64,000 nt of DNA from Leifsonia sp. Leaf264 (GTDB lineage Bacteria; Actinomycetota; Actinomycetes; Actinomycetales; Microbacteriaceae). The position numbers were made by a program, and so were the translations under genes. The DNA lies in the NCBI RefSeq assembly GCF_001422325.1, contig NZ_LMMR01000001.1:311256-375255 (forward strand), given 5' to 3'. This document shows, piece by piece, positions 1-64,000 of this stretch (positions are counted from its first letter, which is position 1; each line of letters begins with the position of its first letter). The notes under the pieces were generated by a model. It was not told the DNA's origin. It searched no databases and saw only the letters and a list, made by a program, of their open reading frames with translations.

Positions 1-903
1 GATGTCTCCGGCGATCTCGTCGCCGACCTCCTCCTGATCGGCCGTGAGGATGAACGGCAGGATGCCGTCGAAGCGCTCGAGGTAGCCTCCGGGGCGCGGC
101 ACCCTCGCCGTCGTCGCCGACGCCCGGTGGATGGCCCGTTCCTGCAGCAGGGCGGCCTGGAGCACGAACGCCTCGGCGAAGCGCAGGCTGTCGCGAGCAC
201 GCCTCCAGTCGGAATCCGTCTGCGGGCGGTGCACGAGCTCGAGCGCTCGGGCATGGGCGAGCAGTCCCTGCTCCTCGCGGACGGCTGCGGGAACGGCATC
301 CCCCACTCCGCGCAGGCCGTCGAGAGTGGTCGCGATCGCCTTGGCGATGTTCCAGCTCGACAGGCTCCCCGTCGCGGGATAGATCGGGATGGGCATCTCC
401 GACCACCGCTTGCCGGCGTCGGGGTCGGCCGCCCCACTGAGCGCCACGGAATCGTCGTCGAAGAGTTCGTAGTCGGGATGCGCCAGCTGCAGTGCGCTGC
501 GATAGGCCGTCACCTTGCCGGCGAACACACCGCGGACCCCCGGTCGCAGCTCCTTCTCGCGCCAGCCCTGGTTGAAGTAGGTGAGCGTGAGGATGCCGGC
601 GCCGTCGGAGATCGACACCTCGAGGATGTGGCCGCGGCGGTTCTTCATCGAGCGCCCCCGCACCTCGCGCACCTCGGCGACGATGGTGACGTTCTCGTCG
701 AGAGGCAGGCGGTCGAGAGCCGTCAGCTCACCGCGTCGCGCGTACCGACGCGGATAGTGGCTGAGCAGATCGCCGACTGTACGGATGCCGAAGGCCTTGG
801 CGAGCGGCGTCGCCGTGCGCGGCGCCAGTACTGTGGCCAGAGGCGCGTCGAGCGGGCTCGTCGACAGTGAGTCGGCGCCTGGCGAGGCGTCGGTCGAGGT
901 CAT
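1..903 (-). CDS. recG: ATP-dependent DNA helicase RecG, N-terminal part (cut by window edge)
   Basis: The leftward reading frame opens at an ATG whose reverse complement is at 901-903 and stays open to the window start, so only about 301 N-terminal residues are visible. They match the RecG wedge/OB region: an early VGDLLSHYPRRY segment and an OB fold with VRGRSMKNRRGH, then the linker leading to the helicase core. The ATPase motifs lie outside the window. RecG remodels stalled replication forks and Holliday junctions in the cytoplasm. Its start overlaps the stop of the upstream TPR gene as ATGA, so the two are probably translationally coupled. Confidence 0.93.
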   Translation of the reverse strand, partial: MTSTDASPGADSLSTSPLDAPLATVLAPRTATPLAKAFGIRTVGDLLSHYPRRYARRGELTALDRLPLDENVTIVAEVREVRGRSMKNRRGHILEVSISDGAGILTLTYFNQGWREKELRPGVRGVFAGKVTAYRSALQLAHPDYELFDDDSVALSGAADPDAGKRWSEMPIPIYPATGSLSSWNIAKAIATTLDGLRGVGDAVPAAVREEQGLLAHARALELVHRPQTDSDWRRARDSLRFAEAFVLQAALLQERAIHRASATTARVPRPGGYLERFDGILPFILTADQEEVGDEIAGDI

Positions 904-1658
904 TCCTCGATCGTAGAGGGATCCGCCGTCAGAGCCTGGATCTCGGCGGCGACGTAGGGGTCGTCGGGCCGCTTCTCGGCGAGCGAGCGCTGCAGCGCGA
1001 GCGCCTCGTCGTTGCGCCCCAGGGTGCGCAGGCAGCGCGCGACGGCCCAGCGGCCCAGGAAGCGCTGATCGGCCGTGCCGACGTCGCGGGCGTATTCGAG
1101 GGCGCGTTCGAAATGCGGAAGCGCATCCTGCGCCCGGCCGCCGTCGTGCAGGTACCAGCCGAGGTTGTTGTGCAGCGCGACACCCCAGCGCCTGGTGCGG
1201 GGCTGTCCGGCGCGCTCGAGGACGGCGAAGCCGACCTCCGCCCACTCCTCCTCGTGTCCGACATCGGAGATGGCGAGCATGTGCAGGGCATCGAGGATGA
1301 GGAAGGTCACGCGCCCCGACGCCGCGCGCCGTGCGGCCTTCGTGAACAGGGGTACGGCGACCTCTGGCTCGCCCAACGCAACACGCAGGCGCCCGCGCTC
1401 GAGGGCGACCCTGGCCTCGACGATCGGCGACGACGGCGCGATGGCATCGAGCACGGCCTCAGCGTCGTCGAACTGCTCCATCAGGCCCAGCGCGCGAGCC
1501 AGTTGCGTGGCGATCTCCTCGCGGGCCTCCTCGTCATAGGCGAGGTCGTCCGCCGCAGCCTGGAAGCGCTCCGCCGACGCCGCGGGATCTGCGAAATCCC
1601 ACAGCGTGTCCAGGATCGTCTGGTCGATGGTCCGGAGCTGACTCGTCGTTTCCCCCAC
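900..1658 (-). CDS. TPR-repeat protein, function unknown
   Basis: This is a 252-residue acidic protein made mostly of helical pairs in the TPR style. Examples are the segments with LGWYLHDGGRAQDALPHFERAL near residues 140-160 and LGRNDEALALQRSLAEKRP near 215-235. There is no signal peptide or membrane segment, so it is probably a cytoplasmic scaffold. The start is a GTG; no strong ribosome-binding site precedes it. Its stop overlaps the recG start (ATGA). Such tetratricopeptide genes are commonly found next to recG in related actinobacteria, but no specific role can be read from the sequence. Confidence 0.85.
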   Translation of the reverse strand: MGETTSQLRTIDQTILDTLWDFADPAASAERFQAAADDLAYDEEAREEIATQLARALGLMEQFDDAEAVLDAIAPSSPIVEARVALERGRLRVALGEPEVAVPLFTKAARRAASGRVTFLILDALHMLAISDVGHEEEWAEVGFAVLERAGQPRTRRWGVALHNNLGWYLHDGGRAQDALPHFERALEYARDVGTADQRFLGRWAVARCLRTLGRNDEALALQRSLAEKRPDDPYVAAEIQALTADPSTIEE

Positions 1659-1707
1659 GCGTCCATCATCACACTCCGGCCGCGCGCGCGGGTAGGCTCA
1701 CTTCGTT

Positions 1708-2298
1708 ATGACGCGCATCGTCTCCGGGTTCGCCGGTTCCCTCACCCTTGCAGTGCCCCGCAGCGGAACTCGACCCACCAGCGACAGGGTGCGCGAGGCC
1801 ATCTTCTCCGCCCTCGACGCCCGCGACGAGATCCGCGGCTCGCACGTGCTCGACCTCTACGCGGGTTCGGGGTCGCTCGGCCTCGAGGCAGCCAGTCGTG
1901 GAGCGGCATCCGTCGTGCTCGTCGAACGGAACGCGCCGGCGGCCGCGATCTGCCGGAAGAACACCGAGGCCGTGCTGCGGACGGCGCCCGCCGGGGCCAA
2001 GCCTCGCGTGAGTGTCGCGGCCCAGGCCGTGCAGCACTATGTCGAGGCGGCCGTCGGCGCCTTCGACCTCGTCTTCATCGACCCTCCCTACGACCTGTCG
2101 ACCGATGAGCTCGATCGAGTTCTCGCGGCTCTCGTGCACCGCCTCTCGCCCGGTGCGACGGTCATGATCGAGCGCAGCACCCGGTCGAGCGCGCCGACGC
2201 TCCCCCACGGCCTGGAGCTCGACCGCGAGAAGAAGTACGGCGAGACCACCCTCTGGTGGGCCACGGCCGTGACCGTGACGCACCGCGCCGCCGAGTAA
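1708..2298 (+). CDS. rsmD: 16S rRNA (guanine(966)-N(2))-methyltransferase RsmD
   Basis: This 196-residue protein has the RsmD layout: an N-terminal SGSLTLAVPRSGTRPTSDRVRE-like segment, the SAM-binding DLYAGSGSLGLEA motif near residue 48, and the catalytic DPPY motif near residue 128. It methylates G966 of 16S rRNA on the assembled 30S particle. Its length is normal for the family. The ATG lies about 10 bases after a TAGGCT box (1692-1697) with no Shine-Dalgarno, suggesting a very short or absent leader. It is convergent with thiL. Confidence 0.93.
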   Translation: MTRIVSGFAGSLTLAVPRSGTRPTSDRVREAIFSALDARDEIRGSHVLDLYAGSGSLGLEAASRGAASVVLVERNAPAAAICRKNTEAVLRTAPAGAKPRVSVAAQAVQHYVEAAVGAFDLVFIDPPYDLSTDELDRVLAALVHRLSPGATVMIERSTRSSAPTLPHGLELDREKKYGETTLWWATAVTVTHRAAE

Positions 2299-2362
2299 GC
2301 GCAGGACCCGAACGGCCGCTCTGCCGTCGCTGGAGCGACTCTGTGCGGCTCGGCCCGCGCGC

Positions 2363-3352
2363 TCAGCCCGCCGCGCCGTCCCAGCCGCTGTACGGGTCCC
2401 ACCCCACGACGGCGTGCGGCGTGCCGTCGACGCTCACGGTGCCGGCGGCATCCGTCACCCGCCCGATGATCCGGAACGGAGCCGGCACCTCGCCGCCGGC
2501 CGGGAACGTCGCGAGCAACCCGTGGTCCTCGCCGCCGCCGAGAGCCCGCTCCGGGTCGTCGCCGAGGGCTGCGACGTCGAAGTCGATCCCCACGCCGCTC
2601 GAGCGCGCGATGCGGGCGGAGTCGAGGGAGAGCCCGTCGGAGACGTCGAGCATGGCGGTGGCACCGGCGATCGCGGCGACGGGGCCGGCGGCGATCGGCG
2701 GGGTCGGCGCCAACTGCGCACGCATGGCCGCCGGATGCCGCATCCGAAGCTCGTCGGCCAGGCCGGCATCGGGCCGCCCGTCATCGTCGACGGCCTCACG
2801 GAACAGCAGGCCGAGGCCCTCGGCGGCGAGGCCGAGCTCCCCGGCGATCGCCACGAGGTCGCCGACCCGCGCGCCGGACCGCAGCACCGGCGGCCGCCCT
2901 TGCAGGTCCCCGAAGGCCGTGACCGCGATGGTGAGAGTGTCGGATGCCGAGAGGTCGCCTCCCACGACGCCGCAGCCGGGGGCGAGAGCCGAGCACGCCG
3001 CACGCAGGCCGTCGGCGAAGCCCTCGACGACGGAGACGGACAACGTCGGCGGCACCGCGAGGGCGACCACGATCGCCGTGGGGACGGCGCCCATCGCTGC
3101 GACGTCGGACAGGTTGGTCGCGGCGGCCTTCCAGCCGAGCTCGAACGGCGTCGACCAGGCGAGCCTGAAGTCGGGCCCGTGCACCATCATGTCCGTCGTG
3201 ACGACGTAGCGCGCATCGGGCGCCGAGAGCACGGCGGCATCGTCGCCGGGTCCGACGATGGCGGCGTCGGCCTCGGGGAGTCGGGGGAAGATCCTGGCGA
3301 GGACTGCCAGCTCGTTCAGCTCGCCGACTGTCGGGCTCGAAGCTTCGCTCAT
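2363..3352 (-). CDS. thiL: Thiamine-monophosphate kinase ThiL
   Basis: This 329-residue enzyme phosphorylates thiamine monophosphate to the active cofactor thiamine diphosphate. The AIR-synthase-type fold is recognisable from VGPGDDAAVL near residue 33, TTDMMVHGPDFR, the NLSDVAAMGA segment and a later DVSDGLSLD metal-binding motif. The length fits the family. The start at 3352 lies only 24 bp from the divergent DUF3515 gene, so both promoters must be packed into or around a very short region. Confidence 0.93.
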   Translation of the reverse strand: MSEASSPTVGELNELAVLARIFPRLPEADAAIVGPGDDAAVLSAPDARYVVTTDMMVHGPDFRLAWSTPFELGWKAAATNLSDVAAMGAVPTAIVVALAVPPTLSVSVVEGFADGLRAACSALAPGCGVVGGDLSASDTLTIAVTAFGDLQGRPPVLRSGARVGDLVAIAGELGLAAEGLGLLFREAVDDDGRPDAGLADELRMRHPAAMRAQLAPTPPIAAGPVAAIAGATAMLDVSDGLSLDSARIARSSGVGIDFDVAALGDDPERALGGGEDHGLLATFPAGGEVPAPFRIIGRVTDAAGTVSVDGTPHAVVGWDPYSGWDGAAG

Positions 3353-3376
3353 TCCTCACACGGTAGCCTGAAAGCG

Positions 3377-3886
3377 ATGTCTCACAGTTCCACGCTGCGC
3401 TCAGCGACGCTCACCGTCACCCTCCTCCTCGCCGCCGTCGCCCTCACCGGCTGCGCATCAGCGGTCTCGCTCGAGCCGGCCGCCGACGCGAAGTCCACGG
3501 CCTGCGCCGACGTCGTCGTGCGCCTTCCCGCCACCGTCGCCGACCAGGCGTCGCGCGAGACCGGTGCCCAGGGCACCGGGGCCTGGGGCGACCCCGCCGC
3601 GGTGCTGCTGCGCTGCGGTGTTCCGACTCCGGGCCCGACGACGGAGGAATGCGTCAGCGTGAACGGAGTCGACTGGATCCAGGACGACTCCGACGCCCCG
3701 CGCTACAGGTTCACGACCTTCGGCCGCACGCCTGCCGTCGAGGTAATCCTCGATTACGACGAGGTGAGCGGATCGACCACGCTGGCCGACCTCGCGTCAG
3801 CGGTCTCGGTCATCGAGCCGACGAGCCAGTGCACCGACGTGACGGATGTACCCGAGCCCACGAGCACGCCGACCCCAGCCGGCTGA
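3377..3886 (+). CDS. DUF3515-family lipoprotein
   Basis: This is a 169-residue secreted lipoprotein. It has a basic and hydrophobic signal segment ending in the lipobox LTGC (Cys near residue 27), then a small domain with paired cysteines and a Thr/Pro-rich tail. The family is widespread next to ddl and thiL in actinobacteria and has no assigned function. A TAGCCT box (3364-3369) sits 7 bases before the ATG, suggesting leaderless expression. A much longer open frame extends upstream through antisense thiL. I reject that extension because the lipobox only makes sense from this start. Confidence 0.88.
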   Translation: MSHSSTLRSATLTVTLLLAAVALTGCASAVSLEPAADAKSTACADVVVRLPATVADQASRETGAQGTGAWGDPAAVLLRCGVPTPGPTTEECVSVNGVDWIQDDSDAPRYRFTTFGRTPAVEVILDYDEVSGSTTLADLASAVSVIEPTSQCTDVTDVPEPTSTPTPAG

Positions 3887-3948
3887 ATCCGTCCGACGAG
3901 CTCGCGACGGACTCGCCGCGAACAGACCGTCAGCGGGCGAACCGTCCC

Positions 3949-5052
3949 TCAGCCGACGCGGACGCCGCGAGCCACGGCGACCCTGATGAGCTCGTCGATC
4001 AGCTGCGGGTAGCTGAGTCCGGAGTTCAACCAGCAGGTGGGGAACATCGAGATCGGCGTGAAGCCCGGCATCGTGTTGATCTCGTTGACGACGAAGCCCT
4101 CGTCGGTCAGGAAGAAGTCGACCCGCGACAGCCCCTCGGCTCCGATGGCCTCGAACGCCGCGATCGCGATGGAACTCATCTCGCTCAGCTGCTCCTCGCC
4201 GAGGTCGGCCGGGCAGCTGAGCTGCACGCCGGGCGCATCGAGGTACTTCGCGTCGAAGTCGTAGAACTCTCGGCCCGTCATGATGACCTCGCCCGCGACG
4301 GAGGCCCGGGCGGGTTCGCCCTGCGCTCCCCCGAGGATGGCGATCTCGAGTTCGCGTCCGACGACGCCGGTCTCCACGAGCACCTTGTCGTCTTCGGCGA
4401 ACGCCGTCGCGAAGGCGGCCTCGAACTCCCCGGGCTCCGACACCTTGCTCACCCCTACGCTCGATCCTGCACGCGCCGGCTTGACGAAGACGGGCAGGCC
4501 GAGCGCCTCGATCGAGGTGCGCACGCCGGCCGGATCACTCGCCCATTCGTTCGCCGTGATGGTGCGCCACGGCGCGACGTCGATGCCGGCGTGCTGGAGC
4601 ACGAGCTTGGTGAAGTGCTTGTCCATGCCGAGGGCGCTCGCGAGCACTCCCGACCCGACGTACGGAAGGCCGATGAGCTCGAGCATGCCCTGGAGGGTGC
4701 CGTCCTCGCCGAACGGGCCGTGCAGGATGGGGAAGACGAGGTCGACGTCGCCGAGCGAGCGCACTGCACCCGCGGCATCCGTCACCCGAAGTTCACGAGT
4801 GGCCGCACTCTCGGGCCAGAGGATGCGGGTGCCGTTGTCGGCGACCTCGGGCAGAGCCGAGGCATCCAGGGCGAAGCGATGGGCGTCATCGGACTCGAGC
4901 ACGAAGGCCCCGTCCCTGGTGATGCCGACGGGGATGACGTCGTACTTCTCACGGTCGATCGCCGAGAGAACTCCCCCCGCCGTTGCGCAGCTGATGGAAT
5001 GCTCGCTTGACCGACCGCCAAACAGCAGCACCACCGTGAGCTTGTGCGTCAT
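3949..5052 (-). CDS. ddl: D-alanine--D-alanine ligase
   Basis: This 367-residue ATP-grasp ligase joins two D-alanines for peptidoglycan. It begins with the typical VLLFGGRSSEHSISCATA segment (Ddl N-terminal domain), and FPILHGPFGEDGTLQGMLE sits near residue 110. The ATP-grasp region has VFVKPARAGSSVGVSKV, and the NEINTMPGFTPISMFP metal/substrate motif is near the end. A GAAAGGA ribosome-binding site precedes the ATG. The first 104 bases overlap the 3' end of gpsA in another frame. Confidence 0.95.
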   Translation of the reverse strand: MTHKLTVVLLFGGRSSEHSISCATAGGVLSAIDREKYDVIPVGITRDGAFVLESDDAHRFALDASALPEVADNGTRILWPESAATRELRVTDAAGAVRSLGDVDLVFPILHGPFGEDGTLQGMLELIGLPYVGSGVLASALGMDKHFTKLVLQHAGIDVAPWRTITANEWASDPAGVRTSIEALGLPVFVKPARAGSSVGVSKVSEPGEFEAAFATAFAEDDKVLVETGVVGRELEIAILGGAQGEPARASVAGEVIMTGREFYDFDAKYLDAPGVQLSCPADLGEEQLSEMSSIAIAAFEAIGAEGLSRVDFFLTDEGFVVNEINTMPGFTPISMFPTCWLNSGLSYPQLIDELIRVAVARGVRVG

Positions 5053-6082
5053 CGAGATTCCTTTCGCCCTGCGGCTCGTCCGAGTCGGTTGTGAGGTGGG
5101 GTGCGATGTCGGCCGGCTTGAGGGTTCCCGCCAGCACCTGTCGCACCTGCTCGACGATGGGCATGTCGACGCCCTTCGCCTTGGCCAGTTCCAGAACCGG
5201 GCCGACGGATGCGAATCCCTCGGTGGTCTGCTTCATCTGCTTGGTGACGTCCGCCATCGAGAGCCCCTGGCCGAGCAACCGCCCGGCCGTGTTGTTGCGC
5301 GAGAGCGGCGACTGGCAGGTCGCGATCAGGTCGCCGAGCCCCGCGAGCCCCGACAGGGTCTCGACCTGGGCGCCGTGCGCCACGGCGAAGTCCGTCATCT
5401 CGACGAGACCGCGCGTGATGATCGACGCCTTGGTGTTCTCGCCGTAGCCCACTCCGTCGACGATGCCGATGGCGACGGCGATCAGGTTCTTCAACACGCC
5501 GCCGAACTCGGTGCCGATGACGTCGGTGTTCACGAAGGTGCGGAAGTAAGTCGTGCTCGCCAGCTTGGCGACGGCCTGGGCTGTCTCGAGGCTGGTGGAG
5601 GAGACGACGGCGGCCGTCGGCTGCTCCTTCGCGATCTCGAGGGCGAGGTTGGGGCCGGACACGACGGCGATCTGCTCGGGCGGGATCGGAAGCGCCTGGG
5701 CGATCACCTCGCTCATGCGCAGGTCTGTGCCCTTCTCGACGCCCTTCATGAGCGAGACGACGATCGTCGTTGCTCCGAGATGAGGGTGGGCGGCGGCGAG
5801 GGTGTCGCGGAGGGACTGGCTCGGAACTGCGAGGAAGACCTGCTCCGCTCCGGCGAGTGCGAGGTCGAGGCGGGAGGTCGCACGCAACGACACCGGGAGG
5901 TTGATGCCTGGGAGGTAGTCGCTGTTGCGCTTGGCCTCCTGGATCTCTCGTGCGAGCTCGGGTCGGCGCGCCCAGACCATGACGTCGGCGCCGCCGTCGG
6001 CGAGGATCTTCGCGAAGGTGGTGCCCCAGCTGCCGGCGCCGAGCACGGCCACGCGGGTGCCGCGCTTCACGGGCTTAGCCAT
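4949..6082 (-). CDS. gpsA: Glycerol-3-phosphate dehydrogenase [NAD(P)+] with extended C-terminus
   Basis: This enzyme reduces dihydroxyacetone phosphate to sn-glycerol-3-phosphate for phospholipids. The Rossmann motif GAGSWG lies at residues 15-20, and VVSGPNLALEIAKEQPTA and the GLGDLIATC segment are typical of the family. I chose the MAKPVK start, which overlaps the plsC stop by 8 bp; open frame further upstream is antisense padding. From this start the protein has 377 residues, about 40 more than usual. The extra tail reads through the ddl start region and overlaps ddl by 104 bp. Confidence 0.9.
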   Translation of the reverse strand: MAKPVKRGTRVAVLGAGSWGTTFAKILADGGADVMVWARRPELAREIQEAKRNSDYLPGINLPVSLRATSRLDLALAGAEQVFLAVPSQSLRDTLAAAHPHLGATTIVVSLMKGVEKGTDLRMSEVIAQALPIPPEQIAVVSGPNLALEIAKEQPTAAVVSSTSLETAQAVAKLASTTYFRTFVNTDVIGTEFGGVLKNLIAVAIGIVDGVGYGENTKASIITRGLVEMTDFAVAHGAQVETLSGLAGLGDLIATCQSPLSRNNTAGRLLGQGLSMADVTKQMKQTTEGFASVGPVLELAKAKGVDMPIVEQVRQVLAGTLKPADIAPHLTTDSDEPQGERNLDDAQAHGGAAVWRSVKRAFHQLRNGGGSSLGDRP

Positions 6083-6842
6083 CGAAGCGCCCGGTCTCGC
6101 TCTGCTTGTGGGTGGCGGGGTCCCAGCGCTCGGCGGGAACCGGCTCGTCACGGAGCTCGCCGAGCAGCACGCTGATGGAATCCATCACCCGGCTGGTCGC
6201 CTCCGCGAGCACGGCGGTCTCGAGGGGCTTGCCGACGAACTCGCTGAGGTCGACGGGGTCGCCGAACGCCACGTGGATGGGCTTGCGGCGGAACAGCACG
6301 AGCTTCTTGCCGTAGCGCGGCATCAACGCCTGCGTGCCCCAGTGGGCGACCGGGATGATCGGGATCTGCTGCTCGAGCGCTATGCGCACGGCGCCCGTCT
6401 TGCCGCGCATCGGCCACAGGTCGGGATCGCGGGTGAGGGAGCCCTCCGGATACACGACGACGAGACGTCCGCTCGCTGCGAGAGCCTCGGCGGAGCGCAG
6501 GGCCTGGTGTCCGCTGCCGCCGGCGCGCTCGACCGGGATCTGCCCCGACCAGCGCAGCAGCGCTCCGATGCCGGGAACCGAGAACAGGGACGCCTTGGCC
6601 AGGAATCGGGGCAGCCGGCCCTGCTTGTATACGGCGACGCCGATCACGAGCGGGTCGATCTCGCTGTAGTGATTCGGCGCGAGCACGACGGCACCCTCGG
6701 CCGGCAGCTTCTGGGCGTTGTGGAAGGTGAACTTGATCGACGCGTTCATCGTCGGCAGCGCTATGGCGGCCAACAGCCAGAAGATCGACGGCTTCCTGGA
6801 CTCCCGGGGCGCGCGGCTCTGCGGCGAGGTGGTGCTGGGCAT
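6075..6842 (-). CDS. plsC: 1-acyl-sn-glycerol-3-phosphate acyltransferase
   Basis: This 255-residue PlsC-family enzyme acylates lysophosphatidic acid to phosphatidic acid at the inner face of the membrane. It has the NHYSEID form of the NHx4D catalytic motif at residues 57-63, a hydrophobic segment at residues 20-31, and the YPEGSLTRD motif that binds the acceptor phosphate. It lies 7 bp after murA and overlaps gpsA by 8 bp in one leftward operon, so two lipid-precursor steps are coupled. The exact acyl acceptor is inferred from the family. Confidence 0.9.
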   Translation of the reverse strand: MPSTTSPQSRAPRESRKPSIFWLLAAIALPTMNASIKFTFHNAQKLPAEGAVVLAPNHYSEIDPLVIGVAVYKQGRLPRFLAKASLFSVPGIGALLRWSGQIPVERAGGSGHQALRSAEALAASGRLVVVYPEGSLTRDPDLWPMRGKTGAVRIALEQQIPIIPVAHWGTQALMPRYGKKLVLFRRKPIHVAFGDPVDLSEFVGKPLETAVLAEATSRVMDSISVLLGELRDEPVPAERWDPATHKQSETGRFDG

Positions 6843-6849
6843 CCCCCTA

Positions 6850-8220
6850 TTATCCTTCGAGAACGAAGTCGGCTCCGAGCTGCTGCAGCTTCCCGATGAA
6901 GTTCTCGTAGCCGCGCGCGATGATCCCGACGTTGGAGACCGTCGACGGGCCCTCGGCGGAGAGCGCCGCGATCAGGTGGCTGAAACCGCCGCGCAGGTCG
7001 GGAACCTCGATGTCGGCACCGTGCAGCTTGCGCGGGCCGACGATGACGGCCGAGTGGTTGAAGTTGCGCTGCCCGAAGCGGCAGGCCTGTCCGCCGAGGC
7101 AGTCCTTGTGGACCTGGATCTCGGCTCCCATGTCGATGAGCGCGTCGACGAAGCCGAAGCGCTGCTCGTAGACGGTCTCGTGCACGATCGACACGCCCTG
7201 GGCCTGGGTGAGGGCGACGACGAGAGGCTGCTGCCAGTCGGTCATGAAGCCGGGGTGCACGTCTGTCTCGATGAACACGGGGTTCAGCGGGGTTCCGGGG
7301 TGCCAGAAACGGATGCCGTCGTCGTGGATCTCGAACTGGCCGCCGACCTTGCGGAAGACGTTGAGGAAGGTGAGCATCTCCGACTGGCGCGCGCCGCCGA
7401 CGAAGATGTCGCCGTCGGTCGCGAGGGCCGCCGAGGCCCAGCTCGCGGCCTCGTTGCGGTCGAAGAGCGCACGGTGCGTGTAGCCCTCGAGACGCTCGAC
7501 GCCCTCGATGCGGATGACGCGGTCGGTGTCGACCGTGATGATCGCACCCATCTTCTGCAGGATGTTGATGAGATCCATGATCTCCGGCTCGATGGCGGCA
7601 CCCTTGAGCTCGGTGATGCCCTCGGCGCGCACGGCTGTCAGGAGCACCTGCTCGGTCGCTCCGACGCTCGGGTACGGCAGCTCCACCTTGGCGCCCCTGA
7701 GGCCGTTCGGGGCCGACATCCGGATGCCGCTGGGAAGCTTCTCCACGACGGCGCCGAACTTGCGCAGCACCTCGAGGTGGAAGTCGATCGGCCTGTCGCC
7801 GATGCGGCATCCGCCGAGATCGGGGATGAAGGCCTCACCGAGTCGGTGCAGCAGGGGTCCGCAGAACAGGATCGGGATGCGGCTTGAGCCCGCGTGGGCG
7901 TCGATATCGGCGAAGTGCGCACTCTCCACGTTCGACGGGTCGAAGATGAGCTCGCCCTCTTCGACACCCTCGACGACGCGCACTCCGTGCACCTCGAGCA
8001 GGCCGCGCACGATGCGCACGTCGCTGATGTTCGGAACGTCCTTCAGGACGCTGGGCGTCTCGCCGAGGACGGAGGCGACCATCGCCTTGGTGACGAGGTT
8101 CTTCGCCCCCTTCAGTTCGATCCGACCCAACAACGGCTTCCCGCCGTTGATCGTGATCCGGTCGACGCTGAGCCCCACAGCCGTCCCATGATTGCGTGCA
8201 TCTTCGCCGAGTGTGTTCAA
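6850..8220 (-). CDS. murA: UDP-N-acetylglucosamine 1-carboxyvinyltransferase MurA
   Basis: This 456-residue enzyme transfers enolpyruvate to UDP-GlcNAc, the first committed step of peptidoglycan synthesis. It has the substrate-binding KGAKN motif near residues 38-42 and the LGGCRIGDRPID active-site loop. The loop cysteine is retained, and that residue is the one alkylated by fosfomycin in Cys-type MurA proteins. An N-terminal extension of about 17 residues precedes the usual start, so a downstream start is possible. It follows leuD by 17 bp. Confidence 0.95.
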   Translation of the reverse strand: MNTLGEDARNHGTAVGLSVDRITINGGKPLLGRIELKGAKNLVTKAMVASVLGETPSVLKDVPNISDVRIVRGLLEVHGVRVVEGVEEGELIFDPSNVESAHFADIDAHAGSSRIPILFCGPLLHRLGEAFIPDLGGCRIGDRPIDFHLEVLRKFGAVVEKLPSGIRMSAPNGLRGAKVELPYPSVGATEQVLLTAVRAEGITELKGAAIEPEIMDLINILQKMGAIITVDTDRVIRIEGVERLEGYTHRALFDRNEAASWASAALATDGDIFVGGARQSEMLTFLNVFRKVGGQFEIHDDGIRFWHPGTPLNPVFIETDVHPGFMTDWQQPLVVALTQAQGVSIVHETVYEQRFGFVDALIDMGAEIQVHKDCLGGQACRFGQRNFNHSAVIVGPRKLHGADIEVPDLRGGFSHLIAALSAEGPSTVSNVGIIARGYENFIGKLQQLGADFVLEG

Positions 8221-8237
8221 GTAATGCTTCTCCAGCT

Positions 8238-8840
8238 CTATGACTGCTTGACCGGCAGTGTTCGCGGTCGCCAGCTCTCGCGGGTCTGCTCGAATCGATC
8301 GATCCGATCCGCATCTCGCAGGGTCAGTCCGATGTCATCGAGGCCCTCGATGAGCCGCCACCTAGTGTAATCGTCAATCTCGAACGGAACGCTGAGCGAC
8401 CCGGCGGTGACCTTTCGCTCAACCAGATCGACGGTGAGCTCTATTCCCGGCTGCTCCTCGATGACCGCCCACAGGGCCTCGATGTCCGGCTCGGCGACCT
8501 CCCCGGCCAGGAGGCCCTGCTTGCCGGAGTTTCCGCGGAAGATGTCACCGAAACGCGGACTCAGCACGACGTCGAAACCGAAGTCGCGCAGCGCCCAGAC
8601 GGCGTGCTCACGAGACGAACCTGTGCCGAAGTCTGGGCCGGTGATGAGAATTCTGGCGTCCTGGTACTCCGGGCGATTCAGCACGAATTCCGGGTCCTGA
8701 CGCCAGCCGGCGAAGAGCGCGTCCTCGAAGCCTGTCTTGGTGACGCGCTTGAGGTAGACGGCCGGGATGATCTGGTCGGTGTCGACGTTCGACCGACGGA
8801 ACGGAACCGCGATCCCGGTGACCTTCTCGAACTTCTGCAT
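8238..8840 (-). CDS. leuD: 3-isopropylmalate dehydratase small subunit
   Basis: This 200-residue swivel-domain subunit pairs with LeuC to isomerise 2-isopropylmalate to 3-isopropylmalate in leucine synthesis. The family landmarks [10 protein letters not shown] near residue 18 and the [11 protein letters not shown] segment near residue 74 are clear. The start ATG overlaps the leuC stop (ATGA), which favours stoichiometric translation. The frame remains open upstream, but that stretch is antisense to leuC coding sequence and is not part of the gene. Confidence 0.95.
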
Positions 8841-10306
8841 CAGCGGGCCTCCCCTTCGGTCTGCAGATCCCAGGGACTCGACAGGGTGCCCCGGATGGCC
8901 GTGGCCGCAGCGACGAGCGGCGACACGAGGTGCGTCCGACCGCCCTTGCCCTGTCGGCCCTCGAAGTTGCGATTCGAGGTCGACGCGCAGCGCTCCCCCG
9001 GAGCCAGCTGGTCGGGGTTCATACCGAGGCACATCGAGCATCCGGCGAAGCGCCATTCGGCACCGAAATCGGTGATGATCTTGTCCAAGCCCTCGGCCTC
9101 GGCCTCGATGCGCACGCGGGCAGAGCCGGGAACGACCATGACGCGCACGCCGTCGGCCTTCTTCTTGCCCTGGATGACGGATGCGAACGCCCGCAGGTCT
9201 TCGATGCGACTGTTCGTGCAGGAGCCCATGAAGACCGCGTCGATCGCGATGTCCTTGAGCGGGGTGCCGGCGGCGAGGTCCATGTACTCGAGGGCGCGCT
9301 CGGCGGCGGCACGCTCGTGCGGGTCGGCGATCTCGGACGGGTTCGGAACCGTGTCGCTCAGCGAGACGCCCTGACCCGGGTTCGTGCCCCAGGTGACGAA
9401 CGGCTCCAGGGCGTCGGCGTCGATGAACACCTCGGCGTCGAAGACGGCGCCGTCATCGGTGCCGAGGGTGCGCCAGTAGGCGACGGCATCGTCCCAGTCC
9501 TGCCCTTCCGGTGCGTGGGCGCGGCCCTTCACGTAGTCGAAGGTCGTGTCGTCGGGGGCGACCATGCCGGCGCGGGCGCCGGCTTCGATCGACATGTTGC
9601 AGATCGTCATCCGACCCTCCATGGAGAGGGTACGGATGGCGCTGCCGCGGTACTCGAGCACATAGCCCTGTCCGCCGCCGGTGCCGATCTTGGCGATCAC
9701 GGCGAGGATGATGTCCTTCGCCGTGACGCCGGGGCGGAGGGTCCCCTCCACTGTGATGGCCATGGTCTTGAACGGCTTCAGGGGCAGCGTCTGGGTGGCG
9801 AGCACGTGCTCGACCTCGCTGGTGCCGATGCCGAAGGCCATGGCACCGAAGGCTCCGTGCGTGGACGTGTGCGAATCGCCGCACACCACGGTGATGCCCG
9901 GCTGGGTGAGGCCGAGCTGCGGTCCGACCACGTGCACGATGCCCTGCTCGATGTCACCGAGCGAGTGCAGGCGCACTCCGAACTCGTCGCAGTTGCGGCG
10001 CAGCGTCTCGATCTGCGTGCGGCTGGTGAGGTCGGCGATCGGCCTGTCGATGCCGATCGTCGGGGTGTTGTGGTCCTCGGTGGCGATGGTCAGGTCGGGT
10101 CGGCGCACGGGGCGGCCGGCCATCCTCAGGCCGTCGAAGGCCTGCGGGCTGGTGACCTCGTGCACCAGGTGCAGGTCGATGTAGATGAGGTCGGGCTCGC
10201 CGTTCTCGCCCTTGGCCACGAGGTGGTCATCCCAGACCTTCTCGGCCAGGGTGCGCGGCGGCATGATTCCAGAGGTGTTCGCGTTCATTGCTGATGCACT
10301 TTCCAT
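8840..10306 (-). CDS. leuC: 3-isopropylmalate dehydratase large subunit
   Basis: This aconitase-family [4Fe-4S] subunit has 488 residues from the first ATG. The cluster cysteines sit in [15 protein letters not shown] and in [10 protein letters not shown] (C-x2-C). The [21 protein letters not shown] segment near residue 145 is also characteristic. A second in-frame ATG at 10288 is about 12 bases after a GGAAAG and could be the true start. The leader contains a leucine-rich leader peptide and an overlapping hairpin, so leuCD is probably controlled by leucine-dependent attenuation. Confidence 0.95.
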
Positions 10307-10331
10307 GATCGGTATTCAGCCAACGGGAAAC

Positions 10332-10374
10332 GCCGCGACGAGGAAGGCCTGTCAGAACGAGGTCTCGTCGCGGC
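10332..10374 (-). promoter_or_regulatory. Putative leucine attenuator hairpin of leuCD
   Basis: A perfect 11-bp inverted repeat reads GCCGCGACGAG (10374-10364) and CTCGTCGCGGC (10342-10332) on the minus strand, with a 21-nt loop and a short T-rich tail (GTTTCCC). Its first arm lies inside the leader peptide frame, just after three leucine codons, and the peptide's stop falls in the loop. A ribosome stalled on the leucine codons would cover the first arm. The geometry is seen directly; its action as a terminator or attenuator is inferred. Confidence 0.65.
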
Positions 10375-10405
10375 ACCCGAGAAGAAGCTGAGGGCACTGC
10401 ACCAT
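10352..10405 (-). CDS. leuL: Putative leucine leader peptide
   Basis: This is a 17-residue frame reading MVQCPQLLLGCRDETSF, with consecutive CTT CTT CTC leucine codons at 10387-10379, ending in TGA at 10354-10352. It starts 27 bases after the terC stop and ends 45 bases before the leuC start. No Shine-Dalgarno is visible. A TACGCT box lies 3 bases before the ATG and a TAACGT box overlaps the terC stop, so the transcript start, and whether the ATG or the next GTG is used, are uncertain. The run of leucine codons overlapping the hairpin arm is the main support. Confidence 0.65.
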   Translation of the reverse strand: MVQCPQLLLGCRDETSF

Positions 10406-10431
10406 CACAGCGTACACCGAGCAACCGGACG

Positions 10432-11454
10432 TTACTCGTCGGTGAAGTGCGGCACCTCGTCCATGAGCTTGTGACCACGCTTGCGGGCGTCGATCCTGGC
10501 CTTGATGAGGCTCGCGACTGTGGCGACGGCCATGGACGCGATGATCACGATGAGCGACGTCCAGGTGTCGATCTCCGGCACCCACTCCACGTGCTCGCCG
10601 CCGTTGATGAACGGCAGTTCGTTGGTGTGCAGGGCGTGGAAGACGAGCTTCACCCCGATGAAGAACAGGATGAACGCGATGCCGTACTTGAGGTACTCGA
10701 GGCGCTCGAGCAGTCCGCCGAGGAGGAAGTAGAGCTGGCGCAGGCCCATCAGCGCGAAGACGTTCGCCGTGAACACGATGAACGGACTCTGGGTGATGCC
10801 GAAGATCGCGGGGATCGAGTCGAGCGCGAAGATCAGGTCGGTCGTGCCGATGGCGATGAACACGATGAGCACGGGCGTGAACATCCGCTTGCCGTCGACG
10901 ACGGTGCGCAGCTTGATGCCGTGGAAGTCGGGGGCGATCGAGAGGCGCCGACGCAGCATCTTGATGAGGCCGCTCTCCTCGCCGTCGCTCTCGTGATTGC
11001 CGAAGGCCTGGTTGAACGCGGTGTAGAGCAGGAAGGCGCCGAAGATGTAGAAGATCCAGCTGAAGTTCTCGATGAGGGCGGCGCCCAGGAGGATGAAGAT
11101 CAGGCGCAGGATCAGGGCGATGATGATGCCCACCATGAGCACCTCCTGCTGGATCTTCCTCGGCACGGCGAAGCGGGCCATGATCACGACGAACACGAAG
11201 AGGTTGTCGATCGAGAGGCTGTACTCGGTGAGCCAGCCGGCGAGGAACTCGCCGGCATGTTGGGAGTCACCGAGCAGGAAGATCAGGCCCGCGAAGATGA
11301 GCGCGAGCGTGACGTAGAACACGACCCAGAGCGTCGCCTCCTTGAACGACGGCACATGCGGCCGCTTGATCACCAGCAGCAGGTCGGCCACGAGGATGAG
11401 CGTGAGGACGACGAGCGACGTGATCTCGAACCAGAGGGGAAGGGCGGACTCCAT
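10432..11454 (-). CDS. TerC/Alx-family integral membrane protein
   Basis: This 340-residue polytopic protein has about nine hydrophobic segments and the TerC signatures SLSIDNLFVFVVI near residue 85 and FALDSIPAIFGI near residue 210, whose acidic residues are thought to handle metal. TerC-family proteins are linked to tellurite resistance and, for members behind yybP-ykoY RNAs, to manganese export. The start is set by an AAAGG 8 bases upstream of the ATG at 11454. A yybP-ykoY-type riboswitch precedes it, so Mn2+ export is the best guess. Confidence 0.9.
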   Translation of the reverse strand: MESALPLWFEITSLVVLTLILVADLLLVIKRPHVPSFKEATLWVVFYVTLALIFAGLIFLLGDSQHAGEFLAGWLTEYSLSIDNLFVFVVIMARFAVPRKIQQEVLMVGIIIALILRLIFILLGAALIENFSWIFYIFGAFLLYTAFNQAFGNHESDGEESGLIKMLRRRLSIAPDFHGIKLRTVVDGKRMFTPVLIVFIAIGTTDLIFALDSIPAIFGITQSPFIVFTANVFALMGLRQLYFLLGGLLERLEYLKYGIAFILFFIGVKLVFHALHTNELPFINGGEHVEWVPEIDTWTSLIVIIASMAVATVASLIKARIDARKRGHKLMDEVPHFTDE

Positions 11455-11487
11455 AGGGGGGCCTTTCGCGAAGAGGGGACGGCAAAC

Positions 11488-11600
11488 CGCTGAAAGTCTC
11501 TCCCGCATCGTAGACGATGCCATCGGATCCGGGGCTGCGACGATGCCACCCGTGATGACGGATCCGACGAGGTGGGATACTCCCCTTCGCCCTCTCAGCG
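11488..11600 (-). ncRNA. yybP-ykoY (Mn2+) riboswitch upstream of terC
   Basis: On the minus strand the 5' part reads CGCTGAGAG (11600-11592), followed at once by the conserved AAGGGGAGTATCCC loop. A GTCATCACGG segment comes next. The 3' part is GGGAGAGACTTTCAGCG, with the conserved GAGAC loop, and its last nine bases (11496-11488) close a 9-bp P1 stem with the start. These are the two loops that dock and bind Mn2+ in yybP-ykoY RNAs. The element ends 33 bases before a TerC gene, the classic partner. I see the motifs directly; ligand binding is by family analogy. Confidence 0.85.
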
Positions 11601-11711
11601 TAGTGGACGGCGACGGTGCTGCCGCGCAGCGTCGAGCCGCTCGCTCACAGCCCTTCCGCATGGAGGCGCTCGATAGCATTGCCGTAACGAGGACCTTCCA
11701 GGAGACAAGAC

Positions 11712-12437
11712 GTGAACGCCATGCCCCCGCAGCCCCGCACCGCCCGCCCCTACCCGACGTCCACCTGGACGAACGGCATCGGCTACCTCATCTTCTTCAG
11801 CCGTTGGCTGCAGGCCCCGCTCTATCTCGGACTCATCGTGGCCCAGGCCATCTACGTGGTCGTGTTCATGATCGAGCTCTGGCACCTCGCCCAGGAGGTG
11901 TTCCTCCACACGGCCGACATCACCGAGGCGAACATCATGCTGATGGTGCTCGGCCTCATCGACGTCGTGATGATCGCGAACCTGCTCATCATGGTGATCA
12001 TCGGCGGCTACGAGACCTTCGTCTCGAAGATCAAGGTCGACGGCCACCCAGACCAGCCCGAGTGGCTCTCGCACGTGAACGCCAACGTGCTCAAGGTCAA
12101 GCTGGCGATGGCCATCATCGGCATCTCGTCGATCCACCTGCTGAAGACCTTCATCGAGGTCGGCGGCATGACCGAGTCCGGCACCACCGAGAACGGCGAG
12201 AAGTACACCCCCACCGGTGTCATGTGGCAGGTCATCATCCACGTGGTCTTCATCCTCTCGGCTCTCGCCCTGGCCTGGATCGACCGGATGTCGTACCACC
12301 GCGTCGCGCCGGGTGAGACGCACGACGGCGTGGTCGTTCCACTGCCACCGGTGCTTCCGTCACGGGCGAGCGACTCGGGCAGCGGCATCCGCCCCTCCGA
12401 CGACCAGTACGACGCGCTGCTCAGCTCGCGCGACTGA
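11712..12437 (+). CDS. UPF0114/YqhA-family membrane protein
   Basis: This 241-residue protein has about four transmembrane segments, at residues 30-50, 75-100, 130-150 and 175-195. It carries the family stretch [17 protein letters not shown] near residue 95. The GTG start is placed by AGGAG 7 bases upstream; an ATG three codons later lies farther from that site. The family is conserved but has no proven function. It diverges from terC across 257 bp that contain the yybP-ykoY RNA. Its 3' end is 4 bp from the convergent lipoprotein gene. Confidence 0.85.
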
Positions 12438-12441
12438 CGCG

Positions 12442-13473
12442 TCAGGGCACGGCGACGAGCGCTGTGGCCGCCGCCAGAAGGAGCTCTCGCATGTCGACGG
12501 ACTTCGACAGATAGAGCGAGGCGACACTCCCACCTGAAGAGACGTCTATCTCGCAGGAATCGTCGCTGCAGCGATAGACGGCTGCGTCGGCGCCCGGAAC
12601 GGTGACGGGCTCGGAGATCCGCGGATCGTCTTCAGTGGCGGCCCGGTTCGTCAGGTCGTCCCAAGCCCATGCACCGCCCGGCACGATATTGCCCGTGACC
12701 ATCGAGAGCTGCCCGGCCGGAACCGGCTCGGCGTTGGCCCACGTGCATCGCAGGATGCCGCCGCGGTCGCGGGCCACGATCAACGGAGGCACGTCGAGAC
12801 CACTGTCGGATCGCCCGACCGTGAATTCCGGTGAGTGAAAGGCCGCAGAGATCTGGGCTGCATCCTCGACAACTGCGCAATCGGCGAGGCTGCCCCACTG
12901 CCAAGTGTCGTTGGCCGGTTCGCGAGGGGTTGGGGTCGTCGCATCGACCGCCGCCGACGCAGACGTCAGGATGGCATCGACCTCGGCTGTGGTGGCCGGC
13001 ACCTCACTGAAATAGGTGACGAGTGCACTATCGGTGTAACGAGACGCCCTGAAGCAGGCATCGTCGGCGCAGGCATAGGCCGCGATCTGGTCAGTCCTCA
13101 GGGAGGCGCCCGCGTCAGGGATCACCGTCACGAAGAACTCGGGCGAGACGTCCTTCGTGTCGTCGGTCCACTGGCACACCAGCACGCCGCTCTGTGCGAC
13201 CGAGACACTGACGTCCCAGGTGACGGCCTGGGGTTCTGGTGCCAGCGCAGAGTCGATGTCGGTCACGAGGTTGGTGGGTACGAGGGTCTCGCACGGGACG
13301 TCGTATGTCGGGACCGGCCTCGTCGGCGCTGTCGGTGTCGGTGGTGGAGTCGGTGCCGGTGTTTCGACCGAGGCGGAGGTCGGGGCCTGCGCCTCAGGCT
13401 CCGATGTCGTCGCGGCGCATCCGGCGAGCAGGATGACTGCTGCGATCGATGAAGTGATGCTGAGTGCCCTCAT
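12442..13473 (-). CDS. Lipoprotein with two tandem four-cysteine modules, function unknown
   Basis: This is a 343-residue secreted lipoprotein with lipobox LAGC (Cys19) and a Pro/Thr/Ala-rich linker over residues 30-55. The body contains two similar modules. Module one has cysteines at 61, 100, 135 and 140, with VLVCQW and YACADDAC. Module two has cysteines at 199, 243, 302 and 307, with ILRCTW and YRCSDDSC. The matching spacing and motifs point to an internal duplication with two probable disulfides per module. I do not recognise a named family. Confidence 0.8.
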   Translation of the reverse strand: MRALSITSSIAAVILLAGCAATTSEPEAQAPTSASVETPAPTPPPTPTAPTRPVPTYDVPCETLVPTNLVTDIDSALAPEPQAVTWDVSVSVAQSGVLVCQWTDDTKDVSPEFFVTVIPDAGASLRTDQIAAYACADDACFRASRYTDSALVTYFSEVPATTAEVDAILTSASAAVDATTPTPREPANDTWQWGSLADCAVVEDAAQISAAFHSPEFTVGRSDSGLDVPPLIVARDRGGILRCTWANAEPVPAGQLSMVTGNIVPGGAWAWDDLTNRAATEDDPRISEPVTVPGADAAVYRCSDDSCEIDVSSGGSVASLYLSKSVDMRELLLAAATALVAVP

Positions 13474-13649
13474 TGCGACTCCCCCAGGTCAGGACCAGGG
13501 CACGGCTCCGGTCGTCTGACGCTGAATCTACTGGAGCGAGACGGCCTCCGTGCACCGCCATATGTGTCGATTCGAATACGGCGGATGCAGGCGTCGAGTA
13601 CATCGCCGAACTGGAATATTTCGACGTCACATCATGGGTTAAACGACGA
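13474..13649. other. Intergenic stretch without recognisable gene
   Basis: This is the region upstream of the lipoprotein gene and downstream of the tRNA-Glu terminator. It is somewhat richer in A and T than its surroundings and has no coding frame I can support. It presumably carries the lipoprotein promoter, reading leftward. Confidence 0.5.
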
Positions 13650-13675
13650 GAACCCCCGGGCTGAGCCGGGGGTTC
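13650..13675 (-). terminator. Hairpin terminator after tRNA-Glu
   Basis: A perfect 10-bp stem, GAACCCCCGG (13650-13659) with CCGGGGGTTC (13666-13675), encloses a 6-nt loop. It lies 8 bases beyond the 3' end of the tRNA in its direction of transcription. The T-rich tail is clearer on the plus strand, so it could act in both directions. Confidence 0.7.
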
Positions 13676-13683
13676 TTTCGTGC

Positions 13684-13759
13684 TGGTGACCCCAACCGGA
13701 TTTGAACCGGTGCTGCCGCCGTGAGAGGGCGGTGTCCTAGGCCGCTAAACGATGGGGCC
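13684..13759 (-). tRNA. tRNA-Glu (anticodon CTC)
   Basis: The minus strand gives a complete cloverleaf. The acceptor GGCCCCA (from 13759) pairs with TGGGGTC, with one G-U pair. The anticodon stem CCGCC/GGCGG carries loop CTCTCAC, giving anticodon CTC for GAG codons. The T-arm has CCGGTTCAAATCCGG, the discriminator is A (13687), and CCA is encoded at 13684-13686. A strong hairpin follows as terminator. Confidence 0.95.
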
Positions 13760-13821
13760 GTTTTTGCAACTTGAAAAGTATGCCACAGGGATTGCGCCAT
13801 TCCAAATCGAGGCGCACGCCG

Positions 13822-14730
13822 TCACACGAGCACGCGGAGCACGCCGGGAGCGACCTGGATGTCGACGGGCAGCGGTCCCACCCGCTCACCATCGGCGTAG
13901 GCCACGATGGCGGCATCGGTCTCCAGTCGCACGCTGCGGGCGTGGACGAACTCGACAGCCGGATGCGTCGTGTGGGTGCCCGAGAACACCCTCGGGAACA
14001 CGCGGAGGAACTCGAAGCGGGAGAGCTTCTTGACGATGAAGACGTCGAGCAGCCCGTCATCGAGGAGGGCGCCGGGGGCCACCTTCATCCCGCCACCAAG
14101 GGAGACGTTGTTCGCGACGGACACCAGCATGCCGTCGACCGAACGTGCGACGCCATCGATCGTGAGCGTGTAGCTCACGGGTTTGAGCGTGATGAGTTCA
14201 CGCAGCAGGGCGAGGATGTACCGGCTCGACCCGCGTGGCCGCGTCATGGTGTTCGCGCGCTCGTTGACGACGGCGTCGAAGCCGGCGGAGAGCACCCCGA
14301 CGTACCACGTCGTGAGGTCGCCATGCCTGACGCTGGCCGCATCGATGACGCGCGGCTCGCGGTGAAGCGACTCGAGGAGGGTGCGGATGGCGGCGTCGGT
14401 GTCACCGATCGGGAGCCCCAGGCCGCGCGCCATGTCGTTACCCGTGCCGGCGGCGATGATGCCGAGCGGGATGGACGTGCCGGCCACGAGGTTGGTTCCG
14501 AGTGACACCATGCCATCGCCGCCGACGACGACGAGGGCGTCGGTTCCGGCGTCGACGGCATGTGCCGTCTCACGGCGGAGGAGTTCGTAATTGGGCTCGC
14601 GCAGCATCGCGACGTCGTACCCGGCCTGGATGAGCGCCTCGACCACACGCGGACCGACCTCGCGGTTGTGACCGAAGGACGCGTTCGGGTTGATCGCCAC
14701 GGTGATCCGCGACGCCGGGGCAGCACTCAT
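13822..14730 (-). CDS. Diacylglycerol/lipid kinase family protein
   Basis: This 302-residue DAGK-catalytic-domain protein resembles DgkB/YegS. It has the nucleotide-binding VVVGGDGMVSLGTN motif near residue 68 and AAGTGNDMARGLG near residue 93. A C-terminal region with SLGGGMKVAPGALLDDGLLDV is also typical. It would phosphorylate diacylglycerol or another lipid at the membrane. The chosen ATG at 14730 follows a CATAAT box by 8 bases with no ribosome-binding site, suggesting a leaderless message. Open frame upstream of it is not supported. Confidence 0.88.
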   Translation of the reverse strand: MSAAPASRITVAINPNASFGHNREVGPRVVEALIQAGYDVAMLREPNYELLRRETAHAVDAGTDALVVVGGDGMVSLGTNLVAGTSIPLGIIAAGTGNDMARGLGLPIGDTDAAIRTLLESLHREPRVIDAASVRHGDLTTWYVGVLSAGFDAVVNERANTMTRPRGSSRYILALLRELITLKPVSYTLTIDGVARSVDGMLVSVANNVSLGGGMKVAPGALLDDGLLDVFIVKKLSRFEFLRVFPRVFSGTHTTHPAVEFVHARSVRLETDAAIVAYADGERVGPLPVDIQVAPGVLRVLV

Positions 14731-14818
14731 ACCGCGATTATGGTGTGCCGTGGTGCTTCCGGCCGAATCACCGGCGGTGCGTGTTGCACCGAGGCCTTTC
14801 GGGGTGTTGGCTCGACAC

Positions 14819-15457
14819 ATGAGACTGACCAAGCTGGAACACGCCGCCCTCATCCTCGAGCAGAACGGCGACAGGCTCTACATCGACCCGGGATCGTTCA
14901 CCACCGCGATCACCGAGTCGGCCGGAACTGTGGCCATCGTCATCACTCACGAGCACGCCGACCACTGGACACCGGAGCAGCTGAAGCGCATCGTCGACGC
15001 CAATCCCGGCGTGCGGATCTTCGGACCGGCTGGAGTCGTGGCAGCGGCCGCCGACTTCCCAGTGGAGCTGGTGACGGCCGGTGAGACTGTTGAGGTCGGG
15101 GCGTTCACCCTGCGGTTCTTCGGTGGGCGACACGCCGTCATCCACTCGTCGATCCCCGTGGTCGACAACGTCGGCGTGCTCGTCAACGACACCCTCTACT
15201 ACGCCGGTGACTCCTTCACGATCCCGGAGGGCGTGGCCGTCGACACCCTCGCCGCGCCAGCGGGCGCACCGTGGATGAAGGTCGCGGAAGTCATCGACTA
15301 CGTCCTCGCCGTGGCACCGAAGCACGCCTTCCCCACGCACGAGATGGTGCTCTCGCGCGCCGGCAAGGACATGTCGAACGCCCGCCTGACCTGGGCGGTC
15401 GAGCAGGGCGGTGGTGAGTTCCACGCACTCGAGCCAGGCGATTCTCTGGATCTGTGA
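14819..15457 (+). CDS. Metallo-beta-lactamase-fold hydrolase (UPF0173-like)
   Basis: This 212-residue MBL-fold protein begins MRLTKLEHAALILE and has the metal-binding THEHADHW motif near residue 42 (H-x-H-x-DH). GGRHAVIHSSIP is near residue 102, the YYAGDSF metal aspartate near residue 128, and a C-terminal histidine in FPTHEM. This matches the L-ascorbate-6-phosphate lactonase-like/UPF0173 group. The substrate cannot be named. It is divergent from the lipid kinase gene, with 88 bp between starts. Confidence 0.85.
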   Translation: MRLTKLEHAALILEQNGDRLYIDPGSFTTAITESAGTVAIVITHEHADHWTPEQLKRIVDANPGVRIFGPAGVVAAAADFPVELVTAGETVEVGAFTLRFFGGRHAVIHSSIPVVDNVGVLVNDTLYYAGDSFTIPEGVAVDTLAAPAGAPWMKVAEVIDYVLAVAPKHAFPTHEMVLSRAGKDMSNARLTWAVEQGGGEFHALEPGDSLDL

Positions 15458-15818
15458 GTCCCAATGACCTGACCGGTCATTCCTTCGAGAAGCCCTCGCT
15501 CCGGTCGGAGCGAGGGCCTCACGTGTGTGCGGGTGTCGAGTGGCCTGCATCCGGCCAAGGAGCCCGACGATGGCCCGCGATCGAGACTGCTCTCGACGAC
15601 GGAGATGCCTGCGGAGACGACGGAAAACGGCATCCGCTCGCCTGAAAGAGCTCATTTCGCGCCCCTCGAACGCGGGAATCGACGAATTCGTGAGATCCGG
15701 GCAAGAAATACGCCGGATATGCTTGCGCCGCCCCCGTTCGGGCGGCATGATTCTCCTGATTGAACCCCCTACTTCATTCACCTCCTGCGACCCGAACGCG
15801 TAACGAAGGCGAACCCGA
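15458..15818. other. Intergenic region with hairpins, no gene
   Basis: This 361-bp stretch has no coding frame I can support. It contains an inverted repeat AATGACC/GGTCATT (15463-15481), a strong stem-loop with 11-bp arms (15492-15502 and 15507-15517), and a 7-bp GCCGCCC/GGGCGGC hairpin (15727-15746). The strong one is probably the terminator of the metallo-hydrolase gene. The rest should hold the promoter of the next gene. Confidence 0.6.
15492..15517 (+). terminator. Strong stem-loop after metallo-hydrolase gene
   Basis: Perfect 11-bp arms, GCCCTCGCTCC and GGAGCGAGGGC, enclose a GGTC tetraloop 35 bases after the stop codon. No T-run follows, so termination may be factor-assisted, as is common in high-GC actinobacteria. 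Confidence 0.6.
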
Positions 15819-16145
15819 ATGACCGAGTACCTGTACGACCTCTCCGGCGAATGGATCGCCTTCCGGGCGACCACCGGGAGCACTTACCTCTTCGATCCGA
15901 ACGGCGAATGGATCGGCTGGTTCCCGTGGAACGACGGCGAGGCCATCACTCCGGACGGCGACTACCTCGGCACTGTCATCGACGACAGGCTGGTGCGCGC
16001 CTACGGTCACACCTCCCGCGGCTATCCCGCCTATCCCGGGGCGCCCGCGTTCCCCGGCCTGCCGTACAACCCCGGTCAGGCGGCTTACCTCGGCACCCTC
16101 GGCGGCTACGAGGACGTGCGGATGCCGCACCCCCTGAGCGCCTGA
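15819..16145 (+). CDS. Small repeat protein, possibly 4-fold beta-flower type
   Basis: This 108-residue protein has three imperfect short repeats: LSGEWIAFR (residues 8-16), PNGEWIGWF (27-35) and PDGDYLGTV (45-53). A Pro/Gly/Tyr-rich stretch follows (GYPAYPGAPAFPG). There is no signal peptide or membrane segment. The repeat style resembles the so-called 4-fold beta flower proteins, but I cannot confirm this without a profile search, and no function is known. Only a weak GAAGG site precedes the ATG. Confidence 0.7.
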   Translation: MTEYLYDLSGEWIAFRATTGSTYLFDPNGEWIGWFPWNDGEAITPDGDYLGTVIDDRLVRAYGHTSRGYPAYPGAPAFPGLPYNPGQAAYLGTLGGYEDVRMPHPLSA

Positions 16146-16203
16146 CCGGTAGCGCGAGCGTCAGTCTCTCCGACGCACCGGTGCGGTCACAGTCCCTGCG
16201 TTT

Positions 16204-17169
16204 TCAGTCCCGCTCGTAGAGCGCCAGCAGCGCGTTCTCGGGCGACCCCGTCAACGCGATGGTCTCCCCCGCCAGGTAGCGGTCGATGACCACCGGGTCG
16301 ATGTAGCTGCCCTTGGCCACCGTCGGCGTGTTCCCGAGGACTTCGGATGCGGCGACCACGGCCGCGCGCACAGCCTGCTTCGCCTCCCGGTCGCTCGCCG
16401 GCGGACCGGCCTCGGCGAGCGCCGTCGCCGCCGCGATGGTCCCGCGCAGCGTGCGGAAGTCCTTCGCGGTGAAGTCTCCCCCGGTGGCCGCTCGCACGTA
16501 CTCGTTGATCTGCGCGCCGCCGAGCGCCCGGAAGCGGTTCTCGTCCTGCCACGCCAGGTAACGGGAACGCGGGGTGCGTTCCAGAAGTTCGGCGGAGACC
16601 GTGGCGAGGGCGGCATCCGTCACCTCGGCCCTCATCCTCTGACCGCTCTTCGCCGGGAACGCGAGGCGCATGATCTCACCGTCGAGCTTCACATGTCGCA
16701 CCAGCAGCGTTGACAGGCCGAAGCTGCCGTTCGCCTCGAAGTACGCCTCAGCACCCACCCTGACGGCGACGAGGTCGAGCAGCCGGAACGAGGTGGCGAG
16801 GATGCGCTCTCGAGAGAGTCCTTCGACGGCGAGGTCCCGGGTCACGCGCCCCCGCGCCACGGGCAGGGAGGCCGCCAGTTCACGCATGCGGTCGAACTTC
16901 ACGGCGTCGCGGGCCGCGGTCCAGTCGGGGTGGTAGATGTACTGTCGGCGTCCGGCATCGTCGACGCCGACCGCGAGGATGTGGGCGTTGGGGCGATCGG
17001 CGATCCACACGTCGGTCCAGGCCGGCGGGATGACCAGAGCCTCGGCACGCGCACGCTCCTCGGACTCGAGGGCCCGACCGCTGCCGTCGAGGTAGCTGAA
17101 GCCCTTCCCCGAACGGCGACGGGTGTAGCCGGTGCTGGTGTAGGGCTCGACGTGCCTCAGGCGCACCAC
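16204..17169 (-). CDS. DNA topoisomerase IB
   Basis: This is a poxvirus-like type IB topoisomerase of about 321 residues, which relaxes supercoils through a 3'-phosphotyrosine intermediate. It has RYIYHPDW-like RRQYIYHPDWTAARD, the QINEYVRAATGGDFTAKDFRTLRGT block with catalytic Lys/Arg residues, and KGSYIDPVVIDRY, which contains the likely catalytic tyrosine. The GTG at 17169 is preferred because it lies 22 bp after ku with GAGG upstream. In-frame ATGs up to 17238 would overlap ku. It sits beside the end-joining genes. Confidence 0.88.
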   Translation of the reverse strand: MVRLRHVEPYTSTGYTRRRSGKGFSYLDGSGRALESEERARAEALVIPPAWTDVWIADRPNAHILAVGVDDAGRRQYIYHPDWTAARDAVKFDRMRELAASLPVARGRVTRDLAVEGLSRERILATSFRLLDLVAVRVGAEAYFEANGSFGLSTLLVRHVKLDGEIMRLAFPAKSGQRMRAEVTDAALATVSAELLERTPRSRYLAWQDENRFRALGGAQINEYVRAATGGDFTAKDFRTLRGTIAAATALAEAGPPASDREAKQAVRAAVVAASEVLGNTPTVAKGSYIDPVVIDRYLAGETIALTGSPENALLALYERD

Positions 17170-17191
17170 GGTGCAGCCTCGCCTCGCGGGT

Positions 17192-18142
17192 TCACTGCGC
17201 CTTCCGCTTCGGGGCTGCATCCGACGCCGAGTCTGCACTCGCCTTGGCGGATGTCTTCCCGGCCGCCGCCGACTTCTTCGGCGCTGCCTTCTTCGGCGTG
17301 CTCTTCTTCGAGGCCGCGGTACCGCTCGACTTCTTGGACTCGCCGGTCTTCGATCCGCGCGCGCTCTCGACGCTGCGCCGGAGCGCGTCCATCAGGTCGA
17401 TGACCTCGCCACCGCCCTCCTCCTTCTCGGGCACCTCGCCGAAGGTGGCCTCGGTGTCGATGGCGTCGCCCTGCTCGAGCTTGCGCTCGATGAGCAGGCG
17501 CAGTTCCTTCTGGTACTCGTCGACGAACTCGTCAGGAGTGAAGTCGCTGGCGTAGGAGTCGACGAGGCTCGACGAGAGCTCCAGCTCCTTGCTCGAGATG
17601 CGTACGGTCTCGTCGAGCGCCGGGAACGCCGCCTCGCGCACCTCGTCGCTCCACAGCAGCGTCTGCAGCACGAGCACGTCGCCGCGCACCCTGAGGGCGG
17701 CGAGCCGCGTCTTCTGCCGCAGGGCGAATCGCACGATGGCGGTGCGATCGGTCGATTCCAGGGTGCGGCGCAGCAGCACGTAGGCCTTCGGCGATGCGCC
17801 GTCGGGCTCCAGGAAGTAGCTCTTGTCGAACATGATCGGATCGATCTGCTCGTTCGGCACGAACTCGACGACCTCGATCTCGCGCGAGCGCTCGGCGGGC
17901 ATCGCGGCCAGGTCGTCGGCCGTGAGAACGACGGTGCGCTCGCCGTCGTCATAGGCCTTGTCGATGTGGGCGTACGGCACGATCTTGCCGCACACGTCGC
18001 ATCGCCGCTCGTAGTGGATGCGACCGCCGTCGGCGTCGTGCACCTGATGCAGCCCCACGTCGTGGTCCTCCGTGGCGCTGTACAGCTTCACCGGCACGTT
18101 GACGAGCCCGAACGAGAGCGCGCCCTTCCAGATGGACCTCAT
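17192..18142 (-). CDS. ku: Non-homologous end-joining protein Ku
   Basis: This 316-residue bacterial Ku starts at the canonical MRSIWKGALSFGLVNVPV. It forms a ring on double-strand break ends and recruits LigD. The core ends near residue 260. A lysine/alanine/serine-rich tail of about 50 residues follows, resembling the DNA-binding, LigD-stimulating extensions of other actinobacterial Ku proteins. The RRCDVCGKIVPYAHIDK zinc-ribbon-like segment is visible near residue 45. It diverges from ligD with 76 bp between starts. Confidence 0.95.
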   Translation of the reverse strand: MRSIWKGALSFGLVNVPVKLYSATEDHDVGLHQVHDADGGRIHYERRCDVCGKIVPYAHIDKAYDDGERTVVLTADDLAAMPAERSREIEVVEFVPNEQIDPIMFDKSYFLEPDGASPKAYVLLRRTLESTDRTAIVRFALRQKTRLAALRVRGDVLVLQTLLWSDEVREAAFPALDETVRISSKELELSSSLVDSYASDFTPDEFVDEYQKELRLLIERKLEQGDAIDTEATFGEVPEKEEGGGEVIDLMDALRRSVESARGSKTGESKKSSGTAASKKSTPKKAAPKKSAAAGKTSAKASADSASDAAPKRKAQ

Positions 18143-18218
18143 CCGACCAGTACACACCCGCAACACCCGTATCGGCTAGGTTTGCCGCGTGGGTTGACAG
18201 GCTCGGCTGGAGGGTGTG

Positions 18219-20690
18219 ATGGCGCAGGCGTCGGGATCGCAGCTCGTGAGCGTCGCCGGCCACAGGTTGAAGATCTCCAACCTCGACAAGGTGCTCTATC
18301 CAGAGTCGGGCACCACGAAGGCCGATGTCCTCGGGTACTACGCGGCCATCGCCCCCGTCATGCTCCCTCACGTCATCTTCCGTCCGGCGACGCGCAAGCG
18401 GTGGGTGCACGGTGTCGGGACTCCGGATGCCCCCGGCGAGACGTTCTTCCAGAAGGACCTCCCCGCCGGCACGCCGGACTGGGTTCCGCGCGCCGACATC
18501 CCGCATTCGGATCACGACAACACCTATCCGCTGGTGAACAACGCGGCAGTGCTCGCCTGGCTCGCCCAGAGCGCCGCCCTCGAGATCCACGTGCCGCAGT
18601 GGCGCTTCACCGCCGACGGCGCCAGGCGCAATCCCGACCGCATCGTGCTCGACCTCGACCCGGGCGACGGCGTCGGACTTCAGGAGTGCGCCGAGGTCGC
18701 CCGGCTCGCCCGGGTCATCCTCACGGGCATGGGCCTCGATCCGCTGCCTGTCACCAGCGGGAGCAAGGGCATCCACCTCTACGCCCAGCTCGACGAACGG
18801 CAGACCTCCGACCAGGTCTCCGCGGTCGCCCGTGAGCTCGCCCGCGCCCTGGAGGCCGACCACCCCGACCTCGTCGTGAGCGACATGAAGAAGACCCTGC
18901 GCACGGGCAGGGTGCTCGTCGACTGGAGCCAGAACAACGGCAACAAGACGACCATCGCCCCGTACTCGCTGCGCGGCCGGTTCCGACCCACCGTCGCAGC
19001 CCCTCGCACCTGGAAGGAACTGGCGTCACCGACGCTCGCCCACCTCGAGTACGACGAGGTGCTCGCCCGGGTGGCGAAGCGCGGAGACGCCCTGGGCGCC
19101 ATCGACGCAGCCGTCGGCCCTGTTCCGGATGCCGCGACGGACGCCGCGACGGGCGCCCGATCGCCGGGGCAGCGCGCGACGGCGGCAGCGGCATCCGGCG
19201 GCGACCGACTCAGCGAGTACAGGGCGAAACGCGATGCGGCGAAGACGCCGGAGCCGGTTCCCGACGCCGTGGACCGCGACGCCGACGGCCGCAGCTTCGT
19301 GATCCAGGAGCATCACGCCCGCCGGCTGCACTACGACCTCCGGCTGGAGCGCGAGGGCGTGCTGGTGAGCTGGGCCGTGCCCAAGGGCGTGCCGGCTGAT
19401 CCGGGTCGCAACCACCTCGCCGTGCAGACCGAGGACCATCCACTCGAGTACGGCACCTTCGAGGGCAGCATCCCGGCCGGCGAGTACGGCGCCGGGAGCA
19501 TGCGCATCTGGGACTCCGGTACCTACGAACTCGAGAAGTGGCGCGACGACGAGGTGATCGTGACCCTGACGGGTTCAGCGGCGGGGGGCCTCGGCGAGCC
19601 CGTGCGCATAGCGCTCATCCGCACCGCACCCGAGGGCGGGGCGAAGTCGAACTGGCTGCTGCACCGCATGAAGTCGTCGACGCCGCACTACTCCCCCGCG
19701 GCCCGACGCCGCTACGAACCGGTTCCCCCGAAGGGACACCAGGCCATGCTCGCGCGGGCCGGCACGCTCGCCGACCTGGGGAACGGGCCGGAGTGGGCCA
19801 TCGAGATGAAGTGGGACGGCATCCGTGCCATCGCAACCGTCGAGGGCGACTCCGTGCGACTGATGACCCGCAACGGCAACGACGTCACGGCGGCCTATCC
19901 CGAACTCGCCGCGCTGGCCGATGCGGCTCACGTCAGGTCTGGCGTCTTCGACGGCGAGATCGTGGCGACGGATGCCGCGGGCCGGCCCGACTTCGGACTG
20001 CTGCAAGAGCGCATGAACCTCGTGAAGCCCGGCGAGATCGAGGCGGCCAGGAAACGCCGGCCCGTGCACCTGTTCCTCTTCGATGCGCTCGAACTCGATG
20101 GCGAGGACCTCACGGCGCACTCCTACTCGACCCGGCGCACGCAGCTCGCGAAGGTGATCGACGCCCCGCGCGGATCGCCGATCGCCGTTCCCGACGCCTT
20201 CGACGGCGACGCCGAGAGCGCGATCGAGTTCAGCAGGAACCTCGGGCTCGAGGGCATCGTCGCCAAGGAGACCGGTTCACACTACGAGGAGGGTCGGCGG
20301 TCGGGCGTCTGGATCAAGATCAAGCACCTCGCCACCCAGGAGGTGGTGATCGGCGGCTGGCGCACGGGCAAGGGCAACCGCGCCGGAACCTTCGGGTCGC
20401 TGCTCGTGGGGCTGCCTACTCCTGAGGGATTGCGCTATATCGGGCGCGTCGGGAGCGGCCTGCGCGACCAAGACCTCGAGCGCATCGTCGCGCGACTGGA
20501 ACCTCTCGCACAGGACGAGAGCCCGTTCATGGCCGTCCCTCGCGAGGACGCCCGCGACGCCCACTGGGTGACGCCAGTGCTCGTGGGCGAGGTGGAGTTC
20601 GCCGGGTGGACGCGCACCGGGAGCCTGCGGCATCCGACGTGGCGCGGCATCCGTTCGGACAAGAAGCCCGGCGACGTGGTGCAGGAGTAG
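18219..20690 (+). CDS. ligD: Multifunctional ATP-dependent DNA ligase LigD
   Basis: This 823-residue protein has domains in the order polymerase/primase, 3'-phosphoesterase, ligase, as in mycobacterial LigD. The polymerase domain (about 10-290) has the DLDPGDG metal motif. The phosphoesterase domain (about 340-490) has FVIQEHHARRLHYDLRLE with its histidines. The ligase domain (about 525-815) has the adenylation lysine in EMKWDGIR. It fills, trims and seals broken ends held by Ku. The ATG is placed by GGAGG 5 bases upstream; a GTG just before it is in frame. Confidence 0.95.
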   Translation: MAQASGSQLVSVAGHRLKISNLDKVLYPESGTTKADVLGYYAAIAPVMLPHVIFRPATRKRWVHGVGTPDAPGETFFQKDLPAGTPDWVPRADIPHSDHDNTYPLVNNAAVLAWLAQSAALEIHVPQWRFTADGARRNPDRIVLDLDPGDGVGLQECAEVARLARVILTGMGLDPLPVTSGSKGIHLYAQLDERQTSDQVSAVARELARALEADHPDLVVSDMKKTLRTGRVLVDWSQNNGNKTTIAPYSLRGRFRPTVAAPRTWKELASPTLAHLEYDEVLARVAKRGDALGAIDAAVGPVPDAATDAATGARSPGQRATAAAASGGDRLSEYRAKRDAAKTPEPVPDAVDRDADGRSFVIQEHHARRLHYDLRLEREGVLVSWAVPKGVPADPGRNHLAVQTEDHPLEYGTFEGSIPAGEYGAGSMRIWDSGTYELEKWRDDEVIVTLTGSAAGGLGEPVRIALIRTAPEGGAKSNWLLHRMKSSTPHYSPAARRRYEPVPPKGHQAMLARAGTLADLGNGPEWAIEMKWDGIRAIATVEGDSVRLMTRNGNDVTAAYPELAALADAAHVRSGVFDGEIVATDAAGRPDFGLLQERMNLVKPGEIEAARKRRPVHLFLFDALELDGEDLTAHSYSTRRTQLAKVIDAPRGSPIAVPDAFDGDAESAIEFSRNLGLEGIVAKETGSHYEEGRRSGVWIKIKHLATQEVVIGGWRTGKGNRAGTFGSLLVGLPTPEGLRYIGRVGSGLRDQDLERIVARLEPLAQDESPFMAVPREDARDAHWVTPVLVGEVEFAGWTRTGSLRHPTWRGIRSDKKPGDVVQE

Positions 20691-20740
20691 CGGAGGCGAG
20701 CGGCTCGGAACACCGGCGGCGGACGCTCGAGGGCCCTGGG

Positions 20741-20770
20741 GCTCAGTGGCTCAGTGGCTCAGTGGCTCAG
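20741..20770. repeat. 8-bp tandem repeat at the 3' end of the SLC13-type gene
   Basis: The unit GCTCAGTG occurs 3.75 times in a row at 20741-20770. The stop codon of the leftward transporter gene (20767-20769) falls in the last partial copy. A change in copy number would alter only sequence after the stop. Confidence 0.9.
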
Positions 20771-22341
20771 AAGCGCCAGACCAGCGGCACGATGCCGACG
20801 GCCACTGCCAGGAACACCGCCATGACGGGAAGGCCGAGCTTCCAGTAGTCGCCGAACCTCAATCCGGCCGGGCCCTGGATCATCAGGTTCGCCGGCGTGG
20901 CGACGGGAGTGAGGAGCGCTGCGGCCGACACCACGGCGACGGCCATGAGGAACGGCAGCGGCGACACCTGAAGCTCCGCCGCCACCGAGATGGCGATCGG
21001 CAGGATGATGAGCGCCGTGGCGGTGTTGCTGATGAGCTGGCCGAACACCAGGGCCACGAGGCACAGGGCGCCGAGCACCACGATCGGGCCGGAGTCCCCC
21101 ACGATGCCGATGAGCCCGTTGGCGATCATCTCGGCCGTACCGGTCTGCGTGATCGCCGTCGACATCGGGATCATGCCGGCGACGAGCAGCAGCGTCGTCC
21201 AGGAGATCGAGCGATGCGCCCTCTCGACCGAGACCGTGCGTGTGAGCACCATCGCTCCCGCCGCGAGCAGGCCGGTGACTGCAGGCGGGAAGACCCCTGT
21301 CGCCAGGGCGACGACCATGAACACGAGGATGCCCGCCGCCGTCCAGGCGCGACGCCCGAGCGGTGCGGCCTGACGACGTACGGCATCCGGCGCATCCACC
21401 ACCACGATCTCGGGGTCGGCGAGATTGGCGTCGAGGGCATCCCAGTCCCCCTGCAGCAGCAGCACGTCTCCGACCTCGAGCACGATCTCGCCGTGCTCCA
21501 GGTGTTCACCCGCGCGCTGCACGGCCAGGATCACCAGGTCGCCGCTCTCCGTCACCATGCCCGGGAACACCGTCGCCCCGACGAAGGCCGACCGCGGCGG
21601 TACGAGCACCTCGGCCACGCCAGTGCCGGCGTCGAGCAGGGTCGGCTCTGCGGCATCCGTCAGCAGTCCGGGGTAGTCGCGCAGCAGAACGCGGGCCTGG
21701 TCGCTGAGGTCGCGCGGCATCGTCGCCGGCGTGCGGTCGGGGATGACGAAGCGCTGCAGCAGCAGCACGAGCAGCACCGACCCGATGATGATCGGCGCGC
21801 CGGCGACGGCGAAGTCGAAGAAGCCGAACGGATGCCCCGTCGCCGTGGCGGCGTACTCGGAGGCGAGCACGTTCACCGGGCTGCCCGTGAGGGTGAGGAG
21901 GGAACCGGCGTGAGCTCCGAATGCCAGCGGCAGCAACAGCTTCGACGGCGCCACGAGGATGCGCGACGCTATGACGACCACGACAGGCAGCAGTGCCGCG
22001 ACGGCGCCGTTCACGCTGATGAGCGCGGAGAGCACTGCCACGACGACCATGACGAGCACCGTGAGCCTGCGCAGCTCGCCACCACCACGGCGGACCAACT
22101 GCTGACCGGCCCACGACGTGAGCCCGGAGCCGTCGAGACCCTCGGCGACGACGAAAAGCGCCGCGATCAGCACCACAGCGGGATCGGCGAAGCCGGCGAA
22201 GGCCTGCTGCAGGTCGAGCACCCCGGTGGCGAGCAGGGCGAGCGACACGCCGATCGCGACGAGCCCGGTGGGGATTCGCCCGCTGACGAAGGCGATGACG
22301 GCCAGCGCCAGAATGATGAGCGTCAGTGCGGAATCCGTCAC
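20767..22341 (-). CDS. SLC13/DASS-type anion transporter with TrkA-C domain
   Basis: This 524-residue polytopic protein of the divalent anion:Na+ symporter type would import dicarboxylates, sulfate or similar anions. A soluble TrkA-C (RCK-C) domain over residues 205-290 sits between the two membrane halves. The SLLTLTGSPVNVLASEYA and LISNTATALIILPIAI segments resemble the SNT substrate and sodium motifs. The GTG at 22341 follows a TACAGT box by about 7 bases, suggesting a leaderless message. The frame runs open far upstream antisense to the MFS gene, which I reject. Confidence 0.85.
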   Translation of the reverse strand: MTDSALTLIILALAVIAFVSGRIPTGLVAIGVSLALLATGVLDLQQAFAGFADPAVVLIAALFVVAEGLDGSGLTSWAGQQLVRRGGGELRRLTVLVMVVVAVLSALISVNGAVAALLPVVVVIASRILVAPSKLLLPLAFGAHAGSLLTLTGSPVNVLASEYAATATGHPFGFFDFAVAGAPIIIGSVLLVLLLQRFVIPDRTPATMPRDLSDQARVLLRDYPGLLTDAAEPTLLDAGTGVAEVLVPPRSAFVGATVFPGMVTESGDLVILAVQRAGEHLEHGEIVLEVGDVLLLQGDWDALDANLADPEIVVVDAPDAVRRQAAPLGRRAWTAAGILVFMVVALATGVFPPAVTGLLAAGAMVLTRTVSVERAHRSISWTTLLLVAGMIPMSTAITQTGTAEMIANGLIGIVGDSGPIVVLGALCLVALVFGQLISNTATALIILPIAISVAAELQVSPLPFLMAVAVVSAAALLTPVATPANLMIQGPAGLRFGDYWKLGLPVMAVFLAVAVGIVPLVWRF

Positions 22342-22470
22342 AGGGCCGACTGTAGCGGAGGCAGTCGACGGAAACTCAGCTCGCCGGACGCGTCGATGGC
22401 GCGCGTGCCATGAAGTGGGCCAGACTGATGCCATAACGGGCGCACCCACGCCCTGCAGACGGAGGTCCCC

Positions 22471-24189
22471 ATGAGCGTTCCCGCGAGCCCGACGCAAGTC
22501 ACAGCCCCGCGAGCGACGAGCTGGCTGCCCCTCATCGTCGTCGTCCTCACCCAGATCCAGGCGTCGTTCGCGGTCAACGCGCTGACTGTGTCGATGCAGG
22601 GCATCACGACGGATCTGGACACCCCGGCCACCTCGGTCGGCACGGCCATCACCGCCGGCACCTTCGCGATGGCCGCGTTCATCCTGCTGGGCGCGAAGGT
22701 CGGAGCGCGTTTCGGCAGCCGACGGGTGTTCCAGATAGCCGTCGTCATCCATGCCGTCGCCATGCTGGCCGTCGCCCTGAGCGTGAGCCCGGCGATGCTG
22801 TTCGTCGCGCAGGCATCGTCGGGTGCCGTCATCGCGCTCATCGCTCCGGCCCTGGTCGTCTTCATCGCCAGCAACTACAACGGGAAGCAGCAGGCTCAGG
22901 CCATCGGCCTCCTCGCGGCCGCGATCCCCGCGGCGGGAGTCCTCGCCCTGCTCATCGCCGGCACCTTCGCCTCCACCATCGGCTGGCGGTACTCGTTCGC
23001 GCTCGTCGCCCTGCTCGGCGCCGTCAACCTGCTGCTCAGCTTCAGGCTCAAGAAGGTGGATGCGCAGCCCCTTCTCGCCATCGACTGGACCGGCGCCATC
23101 ATCGCCGCGATAGCGATCATCCTGCTGAGCTTCGGGTTCAGCGGCCTCAACAGCTGGGGCGTGGTGCTGGCCACGGAACAGGCGCCGTTCGACATCCTCG
23201 GCATCTCCCCCGCGCCCATCCTCGTGGTGCTCGGCCTGATCATGGGCCAGGTGTTCTTCCTCTGGATCCGGCGCCGCCAGGCGGCGAAGCTGCCGCGCAT
23301 CTTCGATCTCCGCGTGCTCGCCACCGGCTCGGAGCGCGCGGTCACGGCGTGCATGGCGATCATGCTCTTCGTCGGCACGGCCGCGAACTTCCTCATCCCG
23401 CTCTACATCCAGGTCGTGCAGGGTCGTTCGAGCATCCAGACGTCGTTCTCGATCATCCCGTACACCCTCTCGATCTTCGTGGCCAGCACCTTCGTGGCCA
23501 CCCTCTACTCGCGCTTCCCGCCACGCCAGCTCGCCAGGGCCGGCTTCATCGTGGTGGCCCTGGCCCTCACCCTGCTGGCCTTCACCATCCGCAACGACTG
23601 GGGTCAGTTCCTCGTGGTGGTCGGGCTGGTGCTGCTCGGCCTCGGACAGGGCGCCATCGTCGCCCTGGTCTTCAACACCCTCCTCTCCGCAGCCCCGAAG
23701 GAGCTCGCCGGCGACGTGGGCGCCTGGCGCGGCCTGGTGCACAACCTCTCGGGGAGCGTCGGCATCGCCGTCATCAGCGTCTTCGCCGTCGGCGTGCTGA
23801 GCGGCATCGTGGCGACCAGTGCCGAGGAGCATCCGGAGCTGCCGCCCGCGCTCATCTCCCAGGTCAACCTCGACAACACGAACTTCATCACGAACGAACA
23901 GCTCGCCGACGTGCTGGCGCAGACCTCGGCCTCCCCACTCCAGGTCGTGGCCGCGCTCGCCGTCAACGCCGACGCACGACTGCGCGCCCTGCAGATCTCG
24001 CTGCTCGCCCTCGCCTTCCTCGCCCTGCTGGCGATCGTCCCCGCGGGTCGCATGCCCGGACGGATGCGCAGCGAGCTGCCCGAGAAGCTCGAGCCCGACG
24101 ATCCCGATGCGATCGTCGACGACACCATCTCCGACGCCGACGAAGACGCTGCGGCCGTGGCGTTCACCCCCCGGAAGGACAGCGCATGA
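22471..24189 (+). CDS. MFS transporter of the 14-TM drug-efflux type
   Basis: This 572-residue protein has about 14 hydrophobic segments and the motif-A-like LGAKVGARFGSRRVFQ near residue 75. A motif-C-like GLLAAAIPAAGVLALLIAG segment follows near residue 148. The pattern is that of DHA2-type proton-driven efflux pumps. A GGAGG lies 7 bases before the ATG. The acidic C-terminal tail is cytoplasmic. The stop overlaps the start of the aminopeptidase gene (ATGA), so the two are coupled. The substrate is unknown. Confidence 0.85.
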   Translation: MSVPASPTQVTAPRATSWLPLIVVVLTQIQASFAVNALTVSMQGITTDLDTPATSVGTAITAGTFAMAAFILLGAKVGARFGSRRVFQIAVVIHAVAMLAVALSVSPAMLFVAQASSGAVIALIAPALVVFIASNYNGKQQAQAIGLLAAAIPAAGVLALLIAGTFASTIGWRYSFALVALLGAVNLLLSFRLKKVDAQPLLAIDWTGAIIAAIAIILLSFGFSGLNSWGVVLATEQAPFDILGISPAPILVVLGLIMGQVFFLWIRRRQAAKLPRIFDLRVLATGSERAVTACMAIMLFVGTAANFLIPLYIQVVQGRSSIQTSFSIIPYTLSIFVASTFVATLYSRFPPRQLARAGFIVVALALTLLAFTIRNDWGQFLVVVGLVLLGLGQGAIVALVFNTLLSAAPKELAGDVGAWRGLVHNLSGSVGIAVISVFAVGVLSGIVATSAEEHPELPPALISQVNLDNTNFITNEQLADVLAQTSASPLQVVAALAVNADARLRALQISLLALAFLALLAIVPAGRMPGRMRSELPEKLEPDDPDAIVDDTISDADEDAAAVAFTPRKDSA

Positions 24190-25706
24190 CCTCCAGCCCG
24201 TACAAGATCATCCCGCCGACCTTCACGGCGATCCCGTCCCTCGAGGTTGGTCGAGCCGTCACCGTGACGGCTGTGGAGACTCCGGATGCGGGCCTCGAGG
24301 CGATCGGACATCTGGTCGGCACCGCCGGTGACGTGCCTGAAGCGCTCGGCCTGGACCGCGCGGCGCTCGACCGCGCCGGGTTCGGCGGCACGACCGGCGA
24401 GACTCTGCTCGTGCCGAGCAACGACGGCGCCGAGCTCGTCGCCGTGGGAATCGGCGACAGCGCTCTCACCACGTCGTCGCTCCGCGACGTCGCGGCAGCC
24501 TTCGCCCGGGCCGCGAAGCGATCGGCCCGCATCGGACTCGTCCTGCCCGAGCTCCCCGGCATCTCGGACGCCGACGCCGGGGCCGTCATCACCGAGGGCA
24601 TCCTGCTCGCCCGGTACACGTTCTCCGCCCTGAAATCGAAGCCGAAGGAGACGCCCCTCGCGGCGGTCGAGCTCGCCGTCGCCGCGGCCGACGTCGACGC
24701 CCAGCGCGACGGCATCAGGCGCGGCATCGTGACCTCCCGGAGCGCCGCGCTCGCTCGTGATCTGGCCAATGCCCCGCCCAGCCACCTGACGGCAACGGAC
24801 CTGGCGGACATCGCCGTGCAGCTGGGGGCGGAGTTCGGCTTCGCCGTCGAGTCGTACGACAAGGCTCAGCTGATCGAGATGGGTTGCGGCGGCCTGCTGG
24901 GCGTCAACGCCGGCAGCGCCGAGGAACCGCGCATGATCAAGCTGAGCTACACGCCAGCCACCGGGGCGGCCAACGGTCGCCACGTCGCCTTCGTCGGCAA
25001 GGGCATCATGTACGACTCCGGCGGCATCAGCCTGAAGCCCTCGGATCCCATGCACCTGCTCATGAAGATGGACATGGGCGGCGCTGCAGCCGTGCTCGGG
25101 GCTGTCACGGCACTCCGCGACCTTAACTGCCCCACCGCTGTGACGGCGTTCCTCTCCTGCACCGACAACATGCCGTCGGGCTCCGCCTACAAGCTCGGTG
25201 ACGTGCTCACAGCGCGCAACGGAACCACGATCGAGGTCAAGAACACCGATGCCGAGGGCCGCCTCGTCATGTCGGATGCGCTCGTGCTCGCCGCAGAGGG
25301 CGAGCCCGACGCGATCGTCGACATCGCCACCCTCACCGGCGCTGCGCTCATGGCACTGGGCGGGGCTACGGCGGCCCTGCTGGGCAATGACGATGCAGTC
25401 ATCGAGGCCGTGAAGGCGGCCGGGGCGGCATCCGGCGAATCCGTGTGGCAGCTCCCGCTGGAGAAGAGCTACCGCAAACAGCTCGACTCCGACATCGCCG
25501 ACATCTCCAACCTCGGCGGCCCGCACGCCGGCGCCACGACGGCCGCCCTGTTCCTCGCGGAGTTCGTCGACGGCATCCCGTGGGCCCATCTCGACATCGC
25601 CGGCACCATGCAGTCCACGACCGACGAGTCGTGGCGCTCGAAGGGCGCGACGGGTTTCGGGGCGCGCCTCCTCGCCGACTTCGCCGTCGCTTACGGAACG
25701 GACTGA
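24186..25706 (+). CDS. pepA: Leucyl aminopeptidase (M17 family)
   Basis: This 506-residue M17 metallopeptidase releases N-terminal residues from peptides in the cytoplasm. It has the metal- and substrate-binding GKGIMYDSGGISLKP near residue 275, MKMDMGGAAAVLG, and the family signature NTDAEGRL near residue 353. The length is typical. The ATG overlaps the MFS stop; a longer upstream frame is antisense noise. The glutaminase gene follows after 5 bp, so peptide breakdown and glutamine hydrolysis may be expressed together. Confidence 0.93.
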   Translation: MTSSPYKIIPPTFTAIPSLEVGRAVTVTAVETPDAGLEAIGHLVGTAGDVPEALGLDRAALDRAGFGGTTGETLLVPSNDGAELVAVGIGDSALTTSSLRDVAAAFARAAKRSARIGLVLPELPGISDADAGAVITEGILLARYTFSALKSKPKETPLAAVELAVAAADVDAQRDGIRRGIVTSRSAALARDLANAPPSHLTATDLADIAVQLGAEFGFAVESYDKAQLIEMGCGGLLGVNAGSAEEPRMIKLSYTPATGAANGRHVAFVGKGIMYDSGGISLKPSDPMHLLMKMDMGGAAAVLGAVTALRDLNCPTAVTAFLSCTDNMPSGSAYKLGDVLTARNGTTIEVKNTDAEGRLVMSDALVLAAEGEPDAIVDIATLTGAALMALGGATAALLGNDDAVIEAVKAAGAASGESVWQLPLEKSYRKQLDSDIADISNLGGPHAGATTAALFLAEFVDGIPWAHLDIAGTMQSTTDESWRSKGATGFGARLLADFAVAYGTD

Positions 25707-25711
25707 GACCG

Positions 25712-26758
25712 ATGGACACGACGCCGCCGGACACCACCAGGCCCAGGCTCCACGTCAGCGGGCGTGACGAGGACAGCCCGCCGGCACTCGCGCAGGCCGT
25801 GTCGACGGGTTCCCTGCCGAACACGGAGCGGGTCGCGGGTCTCATGCAGGATGCGCTCGATCGATACAGGACTCTCGACGACGGCGCGGTCGCCGATTAC
25901 ATCCCGTCGTTGGGCACTGCCGATCCCGCGCTCTTCGGTCTCGCGATCGTCGCCGTGACCGGTGATGCCCATGCCGTCGGCGACAGCGATCACCTGTTCT
26001 CGATCCAGTCCATCTCGAAGGCCTTCGTCTTCGCGCTGGTCTGCGAGGCGCTCGGGCACGACAGCGTCTGGCGCACGATCGGTGTCAACAACACCGGGCT
26101 GCCGTTCAACTCGGTGATCGCCGTGGAATTGAACGGCGGCAGGCCCATGAATCCGATGGTGAACGCCGGTGCCCTCGCCACGACCGCGCTCGTACCCGGA
26201 GACTCCCCCTCCACCCGGTGGGCCTTCGTCCGCGACGGCCTCTCCGCCTTCGCCGGGAGGACACTGGAGATGGATCCGGAGGTCTACGCATCGGAGTCCG
26301 CTGCCAATCAGCGCAACCAGGCCATAGCGCGGCTGCTGCAGAGCTACGGACACCTGACCGGCGATCCGCTCGAGGTCACCGACGTCTACACGATGCAGTG
26401 CTCACTGCTGGTCTCGGCAGACGACCTCGCCGTGATGGCTGCGACTCTGGCGAACGGCGGAGTGAACCCTGTCACCGGTCGACGGGTGGTCAGCGAGGAG
26501 GTCTGCGCGGACACCCTCGCGGTCATGGCGACGACGGGACTCTACGAGATGTCGGGCGAGTGGCTGTTCGAGGTCGGGATGCCGGGCAAGAGCGGGGTCT
26601 CCGGCGGCATCATCACGATCGCCCCGGGCAAGGGAGGTCTCGCGACGTTCTCCCCGCGCCTGGACGGTGCCGGGAACAGCGTGCGCGGGCAGAGCGCGAC
26701 CCGCTTCCTCTCGAAGGCGCTCGGCCTCAACCTGTTCGCGTCACGTCCCGTCGCCTGA
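25712..26758 (+). CDS. glsA: Glutaminase A
   Basis: This 348-residue serine-dependent glutaminase converts glutamine to glutamate and ammonia. The beta-lactamase-like S-x-x-K pair is in FSIQSISKAF near residue 96. NPMVNAGALAT, ESAANQRNQAIA and the PGKSGVSGGI segment are all family landmarks. The start codon follows the pepA stop by 5 bp. It has an N-terminal extension of about 25 residues compared with compact bacterial glutaminases. Confidence 0.93.
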   Translation: MDTTPPDTTRPRLHVSGRDEDSPPALAQAVSTGSLPNTERVAGLMQDALDRYRTLDDGAVADYIPSLGTADPALFGLAIVAVTGDAHAVGDSDHLFSIQSISKAFVFALVCEALGHDSVWRTIGVNNTGLPFNSVIAVELNGGRPMNPMVNAGALATTALVPGDSPSTRWAFVRDGLSAFAGRTLEMDPEVYASESAANQRNQAIARLLQSYGHLTGDPLEVTDVYTMQCSLLVSADDLAVMAATLANGGVNPVTGRRVVSEEVCADTLAVMATTGLYEMSGEWLFEVGMPGKSGVSGGIITIAPGKGGLATFSPRLDGAGNSVRGQSATRFLSKALGLNLFASRPVA

Positions 26759-26877
26759 GGTGGCGATCCCGGTCGTGAGCGGCAGCCACCTGCACGGCGG
26801 ATCCGATGGCAGGGTCCGCCGTTACAGGTAACGCCAGTACCTCCCATTGCCGGTGCCGGCGGCATAACGTCGTAGTC

Positions 26878-27783
26878 ATGACCAATCAGGACGACGTCAA
26901 GGAGTTCCTCTCCAGCCGACGCGCGCGGATCACCCCGGATCAGGCCGGGCTGCCCGCCTATGGCGGCAATCGTCGGGTGGCTGGGCTTCGCCGCGAGGAG
27001 GTGGCCATGCTCGCCGGCATGAGCGTCGACTACTACAACCGCCTCGAGCGCGGAAACCTCCGCGGCGTCTCCGACGCCGTCCTCGGCTCCATCGCACGCG
27101 CGCTCCACCTCGACGAGGCCGAGACATCGCACCTCTTCGACCTCGCGCGAGCGGCGAACACCGCACCGACGAAACGACGCCGGTCCAGTCCGCGTGGAGT
27201 GCGACCGAGCATCCAGCGGATGCTCGATGCGATGACCGACGCTCCAGCCTGGGTGCGCAACGCCCGCCACGACTTCCTCGCCGGTAACCGCCTCGGCTTT
27301 GCGCTGTACAGCGAGATGTTCGCCGATCCCGTGCGGCCGGCGAACAGCGCGAGGTTCGTGTTCCTCGATGAACGCTCGAAGGAGTTCTTCCCCGATTGGG
27401 AACGGACGGCGGATGACATCGTGGCGATGCTCCGGTCCGAGGCCGGGGTCAATCCCTACGATCGCGACTTGTCTGACCTCATCGGCGAGCTGTCAACGCG
27501 CAGCGAGACCTTCCGAACCCGCTGGGCCGCCCACCACGTCAGGTTCCATCGCACCGGGATCAAGCGACTGCACCATCCCGAGGTCGGCGACCTGGAGCTC
27601 TCCTACGAAGCGCTGGAACTGACGAGCGAACCGGGTCTCACCTTCCTCGCCTACACGGCCGAGCCGAACACGCCGTCGGCAGACGGGCTGCGGCTGCTCG
27701 CGAGTTGGGCCGCCACCCTCGACGCCACCGCACTCGCCGCGGCACCAGCTCGCGGCGCTGCATCCGCCCCCGCCGACGGCTGA
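26878..27783 (+). CDS. XRE-family regulator with MmyB-like ligand domain
   Basis: This 301-residue regulator has an N-terminal helix-turn-helix (residues 10-80, with GLRREEVAMLAGMSVDYYNRLE) and a C-terminal MmyB-like domain (about 105-285). The latter has the PAWVRNARHDFLAGN and LGFALYSEMF segments typical of the family, which may bind a lipid or other small ligand. Such regulators often control adjacent oxidoreductase genes. A TAACGT box lies 11 bases before the ATG. It heads a rightward series with a cupin, a DUF2255 protein and an aldo/keto reductase. Confidence 0.9.
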   Translation: MTNQDDVKEFLSSRRARITPDQAGLPAYGGNRRVAGLRREEVAMLAGMSVDYYNRLERGNLRGVSDAVLGSIARALHLDEAETSHLFDLARAANTAPTKRRRSSPRGVRPSIQRMLDAMTDAPAWVRNARHDFLAGNRLGFALYSEMFADPVRPANSARFVFLDERSKEFFPDWERTADDIVAMLRSEAGVNPYDRDLSDLIGELSTRSETFRTRWAAHHVRFHRTGIKRLHHPEVGDLELSYEALELTSEPGLTFLAYTAEPNTPSADGLRLLASWAATLDATALAAAPARGAASAPADG

Positions 27784-27814
27784 GCATCAATCCCGATCTG
27801 AAGGAGGACTCCGC

Positions 27815-28213
27815 ATGGAGATCATCACCCTGCCCGCCACCACGAAGGGACCGCCGGCCATGTTCGTGGGCGACGTCTGGTTCGACGTGGTGGCACCGCC
27901 CCAGGCCGAACCGTCGCGCATGAAGGTCAACATCGTGCGCTTCGCCCCGGGCGCTCACACCGCCTGGCATTCGCATGCTCTCGGGCAGACCCTGCACGTC
28001 ACCGAGGGCGTCGGCTACGTCCAGTCCCGCGGAGGCGAGCTCGTGAAGATTCTCCCGGGGCAGACGATCCACACACCGCCGGGCGAGGAGCACTGGCACG
28101 GAGCAGCCCCCGACCACTTCATGTCGCACCTCGCGATGTGGGAGGGGGTCGCGGACGGTACCGAGACGACCTGGGGCGAGCACCTCACCCCCGACGAGTA
28201 TCCGTCGGCATGA
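27815..28213 (+). CDS. Cupin-domain protein
   Basis: This 132-residue single-domain cupin has metal-ligand histidines in HTAWHSHALGQTLHV (residues 49-63) and a second motif PPGEEHWHGA near residue 90. It resembles the small quercetinase/carboxymuconolactone-associated cupins, for which the reaction is usually unknown. AAGGAGG lies 9 bases upstream of the ATG, the strongest ribosome-binding site nearby. Its stop overlaps the DUF2255 start (ATGA). Confidence 0.88.
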   Translation: MEIITLPATTKGPPAMFVGDVWFDVVAPPQAEPSRMKVNIVRFAPGAHTAWHSHALGQTLHVTEGVGYVQSRGGELVKILPGQTIHTPPGEEHWHGAAPDHFMSHLAMWEGVADGTETTWGEHLTPDEYPSA

Positions 28214-28575
28214 GCGCCTGGACGGACGACGAGCTCGCCAGGATCGCCGGAGCAGGAGAGCTGAGGATCGCCGGACGGCGCGATGACGGGACTCTGCGCA
28301 GGCTCGTGATCATCTGGCAGGTGCGCGTCGGTGACGACATCTACGTGCGTTCCGTCAACGGTCCCACCGCAGGCTGGTATCGCGGCGCCCTGGATCAGGG
28401 CGAAGGACGCATCGAGTCGGGCGGCATCTCGAAGGACGTCAGCTTCACGAGGGACGATTCCCGGGACGCGGAGATCGATTCCGCGTACAGGACCAAGTAC
28501 GGAACCGGCGGCCCCGTCCGGTCCATCACTTCGTCCACAGCAACGAGCACCACTCTTCGCATCAACCCCCTCTGA
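28210..28575 (+). CDS. DUF2255-family protein
   Basis: This 121-residue protein begins MSAWTDDELARIAGAGELRIA and has the WQVRVGDDIYVRSVNG and GWYRGALDQGEGRI segments typical of DUF2255. The fold is expected to resemble small flavin- or F420-binding split-barrel proteins, but no function is established. It is coupled to the cupin gene through ATGA, and the aldo/keto reductase gene follows after 14 bp. Confidence 0.85.
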   Translation: MSAWTDDELARIAGAGELRIAGRRDDGTLRRLVIIWQVRVGDDIYVRSVNGPTAGWYRGALDQGEGRIESGGISKDVSFTRDDSRDAEIDSAYRTKYGTGGPVRSITSSTATSTTLRINPL

Positions 28576-28589
28576 CGGAGCATCCACCC

Positions 28590-29468
28590 ATGGACACATT
28601 CACTCTCAACAACGGCGTCGTCATCCCCCAGCTCGGGTTCGGCGTCTTCCAGACCCCTCCCGACGAGACGCGGGATGCCGTTAACACCGCGCTCGAGGTC
28701 GGCTACAGGCACATCGACACGGCTGCGGCCTATGGAAACGAGCGCCAGGTCGGTGAGGCCGTCGCCGCATCCGGTCTCGACAGGGCCGAGGTCTTCATCG
28801 AGACGAAGGTCTGGATCAGCGACTACGGCTACGAGGAGACCCTCCACGCCTTCGAGAAGAGCGCACGCAAACTGGGCGTCGACCAGATCGACCTGCTGAT
28901 CCTGCACCAGGCGCTGCCGGGCACGTTCGAGAGGACCCGTGAGGCGTACCGTGCTCTGGAGAAGCTGCTCGCAGACGGCGTTGTCCGGGCGATCGGAGTC
29001 AGCAACTTCATGGTCGACCACCTGAAGCTCCTCATGGACTCCGCCACGGTCGTTCCGGCGATCAACCAGCTCGAGGTGCACCCGTACTTCCAGCAGCCCG
29101 CCGTGCAGGCCGCGGATGCCGAGCTCGGCATCCTCACGCAGGCGTGGTCCCCGATCGGCGGCATCACGTTCTACCGCGACAGCGGCCACGGGAGCACTCT
29201 CGAGGACACGACGATCCGTGGCATCGCCGACCGGCATGGGAAGTCCCCGGCACAGGTCATGCTCCGCTGGCACATCCAGGAGGGCCGCTCGGTCATCCCG
29301 AAGTCCACCAAGCGCGCACGCATCGTGGAGAACATCGACGTGTTCGACTTCGAGCTGTCCCAGGACGAGCTCTCCGCGCTCGATTCCCTCGACACCGGGC
29401 ACCGGGGCGGCCCGGAACCCGAGGTCGTCACGCTCGAGGCGTTTGGTAGGCCGATTCCCGAAGACTGA
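28590..29468 (+). CDS. Aldo/keto reductase
   Basis: This 292-residue NADPH-dependent (beta/alpha)8-barrel reductase has its tetrad visible as Asp and Tyr in HIDTAAAYGNE (near 44-52), Lys in FIETKVWIS (near 74) and His in LLILHQALPG (near 108). The cofactor motif VIPKSTKRARIVENI is near the C-terminus. It resembles 2,5-diketogluconate reductase-type enzymes, but the substrate is not predictable. It is probably co-transcribed with the cupin and DUF2255 genes under the nearby XRE regulator. Confidence 0.9.
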   Translation: MDTFTLNNGVVIPQLGFGVFQTPPDETRDAVNTALEVGYRHIDTAAAYGNERQVGEAVAASGLDRAEVFIETKVWISDYGYEETLHAFEKSARKLGVDQIDLLILHQALPGTFERTREAYRALEKLLADGVVRAIGVSNFMVDHLKLLMDSATVVPAINQLEVHPYFQQPAVQAADAELGILTQAWSPIGGITFYRDSGHGSTLEDTTIRGIADRHGKSPAQVMLRWHIQEGRSVIPKSTKRARIVENIDVFDFELSQDELSALDSLDTGHRGGPEPEVVTLEAFGRPIPED

Positions 29469-29616
29469 TCGCCCTGAGCGGTTCGGCACCGCGATCCGGC
29501 CGGCGCCGCCGGGGTTCGGGAGCGCCACCGGGCCCAGGCGCGGAGTGTGGGAGGGGCGCGCTAGCATCCCGAGCACAGGAGATGTTCAGTTCACGAGCGA
29601 TCGAAAGCGAGCAGTC

Positions 29617-30228
29617 ATGGCCGATGTCGTCCTCTTCCACCACGCCCAGGGTCTCACCGACGGTGTGAAAGCCTTCGCCTCTGAACTGAGGGATGCCGGG
29701 CACACTGTGCACGTCCCCGACCTCTACTCCGGGCACACCTTCGCCACCCTCGAGGAGGGAATGGCCTACGCCCGGCAGATCGACTTCGAGGAGATCCTCG
29801 ACCAGGGCGTCGCCGCTGGAGAAGCCCTCGGCGACGGTCTCGTCTACGCGGGATTCTCGCTCGGGGTGCTTCCGGCGCAGAAGCTGGCGCAGACCGTCGC
29901 CGGAGCTCGCGGCGCGCTGCTCTTCCACTCCTTCATCCCCGTCTCCGAATTCAGCGAGAGCTGGCCCGAGGGCGTTCCCGTCCAGGTGCACGCCATGGAT
30001 GCCGACACCCTCTTCGTCGATGACGGCGATCAGGACGCGGCCCGAGAGCTCGTCGCCTCCACGCCCGAGGCCGAGCTCTTCCTGTATCCGGGCGACACCC
30101 ACCTCTTCGTGGATTCGTCACTGCCCGACTTCGAACCGACTGCGGCCGCCCTCTTGACGCGCCGCGTGCTCGACTTCCTGCGCGAACGCGACGAGGAGAG
30201 CGGCGCCACCCCCGGCACGTCCGAGTAG
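29617..30228 (+). CDS. Dienelactone hydrolase-family alpha/beta hydrolase
   Basis: This 203-residue alpha/beta hydrolase begins MADVVLFHHAQGLTDGVKAF. The nucleophile elbow reads GFSLGV near residue 80, with Ser where classical dienelactone hydrolases have Cys. A histidine lies in YPGDTHLFVDSSLP. It may therefore act as an esterase rather than on dienelactone. The 148 bp upstream carry a TAGCAT box, so it may have its own promoter. The frame before this ATG is not supported. Confidence 0.85.
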   Translation: MADVVLFHHAQGLTDGVKAFASELRDAGHTVHVPDLYSGHTFATLEEGMAYARQIDFEEILDQGVAAGEALGDGLVYAGFSLGVLPAQKLAQTVAGARGALLFHSFIPVSEFSESWPEGVPVQVHAMDADTLFVDDGDQDAARELVASTPEAELFLYPGDTHLFVDSSLPDFEPTAAALLTRRVLDFLRERDEESGATPGTSE

Positions 30229-30251
30229 CACCGCATCCGCGGGGTGCTCGC

Positions 30252-30932
30252 TCACATCGAACCGACGCCTCGCACCCGGTGCCCCACGGCGATCGACTCC
30301 CCCGATATCGCCCCGGCGACCGGTGAGACGAGGAAGGCGATGAGGCTGGCCACGTCGACCGGGCTCGATTCGCCGGGCTTGCCAGGGGCGACGACGGATG
30401 CCGGCTCCGTGGTCACCGGGCCCGGATTGACGACGTTCACCGTGACGCCCGTGCCGGCCACGGAGTCCGCGAGGTTCTTCGCCGCGATGATGAGGGCCGC
30501 GTTCCTGATGGAACCGGTGATGCTGCCGGTGAGATGGGCGTTCTGCCCACTGACTCCGACGATGCGGCCGGAGCCAGCATCCGTCATCACGGGAAGCACC
30601 GCATTCGCCACCCGCAGGAACGTGAGCGCCTTGGCGTCCACTCCTTCGAGCACCTGCGCGGGGTCGGCGCTGCGGGCGGGGTCGAGAGTCTGAGCGCTGG
30701 GGGCAGCCGTCACGACGACGCCGTCGATTCGCCCGTGCATCTCGAGCACCTTCGCCATCCCTGCCGCGACGGATGCGTCATCCCGTGCATCGAGCACGAG
30801 CCCGCCCTCGCCGCCACGCGACGCCGAGACGACCACGGCACCTTCGGCCTCGAGCCGTTCGACGACGGCGCTCCCGATCAGGCCGGTCCCACCGACGACG
30901 AGTACCACGCGTCCTTCGAGCTGCAGATCCAT
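30252..30932 (-). CDS. Atypical short-chain dehydrogenase/reductase lacking the YxxxK pair
   Basis: This 226-residue Rossmann protein has the NAD(P) motif VGGTGLIGSA near residue 15, the PG turn in VNVVNPGPVTTEP, and overall SDR spacing. Where the catalytic YxxxK is expected, the sequence reads GSIRNAALII, so both Tyr and Lys are absent. It may be a non-catalytic or altered SDR. It is convergent with the hydrolase gene and lies 34 bp after the LtrA-like gene on the same strand. Confidence 0.85.
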   Translation of the reverse strand: MDLQLEGRVVLVVGGTGLIGSAVVERLEAEGAVVVSASRGGEGGLVLDARDDASVAAGMAKVLEMHGRIDGVVVTAAPSAQTLDPARSADPAQVLEGVDAKALTFLRVANAVLPVMTDAGSGRIVGVSGQNAHLTGSITGSIRNAALIIAAKNLADSVAGTGVTVNVVNPGPVTTEPASVVAPGKPGESSPVDVASLIAFLVSPVAGAISGESIAVGHRVRGVGSM

Positions 30933-30966
30933 GGTTCAACCGTATTGCCCGCATCCGCTCGCATTG

Positions 30967-32247
30967 TCAGCTCTCACGGCGGATGTCGGCCTCGACATGG
31001 CGGTAGCCCGCCGTCTCGTAGCCGACCGCGACGACGAATGGCGAGAGCATCACGACGAGGAGGCACCACCCGAGGGGCACGCCGGCGGCGGCCAGCCCGA
31101 CACCGACGGCGAGGAACAGCACCATCCCGCTCGCCAGCATGACGTGGAACGAGTCGACGGCGCGGAACAAGATCGACCACAGCACGAAGTAGGCCACGCA
31201 GAACGTGAGCACGGGGATCGCCACCGACAGCACCACACCGACGGTGCCGATGGTCGTCTCGTCCTCTGCGGCGTAGGCGGCGACGTGCAGGCCGGCACCC
31301 ACCGCAGCGAGCGACCCGAAGATGGCGATATGGCCGTACCCCCACGCCCATTTCCGCTCCCGGTGGCGGGCGAGCACGGGGGCCGACGGGAGGATGAAGT
31401 AGGTCCACCACAGTCCGACCGTGAGGCCGGTGCCGGCGATGACGATGAGGATGGCCTCACCGCTCCAGTCGACACGCGACACGACGGCTGCGACGGCGGT
31501 GACGGTGCCGAGGATCCCCTCGCCGAGGGTGATGATCACCAGCAACCCGTAGCGCTCGGCGATGTGGGAGGCGTTCCACGGGGTCCCCAACCACGTGTCG
31601 TCAGCGGCCTTGGCATTCCAGCTGGCGAACGGATGTCCTGCGAACTCTGCGACCCAGAGCAGCACGACGAGGGCGACCAGCACCGTGACGTCGTCGATGC
31701 GCAGGATCGCGACAGTCAGCCATCCGGCCTGGATGACGACGCTGAAGGCCGCATAGCGCAGGGCCACGCGACGATTGGCCGGATCCTGCATTGCGACGCG
31801 CAGCCACATGAGGACGAGGGACGCACGCATCACGACGTAGCCAGCCGCGACGACGATGAAGTCGAACGGTTCCCCGGTGTCGATCGATTCGAAGACCGGC
31901 GGGATGCCCAGAGCGACGATGATGACGCCGATCATCTGCACGATGGTGAGCACCCGCTGGAGCCAGTCGTCGGTGTCGAACGCCGAGGCGAACCAGGTGA
32001 AGTTGATCCAGGCCCAGCACACCGAGAGCACGACGAAGGCGAATCCCCACACCGCGGTGGCGATGTGCCCCTCCGCGACGTAGTGCGCAAGTTCATCTCC
32101 GGCCCGCGAGAACGAGACCACGAAGGTCAGGTCGAAGAGCAGTTCGAGCGGAGTGGCGGCGCGGTGTCGCTCATGCGGGTCTCGTCCCAGCATCCGTTTC
32201 AGGCCATGGGGGCGTGCGTAGTCGAGAGCGGGATCTGACGTCACCAC
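30967..32247 (-). CDS. Low-temperature-requirement protein A (LtrA)-like membrane protein
   Basis: This polytopic protein of about 426 residues has some ten or more transmembrane segments. The LtrA-family opening HRAATPLELLFDLTFVVSFSRAG comes near residue 28, and a conserved WNASHIAERYGLLVIITLGEGI block near residue 215. The family's function is unknown; it is named for a Listeria cold-growth gene. The GTG at 32247 follows a TATCCT box by 6 bases, so a leaderless start is likely. An ATG at 32283 is in frame but has no upstream signals. Confidence 0.83.
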   Translation of the reverse strand: MVTSDPALDYARPHGLKRMLGRDPHERHRAATPLELLFDLTFVVSFSRAGDELAHYVAEGHIATAVWGFAFVVLSVCWAWINFTWFASAFDTDDWLQRVLTIVQMIGVIIVALGIPPVFESIDTGEPFDFIVVAAGYVVMRASLVLMWLRVAMQDPANRRVALRYAAFSVVIQAGWLTVAILRIDDVTVLVALVVLLWVAEFAGHPFASWNAKAADDTWLGTPWNASHIAERYGLLVIITLGEGILGTVTAVAAVVSRVDWSGEAILIVIAGTGLTVGLWWTYFILPSAPVLARHRERKWAWGYGHIAIFGSLAAVGAGLHVAAYAAEDETTIGTVGVVLSVAIPVLTFCVAYFVLWSILFRAVDSFHVMLASGMVLFLAVGVGLAAAGVPLGWCLLVVMLSPFVVAVGYETAGYRHVEADIRRES

Positions 32248-32319
32248 GTGATCAGGATAGGGACGGGCGGGTCGGCCGTCCACCAGTGGCGCCAGCCGAG
32301 ACGGCCGCGCCGGTGCCTG

Positions 32320-33516
32320 TCAGGCTGCGGCCCTCCGGTTGTCGACCAGCCCGCGCAGGATGGCTGCGTACTCGGCGATCATGCGGTCGCGGCCGAATCG
32401 CGCACGAGCGGCGATGCTCCGCTCGCGCAGCTCCGGTCGCCGCGCGAGCACGTCGGTCCAGGTCGGGGCGATGGCCGTCGCCTCGTGGGTCGTGACGAAT
32501 CCGATGCCGTCGACGGTCAACGCGGAATCGCCGACATCGGTGGTGACCGGCGTCGCGCCGGAGGCTGCCCCCTCGAGCAGGCAGAGGGGTGACGCCTCTC
32601 CGAAGGCACTCGTGAGGGCGACGATGTCGGCGATCCGGTAGATCTCGGGCATGTCGTCGCGGATGCCGAGAGCATGGAGATTCGTGGCATCCGTGACGCC
32701 CGATTCGTCCAGCAGGGCACGAAAGGCGTCGTTCTCCCTCGTCATGCCAGCGCCGCAGACGAGGTAGTGGGTCTCGGGGCGCTGCGCCGAGTGCAGCGCG
32801 ACGGAACGCAGGAAGAGACCGGGATCCTTCATGAGGTCGAACCGTGCCGCGAAGACGATGACCGGCGCAGCAGGCGGAACCCCGAGTGTCCGGCGCATCG
32901 CCGCCCGCTCGCCTTCCGTCCCGGGTCGGAAGCGATCCGTGTCGATCCCGTTGCCGATGACGAATCGTCCCGTGGCCGGCGAGAGGTAGGGCTGGTAGGC
33001 GTCGCTGGTCGACCTGGCGCAGGAGATCTCAGCCGTCAGCAGGCCGCTCGCGGCGGCTTCGCTGAGCCAGGACAAAGCCGATCCCGAGTGCGTCGGATCG
33101 GAGCGGTGCAGGCACGCCGCCACGGGGCGATCGGGCATCAGCCCGCGCTTCCGCAGAGCGAGCAGAAGCCCCAGCGGCTGCTCTTTGAGGGACAGGATCA
33201 CGTCGGCGCGCCCGACGAGGTTCGACGCCATCCGCAGCTGGCGATCGGTGTACGTCGATGGCGCAGGAGCCTCCACTCCGCCGGTCCGTCCGAGCGACGT
33301 CACTCCGACGCCGGATGCCGCCAGGCGGACGTAGCGCGGATCTCGGCGCAGGTGCTGGACGGTCGAATCCCGTCTGACGGCGGAGGCGATCGAGAGGACG
33401 TCGTGCTGCTGCTCGCCGGCGTTGTGCAGCCCGGCGATGAGGTCGGTGTGGAGGATGCGGGCTCCCCCGGCGAAGAAGCCCTCATAGAGGGAGAGCACTC
33501 GAATGGAACGGTTCAT
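32320..33516 (-). CDS. Glycosyltransferase family 4-type protein
   Basis: This 398-residue GT-B glycosyltransferase begins MNRSIRVLSLYEGFFAGGARI. Its C-terminal half carries IGNGIDTDRFRPG, VIVFAARFDLMKDPGLFL and the EASPLCLLEGAASGATPV nucleotide-sugar site with the usual E-x7-E spacing. It probably adds a sugar to an envelope glycan or lipid, but donor and acceptor are unknown. AAAGG 8 bases before the ATG fixes the start. It is a single gene, separated from the ADH gene by 208 bp without coding content. Confidence 0.87.
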   Translation of the reverse strand: MNRSIRVLSLYEGFFAGGARILHTDLIAGLHNAGEQQHDVLSIASAVRRDSTVQHLRRDPRYVRLAASGVGVTSLGRTGGVEAPAPSTYTDRQLRMASNLVGRADVILSLKEQPLGLLLALRKRGLMPDRPVAACLHRSDPTHSGSALSWLSEAAASGLLTAEISCARSTSDAYQPYLSPATGRFVIGNGIDTDRFRPGTEGERAAMRRTLGVPPAAPVIVFAARFDLMKDPGLFLRSVALHSAQRPETHYLVCGAGMTRENDAFRALLDESGVTDATNLHALGIRDDMPEIYRIADIVALTSAFGEASPLCLLEGAASGATPVTTDVGDSALTVDGIGFVTTHEATAIAPTWTDVLARRPELRERSIAARARFGRDRMIAEYAAILRGLVDNRRAAA

Positions 33517-33724
33517 CGCGATGCCTTTCGACCGAGGGCGGGTGACTGCGGCGACGCGTCGAATGCATCGGCCGCATCCGCCCCGCCGTGACTCTGCCGT
33601 TCGGACAATGCTGGAAGGCATTCGACCGGAAGTCGATTTACGCGAGTTGAGCATCGGATGAACGACAGGTTGATCCGCAGCACCTCGACGGGCTCCCGCC
33701 CGGCCGACGACGACGGCTGCGGTG

Positions 33725-34876
33725 TCAGCCGGCCAGTGGAACCACTCCGACCCGAACATGAGTGCCGGATGCGGCATCCTCGATCGCACGATCGAGTTCT
33801 GCCAGTGGATAGCTCGCACCGACCAGTTCTTGCAACGGCACGGTGCGCCAGGAGCGCTCGAGAAAGGCGACGGCGAGCTCCAGCTGCGCGGGCGTGTAGT
33901 TGTGCACGCCGGTCAGCGTGACGAGTCGGCGCACGATCGACTCGGCATCGAGCGGAACCGCTGGGCCGGGCGAGACGCTGCCGACGAGCACCACCGTGCC
34001 TCCGACCCCGACCCGGGAGATGACGGTGTCGACGGCTGCCGACGCCCCGGACGCCTCGATGGCGATGTTCACCTCCAGCAGGCCGCGCCGTGCCCGAGCT
34101 GCCAGAACCGTGTCGAGGTTCGCCGCGGATCCGGGCTCTGCCAGCGGGTCGACAGGAATCGCGCCGATGCGTCTGGCGAACGACCGACGGGCGGCGTCAG
34201 GGTCGGAGACGATCACCTCGGCCCCGGCCTCCACGGCGAGAGCCGCAGCCGACAGGCCGACCATGCCTCCGCCGGTGATGAGCAGCAGCGCACCGTCGAG
34301 ATCGTGGGTGCGGGATGCCGCGTCCAGGGCGGCGACCGCTGTGGCGGTGGCGCACGACGCCGCGGCGGCGACAGGCGCCGGCAGCTCGGAGCTCACGGCG
34401 ACGACGGCCGTGCCCGCCCGCACGTGCACGTGCGTGGCGAAGCCGCCAGTGAGCTCCCAACCCCGCGTGATGCGCTCGTGCCCGTACTTCGCCAGGTTGC
34501 GGCACTTCTGCGGGATGCCCCGCCTGCAGCGGTCGCACGTTCCGCAGCTCACGGCCAGCGACCACACCACGCGGTCTCCGAGTTCCAGCGGCGAACCGTC
34601 CGCGCGCACGGCGCCGTCGCCGAGCGCGACGACCCGACCGACCTGTTCATGGCCCAGTACGAGCGGCGTGGGAGCCGATCGATGCCCGCGCACGGTGTGC
34701 ACGTCGGATCCGCAGACCGTCGCGAACTCGATCTCCACAAGGGCGTCGCCGGGAGCGAGATGCACTCCGGGCGAGGCGATCAGCTGATGCGGCCGGTCGG
34801 GCTCGGTCCACACCATCGCGAGGGGCGACGGAGTCAGGGTGAGGTCCAGCCCGGTGTCGGGCAGCAGAGTCGTCAT
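33725..34876 (-). CDS. Zinc-dependent alcohol dehydrogenase of the phosphonate-associated type
   Basis: This 383-residue medium-chain dehydrogenase has catalytic zinc ligands in VCGSDVHTVRGHR and GHE, and a complete structural zinc loop CGTCDRCRRGIPQKC near residues 112-126. The nucleotide motif is GGGMVGLSAAALA. It resembles the alcohol dehydrogenase family found repeatedly in phosphonate-catabolic loci, which fits its place at the end of the phn cluster. The substrate is probably a hydroxy- or aldehyde-phosphonate-derived compound. It lies 5 bp after the hydrolase gene. Confidence 0.88.
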   Translation of the reverse strand: MTTLLPDTGLDLTLTPSPLAMVWTEPDRPHQLIASPGVHLAPGDALVEIEFATVCGSDVHTVRGHRSAPTPLVLGHEQVGRVVALGDGAVRADGSPLELGDRVVWSLAVSCGTCDRCRRGIPQKCRNLAKYGHERITRGWELTGGFATHVHVRAGTAVVAVSSELPAPVAAAASCATATAVAALDAASRTHDLDGALLLITGGGMVGLSAAALAVEAGAEVIVSDPDAARRSFARRIGAIPVDPLAEPGSAANLDTVLAARARRGLLEVNIAIEASGASAAVDTVISRVGVGGTVVLVGSVSPGPAVPLDAESIVRRLVTLTGVHNYTPAQLELAVAFLERSWRTVPLQELVGASYPLAELDRAIEDAASGTHVRVGVVPLAG

Positions 34877-34881
34877 CGTGG

Positions 34882-35631
34882 CTACTCGCCGCGGAGGCCG
34901 AGGAGAGCGGGCAGGTCACGGATGCTCGAGATCACGGCATCGGCACCGGCATCCGTCAACGCGGCCCGGTCGTGCGCACCGGTCAGCACGCCCACGACCA
35001 GGCCGGCACCGGCCCGTCTGCCCGCTTCGACATCGCTGCGGGTGTCGCCGACGACGACCATCGATGCCACGCTCGGGGCGCCGGAGCGCAGCAGCGCGGT
35101 CAGCGGGAGGTCGGGGTGCGGGCGACCGCGTCCGGCATCGACGGGCGACAGTGCCAGGTCGGCGAGCTCCTGCCAGCCGAGCGCGTCGAGCACGGCGTCA
35201 CGCGTCGCGGGTGCGAAGCCCGTGGTGAAGACGACGGATGCTCCGGCGGCGCTCAGCTCGCGGATGACGTCGGCGGCCCCGTCCACCTCGGCGACGCCGT
35301 CCCGGGCGACGATCTCGGCGTAGGCCCCCTCGAAGGCGGCGTTCCCGCGTTCAGCAGCGGCCTCATCGCCGCTGGCGAGCACCCGGAAGACGTCGATCTT
35401 CGACTGTCCCATGGTGTCGCGCACGTACTGCAGTGAGGCCTCGAAGTCGGAACCGGCACCGATGCCGCTGCGCTCGGCCGCGAGGGCGAAGGCCTGCTCG
35501 ACGGCGCCGTCGTCGCTGACGGTGGTTCCGGCCATGTCGAGCACGATGAGCTCGACGTCGGCCCAGGATCGCTGCTGCGTCGGCGCCTGCGTCGGCGCCT
35601 GCGTCTCCGGGGCGGTGGTTGCGGTTGTCAT
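34882..35631 (-). CDS. Phosphonatase-like HAD hydrolase
   Basis: This 249-residue HAD-superfamily protein resembles phosphonoacetaldehyde hydrolase PhnX. The nucleophile motif is LDMAGTT near residue 31, a lysine lies in the cap-region MGQSKIDVFR (the position of the PhnX Schiff-base lysine), and a later VVGDTRSDVEAGRRAG motif binds Mg2+. It would cleave a C-P bond to give an aldehyde and phosphate. The N-terminus has a QAPT repeat. The start overlaps the stop of the FAD oxidoreductase (ATGA). Confidence 0.88.
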   Translation of the reverse strand: MTTATTAPETQAPTQAPTQQRSWADVELIVLDMAGTTVSDDGAVEQAFALAAERSGIGAGSDFEASLQYVRDTMGQSKIDVFRVLASGDEAAAERGNAAFEGAYAEIVARDGVAEVDGAADVIRELSAAGASVVFTTGFAPATRDAVLDALGWQELADLALSPVDAGRGRPHPDLPLTALLRSGAPSVASMVVVGDTRSDVEAGRRAGAGLVVGVLTGAHDRAALTDAGADAVISSIRDLPALLGLRGE

Positions 35632-36785
35632 GCTGTTCCTTTCAGGGTGGATGAGATGGCGCCCTCGCCGAGCAGGCCGGCGACCAGGTTGTCGGCGAGT
35701 CCGAGCCCGGTGGTCATGCCGATGCCCGTCGTCGCCGCGAGCACGCTCACTCCCGGTTCGGGCTGGTCGATCAGGAAGTCGTTCGGCCCGCTCGCGTACA
35801 CGCCCTGCCAGCGCTCCAGCACGCGGAGGTCGGTGACGCCGAAGAGCTCGCGCGTGATGGCGAGCAACGCGTCGAAGGAGGCCTCGCTCTGGAACGGAGC
35901 GATCGCGGTGCCGCGGTAGTGCGTGTCTCCGACGATGAGCGAGCCGTCAGGCAGTTGGGTGTACATCTGGTTCAGGTCGAGGGCGGCCAGGGCCGGGTCC
36001 TCAGTGTGCAGACGCTCGCGCAGGGCACCTGCCGTGGGCATCGCCGCGAATCCCCCGTAGCGCACGAGCGACCAGCCGGTGAGCAGCGGTGCTGCCAGCG
36101 GCGTCCGCAGCGTCGTCGAGACGCGCAGCATGTCGAGCCCGCACCTCTCGATGCCGTGCTGCTCGGCGAGGTCGGGGAAGAGCTGGTCGATGTCGTGGTT
36201 CGCCGCGACGACGATCTCGCGCGCGTCGACGGCTCCTCGACTCGTCTCCACACGACCGCACCGGATTGAGCCGACCGAGGTGCGGTAGCGGAACTCGACC
36301 CCGTGGCGGGCCAGATGAGCGGCGATCGACGCCACAGCCTGGCGCGGGTTCACCTGGAGGTCGAGCGGGAGGAAGGCTCCACCCACGGCCGTGCCCGGGG
36401 CCAGCGGCATCCGTGCCGATGCCTCGGACGCCGTGAGGAGTTCGACCTCGCCGTTCCGCTCGGCAGCGAACTCGTCGAGCACGGCGAGTTCGTCATCGTG
36501 CCGCGCTGCGACCAGGGTTCCCGACTGCCGCAGCCAAACTCCGGCCTCGGCCGCGAGCGTCAGCCAGAGTTCGCGCGAGGCGAAGGCGAAGTCGCGGGCG
36601 ATGCCGTGCTGGGGCGTGAAGCAGAGGTGGCCGAAGTTGCGCACAGATGCGCCGGTGGGCTCGCTCCCCCGGTCGAAGACGATCACGCGCTGTCCACGGG
36701 CGTGCGCGGCGAAGGCCACTCCCAGGCCGATGATGCCCGAGCCGACAACGGCGACGTCGTAGCCGCGCTCCGTCGTGCCGCTCAT
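35628..36785 (-). CDS. FAD-dependent amine oxidoreductase of phosphonate clusters
   Basis: This 385-residue DAO-type flavoprotein has the dinucleotide motif VVGSGIIGLG near residue 12 and conserved GASVRNFGHLCFTPQ near residue 47. A C-terminal ATTGIGMTTGLGLADNL segment closes the FAD fold. Members of this subfamily occur next to phosphonatase-like genes, and some are reported to oxidise aminoethylphosphonates to phosphonoacetaldehyde. That would supply the next enzyme without a transaminase. Both ends are coupled by ATGA to phnE and the hydrolase gene. The substrate is inferred from context. Confidence 0.88.
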   Translation of the reverse strand: MSGTTERGYDVAVVGSGIIGLGVAFAAHARGQRVIVFDRGSEPTGASVRNFGHLCFTPQHGIARDFAFASRELWLTLAAEAGVWLRQSGTLVAARHDDELAVLDEFAAERNGEVELLTASEASARMPLAPGTAVGGAFLPLDLQVNPRQAVASIAAHLARHGVEFRYRTSVGSIRCGRVETSRGAVDAREIVVAANHDIDQLFPDLAEQHGIERCGLDMLRVSTTLRTPLAAPLLTGWSLVRYGGFAAMPTAGALRERLHTEDPALAALDLNQMYTQLPDGSLIVGDTHYRGTAIAPFQSEASFDALLAITRELFGVTDLRVLERWQGVYASGPNDFLIDQPEPGVSVLAATTGIGMTTGLGLADNLVAGLLGEGAISSTLKGTA

Positions 36786-38590
36786 CGGAACACCCGCCGC
36801 ATCCACACGGCCAGTCCTTCGATGATGAGCACTGTCGCGAGGATCATCAGCACGATCGTCGTGACCACGGCGTAGTGCGAGCCCTGTCCTGCGTTCAGCA
36901 GGTAGTAGCCCACTCCGCCGCCGCCGACGATCCCGAGGATCGTCGCGCAGCGGATGTTCGAGTCGAGCAGGTAGAAGCTGTGGCCGAGGAGGGCCCGTCT
37001 GCCCTGCGGCAGGGTCGCGGATGCGTACACCTGGCCACGCGTCGCCCCGGCGCCCCGGAGCGCCCGCTCGGGGCCCGATGCGACCTCCTCGAAGGAGTCG
37101 GCGATGAGCTTGCCCAGGAGCCCGATGCCTCCGAAGGCCAGGGCGAGAGTTCCGGCCTGAGTGCCGAGTCCGGTGATGACGATCAGGACGATCGCCAGGA
37201 TGATCTCGGGCACGCCCCGGATGATCACGAGAACCAGCCGCATCGACGACCGCGCCGTGCCGTTGGGGGCCACGTTCCGTGCCGCCAGCGAGCCGATGAC
37301 GACGGAGAACCCGAACGAGAGCAGCGTCGCGGCCAGCGCGATGCCGATCGTCATCCCCATCGCGGCGAACAGGGTCGACGGCTCGTAGTTGCCGAAGCTC
37401 GGAGGCCAGAACTGGGCGGCGACGGCCGGAACCTTCGCCCAGAACGTCACGAGGTCTCCCCAGTGGATATCGCAGATCAGCACGCTGCCGACCACAACGG
37501 CGACAGCCGTCCAGCCCCAGACGGTGTTGCGAACGCGGGAGCCGGTCCACGGGCGCCGGAGCGCGGCCTCGAGGTCGCCGGCTGCTGCGGTGGGGACGGG
37601 TGTCGGGGCTGAGGCCGAACCACCTGCTCGAGCGGCATCCGCTCGCCGCGTGGTGCGTGCTGCCCGCGCGCCAGTGACTCCGCGTACGACCCTGTCGCCG
37701 AGGCCGCGACCGCTGGGTTGGCTGCCGAGCATCGCGCGGCGCACCACGCTGGAGACGATCTCCATGGCGACGCAGAGCGCGAAGATGACGAGGGCGATGC
37801 CCAGTCCGAGCGAGTAGTTCAACGACTTGAAGGCGTAGGACATCTCCAGTCCGAGACCGGCGACACCGACGTAGCCGAGCACGACGGAGCCGCGCAGGTT
37901 GATGTCGTTGCGATGCAGCACCGTCGCGACCCAGGACGGGAGCACCTGAGGAAGGATGCCGCTCGTGAACTGCTGGAACTTCGATCCGCCGGCCGCCCGG
38001 ATCGCCATCCGCGGGCCCTCGTCGATCTGTTCGATGGCATCGGCGAACAGTTTCGAGATCATGCCGATGGAGTGGATGCCGATGGCGAGGATGCCGGGCA
38101 GCGAGCCGATGGAGAACATGAGCACGAAGACCATGGCGAGCACGACGTCGGGTACGGCCCGCGTGAGCACCGTGATGAACCGGCCGACGGCGCGCCAGGC
38201 CGGCCCGGGCGTGGTGTTCGAGGCTGCGATGTAGGCGACGGGCACCGAGATCACGGCGGCGAGCAGCGTGCCGCACAGCACGAGGCCGACGGTGAGCGCC
38301 GTGAGGTAGAGGAGTTCAGCGGGTTCGGGGAAGGTGATGGGCCCGACGCGGGCGAAGAAGCGCTCGGCGTGGCTCCAGCTCTCGATCATCCCCGGAAGGG
38401 AGATGCCCGATTCCGCCACGGCGACGACGGCGAGACCGACGATCACCAGGAGAGTGGATGCGGCGGCGACGCGCTCGGGCGAGACGACGCGCTTGGGCGC
38501 CCGCTCGGCGATGGAGCGATCCGGGCGGGGTGCGAGAGGCGGCGGCGACGCCGGCGCCGGCGCCGGCGCCGAGGCCGTGATGGTCGACAT
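36782..38590 (-). CDS. phnE: Fused double PhnE phosphonate ABC transporter permease
   Basis: This 602-residue protein contains two PhnE-type permease domains in one chain. The first spans about residues 50-300, with an ABC-permease loop at AIEQIDEGPRMAIRAAGGS. The second spans about 345-600, with DSFEEVASGPERALRGAGA. Each half has about six membrane segments, and a charged Ala/Arg-rich linker joins them. Usual PhnE proteins have one such domain of about 260-290 residues. The N-terminus has an Ala-Pro repeat. The ATG overlaps the phnC stop. Confidence 0.92.
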   Translation of the reverse strand: MSTITASAPAPAPASPPPLAPRPDRSIAERAPKRVVSPERVAAASTLLVIVGLAVVAVAESGISLPGMIESWSHAERFFARVGPITFPEPAELLYLTALTVGLVLCGTLLAAVISVPVAYIAASNTTPGPAWRAVGRFITVLTRAVPDVVLAMVFVLMFSIGSLPGILAIGIHSIGMISKLFADAIEQIDEGPRMAIRAAGGSKFQQFTSGILPQVLPSWVATVLHRNDINLRGSVVLGYVGVAGLGLEMSYAFKSLNYSLGLGIALVIFALCVAMEIVSSVVRRAMLGSQPSGRGLGDRVVRGVTGARAARTTRRADAARAGGSASAPTPVPTAAAGDLEAALRRPWTGSRVRNTVWGWTAVAVVVGSVLICDIHWGDLVTFWAKVPAVAAQFWPPSFGNYEPSTLFAAMGMTIGIALAATLLSFGFSVVIGSLAARNVAPNGTARSSMRLVLVIIRGVPEIILAIVLIVITGLGTQAGTLALAFGGIGLLGKLIADSFEEVASGPERALRGAGATRGQVYASATLPQGRRALLGHSFYLLDSNIRCATILGIVGGGGVGYYLLNAGQGSHYAVVTTIVLMILATVLIIEGLAVWMRRVFR

Positions 38591-39414
38591 CAACCGACGA
38601 CCGCTCGAGACTGAGCCGATTCGGCGAGTTCGACGGTGATCGCCTCGAGCTCGCTGGTCGACGTCGTGACACGACCGTAGACCTCCATCACCTGTCCCTT
38701 CGACAGACCGTCGACCGACGTGTCGAGCACGACCTCGCCGTGCCGGAGCCCGACGATGCGATCGGCCCACGACAGGGCCAGGTCGACCTGGTGCAGGCTG
38801 CACACCACCGTGAGGCCTGCCTCCATCGCGATCTCGCGGATGAGGCTCATGACCTGGTCGCTCGACTCGGGGTCGAGAGAGGCGACGGGCTCGTCTGCCA
38901 GGAGGATCTCGGGGTCCTGCATCAGCGCCCGGGCGATGGCCACGCGCTGCTGCTGCCCACCTGAGAGGGTGTCGGCGCGCTGGTAGGCGCGATCGAGCAG
39001 CCCGACCCTGTCGAGGTGGCCGAGCGCCACGAGCTTCAACCGCCGCGGGTAGGCCCAGAGACCGAGTCGCGGCCCGCGCAGCTCTGCCAGCGCTCCGGTG
39101 AGCACGTTCTCGAGCACTGTGAGCGATGGCACGAGCTCGAACTGCTGGAAGACGAAGCCGATGCGGCTGCGCAGGGCGCGGAGGCGCCGACCACCGAGGG
39201 TCGGCACCTCCTCGCCGAGCACGCGCACGGAGCCGGAGGTTGTGGGCTCGAGCCCGACGAGCTGCCGCAGCAACGTCGACTTGCCCGAGCCCGACAGGCC
39301 GAGCAGCACGACGATCTCGCCGGGTTCGACACGCAACGCCACGTTCTTCAGCGCGACTGTGCGCCCGAACTCCTTCGTGAGTCCTGCGACTTCGACGACG
39401 GATGTCTCGCTCAT
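38590..39414 (-). CDS. phnC: Phosphonate ABC transporter ATP-binding protein
   Basis: This 274-residue ABC ATPase has Walker A GLSGSGKST near residue 39, the signature LSGGQQQR near residue 148 and Walker B ILLADEPVASLDPES. The VFQQFELVPSLTVLENVLTG block is typical of PhnC. It powers phosphonate import with the fused PhnE and PhnD. It lies 48 bp after phnD and overlaps phnE by four bases. Confidence 0.93.
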   Translation of the reverse strand: MSETSVVEVAGLTKEFGRTVALKNVALRVEPGEIVVLLGLSGSGKSTLLRQLVGLEPTTSGSVRVLGEEVPTLGGRRLRALRSRIGFVFQQFELVPSLTVLENVLTGALAELRGPRLGLWAYPRRLKLVALGHLDRVGLLDRAYQRADTLSGGQQQRVAIARALMQDPEILLADEPVASLDPESSDQVMSLIREIAMEAGLTVVCSLHQVDLALSWADRIVGLRHGEVVLDTSVDGLSKGQVMEVYGRVTTSTSELEAITVELAESAQSRAVVG

Positions 39415-39462
39415 GACCTTCTCCGGTTCCCAACGTGGTGATCGCTGTTCAGTGGTCGGGCG

Positions 39463-40398
39463 TCAGCCCTGGCACTGGTCCGCGTTCGTCTTCTTGCAGA
39501 TGTCGCGGATCGTGTCGTAGTACGCGTCGTCGACGGGCGACGTCGCGTAGAACACACTGCGGAACCCGTCGCTGTCGGCGCTGGTCACGCCTGAAGCGAT
39601 GATGTCGTCGATGGTGACCTCGCTGAGCACGTCGGTCAGCTTCGTCTTGAGGTCCTCGGGCAGGGTGTCCGACACCACGATCGGAGCACCGGGAACCATC
39701 GTCTCGTCGACGACCTTCACCTTGTCGCTCTTGGCGACCTCGCTGTCCTCGGCGAAGCCGGCTTCGCACTCCACGCCCTCGCCGACCTTGGTGACGCTGA
39801 CATCGTGCTTGCCCGCGAAGACCGGGGTGACGTCCTTCTCGGGGTCGATGCCCTCGTTCAGCAGGTTGTAGCTGGGGAACAGGTAGCCCGAGGTCGACGA
39901 CGGGTCGACGAAGCAGACCTTCTTGCCCTTGAAGCCGGCCAGGTCGGTGATGTCGCTTCCCGTAGGCACGATGGCCTGCGAGTAGTACCCGGGCTCCTGG
40001 CCCTTCTCCGTGATGATCGACGAGATCGGAGTGATGGCGGCACCGTTGTTCTTGGCGGTGACGTAGGTGAACCCGGAGAAGGACGCGACGTCGATCTTGC
40101 CCGCGACAGCGGCCTCGATGAGCGCCGCGTAGTCGGTGGACTCGTGGTAGTCGACCTTCTTGCCCGTCTCCTGGGCGATGTAGTCCATGAGCGGCTGGTA
40201 GTTGGTCTCGGTGTCGACGGAGTCGGGCACGACGCCGAACACGATCGTGTTCTCGTCGACGGCGTACGAGACGGTGTCTGCGGTGTCGTTGGACGCGCTG
40301 TCGCCGGTTGCGGCGGTGCCGGAACATCCGGCGAGGGTGGCGGCGAGTGCCCCGACGCCGAGCAGGGCGACGATGGAGCGGGAGAATCGCGTGGACAT
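39463..40398 (-). CDS. phnD: Phosphonate ABC transporter substrate-binding lipoprotein
   Basis: This 311-residue lipoprotein has lipobox LAGC (Cys25) and the PhnD fold. It shows VFGVVPDSVDTETNYQPLMDYIAQETGKKV near residue 55, DVASFSGFTYV near residue 103, and SGYLFPSYNL near residue 167. It captures phosphonates outside the cell for PhnCE. AAAGG precedes the ATG. It is the first gene of the leftward phn operon, behind a candidate operator shared with the divergent GntR gene. Confidence 0.93.
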   Translation of the reverse strand: MSTRFSRSIVALLGVGALAATLAGCSGTAATGDSASNDTADTVSYAVDENTIVFGVVPDSVDTETNYQPLMDYIAQETGKKVDYHESTDYAALIEAAVAGKIDVASFSGFTYVTAKNNGAAITPISSIITEKGQEPGYYSQAIVPTGSDITDLAGFKGKKVCFVDPSSTSGYLFPSYNLLNEGIDPEKDVTPVFAGKHDVSVTKVGEGVECEAGFAEDSEVAKSDKVKVVDETMVPGAPIVVSDTLPEDLKTKLTDVLSEVTIDDIIASGVTSADSDGFRSVFYATSPVDDAYYDTIRDICKKTNADQCQG

Positions 40399-40488
40399 GA
40401 TGGCCTTTCAGGCAGGAGTTCCGGTGTGGTGGACGCTCAACATGCTGCCATCGCCGACGATAGTTATGTACCCATCTCGGCCTGCATT

Positions 40489-40527
40489 CACCGTTTGTTC
40501 ACGAGAAGTAGACATAAGTGAACGGTG
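40489..40527. promoter_or_regulatory. Candidate operator between phnD and gntR
   Basis: The segment starts with CACCGTT (40489-40495) and ends with its reverse complement AACGGTG (40521-40527). Inside, GTTCAC (40497-40502) and GTGAAC (40518-40523) are also perfect reverse complements. It lies upstream of the gntR -10 box and overlaps the expected -35 region of a leftward promoter with a TAACTA box (40466-40461). This placement suits a GntR-type regulator; binding is inferred. Confidence 0.5.
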
Positions 40528-40559
40528 CGTTGCGCTGGTTTGCCGGAGTTCTGCCCATG

Positions 40560-40574
40560 TAATATGCCTATGTG
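40560..40574 (+). promoter_or_regulatory. -10 box and leaderless start of gntR
   Basis: A TAATAT box at 40560-40565 is followed six bases later by the GTG start codon, with no Shine-Dalgarno. A transcript starting 7 bases after the box would begin at the GTG itself. Confidence 0.6.
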
Positions 40575-41321
40575 ACCTTCGGTGTATACAAACAGATCGC
40601 GGATGACCTCCGAGAGCGCATCTCCACGGGGCAGCTGGCCCCAGGCGACGACGTTCCCACCGAGGGCGAGCTCGCGCAGCAGTGGAACACCTCGCGGGGA
40701 CCCATCCGCAACGCATTGGCCGAACTCCGCCGCGAAGGGCTGATCGAGACGACTCGTGGTCGCCCGAGCCGGGTCGTCAAGCGCAAGGCGCACCAGGCCG
40801 TCGACGTCTCGATCCCCTTCACGAAATGGGCCCGCGAGATGGGAGCGGAGCCGGGCGCCGTCACCCAGCAGGTCTCACTTCGCCGTGCCGATGACGACCA
40901 GGCCGGGATGCTCGGCATCGAGCCCGGCGACATCGTCGTCGAGGTCATCCGTCTCCGACTCCTCGATGGCCGCCCGACGATGCTCGAGCGACTCATGTTC
41001 ATCGAGGAGGTGGGCCGGGTGCTCTTCGACATCGACCTCGACACGGTCTCCATCACCGAGTACCTCGCCGAAAGAGGCCACCCGTACTCGGAGGTCGATC
41101 ACGAGATCGATGCGGTGGCGGCCGACGACCTCGACAGCAGGCTCCTCGAGGTCGAGCCCGGCTCGCCGATCCTGCGCCTGCGCCGCGTGACGCGACGGGC
41201 CGACGGCCGCGTGTTCGAAGCGTCCGACGACAGGTATCGCAGCGACATCGTGCGCTTCACCGTGTCGGCATCGGGGCGCGCGATCTCCGGCGAGCACTTC
41301 ATCCGCCCCGTCGGCGAGTAA
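40572..41321 (+). CDS. GntR-family (HutC/UTRA) transcriptional regulator
   Basis: This 249-residue regulator has an N-terminal winged helix (residues 3-70, with YKQIADDLRERISTGQLAPG and GPIRNALAELRREGLIE) and a C-terminal UTRA ligand-binding domain (about 90-245). It is divergent from phnD, with 173 bp between starts, and is therefore the likely controller of the phosphonate genes. Its effector would be a phosphonate or a breakdown product. The GTG start is the only reasonable one, because the ATG two bases before it hits a stop immediately. Confidence 0.92.
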   Translation: MTFGVYKQIADDLRERISTGQLAPGDDVPTEGELAQQWNTSRGPIRNALAELRREGLIETTRGRPSRVVKRKAHQAVDVSIPFTKWAREMGAEPGAVTQQVSLRRADDDQAGMLGIEPGDIVVEVIRLRLLDGRPTMLERLMFIEEVGRVLFDIDLDTVSITEYLAERGHPYSEVDHEIDAVAADDLDSRLLEVEPGSPILRLRRVTRRADGRVFEASDDRYRSDIVRFTVSASGRAISGEHFIRPVGE

Positions 41322-41325
41322 GCGC

Positions 41326-42216
41326 TCACGCCCCGATCAGCACCACCCCTGCGACGACGATGACGGATGCCGCGACCCGCCATCCTCCGCGGCCCTCCCT
41401 CAGCACGAGCGCGCCGAACGCGCTGACGATCACGACGCTGACCTCGCGCATCGGCGCGACGAGGGCGACCGGCGCGAGGGTCACGGCGAACAGCACGAGG
41501 ATGTACGACAGCGGCGACAGGATGCCGAACGTCAGGATGCGCACCCAGTGCTCCCGCCAGACAGTGCCGAGCTCGTGTGCCCGCCGACCGAGCAGAGCCG
41601 AGAACAGCACGATCTCCCCGGCCGTGCAGCCTACCATGAAGGCGACAGGGGACACGTGCCCCTCCCGCACGACGTTCGCGTCCCAGAGCGTGTACGCGGC
41701 GATCGCGATGCCGGTCGCGATTCCCCAGGCGATCGCCGGGTCGATCCGGCGGTGTCGCATCGGTGTTCGCGCTCCGACGCCCGCATCCGCCGCCGGCCGA
41801 TCGAGCAGCCCGATCGCCACGACGCCGGCCAGGATCGCGGCGATGCCGAGCATGGCCCACGCTGACGGCCGCTCCCCCAGAACGAGCACGGCCACGACGA
41901 CAGTGACGAGGGGACCGGTCCCCCGCGCCGTCGCATAGACGGTCGAGAGCATCCCGGTGGAGTAGCCGCGCTGCAGCACGAGCATGTAGGCGCAGTGCAG
42001 CGCGGCCGACACTGCCACGCCGAGTACGAAGCCGCCGAGGTCGCCCGTGCCGATACCGCCGGTGAACGGCACGAGAGGCAGCCAGATCACCGCGCTGGCG
42101 AGGGCACCCCACCACAGGAACGGCAGGCCGATGCGACTGACACCGTGGGCGAGGATGTTCCACGCCGAGTGGCAGACGGCTGCAGCCAGGACAAGGACGA
42201 GAGCGACAGACGACAC
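41326..42216 (-). CDS. EamA-family (DMT) transporter under guanidine-I riboswitch
   Basis: This 296-residue protein has about ten transmembrane segments in two EamA repeats, with the VYATARGTGPLVTVVVAVLVLGE segment near residue 92 ending repeat one. The start is a GTG at 42216, with AAGGG just upstream. A guanidine-I (ykkC) riboswitch ends 34 bases before it, so the protein is a candidate guanidine or guanidine-compound exporter. It is convergent with gntR, 4 bp apart, and is probably not part of the phosphonate operon. Confidence 0.88.
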   Translation of the reverse strand: MSSVALVLVLAAAVCHSAWNILAHGVSRIGLPFLWWGALASAVIWLPLVPFTGGIGTGDLGGFVLGVAVSAALHCAYMLVLQRGYSTGMLSTVYATARGTGPLVTVVVAVLVLGERPSAWAMLGIAAILAGVVAIGLLDRPAADAGVGARTPMRHRRIDPAIAWGIATGIAIAAYTLWDANVVREGHVSPVAFMVGCTAGEIVLFSALLGRRAHELGTVWREHWVRILTFGILSPLSYILVLFAVTLAPVALVAPMREVSVVIVSAFGALVLREGRGGWRVAASVIVVAGVVLIGA

Positions 42217-42250
42217 GGGACCCTTCGGTGCGTCGCGGGCGCGACGAACG

Positions 42251-42353
42251 GGGTCCTCCGGGCTTTTGTCCTGTCAGATGACGGCCCCCGTTGGCGGTGG
42301 CCGTGGCGCCGCTCGGACCAGTCGGATCTCTCGATCCCGGAACCCTAGGCGCT
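42251..42353 (-). ncRNA. Guanidine-I (ykkC-yxkD) riboswitch
   Basis: The minus strand contains, in order, the conserved blocks of the ykkC motif: CCTAGGGTTCCG (42350-42339), GACTGGTCCGAG, CCACGG, and GGACAAAAGCCCGGAGG (42271-42255). The aptamer directly precedes an EamA transporter. Downstream, GGACCC (42256-42251) can pair with GGGTCC (42223-42218), which abuts the GTG start. A GC-rich hairpin lies between them, suggesting ligand control of translation start. The sequence blocks are seen; ligand identity is by family knowledge. ppGpp- and PRPP-type variants normally sit before other gene classes. Confidence 0.9.
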
Positions 42354-42501
42354 ATCGCAGATGACGGTAGCACGTACGGGTGACGCGAGGTGTCACCTGC
42401 CGCGTCGTCTGAGCCGACATTCACGTGAGTGAAACAACTTGCCGCTATGGTCAAGCTCACCGAGCGAAGGCGGTTGACCATGCACCATGTCGGAGTGTTC
42501 G

Positions 42502-45270
42502 ATGCATGAACGGGGGCCCGGCCAGGGAGGGCGGCGGCGAGCAGCGGACATCGACGCTGAAAGCGATCGCCTCGTCGAGCGCGGGCACGGTGTGCCCTGG
42601 CTTCGGTGGGGGCCCTACCTGAGTGAGCGGCAATGGGGAACGGTCCGGGAGGACTACAGCGCGGATGGCGACGCGTGGGCCTACTTCCCTCATGATCATG
42701 CTCGATCGAGGGCGTATCGGTGGGGAGAAGACGGGCTCGCTGGCATCTCCGACGATCGACAGACGCTGTGTTTCGCGCTCGCACTGTGGAATGGCGCGGA
42801 TGCGATCCTCAAGGAGAGGGCGTTCGGGCTGACGAACACCGAAGGCAACCACGGCGAGGACGTCAAGGAGTACTACTTCTACCTCGACAACACTCCGACG
42901 CATTCGTACATGCGATACCTCTACAAGTATCCGCACACGGCGTACCCGTACGAGGATCTGGTCGCCACCAACGGCCGCAGGAGCGTCGACGACTTCGAGT
43001 ACGAGCTGATCGATACCGGCGCGTTCGCCGAGGACCGCTATTTCGACGTGACTGTCGAGTACGCGAAGGTGTCCCCGGAAGACATCCTCATCAACATCGA
43101 GATCACCAACCGGGGTCCCGAGCAGGCGAGTCTCGTCCTCCTGCCGACCCTCTGGTTCCGAAACACCTGGAGTGAGGGAACTCAGCCCCGCCCCACGCTC
43201 GAGCGGTTGGCCGATCTCCCTGGCGCGACGGTGGTGCGGGCCGACCACGACGGGATCGGCACGCGCTTCCTGTACGCGGCGAACCGCCCGGCGACTCTGT
43301 TCTGCGATAACGAGACGAACACTGCGCGGCTGTTCGGCGACCCGAACGTCACGCGATACGTCAAAGACGGCATCGGCGAGGCCGTGGTGCATGGCGACAG
43401 CGAGGCTGCCCATCCGACTGGACCCGGGACGAAGGTCGCTGCTCACTACTCGGTCGATGTCGCGGCAGGAGCCACGGAGCGCTTCTCGCTGCGCCTCACC
43501 GACCTCGACCCGGAATCCCTCAGCGCGGACGGTGGTCCTTTCGGCGCGCGATTCACTGAGACCGTGTCGCGACGCCGGCGCGAAGCCGACACCTTCTATG
43601 CCGGGGTGATCCCCAGCTCGCTGAGTGCCGACTCCGCGCTCGTCATGCGCCAGGCCCTCGCCGGCCTGCTGTGGACGAAGCAGTTCTATGCGTACGACGT
43701 CACCAAGTGGCTCGGCGGGCACGGCGTCACGACGCGTGCGGCGCAACTTCGGTCCACGCTGCGCAACGCGGCCTGGTTCCACATGGTGAACGAGGACATC
43801 ATCTCGATGCCGGACAAGTGGGAGTACCCCTGGTACGCCGCGTGGGACCTGGCCTTTCATGCGGTGTCGTTGGCTGTCGTGGACGTCGATTTCGCCAAAG
43901 GGCAACTGGCGCTGATGCTCGACGAGCGATACCTGCACCCCAACGGGCAGATCCCCGCGTACGAGTGGAACTTCAGCGACGTCAACCCGCCGGTGCACGC
44001 CTGGGCCGTGATGCGCGTGTACGAGGCGGAGAAGGAGGCGCGCGGCGAAGGAGACCTCCGTTACCTCGAAGAGGCGTTCCACAAGCTCACGCTGAACTAC
44101 ACGTGGTGGGTCAACCGCAAGGATCCCGACGGCAACAGCGTGTTCGGCGGCGGGTTCCTGGGCCTGGACAACATCGGTGTCTTCGATCGCAGCGCCCCGC
44201 TCCCCACCGGCGGCCATCTCGAACAGGCTGACGGAACGGCGTGGATGGCCTTCTACGCCTTGGAGATGCTCGAGATCGCGCTCGAACTGGCACGCCACGA
44301 CCCGTCGTACCAGTCGATGGCTGCCAAGTTCCTCGAACAGTATCTGTGGATCGCGGCTGCGATGGACGACCCCGACGACCCTGATGGGAGTCTGTGGGAC
44401 CACGAGGACGGGTTCTTCTACGATGTCCTGGCGACGCCGGACGGGCGCACGGCGCGACTGAAGGTGCGGTCGCTCGTCGGCCTGCTCCCCCTCGCCGCCT
44501 GTGTCGTCCTGCGTCCCGCCGACGTCAGCCAGATGCCCGAGTTCATGGCGCGCGTGCACTGGCTTCGCACCCACAGGCCCAACCTCGCCGCCCGGTTCCC
44601 CACCCTGGCGGAGCCCGGTATCGGGGATAGACGATTGCTGTCCGTACTGGACGAGACGAAGCTCCGTCGACTGCTCGTGCGAATGCTGGACGAATCCGAG
44701 TTCCTCAGCGAGCACGGCATCCGGTCCGTGTCCCGATACCACAGGGACCATCCGTTCGTCGTGGACGTCGTTGGTCAGGAATACCGCGTCGACTATCTGC
44801 CGGCCGAATCCAACAGCGGAATGTTCGGCGGCAATTCCAACTGGCGCGGCCCCATCTGGTTCCCGATGAACTTCCTGCTCATCCGGGGCCTGCTGTCCTA
44901 CGCGTCGTACTACGGGGACCAGGTCATGATCGAATACCCCACAGGCTCAGGCCGCGAACTCGCGCTCAGGGACATCGCTGCGGAGCTCTCCGAGCGATTG
45001 ATGAGCATCTTCCTGCGGGATGAGACCGGCATCCGCCCGGTCTTCGGCGGCAATGCGGTGTTCCAGGAGAGCGAGCACTGGAACGACCTCATCCCCTTCT
45101 ACGAGTACTTTCACGGCGACAACGGTGCCGGCCTGGGAGCGAGCCACCAGACCGGCTGGACGGCATTGGTCGCCCGGATGATGCAACTCATCGGCGATGA
45201 GGACGCATTCGACGCGAAGACCTCCCGTCGTGACGACGACACCCGCCCGGACGCGGGGACGACATCATGA
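42502..45270 (+). CDS. GH63-type glucosidase (MGH1-like)
   Basis: This large glycoside hydrolase of about 922 residues has an N-terminal beta-rich part and a C-terminal (alpha/alpha)6 toroid. The latter has WEYPWYAAWDLAFHAVSLA near residue 445, GQIPAYEWNFSDVNPPVHAWA and NWRGPIWFPMNFLLI. These are typical of bacterial GH63 proteins acting on alpha-glucosides such as mannosylglycerate or glucosylglycerate. No signal peptide is seen. The ATG at 42502 has GGAG 6 bases upstream; an ATG at 42487 is in frame. It is coupled to glgX by ATGA. Confidence 0.85.
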   Translation: MHERGPGQGGRRRAADIDAESDRLVERGHGVPWLRWGPYLSERQWGTVREDYSADGDAWAYFPHDHARSRAYRWGEDGLAGISDDRQTLCFALALWNGADAILKERAFGLTNTEGNHGEDVKEYYFYLDNTPTHSYMRYLYKYPHTAYPYEDLVATNGRRSVDDFEYELIDTGAFAEDRYFDVTVEYAKVSPEDILINIEITNRGPEQASLVLLPTLWFRNTWSEGTQPRPTLERLADLPGATVVRADHDGIGTRFLYAANRPATLFCDNETNTARLFGDPNVTRYVKDGIGEAVVHGDSEAAHPTGPGTKVAAHYSVDVAAGATERFSLRLTDLDPESLSADGGPFGARFTETVSRRRREADTFYAGVIPSSLSADSALVMRQALAGLLWTKQFYAYDVTKWLGGHGVTTRAAQLRSTLRNAAWFHMVNEDIISMPDKWEYPWYAAWDLAFHAVSLAVVDVDFAKGQLALMLDERYLHPNGQIPAYEWNFSDVNPPVHAWAVMRVYEAEKEARGEGDLRYLEEAFHKLTLNYTWWVNRKDPDGNSVFGGGFLGLDNIGVFDRSAPLPTGGHLEQADGTAWMAFYALEMLEIALELARHDPSYQSMAAKFLEQYLWIAAAMDDPDDPDGSLWDHEDGFFYDVLATPDGRTARLKVRSLVGLLPLAACVVLRPADVSQMPEFMARVHWLRTHRPNLAARFPTLAEPGIGDRRLLSVLDETKLRRLLVRMLDESEFLSEHGIRSVSRYHRDHPFVVDVVGQEYRVDYLPAESNSGMFGGNSNWRGPIWFPMNFLLIRGLLSYASYYGDQVMIEYPTGSGRELALRDIAAELSERLMSIFLRDETGIRPVFGGNAVFQESEHWNDLIPFYEYFHGDNGAGLGASHQTGWTALVARMMQLIGDEDAFDAKTSRRDDDTRPDAGTTS

Positions 45271-47348
45271 CGATCCCTCCCTCCATCAATCCCGAGCCGG
45301 GCACCCCCGCCCCGCTCGGTGCCACGACGCGCACCGGTGGTGTGAACTTCTCGCTGTACTCGCACGATGCCGAATCGGTCGAGCTGGTGCTGTTCAAGCC
45401 GGGCGAGACAGACGCGGCTGCCACGATTCCGCTCGATTCCTCTCGCCACCGGACCGACAACTACTGGCACGTCTTCATCCCCGGGCTGGCGGCGGGCACG
45501 CAATACGGCTATCGCATCGCCGGGCCGAATCGACCCGACCAGGGGCTTCGCTTCGACAGCTCCAAGCTCCTGCTCGATCCTTACGCCCGCGAGGTCGTGG
45601 ACGACCGCTACCAGCGAGGCCTGGCAGCACGACCGGACACCCCGAACACCGCCGCCGCCATGCTCGGCGTCGTGACCGACCCGGACGCCTATGACTGGGA
45701 GGGCGACCGACCCCTCCGCCGCAGCGGCCGGGGCGGCGCCATCTACGAGTTGCACGTGCGAGGTTTCACGAATCACCCGAACTCGGGCCTCCCCGTGCCG
45801 CTTCGGGGCACGTACGCCGGAGTGATCGAGAAGATCCCCTACCTCCGGAAACTCGGCATCGACGCTGTCGAGCTCCTGCCGGTGTTCCAGTTCGATCGCC
45901 AGTCCGCGCCTGCGGGCAGGCCGAACTACTGGGGCTACGAGCCCGTGGCGTTCTTCGCACCACACCGGGCATACAGCTCGAACCAACAGCCCACTGGGGC
46001 CGTCGACGAGTTCCGCGACATGATCAAGGCGCTGCATCGCGCCGACATCGAAGTGATATTGGACGTCGTGTACAACCACACCGCCGAAGACGGCGTCAAC
46101 GGCCCGACGCTGTCGATGCGGGGAATCGACAACCGCACGTACTACCTCCTGGATCCCCAGGATCCATCCCGCTACGTGGATGACAGCGGCGTCGGCAACA
46201 CCCTCAACACCAACCACACGATCGTTCGCCGGCTGATCCTGGACAGCCTTCGCTACTGGGTGGAGCACATGCATGTCGACGGCTTCAGGTTCGATCTCGC
46301 ATCGGTCTTGTCGCGGGGGCAGGACAACGAACCACTAGCCGATCCTCCGATCCTGTGGGACATCGACACCGACCCAGTGCTCGCAGGCACCGAGATCATC
46401 GCCGAGCCGTGGGATGCAGCAGGGCTCTACCAGGTCGGATCGTTCGCCGGTGACCGATGGGCGGTGTGGAACGGCCGATTCCGCGACACGGTCCGCCGCT
46501 TCGTCAAGGGGGAGAACGGCACCGTCCGGGATCTCGCCGACGCTCTCAGCGGCAGCCCGAACATCTTCGGCGATCCCCGTCGAGACCCGATGCGGAGCGT
46601 GACCTTCGTCGACGCCCACGACGGCTTCACCCTCAACGACCTCGTCAGCTACGACCACAAGCACAACGAGGCGAACGGCGAGGACAACCGTGATGGCACC
46701 GACCAGAACGACAGCTGGAACGGCGGCACAGAAGGCCCCACCGACGATCCCGCCATCGAGGCCCTCCGGGAACGGCAACTGCGAAGCCTCTTCGCGATAC
46801 TGCTCCTCGCTCAGGGGCGGCCGATGTTCGTGATGGGCGACGAGGTCCGGCGCACCCAGCACGGCAACAACAACGCGTACAGTCAGGACAACGAGCTCAG
46901 TTGGTTCGACTGGGATCTGGTCGAGCGCAACCCCGAACTCTCCGACTTCGTGGCACGGCTGCTGAGGTTTCGTCGCTCCAGTCCGTTCTACCGCGACGAA
47001 CGGTTCTGGGCGCACCCCGGCGGAGCCGACATCACGTGGCACGGCATCCAAGCCGATAGCCCGGACTGGGGCGACACGTCGCACTCACTCGCATTCGAAC
47101 TCACCCACGCGGACGAGCCCGACACCCGCCTCTACGTAGCCTTCAACGCCTACTGGGAACCGCTCGAGTTCGAGCTCCCGCGGCTTCCGGCCACCCACTG
47201 CTGGGCGCTGGCCGCAGACACCGCCGCCCCTGCCCCCGACGACGTGCCGGCCGTCCCCCGGCCTCTGTCCGACAACACCGTGAGCGTCGTCGTCGGACCC
47301 CGGTCCGTCTCCGTACTGGCTGCAGTCGAGCGTCAGCCCACGGAGTAG
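45267..47348 (+). CDS. glgX: Glycogen debranching enzyme GlgX-type (GH13)
   Basis: This 693-residue protein has an N-terminal CBM48 (residues 10-100) and a GH13 catalytic domain. The nucleophile lies in VDGFRFDLASVL, the acid/base in EIIAEPWDAAG, and the third carboxylate in VDAHDGFTLNDL. It hydrolyses alpha-1,6 branches of limit-digested glycogen or maltodextrins in the cytoplasm. Its start overlaps the stop of the GH63 gene, so the two enzymes are likely used together on intracellular alpha-glucans or storage oligosaccharides. Confidence 0.92.
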   Translation: MTIPPSINPEPGTPAPLGATTRTGGVNFSLYSHDAESVELVLFKPGETDAAATIPLDSSRHRTDNYWHVFIPGLAAGTQYGYRIAGPNRPDQGLRFDSSKLLLDPYAREVVDDRYQRGLAARPDTPNTAAAMLGVVTDPDAYDWEGDRPLRRSGRGGAIYELHVRGFTNHPNSGLPVPLRGTYAGVIEKIPYLRKLGIDAVELLPVFQFDRQSAPAGRPNYWGYEPVAFFAPHRAYSSNQQPTGAVDEFRDMIKALHRADIEVILDVVYNHTAEDGVNGPTLSMRGIDNRTYYLLDPQDPSRYVDDSGVGNTLNTNHTIVRRLILDSLRYWVEHMHVDGFRFDLASVLSRGQDNEPLADPPILWDIDTDPVLAGTEIIAEPWDAAGLYQVGSFAGDRWAVWNGRFRDTVRRFVKGENGTVRDLADALSGSPNIFGDPRRDPMRSVTFVDAHDGFTLNDLVSYDHKHNEANGEDNRDGTDQNDSWNGGTEGPTDDPAIEALRERQLRSLFAILLLAQGRPMFVMGDEVRRTQHGNNNAYSQDNELSWFDWDLVERNPELSDFVARLLRFRRSSPFYRDERFWAHPGGADITWHGIQADSPDWGDTSHSLAFELTHADEPDTRLYVAFNAYWEPLEFELPRLPATHCWALAADTAAPAPDDVPAVPRPLSDNTVSVVVGPRSVSVLAAVERQPTE

Positions 47349-47813
47349 GGAGCTTCGAGATGATCAGGTCTACGCCCGATGAAATGAGTCTCTCGAAGGA
47401 TGGGCAAATTATGATTTTGCCGCGAAATCCTGCGCCATTGAGTGCTGGGGTACCTGGACTCGAACCAAGAACAACGGTGAGTCGTCGCGGCCCATTTCCA
47501 CTCCCGCTGAAGGGGCAGAATCCCGCGGAATTCCGCGGTTCTCATGGCACCAGTGTACGGGTTGCTACGGAGAGTTACGTGCTCGGAGAGGGCCACCGGC
47601 GGGGTTTTGGGAGCGTTTCTGGACACACGTACCGCGGCGCACCACACCAATCTTCTATGGCCCGTTCGCTTCACGTCAGCACCCCGCTCACGTAGTGATT
47701 CGCTGATGTCGGCGACAGGCCGACCTGAGCATCGAACTGGTCGAATATTGATCGAGGATGCAGCCGCAGTTGGCCACACACGTGTCTGCAGTTCCGGCAA
47801 TGTGCCACCCCCT
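47349..47813. other. Intergenic region at island boundary, no gene
   Basis: This 465-bp region has no coding frame I can support. It contains a lower-GC patch (about 47380-47440), the orphan tRNA 3' end (47445-47475) and a perfect 16-bp palindrome CCGCGGAATTCCGCGG (47523-47538). It separates the glgX pair from the convergent hexuronate locus. Confidence 0.7.
47445..47475 (-). other. Orphan 3' end of a tRNA-Gln, probable integration scar (att site)
   Basis: On the minus strand this reads GTTGTT, then a full T-arm CTTGGTTCGAGTCCAGG, then acceptor strand TACCCCA and discriminator G. This matches the 3' part of an actinobacterial tRNA-Gln as I recall it. No D-arm, anticodon arm or 5' acceptor strand lies upstream. 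Elements that integrate in a tRNA 3' end leave exactly such a fragment at their far border. Its orientation puts the element to the right, with the intact tRNA beyond the window. Confidence 0.7.
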
Positions 47814-49556
47814 TCAGTCCACGCGCACGGCGGGTCCTTCTGTGACGCCGGCTTCGTTGAAGCTGTCGATGGCGAACCAGTAGGCTCGCCCGGCATTGAG
47901 CGAGCCGACGTCGAGGTCTGTGCGGTCGTAGACAAGCCAGCTGTGGTAGAGCTTCTCGGGCGAGAGTCCGTATCTGACGTTGTAGCCGACTGCATTCGAT
48001 GCAGCGTTCCATGTCAGTGAGGCGGTGCGTGGGTCGGAGCGCGTGATGGTGGGGGTGATCGCGGCCGGCTTGGGCGCATCCCCGAGGCCGAAGACCCGCA
48101 GGCCGCTCACCGCGAATGAACCGCCGAAGGGCATCGCGCCGGCGGTGACCCGAACGAAGCGCGCGGCGCGAGGCTCGGGCAACTCGATGAAGGCGTGTGG
48201 TGTGTCCGCTCTCGTGCCACGAGTGTCGTGGACGGTCGTCCATTCCTTCCCATCGACGGAGAGTTCGAGGTGGAGCTCCGTAGGTTGGGAGTCCGGGAAG
48301 ACGGCTCGTTTGCCGAACGTCACCTTGGTGAGGTCTCTGCGTTTCGGTGCGTGGCGTTCGAGTTCGTGGTCGGCGAGGTTGACCTGCAGCGCGTGGATGC
48401 TCATCTCCGAGCCGAGATCGAGTTGCAGCCATTCGCCCGGCTGGTTGGACCCGGCGACCCACCAGGTGCGTACAGATTCGTCGGTGGCGAGTGCAGGCTC
48501 GTGGTCGGTAAGCGAGGACGAAGCAGTGGCGAACGCGTTGTATGACAGCAGCATCCAACCCGGGGACGCTTCGGTCCACGGGTCGAACGGTCGGTCGGGA
48601 ACATGCATGGGGTAGTCGGCGAAGTTCTGGTTGCAGAACAGGACGCCGTCCTCGTCGAAGCCAGCGGGGAACAGGCCGATCCTCCGCTCGAAGTCGGCAT
48701 TGACCGAAACACGCATGGTTGCGACGTGCCACCAGTTGCCATGCCGGTCCTGGAAGGTACTGCCGTGTCCGGCGCCGGTGATGAATCCTCCGGGTTTCGA
48801 GGAGAAGGGACTGTGCTCGTCGTACTCGAACGGGCCGAGCGGACTCGTCCCCGTGAAGTAACCGTCGGCATACGTGTTGAACTGCGTGCCGGGGCCGGCG
48901 TACTGGAGGTAGTACTGTCCGCCGACGCGGTTCATGTAGGCGCCTTCGATGAAGGGGGCGTCGCCGATGTAGGCATCCATGATCTTGCCGCTGATCCCTC
49001 GCCGGATCTGGGGTACGTAGTCGTCGCCGGTGCGCTCCCATCCCCTAGCTGCGGTGTCGGCTGCGATCAGAGGGACGGGCTCGCCGATCCGCTGCAACGT
49101 CTGACGGTCGAGTTCGACACCCGAGATGGGCTCTTTGTGCGAGCAGCCCCAGTACAGGAACAGTCGACCGTCGTCGTCTTGGAACGTGTCCGGATCCCAG
49201 AAGGCGATGTCGCTCGGAGCCACCTCTTCGAAGTCGTCCGCCAGGGGATCGACGCTGCGAAAGAAGCGGCCATTGGTACGACGGGATGCCGTGAAGAGGA
49301 GTGCGCCGTCGACTTCACGCACGTCGGGCGCGTAGTCGACGGCGGGGATCTTGTCGGTGGGGTGGAGTGTCCACTCCACGAGGTTCTCGGAGTGCCAGAA
49401 TCCCCGGGTCATGGACGCAAACATGTAGTAACGGCCGCGATAGTGCACGACGGTCGGGTCGGCGGCCTCACGGTGCACGCTGCGTCCGCCGAACGGTGTC
49501 CGCACGTCTTGATACCGATACTCGAGGTCGAGGGGGTTGCACACGATCCGGGTCAT
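47814..49556 (-). CDS. GH43-type glycoside hydrolase with carbohydrate-binding and FN3 domains
   Basis: This 580-residue protein has a five-bladed GH43-like beta-propeller (residues 20-325). Its likely catalytic acids lie in the early HREAADPTVVHYRG segment and further blades. An F5/8C-type carbohydrate-binding domain follows (about 350-490, with GEWLQLDLGSEMSIHALQV), then a C-terminal FN3 module (495-580). No signal peptide is present. AAGGAG 8 bases before the ATG fixes the start, which overlaps the rhamnosidase stop (ATGA). Activity on arabino- or xylo-linked residues is likely; the exact substrate is unknown. Confidence 0.87.
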   Translation of the reverse strand: MTRIVCNPLDLEYRYQDVRTPFGGRSVHREAADPTVVHYRGRYYMFASMTRGFWHSENLVEWTLHPTDKIPAVDYAPDVREVDGALLFTASRRTNGRFFRSVDPLADDFEEVAPSDIAFWDPDTFQDDDGRLFLYWGCSHKEPISGVELDRQTLQRIGEPVPLIAADTAARGWERTGDDYVPQIRRGISGKIMDAYIGDAPFIEGAYMNRVGGQYYLQYAGPGTQFNTYADGYFTGTSPLGPFEYDEHSPFSSKPGGFITGAGHGSTFQDRHGNWWHVATMRVSVNADFERRIGLFPAGFDEDGVLFCNQNFADYPMHVPDRPFDPWTEASPGWMLLSYNAFATASSSLTDHEPALATDESVRTWWVAGSNQPGEWLQLDLGSEMSIHALQVNLADHELERHAPKRRDLTKVTFGKRAVFPDSQPTELHLELSVDGKEWTTVHDTRGTRADTPHAFIELPEPRAARFVRVTAGAMPFGGSFAVSGLRVFGLGDAPKPAAITPTITRSDPRTASLTWNAASNAVGYNVRYGLSPEKLYHSWLVYDRTDLDVGSLNAGRAYWFAIDSFNEAGVTEGPAVRVD

Positions 49557-52231
49557 GCTCGACTCCTTGTGTTGTTGGATTCCCGGCTCACCAGCGGCCG
49601 GCATTCATGCACCGAACCTTGGGCAGCTTCGACGACTTCGCCGCCCGGGAAGATGATCGTCGCCCGCGAGGCCGGTGGCACGACGAGCTCGATTTCGATG
49701 TCATCACCGTCGATACGCCATGCCGCATCGATCCGCCCTTGAGGGCTGTCGAACCATCCGCGGGCGTGCGTCAACCCTGCTCCGATGACGGGGGCTATGA
49801 CGAACTGCTCCCACGCCACGCCGCCGGGTGCTTGGCGAAGTCCCAGGACGTGGGTGTGGAGAAAGTTCGCCACCGCGCCCTTGCTGTAGTGGTTGAGGGA
49901 ATCTCGGGCAACACCGTCCTCCGAGACTCCATCCCAGTCTTCCCAGATCGTGGTTGCACCATGGTCCAGCATGCCGAGCCAGGATGGCGCTGTGCGCTGG
50001 AACAGCACGCGGTATGCCGCATCGGCGTGACCGGTGTCGGTCAGGACGGGCAGGAGCTTCGCCGTCGACAGGAAGCCTGTCGTGAGGTGGTCGCCTGAGC
50101 TCTCAACGAGCTCGACGAGTCGGGTCGCGGCCGCCGCGCGGAGTTGTTCGGGGATGAGGTCGAAGTCGAGGGCTCGCACGTAGCTCGCCTGACTGTCGGT
50201 CTCAGTGCGGCCGGAGTCGTTGAGGTACTCGGTGCGCCAGGCATCGCGAACCCGCTCGGCGATCGTGCCGTACCGATCTGCGTCGTCGTGGAGGTCCAGG
50301 ATCCTGGCGATGTCGGCCAGGCGTCGGGTGGAGCGGTGGAGGAAGGCTGTGGCGACTTCGCCCTTGTCGGCCATGAACCAGGCTGCTGGGTCGGCTTGCA
50401 TCGGGTTGATGAGGGTGCCGTCTTCCGCCCGCTGCGCAGGCTCGAGCCACTCGCCCCAATGGAACGAGGCGTCCCAGAGGTGCTCCTCGTGCGGGGCCGC
50501 CTCAGCCGATCGCGCCGAGCGAGAAGGGTGGCGTCGCGTCCGGGCGACGCCCAACGCCCACTCGACCCACCGCACCATCGCGTCCCAGTTCTCAGCGAGG
50601 ATCTCCCGGTCGCCGTAGGCGCTCCACATCGTCCAGGGGACTTCGACGATGGCGTCGCCCCAGCCGGCCGAGCCGGTCATCATGGCGGTTTGCGATTCGA
50701 GGTTGAGCTTGGCGCGGCGTCCGTCGGGTGAGAAGTTCGCGATCCTTCCGTCGTCGAATTGGTCGTCGCGGACGGAGCGCAGCCACTTTCGGGTGAACTC
50801 GAGCACGTCGTAGAGGCGTGCGGCGGTCGGTGCGAAGACCTGGTAGTCGCCGGTCCAGCCGAGCCGTTCGCGGGTCGGGCAGTCGGTGGGGACGTCGACT
50901 GCGTTGCCGCGGAAGCTCCAGTCGGCAATTCCGGCGAGCCGGTTCAGGTCGTCGTCGCTCGTGACCAGACCGGCGGTGCGGGTGAGGGCTGTGTGGACGA
51001 TGTCCATGGAGACGGATGCTGCGAGCAGACCGGTCAGGTCGCCGCCTTCTCTCCGGAGTCGTGCGTACCGGAAGCCGTGGATCGTGTGGCGAGGAGTGAA
51101 GACCTCGCCCTTCCGGCCGGATGAGATCACTTCGTCGCGCTGATGGAACGGAATGGGCGGCTTGCCTGGATGGACCGCATCCAGGTGGGAGGTGTCGAGG
51201 TCGCCGTCGGGACCCGTGTGCTCGCCGTAGTCGATGATGGTCCGCGCGCCGGCAGGCCCGAGGTCTGCGAGGGTGATCCAGCCGGAGGCGTTCTGGCCGA
51301 AGTCGATCACGACCGCGCCGTCGGGCAGTCGTCGCAGTGCGATGGGCGCTGTCGTCTCGATCACGCGGACGGGCGGCGCGGGAGACCAGGCGATCGGCGG
51401 GGCGGTGACCGCGTCCACGATCACCGGGCCGGCCTCAGACGAAGCGAACGTGAAGTCGGTGGTCTGTCCGCCCATGAGGCCAGCGCGGGTGATCTGACTC
51501 GGACTCGAGGTCCATTCCGGCCCGGTGCCGACGACGGTCGTTTCATCGTCGGCGGTGTCGAGGTGGAGTTCAGCACGGGCGGCGAGTTGCTCGCCCCATC
51601 CGGCGGGCTCGCGGAAGGCTCCGACTTGACCGCGGTACCAACCGTCGGACAGGACGATTTCGAGCGTGTTCTCTCCGGGCTGGATCGCGTCGGTCACATC
51701 GGCTGCTTGGGCGTAGACCGTCTGGTCGTAGGAGGTCGAACCGGGCGTCAGCTCTGCCGTCCCGACCCGGCGCCCGTTGATGAACGCCTCGTACAGGCCG
51801 AGCGCCGTTGAGTACAGCCGCGCCCGCCTGAGGTCGCTGTGGAAGGTGAATGTCGTGCGCAGTGCGTGCGCTGGCCGCGTCCCGGGGGTACTGGATGCGC
51901 CTTCCACTGGGCTGATCCATTGAGATGACCAGTCGTCATCGAGCAGTCCGATTTCGAACTGATGCCACCTAGACCAGACCCCGTGTACGACGCGCACTCT
52001 CCATTCGACTCGCTGCCGGCTCCGTAGCGCGTGCCATGGCCAGCCGAAGAATCGGTGCGAGTTGGAGCGGGCTGGCGGCTGAGCCACGCCGTCGATGGTC
52101 GCCTCGAGTTCGTACTCATCGGCGGCGATGCTCGGCTTCCAGGAAAGTCGGGGCGATGGCCCCGAAACAGGAAGATCGGAGCCGCCAGAGTCGACGGACA
52201 GCGCGAACGGCGCGTCGGCGGATGGAGGCAT
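49553..52231 (-). CDS. Alpha-L-rhamnosidase (GH78)
   Basis: This 892-residue GH78 enzyme has an N-terminal Ig-like domain and beta domains (WISP near residue 105, LYSTALGLYEAFINGRRVG near 145). The (alpha/alpha)6 catalytic domain carries NAVDVPTDCPTRERLGWTGDYQ, the region of the catalytic carboxylates, and a C-terminal WEDWDG segment. No signal peptide is visible, so it acts on imported glycosides. AAAGGA precedes the ATG at 52231. It is third in a leftward operon behind manD and an MFS gene, with a strong hairpin just upstream. Confidence 0.9.
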   Translation of the reverse strand: MPPSADAPFALSVDSGGSDLPVSGPSPRLSWKPSIAADEYELEATIDGVAQPPARSNSHRFFGWPWHALRSRQRVEWRVRVVHGVWSRWHQFEIGLLDDDWSSQWISPVEGASSTPGTRPAHALRTTFTFHSDLRRARLYSTALGLYEAFINGRRVGTAELTPGSTSYDQTVYAQAADVTDAIQPGENTLEIVLSDGWYRGQVGAFREPAGWGEQLAARAELHLDTADDETTVVGTGPEWTSSPSQITRAGLMGGQTTDFTFASSEAGPVIVDAVTAPPIAWSPAPPVRVIETTAPIALRRLPDGAVVIDFGQNASGWITLADLGPAGARTIIDYGEHTGPDGDLDTSHLDAVHPGKPPIPFHQRDEVISSGRKGEVFTPRHTIHGFRYARLRREGGDLTGLLAASVSMDIVHTALTRTAGLVTSDDDLNRLAGIADWSFRGNAVDVPTDCPTRERLGWTGDYQVFAPTAARLYDVLEFTRKWLRSVRDDQFDDGRIANFSPDGRRAKLNLESQTAMMTGSAGWGDAIVEVPWTMWSAYGDREILAENWDAMVRWVEWALGVARTRRHPSRSARSAEAAPHEEHLWDASFHWGEWLEPAQRAEDGTLINPMQADPAAWFMADKGEVATAFLHRSTRRLADIARILDLHDDADRYGTIAERVRDAWRTEYLNDSGRTETDSQASYVRALDFDLIPEQLRAAAATRLVELVESSGDHLTTGFLSTAKLLPVLTDTGHADAAYRVLFQRTAPSWLGMLDHGATTIWEDWDGVSEDGVARDSLNHYSKGAVANFLHTHVLGLRQAPGGVAWEQFVIAPVIGAGLTHARGWFDSPQGRIDAAWRIDGDDIEIELVVPPASRATIIFPGGEVVEAAQGSVHECRPLVSRESNNTRSRA

Positions 52232-52250
52232 CAGGGGGTCCTTTCGGCAG

Positions 52251-52286
52251 ACCACGGTGGCACGTGCGAGCGCGTGCCACCGTGGT
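52251..52286 (-). promoter_or_regulatory. Strong intercistronic stem-loop between the MFS and GH78 genes
   Basis: A perfect 14-bp inverted repeat, ACCACGGTGGCACG (52251-52264) with CGTGCCACCGTGGT (52273-52286), has an 8-nt loop. It lies between the MFS stop (52301) and the GH78 start (52231). No T-run follows, so it may be an attenuating or mRNA-stabilising structure that sets the ratio of transporter to hydrolases rather than a full terminator. Confidence 0.7.
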
Positions 52287-52300
52287 CGTTCATCGATTGA

Positions 52301-53671
52301 TCAGCGGACCGACTTCACCTTGAAGTAGATGAGCCCGGCGCCGATCAAGGCGCACACGCCCCCGATCAGGTACAGGAGGGTGTAGTTCTTGACGCCTTCC
52401 GCGGCGCCGATGGTGATGATGGCGGCACCGAGCAGCGGCGCGAAAGCGCTCGGGATCTTCTGGGCGAACTGCACGACAGCCATGTATCGACCCGCTTCCG
52501 CGCGCTCGGGAAGGATCGTCATCACGATCGCCTGGTCGACCGCTCCGAAGGCAGCCAGGGCGAGGTTCATCAGGACCGCGCCCGCGATGAGTGCCGGCAT
52601 CGTGTACGCCGTCGCCTCCACGACGGCACCACAGGCGAACAGCACGGCGCCGATCACGACGAAGAGCTTACGGCGGCGGAGTTTGTCGGAGAGCCAGCCG
52701 CCACCGATGGCACCGACGACAGCCGCCACGATTCCCAGCAGGCCGATGATCGCGACCGTGCCGGCGACTTCCGAGATCGGCTTGTCGAGGCGTTGCGCGT
52801 AGAAGAAGGTGCCGAAGGTGGTGTTGAAGTAGAGGCCGACGAAGAAGATGAAGCGTCCGAGCCAGTTCCAGCCGAAGTCCGGGTACTTGCGGGGGTTGAA
52901 CACGAAGGCGCCGAAGACCTTCTTCAGGGAGATCCGGTCCGTGGGGAGGTCGAGCGTGCGGGAGTCGGCATCCTTTCCGAAGAACACGAAGCCGAGGGAG
53001 AGGATTCCACCGACGATGCCGGGCACGAGGAAGACGAGCGCCATGCTCGTGTGCACGACGGCGTAGACGAGTCCGATGCCCATGATCGCTGCGACCTGCG
53101 CTGCGACCCCGGTGACGGCTGACACACGGCCGCGCTGCTCGTCAGGGAGCTGGTCGGCTTGGATGAACAGCACGGCGGAGCCCACGTTGGCCCACCCGAA
53201 CATCGCGATCGTCCAACCCACGATCATGATCGGGACGTTGGGTGCGTACCCGATGATCGCGAGACCGATGAGTCCCACCACGATTCCGCCCACGATGAAG
53301 GGCCGACGCCTGCCGAAGCGACTGCGTGTGCGGTCGCTCCAGATCCCGACCAATGGCGACGTGAGGATGAACACGGTCTGCGCGATGCCGGTCGCGTAGC
53401 CGAGGATCTCCTCGTGGCCTGGGGCGAGCTGGTCGATACGCAGTGCCAGCGAGTACGACAGCGGCACGATGAAGGCCATCGCCGAGCCGAAGCTCATCAG
53501 TACGAGCCACAGGATGAAGCTCTTGCTCACCCGGGCGGTGGGACCGTCGATGTTGGGCATCGAGGTGGTGACCGGTCCGGCCGCGGCTCCTGCCGTGATC
53601 GGCCGCCCGGTCGCAGCCGCAATCGTTATGCGTTCCTGCTCTTCGGTGCTGAGGTTGTCATTGCTTGTCAT
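52301..53671 (-). CDS. MFS sugar/glycoside transporter
   Basis: This 456-residue protein has about twelve membrane segments and the motif LVGIWSDRTRSRFGRRRPFI near residue 105. That motif is shared by sucrose- and glycoside-type MFS/GPH carriers. No binding protein or ABC transporter occurs nearby, so it is the likely importer for the glycosides cut by the surrounding cytoplasmic hydrolases. The ATG at 53671 is favoured, with AAAGGAG about 12 bases upstream; upstream open frame is not supported. It lies 53 bp after manD. Confidence 0.87.
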   Translation of the reverse strand: MTSNDNLSTEEQERITIAAATGRPITAGAAAGPVTTSMPNIDGPTARVSKSFILWLVLMSFGSAMAFIVPLSYSLALRIDQLAPGHEEILGYATGIAQTVFILTSPLVGIWSDRTRSRFGRRRPFIVGGIVVGLIGLAIIGYAPNVPIMIVGWTIAMFGWANVGSAVLFIQADQLPDEQRGRVSAVTGVAAQVAAIMGIGLVYAVVHTSMALVFLVPGIVGGILSLGFVFFGKDADSRTLDLPTDRISLKKVFGAFVFNPRKYPDFGWNWLGRFIFFVGLYFNTTFGTFFYAQRLDKPISEVAGTVAIIGLLGIVAAVVGAIGGGWLSDKLRRRKLFVVIGAVLFACGAVVEATAYTMPALIAGAVLMNLALAAFGAVDQAIVMTILPERAEAGRYMAVVQFAQKIPSAFAPLLGAAIITIGAAEGVKNYTLLYLIGGVCALIGAGLIYFKVKSVR

Positions 53672-53724
53672 GGTCGGGGTGACTCCTTTGTCGATTCTGG
53701 CGGGTCTTGGGCGTTTCGGGGAAC

Positions 53725-54963
53725 TCACCAGTCGTGGACGGTGCCGTCCAGCAGGCGGTTGTACGGGAGATAGGCCCGTTCGTAGGGGTACTTGCCGGCT
53801 TCGTCGACGTCGAGTTCGACGCCGAGGCCGGGCTTGTCTCCCGGGTGCAGGTAGCCGTCGGTCCAGGTGAAGGACTGCTGGAAGACCTGATCGGTGCGGG
53901 AGCCGTGCTTCATGTACTCCTGGATGCCGAAGTTGTGGATGGCCAGGCCGAGATGCATCGCGGCCGCCATCCCGACCGGTGAGATGTCGGTCGGGCCGTG
54001 CATACCCGACTTGATCTGGTACATCGCTGCGTAGTCGAGCGTCTTCTTCAACGGTGAGATCCCGCCCATGTGCGTGACCGCGCCGCGCACGTAGTCGATG
54101 AGCTGGTCCCGGATGATGTCCTTGAAGTCCCAGATCGTGTTGAAGATCTCGCCGATCGCGAGTGGCGTGGTGGTGTGCTGGCGAACCAGACGCAGGGCTT
54201 CCTGGTTCTCCGCCGGGGTGCAGTCCTCGAGCCAGAACAGGTCATAGGGCTCGAGATCCTTGCCGAGCCGTGCGGCCTGGATCGGTGTCATGCGGTGGTG
54301 CCCGTCGTGGAGGAGCGGGATGTCGGGTCCGAACTCGTTGCGGACCGCTTCGAAGACACCAGGGAGATGGGTGAGATACGCCCGGGTGTCCCAGTCTTCT
54401 TCGACCGGCTTGGCGCCGCGCCGCGCCGGCTCGTGGTCGTAGCGGACGCTCGCATCGCCGACATCGGCTCCCTGGGCTGCGATGCCGTAGATGGCTGTGA
54501 GTGTCGGGACGCCGGTCTGCACGCGGATCGCCTTGTACCCCTGCTCCTGGTGCGCGCGGATCGAGTCGAACAGCTCGGGAAGTTCCTTGCCCGAAGCGTG
54601 ACCGTACGCCATGAGCCCGTTGCGACTCGCGCCGCCGAGAAGCTGGTAGACGGGCATACCGGCGGCCTTGCCCTTGATGTCCCAGAGGGCCATGTCGACG
54701 GACGCGATGGCAGCCATCGTCACCGGACCGCGGCGCCAGTAGGCCCCGCGGTAGAGGAACTGCCAGGTGTCCTCGATGCGCGACGCGTCGCTGCCGATCA
54801 GCAGCGGTACAACGTGCTCGCGCAGGTAGGCGACGACCGCGAGCTCACGGCCGTTCAGTGTTGCGTCACCAAGGCCAGTGATGCCGTCCGCCGTTGTGAT
54901 CTTCAGTGTCACGAAGTTGCGGTCGGGGCTTGTCACGATGACTTCGGCCCTGTCGATGATCAT
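53725..54963 (-). CDS. manD: D-mannonate dehydratase (enolase superfamily, ManD/RspA)
   Basis: This 412-residue enolase-superfamily enzyme would convert D-mannonate to 2-keto-3-deoxygluconate. It begins [42 protein letters not shown] lies near residue 72, DGHHRMTP near 215 (metal Asp and catalytic His), then [12 protein letters not shown] and [12 protein letters not shown]. These are landmarks of the ManD branch. GGGAAG precedes the ATG. It heads the leftward operon and diverges from uxaC across two LacI-type operators. Confidence 0.9.
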
Positions 54964-55040
54964 GTCTGTCTTCCCTCGATGTGGCGTCGGTGCCGGGCGC
55001 GGCGCTGCGACGGACACCAGTGAATCAGACATGAACGAAA

Positions 55041-55058
55041 ATGGCAAACGGTTGCCAT
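55041..55058. promoter_or_regulatory. LacI-type operator 1
   Basis: ATGGCAAACGGTTGCCAT is an 18-bp palindrome with a central CG and a single mismatched pair, the usual form of a LacI-family site. It lies in the shared manD-uxaC promoter region. The adjacent LacI gene at the end of the rightward operon is the likely binder. Confidence 0.75.
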
Positions 55059-55107
55059 CCCAGAAGCCTCCAAGTTTGGATCACCGCAGATGCAGGCGGG
55101 CGGCCAA

Positions 55108-55125
55108 TTGACAAACGGTTGCCAA
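55108..55125. promoter_or_regulatory. LacI-type operator 2 overlapping the uxaC promoter
   Basis: TTGACAAACGGTTGCCAA shares the ACAAACGGTTGCCA-like core with operator 1, with two mismatched pairs. Its first six bases are a consensus -35 (TTGACA). A CAGAAT -10 lies 18 bases downstream (55132-55137). A bound repressor would block uxaC transcription directly. Confidence 0.75.
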
Positions 55126-55144
55126 GCTGCACAGAATGGTGCCC

Positions 55145-56539
55145 ATGTTCCAGCCCCGACGACGTGACACCGACCGACTGCTCCCCGCCGAGCCTCGAGT
55201 CCGTGAACTCGCCCGCGAGCTCTACCTGCGAGTAGAGGGCGCCCCGATCATCTCCCCGCATGGGCACGTCCCGATCGGATGGCTCGCCGAGGATGCCCCG
55301 TTCGCCGACCCGGCCAGTCTCTTCATCTCTCACGACCACTACGTGACCCGACTCCTGCACGCAGCTGGTGTCGACCTGGCAAACCTCGGTGTCGCCGGCG
55401 AACCGGCCGACCCACGGGCTGCCTGGCGCATCCTCGCCGAGAATTGGCATCTGTTCGCAGGGACGTCATCCGGCTACTGGCTCGAGGAAGAACTGGACTC
55501 GATCTTCGGCATCCGCACTCCCCTGGATTCAGGATCCGCAGATGCCATCTACGACAGCATCATGGCCCGGTTGTCGCTGCCCGAGTTTCGACCGCGCGCA
55601 CTCTTCGAGCAGTTCGGCATCGAGGTGTTGGCGACGACCGACGATCCGCTGGACGACCTGAGCGAACATGTACGCGCCCAACGCGGCCTGACCGGACGCG
55701 TCATCCCCACCTTCCGACCGGATCGCTACGTGGACCCGGACGCTGCCGGCTTCGCCTCGAATGTCGAGCGACTGCTCGCCGCGACCGAGCAGCCATCGAC
55801 GTTCGCGGGCTACCTGGCCGCCCTCGAGAACCGACGCGAGTACTTCCAGCGACACGGGGCCGTGTCGGCCGACCACGGCGTGGAGGAGCCGTTCACGGTC
55901 GATCTGGAGCACCACGATGCCGAGGCGCTCTTCCAAGCCGCCCTCGGAGGCACGGCCACTGCGTCAGATCGGCGCACGTTCCGCGGCCACATGCTGCTCC
56001 AGATGGCCCGGATGAGCGTCGAAGACGGACTCGTGATGACCATTCACGCCGGAGTGCTCCGCAACCACAACACTCCGACCCTCGAGCGCTTCGGGCCGGA
56101 CAGTGGTCACGACATCCCGGTCCGGACCGACTTCACGCGCGGTCTGCGGCCACTCCTCGAGCGCTTCGGGCTACAGCGGGACTTCCACCTGGTGCTGTTC
56201 GCCGTGGACGAGACCGTCTACTCGCGCGAGCTGGCGCCGCTGGCCGGCTTCTACCCCGCGGTGTACATCGGCGCGCCGTGGTGGTTCCTCGATGCGCCCG
56301 ACGCGATCGCCCGGTTCCGAGCCGCCACGACCGAGACCGCCGGCTTCTCGCGCGGGTCGGGCTTCATCGACGACACCCGCGCCTTCCTGTCGATTCCGGC
56401 GCGTCACGACACTGCCCGACGGGCCGATGCCGCCTTCCTCGCCCGATTGGTCGCGGAGAGTCGCATTACGATGGCGGCGGCCGAGCGGATCGCGGACGAC
56501 ATCGTCGGGCCGCAGCCCAAGCGGGTGTTCAAACTGTGA
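55145..56539 (+). CDS. uxaC: Uronate isomerase
   Basis: This 464-residue amidohydrolase-fold enzyme isomerises glucuronate to fructuronate (or galacturonate to tagaturonate). The metal-binding ISPHGHVP motif is near residue 35, followed by family segments such as NWHLFAGTSSGYWLEEEL, EVLATTDDPLDDL and GAPWWFLDAPDAI. The ATG at 55145 would be the first transcribed codon given the -35/-10 pair. An in-frame ATG at 55136 adds three residues. Its stop overlaps the next start (GTGA), beginning a tightly coupled hexuronate operon. Confidence 0.92.
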   Translation: MFQPRRRDTDRLLPAEPRVRELARELYLRVEGAPIISPHGHVPIGWLAEDAPFADPASLFISHDHYVTRLLHAAGVDLANLGVAGEPADPRAAWRILAENWHLFAGTSSGYWLEEELDSIFGIRTPLDSGSADAIYDSIMARLSLPEFRPRALFEQFGIEVLATTDDPLDDLSEHVRAQRGLTGRVIPTFRPDRYVDPDAAGFASNVERLLAATEQPSTFAGYLAALENRREYFQRHGAVSADHGVEEPFTVDLEHHDAEALFQAALGGTATASDRRTFRGHMLLQMARMSVEDGLVMTIHAGVLRNHNTPTLERFGPDSGHDIPVRTDFTRGLRPLLERFGLQRDFHLVLFAVDETVYSRELAPLAGFYPAVYIGAPWWFLDAPDAIARFRAATTETAGFSRGSGFIDDTRAFLSIPARHDTARRADAAFLARLVAESRITMAAAERIADDIVGPQPKRVFKL

Positions 56540-57918
56540 CCGACACGACCACACTCGCACCGCGGCTCGTTCGCGTTACTCCAGCACCCCCCGTGAGGAT
56601 CGTCCACCTCGGGCTCGGCGCCTTCGCACGCTCCCACACAGCGTGGTACACGGCGCACGCTACGGACGCCGCAGACTGGGGCATCGCCGCCTACGCGGGA
56701 CGCACCAGGACCCTCGCGGATGCACTCACCGCTCAGGACGGCCTCTACACGCTCGTCCTTCGCGGGCCACAAGACGACAGCACCGAGACGATCACCAGCC
56801 TCGTGCGCGCCCACGCGGCCGCAGACGTGCGCCAGCTTCTGAACGACCTCGCCGCTGCCTCGACGGCGGTCGTCACTCTGACGATCACCGAAGCCGGATA
56901 CAAGCTGAGCGCGGGCGGCACGCTGGACCTCGCCGACCCTGGCGTCCTGGCAGACCTGCACCTGCTTCGCACGATCGGCGCCGACCGGATCGACGCCGAC
57001 GTGGCATCACCGGTCACTGTGCTCGGGCGCCTCGTCCTCGGACTCGAACTGCGCCGGCGCGCCGGGAACGGTCCTGTGACACTCCTGTCCTGCGACAACC
57101 TCCCCGACAATGGCGGCGTCCTGCTCTCAGCCGTTGCAGCATTGGCAGCGGTGGTTCCCGGACTCGCCGACTGGATCCGCGAGTCGGTCGGTTTCGCGTC
57201 GAGTTCCGTCGACCGCATCACGCCGCGTCTGTCCGGTGCGGATGCAGCGGCCCTGGAAGCCGCCCTCGATGACCGGTCCCCCGTCGTCGCCGAGCCGTTC
57301 GGCGACTGGGTGATCTCCGGCGACTTCCTCGCGGGCAGGCCGGCGTGGGACACCGCGGGAGCTCGCTTCGTCGACGACCTCGAACCATGGGAAGCGCGCA
57401 AACTCTGGATGCTCAACGGCGCCCATACGCTGCTCGCCTGCCTGGGAGCGCTCCGCGGGCATTCGACCGTCGCCGAAGCGATCGCAGACCCGGTCTGTCG
57501 CGATGCGGTTGAACGCCTGTGGGATGAGGCGGCGGGCAACCTGCCACCAGGTCTCGAGCTCGCGGACTATCGCGACGCGCTCCTCGAACGCTTCGGCAAC
57601 TCCCGCATCAGCCACGCTCTCACTCAGATCGCGGCAGACACCGTCACCAAGCTGCGCCTCCGCATCGCTCCAGTGGTCGTTGCCGAGCTGGCCTCCGGAC
57701 GTGTCCCCCTCGGCGGCGCGACTGCCGTGGCGGCATGGATCGCCGCCGGGCGCGCGGGACTGCTCCCCGATCCCTCGACGACACGCGCCGAGAGCATCCG
57801 TGATTCGATCGAACAGGTTCACCCGCGGCTCGCCGCCGACAGCGCATTCGTCGCACTCGTCGAGCAGGTACTCGCACAACTTCCTTCAGCCCAGACCGCA
57901 CCACCAGAACGAGGATGA
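56536..57918 (+). CDS. uxuB: Fructuronate reductase-type mannitol dehydrogenase-family protein
   Basis: This 460-residue long-chain polyol dehydrogenase has an N-terminal Rossmann segment (IVHLGLGAFARSHTAWY near residue 20). The conserved KLWMLNGAHT motif near residue 290 carries the K-x5-N-x2-H type active-site residues. In this context it should reduce fructuronate to mannonate with NADH. The family cannot always be told from tagaturonate reductase or mannitol dehydrogenase. The GTG overlaps the uxaC stop by three bases. Confidence 0.88.
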   Translation: MTDTTTLAPRLVRVTPAPPVRIVHLGLGAFARSHTAWYTAHATDAADWGIAAYAGRTRTLADALTAQDGLYTLVLRGPQDDSTETITSLVRAHAAADVRQLLNDLAAASTAVVTLTITEAGYKLSAGGTLDLADPGVLADLHLLRTIGADRIDADVASPVTVLGRLVLGLELRRRAGNGPVTLLSCDNLPDNGGVLLSAVAALAAVVPGLADWIRESVGFASSSVDRITPRLSGADAAALEAALDDRSPVVAEPFGDWVISGDFLAGRPAWDTAGARFVDDLEPWEARKLWMLNGAHTLLACLGALRGHSTVAEAIADPVCRDAVERLWDEAAGNLPPGLELADYRDALLERFGNSRISHALTQIAADTVTKLRLRIAPVVVAELASGRVPLGGATAVAAWIAAGRAGLLPDPSTTRAESIRDSIEQVHPRLAADSAFVALVEQVLAQLPSAQTAPPERG

Positions 57919-57919
57919 G

Positions 57920-59143
57920 ATGACCACCTTCCCGAACGGCTTCCTCTGGGGAGCCTCCACCGCCCCGCACCAGATCGAAGGCAACAACGTCAACAGCGAC
58001 TGGTGGGCGCAGGAGCAGGTGACCCCGGGCATGGAGCTCTCCGGCGACGCCGTCGACAGCTACCACCGCTACCGCGAGGACATCCAGCTTCTGGCCGACG
58101 CCGGGCTCAACAGCTACCGCTTCGGCATCGAGTGGGCACGCATCGAGCCCCTCCCCGGGCGCTTCTCGAAAGCCGAACTCGCCCACTACCGCCGAATGAT
58201 CGACCACTGCGTCGAACTCGGCATCACCCCGGTGATCACGCTGCAGCACTTCACGACTCCGCTGTGGTTCGCGAAGGACGGCGGATGGAGCGCCGCCGAC
58301 GCGTCGGACAAGTTCGAACGATTCGTCACCGAGGCAACGACGATCCTCGACGGCGTCGAATGGGTCGCCACGATGAACGAGCCCAACATGCAAGCCGCGA
58401 TCATGACCGCAATGAAGCGGATGCAGGAGCAGGCGGGCGGCCAGTGGCAGAGCCCGACCGTCGAGGCCGACAGCGACGAGGACCGCGAGCAGGCCAGCCG
58501 CAACTTCCTCACCTACGCGGATCCCACCATCAGCCGGAAGTTCGTCGACATCCACCACGCGGCACGGGAGATCCTCCACGCACGCACCGACGCGAAGGTC
58601 GGCTGGACCATCGCGGCCGGCGCCCTCACCGCAGCCCCAGGCGGCGAAGCGAAGCTCGAAGAGATCCGCTACGGCAAGGAGGACATCTTCTGGGAAGGCA
58701 GCCGCGGCGACGACTGGGTGGGCGTGCAGGCGTACTCCAGCCAGGAGGTGGACGCGACAGGTCTCGTGCCGCACCCGAAGCGCCCCGACAACACACTCGT
58801 CGGCACGACCTACCGTCCCGACTCGCTCGAAATGGCCGTGCGTCACGCGACCGAGGTGACGCAGGGCGTCCCGATCATCATCACCGAGAACGGTATCGCG
58901 ACCCGCGACGACGCTCAGCGCATCCGCTACACCGACGAGGCGCTGCAGGGTCTGCACCATGCGATCTCGGACGGGATCGACGTGCGCGGCTACCTGCACT
59001 GGACGCTGCTCGACAACTTCGAGTGGGGACACTGGGAGCCCACATTCGGTCTCATCGCGGTCGACCGCGATACCTTCGAGCGTTCCCCGAAGCCCAGCCT
59101 CGCTTGGCTCGGCGCAGTCGCGGCGCGCAACGGGATCGCGTGA
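57920..59143 (+). CDS. GH1-family beta-glycosidase
   Basis: This 407-residue (beta/alpha)8 hydrolase has the acid/base in TMNEPN near residue 155 and the nucleophile in IIITENGI near residue 320. FLWGASTAPHQIEGNN marks the N-terminus. It is somewhat shorter than the usual 440-470 residues but has both carboxylates. It likely cuts beta-glucosides or related units of the imported compound. GAGGA lies 5-6 bases before the ATG. The stop overlaps the SDR start (GTGA). Confidence 0.9.
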   Translation: MTTFPNGFLWGASTAPHQIEGNNVNSDWWAQEQVTPGMELSGDAVDSYHRYREDIQLLADAGLNSYRFGIEWARIEPLPGRFSKAELAHYRRMIDHCVELGITPVITLQHFTTPLWFAKDGGWSAADASDKFERFVTEATTILDGVEWVATMNEPNMQAAIMTAMKRMQEQAGGQWQSPTVEADSDEDREQASRNFLTYADPTISRKFVDIHHAAREILHARTDAKVGWTIAAGALTAAPGGEAKLEEIRYGKEDIFWEGSRGDDWVGVQAYSSQEVDATGLVPHPKRPDNTLVGTTYRPDSLEMAVRHATEVTQGVPIIITENGIATRDDAQRIRYTDEALQGLHHAISDGIDVRGYLHWTLLDNFEWGHWEPTFGLIAVDRDTFERSPKPSLAWLGAVAARNGIA

Positions 59144-59979
59144 GCACGACCATGTCATTCCCCTTCGCCGACGTCTCGGCACACCCCCTGACCGACCTCC
59201 TCTCCCTGCACGGCCGTGCCGCCCTCGTCACCGGCGGCGCACAAGGCCTGGGCAAGGCGATCGCGCTCCGCCTCGCCGAGGCCGGCGCATCCGTCGCCAT
59301 CGCAGACCTCGACGAGCAGCGTTCCCACGACGCTGCCCAGGACATCACCACACGCTTCGGCACCCCCGCGATCGGCGTCAGGATGGACGTCACCGACTCC
59401 GCTTCCGTCGAGGCGGCAGCGATGGCCGCAACGGAAGCCTTCGGGCGCCTCGACGTCTGGGTCAACAACGCCGGCGTCTTCCCGAGCACCCCGTTGCTCG
59501 ACATGAGCGACGAGGCGTGGGACGCCGTGCTCGCCGTCAACACCACCGGGGTCCGCAACGGTGCCCGAGAGGCCGCTCGCCGGATGGCATCAGGCGGCGT
59601 GGTGGTCAACGTCATCTCGACCGCCGGGTTCCGGGGCATCGCTCCAGGCCTCTCGGCCTACGTCGCCTCCAAGCACGCAGCTCGCGGACTCACGAAGCAA
59701 CTCGCTCTCGAACTGGCGCCCCGCGGCATCCGCGTCCTCGGCGTCGCACCGAGCTACGTTCCGACCGAAGGCAACATGGCAGCCGCCGCTGCCGCAATGA
59801 GTGCCATGGGTCTTGCCGACACAGACGGCGGCAGCATGCCGGCGGCGATGACGCAGTCCCTCATCGGGCGTCTCGGCACACCCGACGACATCGCCCGAGT
59901 AGTGCTCTTCTGCGCGAGCGATCTCTCGCTCATCATGACCGGAAGCACCTTGCTGGCCGACGCCGGCGAGACAATCTGA
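59140..59979 (+). CDS. Short-chain dehydrogenase/reductase of the hexuronate locus
   Basis: This 279-residue classical SDR has cofactor motif TGGAQGLGKA near residue 28, the NNAG motif in WVNNAGVFP, and catalytic YVASK near residue 174. It would oxidise or reduce a sugar, sugar acid or aglycone hydroxyl. The GTG start overlaps the GH1 stop; an ATG four codons later is the alternative. The substrate is unknown, though gluconate- or hexuronate-type compounds fit the context. Confidence 0.88.
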   Translation: MSTTMSFPFADVSAHPLTDLLSLHGRAALVTGGAQGLGKAIALRLAEAGASVAIADLDEQRSHDAAQDITTRFGTPAIGVRMDVTDSASVEAAAMAATEAFGRLDVWVNNAGVFPSTPLLDMSDEAWDAVLAVNTTGVRNGAREAARRMASGGVVVNVISTAGFRGIAPGLSAYVASKHAARGLTKQLALELAPRGIRVLGVAPSYVPTEGNMAAAAAAMSAMGLADTDGGSMPAAMTQSLIGRLGTPDDIARVVLFCASDLSLIMTGSTLLADAGETI

Positions 59980-60041
59980 TCAACCCCGTCACCACCCCTC
60001 GGCCTTTCCCCGCATCCATGCATCGACGCACAGGAGTCTTC

Positions 60042-61844
60042 ATGCTCAAGCCCACCCCCACCCCCACCCGCGAACTCGTCAATCTCGACGGCGTCTGGCG
60101 TTTCGGAATCGACTCCCGCCTCGCCTCGGAGCCGTGGACCGGCATCCTCGACACCCCCCTCGAGGCTGCTGTTCCCGCGAGCTACAACGACCAGTTCACC
60201 GATGCGGAGATCCGCGACCACGTCGGATGGGTGTACTACCAGCGTGAGGTTCGCGTACCTCGCGGCTGGTCGGAGGAGCGCATCCTGCTCCGTTTCGACG
60301 CCGCGACGCACGCCGCACGCGTCTACGTCGACGACGAGCTGGTCGGGGAGCATGTCGGCGGCTACACCCCGTTCGATCTCGACATCACCGACCGAGTCCA
60401 TGCGGGCGACGCCTTCCGGCTGACCGTCGCGGTGAGCGGCGACCTGTCCAATGAGACGATCCCGCCCGGCAAGATCGAGGTCGGGATGGACGGGCGCCGG
60501 AAGCAGGTCTACTTCCATGACTTCTTCAACTACGCCGGCCTCGCCCGGTCCGTGTGGCTGCACAGCGTCCCGCGCGTCTCGATCGACGACGTGACTGTCG
60601 TGACGGCATTCGAGGGCACCACGGGCTCAGTGGAGTACAGCGTCGAGACCTCAGCCCCCACAACTGTTCGGGTTCGACTCGCGGATGCCGCCGGACGGGT
60701 CGTGGCGGAGGCATCCGGCGCATCCGGAGTGCTGAGCATCGCAGACGTCGTGCTCTGGAAGCCGGGCGCCGCCTACCTCTACGAGCTCACCGTCGAGGCC
60801 GTCGATGGGGACGTCGTCGTCGACAGCTACCCGCTCGCCGTCGGCGTGCGCACCGTGGAGGTGAAAGGACACGAGTTCCTCATCAACGGCGAGCCGTTCT
60901 ACTTCACGGGATTCGGCAAGCACGAGGACTCGGTCATCCGAGGCAAGGGACACGACGACGCGTACATGGTGCACGACTTCCAGCTCATGGAATGGACGGG
61001 AGCGAACTCGTTCCGCACGTCGCACTACCCGTACGCCGAGGAAGTCCTCGACTTCGCAGACCGTCACGGCATCGTCGTCATCGATGAGACCGCGGCTGTC
61101 GGCCTCAACATGGGCGTCGTCGGCGGCATGACGGGCAAGCCCCCCTTCCCCACGTTCTCCGACCAGTACGCCAACGACAACACCCAAGCCGCCCACGCTC
61201 AGCACATCCGAGAGCTCATCACCCGCGACAAGAACCACCCCTCGGTCGTCATGTGGTGCATCGCCAACGAACCGGCGTCCAACGAGGACGGCGCGCTCGA
61301 GTACTTCAAGCCGCTCGTCGACCTGGCCCGAGAGCTCGACCCCACCCGACCGCTCACCTACGCGCTCGTGATGTTCGCAACCTTCCAGAACGACCAGCTC
61401 ATCGACCTGTTCGACGTCGTCAGCATGAACCGCTACTACGGCTGGTACATCGCCACCGGCGACCTCCAGACTGCCGAGATGTACCTGCAGGGCGACATCG
61501 CCGGTTGGATCGAGCGCACCGGAAAGCCCATCATGATGACCGAGTACGGCGCAGACACCCAACCCGGCCTCCACTCCGTCTGGGACCAGGCATGGACCGA
61601 GGAATACCAGGTCGACTACCTCGCGATGAACCACCGCGTCTTCGACCGCTTTCCCCAGTTCGTCGGCGAGCAGGTGTGGAACTTCGCCGACTTCGCGACA
61701 TCGAACGGCATCCACCGCGTCGACGGCAACAAGAAGGGCGTCTTCACCCGCGACCGCAAGCCCAAGGCGGCCGCGTTCGCCCTGCGCAAGCGGTGGACAG
61801 GACTGGAGGGCCGCAAGCCCGGCACGCCCGCAGACGAGAACTGA
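60042..61844 (+). CDS. gusA: Beta-glucuronidase (GH2)
   Basis: This 600-residue GH2 enzyme has a sugar-binding domain (residues 1-175), an Ig-like domain (to about 275) and a catalytic barrel. The acid/base lies in WCIANEPAS near residue 409 and the nucleophile in MMTEYGADT near residue 502. The GNKKG segment near residue 565 supplies the N-x-K motif that recognises the uronate carboxylate, which supports true glucuronidase activity. There is no signal peptide. AGGAG precedes the ATG by about seven bases. It feeds glucuronate to UxaC. Confidence 0.95.
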   Translation: MLKPTPTPTRELVNLDGVWRFGIDSRLASEPWTGILDTPLEAAVPASYNDQFTDAEIRDHVGWVYYQREVRVPRGWSEERILLRFDAATHAARVYVDDELVGEHVGGYTPFDLDITDRVHAGDAFRLTVAVSGDLSNETIPPGKIEVGMDGRRKQVYFHDFFNYAGLARSVWLHSVPRVSIDDVTVVTAFEGTTGSVEYSVETSAPTTVRVRLADAAGRVVAEASGASGVLSIADVVLWKPGAAYLYELTVEAVDGDVVVDSYPLAVGVRTVEVKGHEFLINGEPFYFTGFGKHEDSVIRGKGHDDAYMVHDFQLMEWTGANSFRTSHYPYAEEVLDFADRHGIVVIDETAAVGLNMGVVGGMTGKPPFPTFSDQYANDNTQAAHAQHIRELITRDKNHPSVVMWCIANEPASNEDGALEYFKPLVDLARELDPTRPLTYALVMFATFQNDQLIDLFDVVSMNRYYGWYIATGDLQTAEMYLQGDIAGWIERTGKPIMMTEYGADTQPGLHSVWDQAWTEEYQVDYLAMNHRVFDRFPQFVGEQVWNFADFATSNGIHRVDGNKKGVFTRDRKPKAAAFALRKRWTGLEGRKPGTPADEN

Positions 61845-61875
61845 GCCGGCGACCTGCCCCGAAAGGCACCACCGC

Positions 61876-62859
61876 ATGACTGAGACTGTCCGCTGGGCTG
61901 TGATCGGCACCGGCCGGATCTCCGAGTCGTTCGTCCCCGACCTGCAGTCGGCTGCTGCGCACTCCGTCACCGCCGTGTGGGGACGCAGCGACGAGCGGAC
62001 CGAGGCCTTCGCAGGGGCGCACGGCATCCCGACGTGGTCCTTAGACCTCGACGACGTGCTGGGACGCGATGACATCGACGCCGTCTATATCGCGACACCA
62101 CCAGCGACCCACGTGTCGATCGCGCTTAGTGCCCTCGATGCCGGAAAGCACGTCCTCGTCGAGAAGCCGATGGCGATGACGGCTGAGGACACAGCCGAGA
62201 TCTTCGCCCGCGCCGAAGCGCGCGGACTCTTCGCGATGGAAGCGATGTGGATGAAGTTCAACCCACTGCACCGCGCAGTGCACGCACAGGTCACCGACGG
62301 CCTCCTCGGCGAGCCCCGGCACCTTCGAGCGGCATTCGGGATGCCGTTCCCAGCCGGCGGCAGTCGATGGAACGCCGAACTCGGTGGGAGCACAGTCCTC
62401 GATCAGGGCATCTACCCGGTCACGCTTGCTCTCTGGATGCTGGGACCTGTCGCGACCGTCACGGCGACAGGACGCGTGCGTGACGGCATCGATATCGCAG
62501 CGCACGTCACGCTCGAACACGATGGCGGTCGGGTCGCCCAGTTGGGCTGCTCCATCGTCGAGTTCATCGACCCTTCGGCCGCGATCAGCGGCACGGCCGG
62601 ATGGATCGAGATTCCCGCCATGTTCTGGGCGACCGACTCCGCGCAGATCCACGCCGGTTCCACGCAGGCACTCTTCCACACGCCTGACCTGCTGTCGCAC
62701 CCTCGGGAGGGGAACGGCTACACGCCGATGATCCGCGCGGTCAACGCGGCTATCTCCGCCGGCCTGATGCAGCACCCCGACCATGACGCGGCCGCGACGA
62801 TCGCGACAGCGCGTGTCATGGACACTGTGCGTGCCGCCATCTTCGACGGCGATCTGTGA
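61876..62859 (+). CDS. Gfo/Idh/MocA-family oxidoreductase
   Basis: This 327-residue two-domain NAD(P) enzyme has N-terminal WAVIGTGRISESF near residue 7 and the EKPMAM motif near residue 97. A C-terminal alpha/beta domain carries GGSTVLDQGIYPV near residue 173. Family members oxidise or reduce sugars and polyols; the substrate here is unknown. AAAGG lies 9 bases before the ATG. Its stop is shared with the start region of the gluconokinase gene. Confidence 0.9.
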   Translation: MTETVRWAVIGTGRISESFVPDLQSAAAHSVTAVWGRSDERTEAFAGAHGIPTWSLDLDDVLGRDDIDAVYIATPPATHVSIALSALDAGKHVLVEKPMAMTAEDTAEIFARAEARGLFAMEAMWMKFNPLHRAVHAQVTDGLLGEPRHLRAAFGMPFPAGGSRWNAELGGSTVLDQGIYPVTLALWMLGPVATVTATGRVRDGIDIAAHVTLEHDGGRVAQLGCSIVEFIDPSAAISGTAGWIEIPAMFWATDSAQIHAGSTQALFHTPDLLSHPREGNGYTPMIRAVNAAISAGLMQHPDHDAAATIATARVMDTVRAAIFDGDL

Positions 62860-63380
62860 TGCCCACCCTCATCTCGGCCCCCATCATCGTCGTCATGGGT
62901 GTCTCAGCAGCCGGCAAGACGACCATCGCGACAGGACTTGCGGAGCGCCTCGCCATCCCATGGCGCGACGCCGACGACCTGCATCCGGAACTCAATCGAG
63001 CACGGATGGCTGCGGGCACGCCTTTGACCGACGACGACAGGTGGCCGTGGCTCGACGCCGTCGGCGGAGTTCTCGCAGAGGCGGCCCGGCAGGAAGGTGT
63101 CGTCATGGCGTGCTCCGCCCTTCGCCGCAGCTACCGCGACCGACTGCGCGCCGCGTGTCCTACGGTCTCCTTCGTGCACCTGTCAGGATCGCGTTCGGTG
63201 TTGGCGGCGCGCGCAGCACGCAGGCAGGACCACTTCATGCCGGCGTCTCTGCTCGACTCGCAACTCGCGACTCTCGAACCGCTCGGCGTCGATGAACGCG
63301 GCTGTGTCGTGGACGTCGGCGGAACCGTTGCCGATATCGTCGAGACAGCACAGGAATGGATCGCTTCGAATGACCAATGA
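62859..63380 (+). CDS. gntK: Gluconokinase-family sugar-acid kinase
   Basis: This 173-residue P-loop kinase has GVSAAGKTT near residue 13, WRDADDLHPELNRARMAAGTPLTDDDRWPWL near residue 35, and CSALRRSYRDRLR near residue 83. All are typical of gluconate kinases. It would phosphorylate gluconate to 6-phosphogluconate; action on a related acid from this locus is possible. Start could be ATG 62859 or GTG 62856, both overlapping the previous stop. It overlaps lacI by 11 bp. Confidence 0.9.
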   Translation: MPTLISAPIIVVMGVSAAGKTTIATGLAERLAIPWRDADDLHPELNRARMAAGTPLTDDDRWPWLDAVGGVLAEAARQEGVVMACSALRRSYRDRLRAACPTVSFVHLSGSRSVLAARAARRQDHFMPASLLDSQLATLEPLGVDERGCVVDVGGTVADIVETAQEWIASNDQ

Positions 63381-64000
63381 CAGTCTGGCCTCCCTCGATC
63401 CTGAGCTCGACCCCACAGTCCCGTCCGAGATTGCGGATCGTATCCGACGCCGTGGTGGCGCGGCGACCATCTACGACATAGCCGAGCTCGCCGGCGTCAA
63501 TCCCTCCACGGTCTCACGGGCGCTCTCGAAGCCGGGACGTGTGAGCACCGACACGGAAGCACGAGTACGCCAAGCAGCGCAAAGGCTCCGGTTCCGGGCC
63601 AACCCACTTGCGCGCGCCCTGCAGACAGGACGAACGCACACCCTGGCCCTGGTCGTAGCCGACATCACGAACCCCGTCGTCTTCGACATCGTGCGCGGAG
63701 CAGAGAAGGCCGCAACCCAGGCCGGCTACACGCTGGTATTCGCCGAGTCCCAGGAATCTGGCGAAGAAGAGGCGCGTGCGATCGAGCGCATAGCGCCCAG
63801 CGTCGATGGCATAGTGCTCGCGACCACCCGCCTCACCGACGACCGCATCACGACGATTGCGTCGCGAAAGCCCCTCGTGCTCATCAACAGAGCGGTCGCC
63901 GAGATCGTGAGCGTGCTCCCCGATGTCGACAGCGGCGTTTCCCAACTGCTCGCCCATCTCATCGGGCTGGGCCACCGATCGATCGGGTATCTCTCGGGCC
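63370..64000 (+). CDS. LacI-family transcriptional regulator (cut by window edge)
   Basis: About 210 N-terminal residues are visible. The helix-turn-helix with hinge is IYDIAELAGVNPSTVSRALS near residues 34-53, followed by a periplasmic-binding-like domain (LALVVADITNPVVFDIVRGAE). An unusual 30-residue acidic and arginine-rich stretch precedes the HTH. It is the last visible gene of the rightward hexuronate operon and the obvious candidate to bind the two palindromes at 55041-55125. The effector is probably a uronate or its breakdown product. Confidence 0.92.
   Translation, partial: MTNDSLASLDPELDPTVPSEIADRIRRRGGAATIYDIAELAGVNPSTVSRALSKPGRVSTDTEARVRQAAQRLRFRANPLARALQTGRTHTLALVVADITNPVVFDIVRGAEKAATQAGYTLVFAESQESGEEEARAIERIAPSVDGIVLATTRLTDDRITTIASRKPLVLINRAVAEIVSVLPDVDSGVSQLLAHLIGLGHRSIGYLSG

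Follow-up and report, generated by a model that had tools for sequence, protein, structure and literature searches.

An RNA best classed as ykkC subtype 2d precedes an EamA-type transporter gene in Leifsonia and keeps company with aminophosphonate-breakdown genes

Which compound does the RNA ahead of the EamA gene in Leifsonia sp. Leaf264 respond to, and how would it act on that gene? The window, by which we mean the whole stretch of 64,000 nucleotides that was analysed, carries on its minus strand a ykkC-type aptamer composed of P1, P2 and P3 (positions 42253–42359), followed by a gene for an EamA/DMT transporter (41326–42216; GTG start, 296 aa; Pfam PF00892, 58.1 bits). An earlier note had rightly named this gene as the target and had taken the RNA for a guanidine-I riboswitch. 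The reading favored here, with a probability of roughly 0.6, is that of an orphan riboswitch of subtype 2d that exerts translational control over an exporter of the EamA/phn_DUF6 type, with a metabolite of aminophosphonate breakdown as its ligand.

The RNA element is real, and it is a riboswitch of the ykkC fold. The conserved blocks CTAGGGTTCCG (42348–42338), ACTGGTCCGAG (42322–42312) and GGACAAAAGCCCGGAGG (42271–42255) are present on the minus strand, as the earlier note had reported, and a pattern made of three blocks has a single match in the window and none in 100 shuffles. Two details of that description were corrected. CACGG does occur (42305–42301), at the start of P2 and not between P2 and P3, and the distance from the GGAGG that ends the motif to the GTG is 38 nt rather than 34. 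Rfam model RF00442 aligns end to end with the RNA (model positions 1–107, over 42359–42253) at 55.6 bits, with an E-value of 5.9e-9 genome-wide and 3.8e-9 in 701 bases. No other Rfam family gives a significant match on the minus strand at the locus, and the RF00442 match there is the sole one in the whole genome at E up to 0.001. The covariance-model check that had been proposed thus gave a significant match, one that falls short of the gathering score of 63; no ykkC element reaches the Rfam gathering level in the 64-kb window, where a tRNA gene (13687–13759, minus strand) is the sole match at that level. A covariance model built from 64 aligned Actinobacterial relatives, window included (model R1), scores the window RNA at 152.2 bits, the window being part of the R1 training set. 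The window's family was sampled with 398 genomes; RF00442 matches in 39 of them and exceeds its cut-off in none. R1 recovers the same 39 genomes at E 1.2e-17 or better, training members matching by construction; two marginal extra R1 matches (G077 and G191, E about 5e-4) were not counted. The gene downstream of the RNA in the 38 family loci besides the window encodes EamA in 37 cases and TauE in one, and the same RNA precedes TauE in G284, G777, L111 and L148.

The class of the RNA was judged from one base, from a linker and from the partner gene. A46 of guanidine-I is described as the single position that tells guanidine sensors apart from the pyrimidine-bearing subtypes 2a and 2b, and sorting on this position alone is described as separating the guanidine gene contexts (PMC6031431). 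In the cmscan alignment, the equivalent base of the window RNA is a C (CCGAG-C-G, position 42311, minus strand), and the linker between P2 and P3 reads CATCT (42276–42280, minus strand) where guanidine-I has CACGG. The marker is C in all 64 aligned Actinobacterial relatives (window included), and the linker is CATCT in all 64. The 39th family locus (G096), which lies outside the 64-row alignment, has marker C, linker CATTC and CAAGGG for CTAGGG. Guanidine-I controls were 20 RF00442 matches above cut-off, namely all 10 of the phylum sample and 10 of the 13 in the Paracoccus-family sample, where six of the ten markers were read by script and those of L221, L224, L225 and L227 by eye. These controls carry A at the marker in 18 cases, G in two and a pyrimidine in none, and ACGG stands before P3 in all 20. 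The genes listed for ykkC subtype 2d are EamA (originally phn_DUF6) and TauE (PMC7266159, PMC5912903), and a 2020 review presents 2d as the remaining ykkC class lacking a ligand (PMC7266159). The only NCBIfam match of the window transporter at E up to 0.001 is TIGR03340 (phn_DUF6; 101.9 bits, under the cut-off of 288.15). Because of the marker C, the CATCT linker and the EamA/phn_DUF6 or TauE partner, the RNA is best classed as subtype 2d, a match to the text descriptions of the published class rather than to its consensus. It shares with those descriptions the ykkC fold, a non-A marker, a phn_DUF6-type EamA or a TauE directly downstream and the resemblance to guanidine-I, and no separating feature was found when it was compared with them in the available parts of PMC7266159 and PMC5912903. 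What the earlier note had found is best seen as a member of an orphan class already described, to which it gave the wrong ligand, guanidine.

A guanidine-I riboswitch controlling a guanidine exporter would account for the P1-P2-P3 architecture, for most of the conserved blocks and for the end-to-end alignment to RF00442, the only significant Rfam family on the strand; moreover, 2d is described as the subtype closest to guanidine-I, and its transporters as sharing a superfamily with those for guanidine (PMC5912903). The case against it is made by the marker C, by CATCT in place of CACGG before P3, by the sub-cut-off score, seen in the window and in every matching genome of the family, and by a partner gene that is published for 2d (PMC7266159). 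In addition, a urea/guanidine carboxylase (TIGR02712 over cut-off) is unlinked to the RNA: it occurs in 6 of the 39 RNA-positive genomes and in 5 of 41 RNA-negative ones, the latter taken from the 70 RNA-negative genomes of the same 15 genera and including all 22 HpnW/PbfD carriers among those 70. A guanidine sensor is therefore highly improbable, and the RNA is very probably not guanidine-I by its sequence features. The earlier idea of an under-described exporter may well survive, for a compound other than guanidine. More generally, a sub-cut-off RF00442 match is no ground for calling an RNA a guanidine sensor.

PRPP (2b) and ppGpp (2a) aptamers resemble the window RNA in having a pyrimidine at the marker and a linker whose fourth letter is C (CATC, CACC), as opposed to the G of guanidine-I (CACG). 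They differ from it in the linker itself, which is ACACC rather than CATCT, and in gene content, the window locus having an EamA gene and no purine or amino-acid gene. PRPP, ppGpp and NDP variants were rejected because linker and gene content differ. R1 scores eight Firmicutes loci of 2a/2b type at 32.7–52.4 bits and, outside the family, four 2d loci of Actinobacteria at 111.7–140 bits, these four being in its training set.

How the RNA would act on the gene is suggested by the expression platform (42218–42256, minus strand), a hairpin in which GGACCC (42256–42251) faces GGGTCC (42223–42218), just before the GTG at 42216. Its 3′ side contains GAAGG, the likely ribosome-binding site. The pairing of GGACCC with GGGTCC near the start codon, already proposed in the earlier note, covaries in the 64 aligned relatives. 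GAGGANC follows the aptamer in 63 of them, and 52 have GAAGG, then GGNTCC-type letters, then the start codon. The structure tested comprised 12 pairs, made up of the outer helix and two inner helices from RNAalifold. Of its 768 cells, 92.3% are paired and 66 are doubly changed, compared with 11.3 in shuffles, none of 500 of which reached that value. Sliding the structure by one to three columns left at most 51.9% paired, in a control biased toward the structure, which was partly derived from the same alignment. RNAalifold run with no structure supplied predicted five of the six outer pairs and gave compensatory change in 23 of 42 pairs of the whole RNA; covariation in the outer helix lies mainly in one pair (columns 132–172, 13 doubly changed sequences). 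Given the covariation in 64 relatives and the RNAalifold result, the GGACCC/GGGTCC pairing is supported beyond chance. Folding of the single sequence was no better than that of shuffles (z 0.13; also z −0.86 and −0.84), and the structure is backed by comparison, not by single-sequence folding. With no T-run behind it and the putative ribosome-binding site on its 3′ side, the hairpin was taken to act on translation.

The switching step would involve the GAGGA of the repeat, which is invariant in the alignment. In the centroid fold of the aptamer alone, the last GGA of GAGGA pairs with UCU of the linker, and in the platform the same GGA forms the 5′ arm; the RNAalifold model instead pairs the linker UCU with the first GGA. 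The overlap at the last GGA is likely to be the switch if the modeled folds are correct, a point on which two invariant segments can yield no covariation. In the unbound state, the terminal GGACCC of the aptamer would pair with GGGTCC and bury GAAGG beside the GTG. Ligand binding would stabilize P3 and its GGAGGA end, and stabilization of P3 would free the ribosome-binding site and turn the transporter on. We infer the ON direction because the established classes that sense guanidine, ppGpp and PRPP are described as ON switches (PMC6031431). The transporter would then bleed the ligand metabolite out of the cell.

What that metabolite might be is suggested by the neighboring genes. Convergent with the EamA gene lies, on the plus strand, a gene for a HutC/PhnF-like GntR/UTRA regulator (40572–41321; Pfam GntR and UTRA over cut-off), whose best NCBIfam matches, HutC and PhnF, are both sub-cut-off. 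Past it, an operon on the minus strand encodes in order a PhnD-type phosphonate-binding protein (39463–40398; PF12974, 164 bits, and TIGR01098, 170.3 bits, both over cut-off; the PhnD equivalog TIGR03431 at 147.4, under its cut-off of 261.1), the PhnC ATPase (38590–39414; TIGR02315, 283.4 bits, cut-off 266.1), a PhnE-type permease of 602 aa with two permease domains (36782–38590; called from two stretches of Pfam BPD_transp_1, reading frame and synteny), an FAD oxidoreductase of the HpnW/PbfD family (35628–36785; TIGR03364, 394.2 bits, cut-off 285.1), a phosphonatase-like HAD hydrolase (34882–35631; TIGR03351, 213.3 bits, just under the cut-off of 218.9) and an HpnZ-type alcohol dehydrogenase of phosphonate clusters (33725–34876; TIGR03366, 370.8 bits, cut-off 328.1). 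The two-domain permease has relatives of similar length in the family loci. The set is like that of PbfD/HpnW clusters, in which a TIGR03364 oxidase occurs with PhnD, PhnC, a PhnE-type permease, a phosphonatase-like hydrolase and HpnZ. PbfD1 is placed in the TIGR03364 family, and the enzymes PbfC and PbfD are reported to oxidize N-methyl-AEP to phosphonoacetaldehyde and methylamine, PbfD1 releasing dimethylamine from the dimethyl compound (PMC10590968). The available parts of the cluster literature (PMC10590968, PMC12366243) mention no PbfD/HpnW cluster that opens with an EamA gene under a riboswitch.

The link between the RNA and these genes holds across the window's family. HpnW/PbfD (TIGR03364 over cut-off) is present in all 39 RNA-positive genomes, whereas it is present in 72 of the 359 RNA-negative ones (Fisher p 8e-25, for 398 genomes that are related and not independent). 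When the comparison is confined to the 15 genera in which the RNA occurs (109 genomes, 61 of them oxidase carriers), the chance that all 39 would fall among carriers is 3e-12, from a within-genus table compiled by hand. In 27 of the 39 genomes (the window, 25 loci and G096), phosphonate genes follow the RNA on its downstream side at a distance of no more than about 5 kb; the other 12 have the RNA and its gene at a separate place, with no phosphonate genes in the stretch examined. Of the two marginal R1 matches, G191 has the oxidase over cut-off and G077 is without it. The EamA gene is itself nearly absent where the RNA is absent, with matches in 6 of 44 genomes, strong in three, among the 70 RNA-negative genomes of the same 15 genera. 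One of these, in G045 (L215), where neither inspection by sight nor R1 found the RNA, has EamA at the head of a phosphonate operon, so that the RNA is not required for the gene link. The co-occurrence with HpnW/PbfD and the phosphonate synteny of the RNA are new here; neither they nor the translation-blocking hairpin figure in the 2d descriptions in the available parts of PMC7266159 and PMC5912903.

Conservation of the transporter points to one type of substrate. After 13 of 82 rows, short or repeated, were dropped, the EamA alignment held 69 sequences (58 mainly of the window's kind, nine alphaproteobacterial and two mycobacterial). H15, W18, N19, H73, R97 and D178 are invariant in it and R256 and E257 are 99% conserved (L060 alignment positions). 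A pair of conserved arginines would be in keeping with an anion or a zwitterion.

A wider scan, which found at least 120 stretches and from which 80 loci were covered, showed how far the link extends outside the family. Among the matches listed, the oxidase is over cut-off in all five Actinobacterial EamA loci outside the sample (two mycobacterial records, Aeromicrobium of the Nocardioidaceae, Agromyces and Lumbricidophila, of which the last two may be Microbacteriaceae). The matches listed also include it over cut-off in one of three TauE loci outside the family, the TauE frame of L110 being broken, and in none of six loci with a different EamA and none of 16 loci of other kinds. For alphaproteobacterial 2d-like RNAs with phn_DUF6-like genes, HpnW is over cut-off in one of ten genomes among the matches listed, and no phosphonate cluster was recognized in the 8-kb records of these loci, where generic ABC ATPases appeared in 3 of 10. 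These counts argue that the phosphonate link is strong in the window's lineage and is not general. The 2d ligand may thus be something that phosphonate breakdown merely supplies in this lineage. The ten alphaproteobacterial RNAs that precede phn_DUF6-like EamA genes (L096, L098, L099, L128, L130, L144, L145, L152, L165 and L168) have the linker CACCC and are possibly a second 2d branch. In the family of Paracoccus denitrificans, RF00442 matches below cut-off in 4 of 100 genomes.

Given a riboswitch of subtype 2d, the ligand in the window's family would most likely be a metabolite of aminophosphonate breakdown, either phosphonate-bearing (N-methyl-AEP, AEP or phosphonoacetaldehyde) or a released amine. 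No ligand assignment for 2d appears in the available parts of the ykkC and riboswitch literature, including PMC7266159, PMC5912903 and PMC10043782. In the PRPP aptamer, the pyrimidine at the marker site is reported to help coordinate a metal that binds the 5-phosphate of the ligand (PMC6031431). A phosphonate ligand would suit such a marker pyrimidine, and a phosphonate-bearing compound is favored by the gene company and by this aptamer. Small amines such as methylammonium are favored by a published guess and by the PbfD reaction. The narrower proposal that the 2d ligand, at least in Actinobacteria, is one of the three phosphonate-bearing PbfD/HpnW metabolites is a tentative one. If it were true, riboswitches of class 2d would sense a C-P compound, to our knowledge as the first class to do so, and EamA would be the relief exporter.

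Several points tell against an aminophosphonate metabolite. Alphaproteobacterial loci and TauE loci outside the family are mostly without the link, and the 12 family loci noted above are apart from phosphonate genes; a plus-strand regulator stands between EamA and PhnD; the G045 operon is without the RNA, and G077 is without the oxidase. The EamA protein scores far below the phn_DUF6 cut-off, and single-sequence folding gives no support. A further point is the proposal from the Breaker laboratory of a small, charged, toxic compound (PMC5912903), and a 2d riboswitch with a small toxic cation as its ligand draws on it, on the methylamine and dimethylamine that PbfC and PbfD are described as releasing from N-methylated aminophosphonates (PMC10590968), and on the alphaproteobacterial loci, which mostly lack an HpnW link. 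Such a cation is nevertheless an unlikely ligand. TauE-type partners are best known as anion exporters. The marker pyrimidine helps to hold a phosphate in the PRPP aptamer (PMC6031431), and some bacteria are said to use methylamine as a nitrogen source (PMC10590968). Methylammonium or dimethylammonium would fit both the cation and the aminophosphonate ideas.

The RNA could also be of the same class with the phosphonate link being genomic company, EamA being a general exporter and the ligand having nothing to do with phosphonates. The 12 separated family loci fit this account, as do the alphaproteobacterial and some other outside loci without the link, yet it must contend with co-occurrence in 39 of 39 genomes even where the loci lie apart, with the within-genus test and with the near absence of EamA from RNA-negative genomes. 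We consider it improbable, and we infer that an aminophosphonate metabolite is exported. The complete co-occurrence, the short list of candidate compounds and the compact platform make the 2d ligand question testable.

Other ykkC-type RNAs met in the scan extend the range of linkers and partners. A further type, with marker C and mostly the linker CACCT (L045, L046, L047, L095, L114, L117, L140, L146 and L149), occurs in Actinomycetota, Anaerolineae and Bipolaricaulota and, where translated, precedes what seems to be another EamA subfamily (2A78-like in L045, the one case that was scanned). G673 has two ykkC-type RNAs, L089 (the same place as L042) and L049; the first of these stands before the gene of a HAD-NUDIX protein, a partner known from descriptions of 2c, and provides a 2c-like contrast. 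An RNA of Marinobacter (L115, 5497–5587) is of mixed type, with marker C but the guanidine-I linker CACGG. The RNA of G096 (L085, near 8000–8113) is divergent and 2d-like, yet it heads an EamA gene and a phosphonate operon, and a second PhnD-PhnC-PhnE-like set lies upstream of it on the opposite strand.
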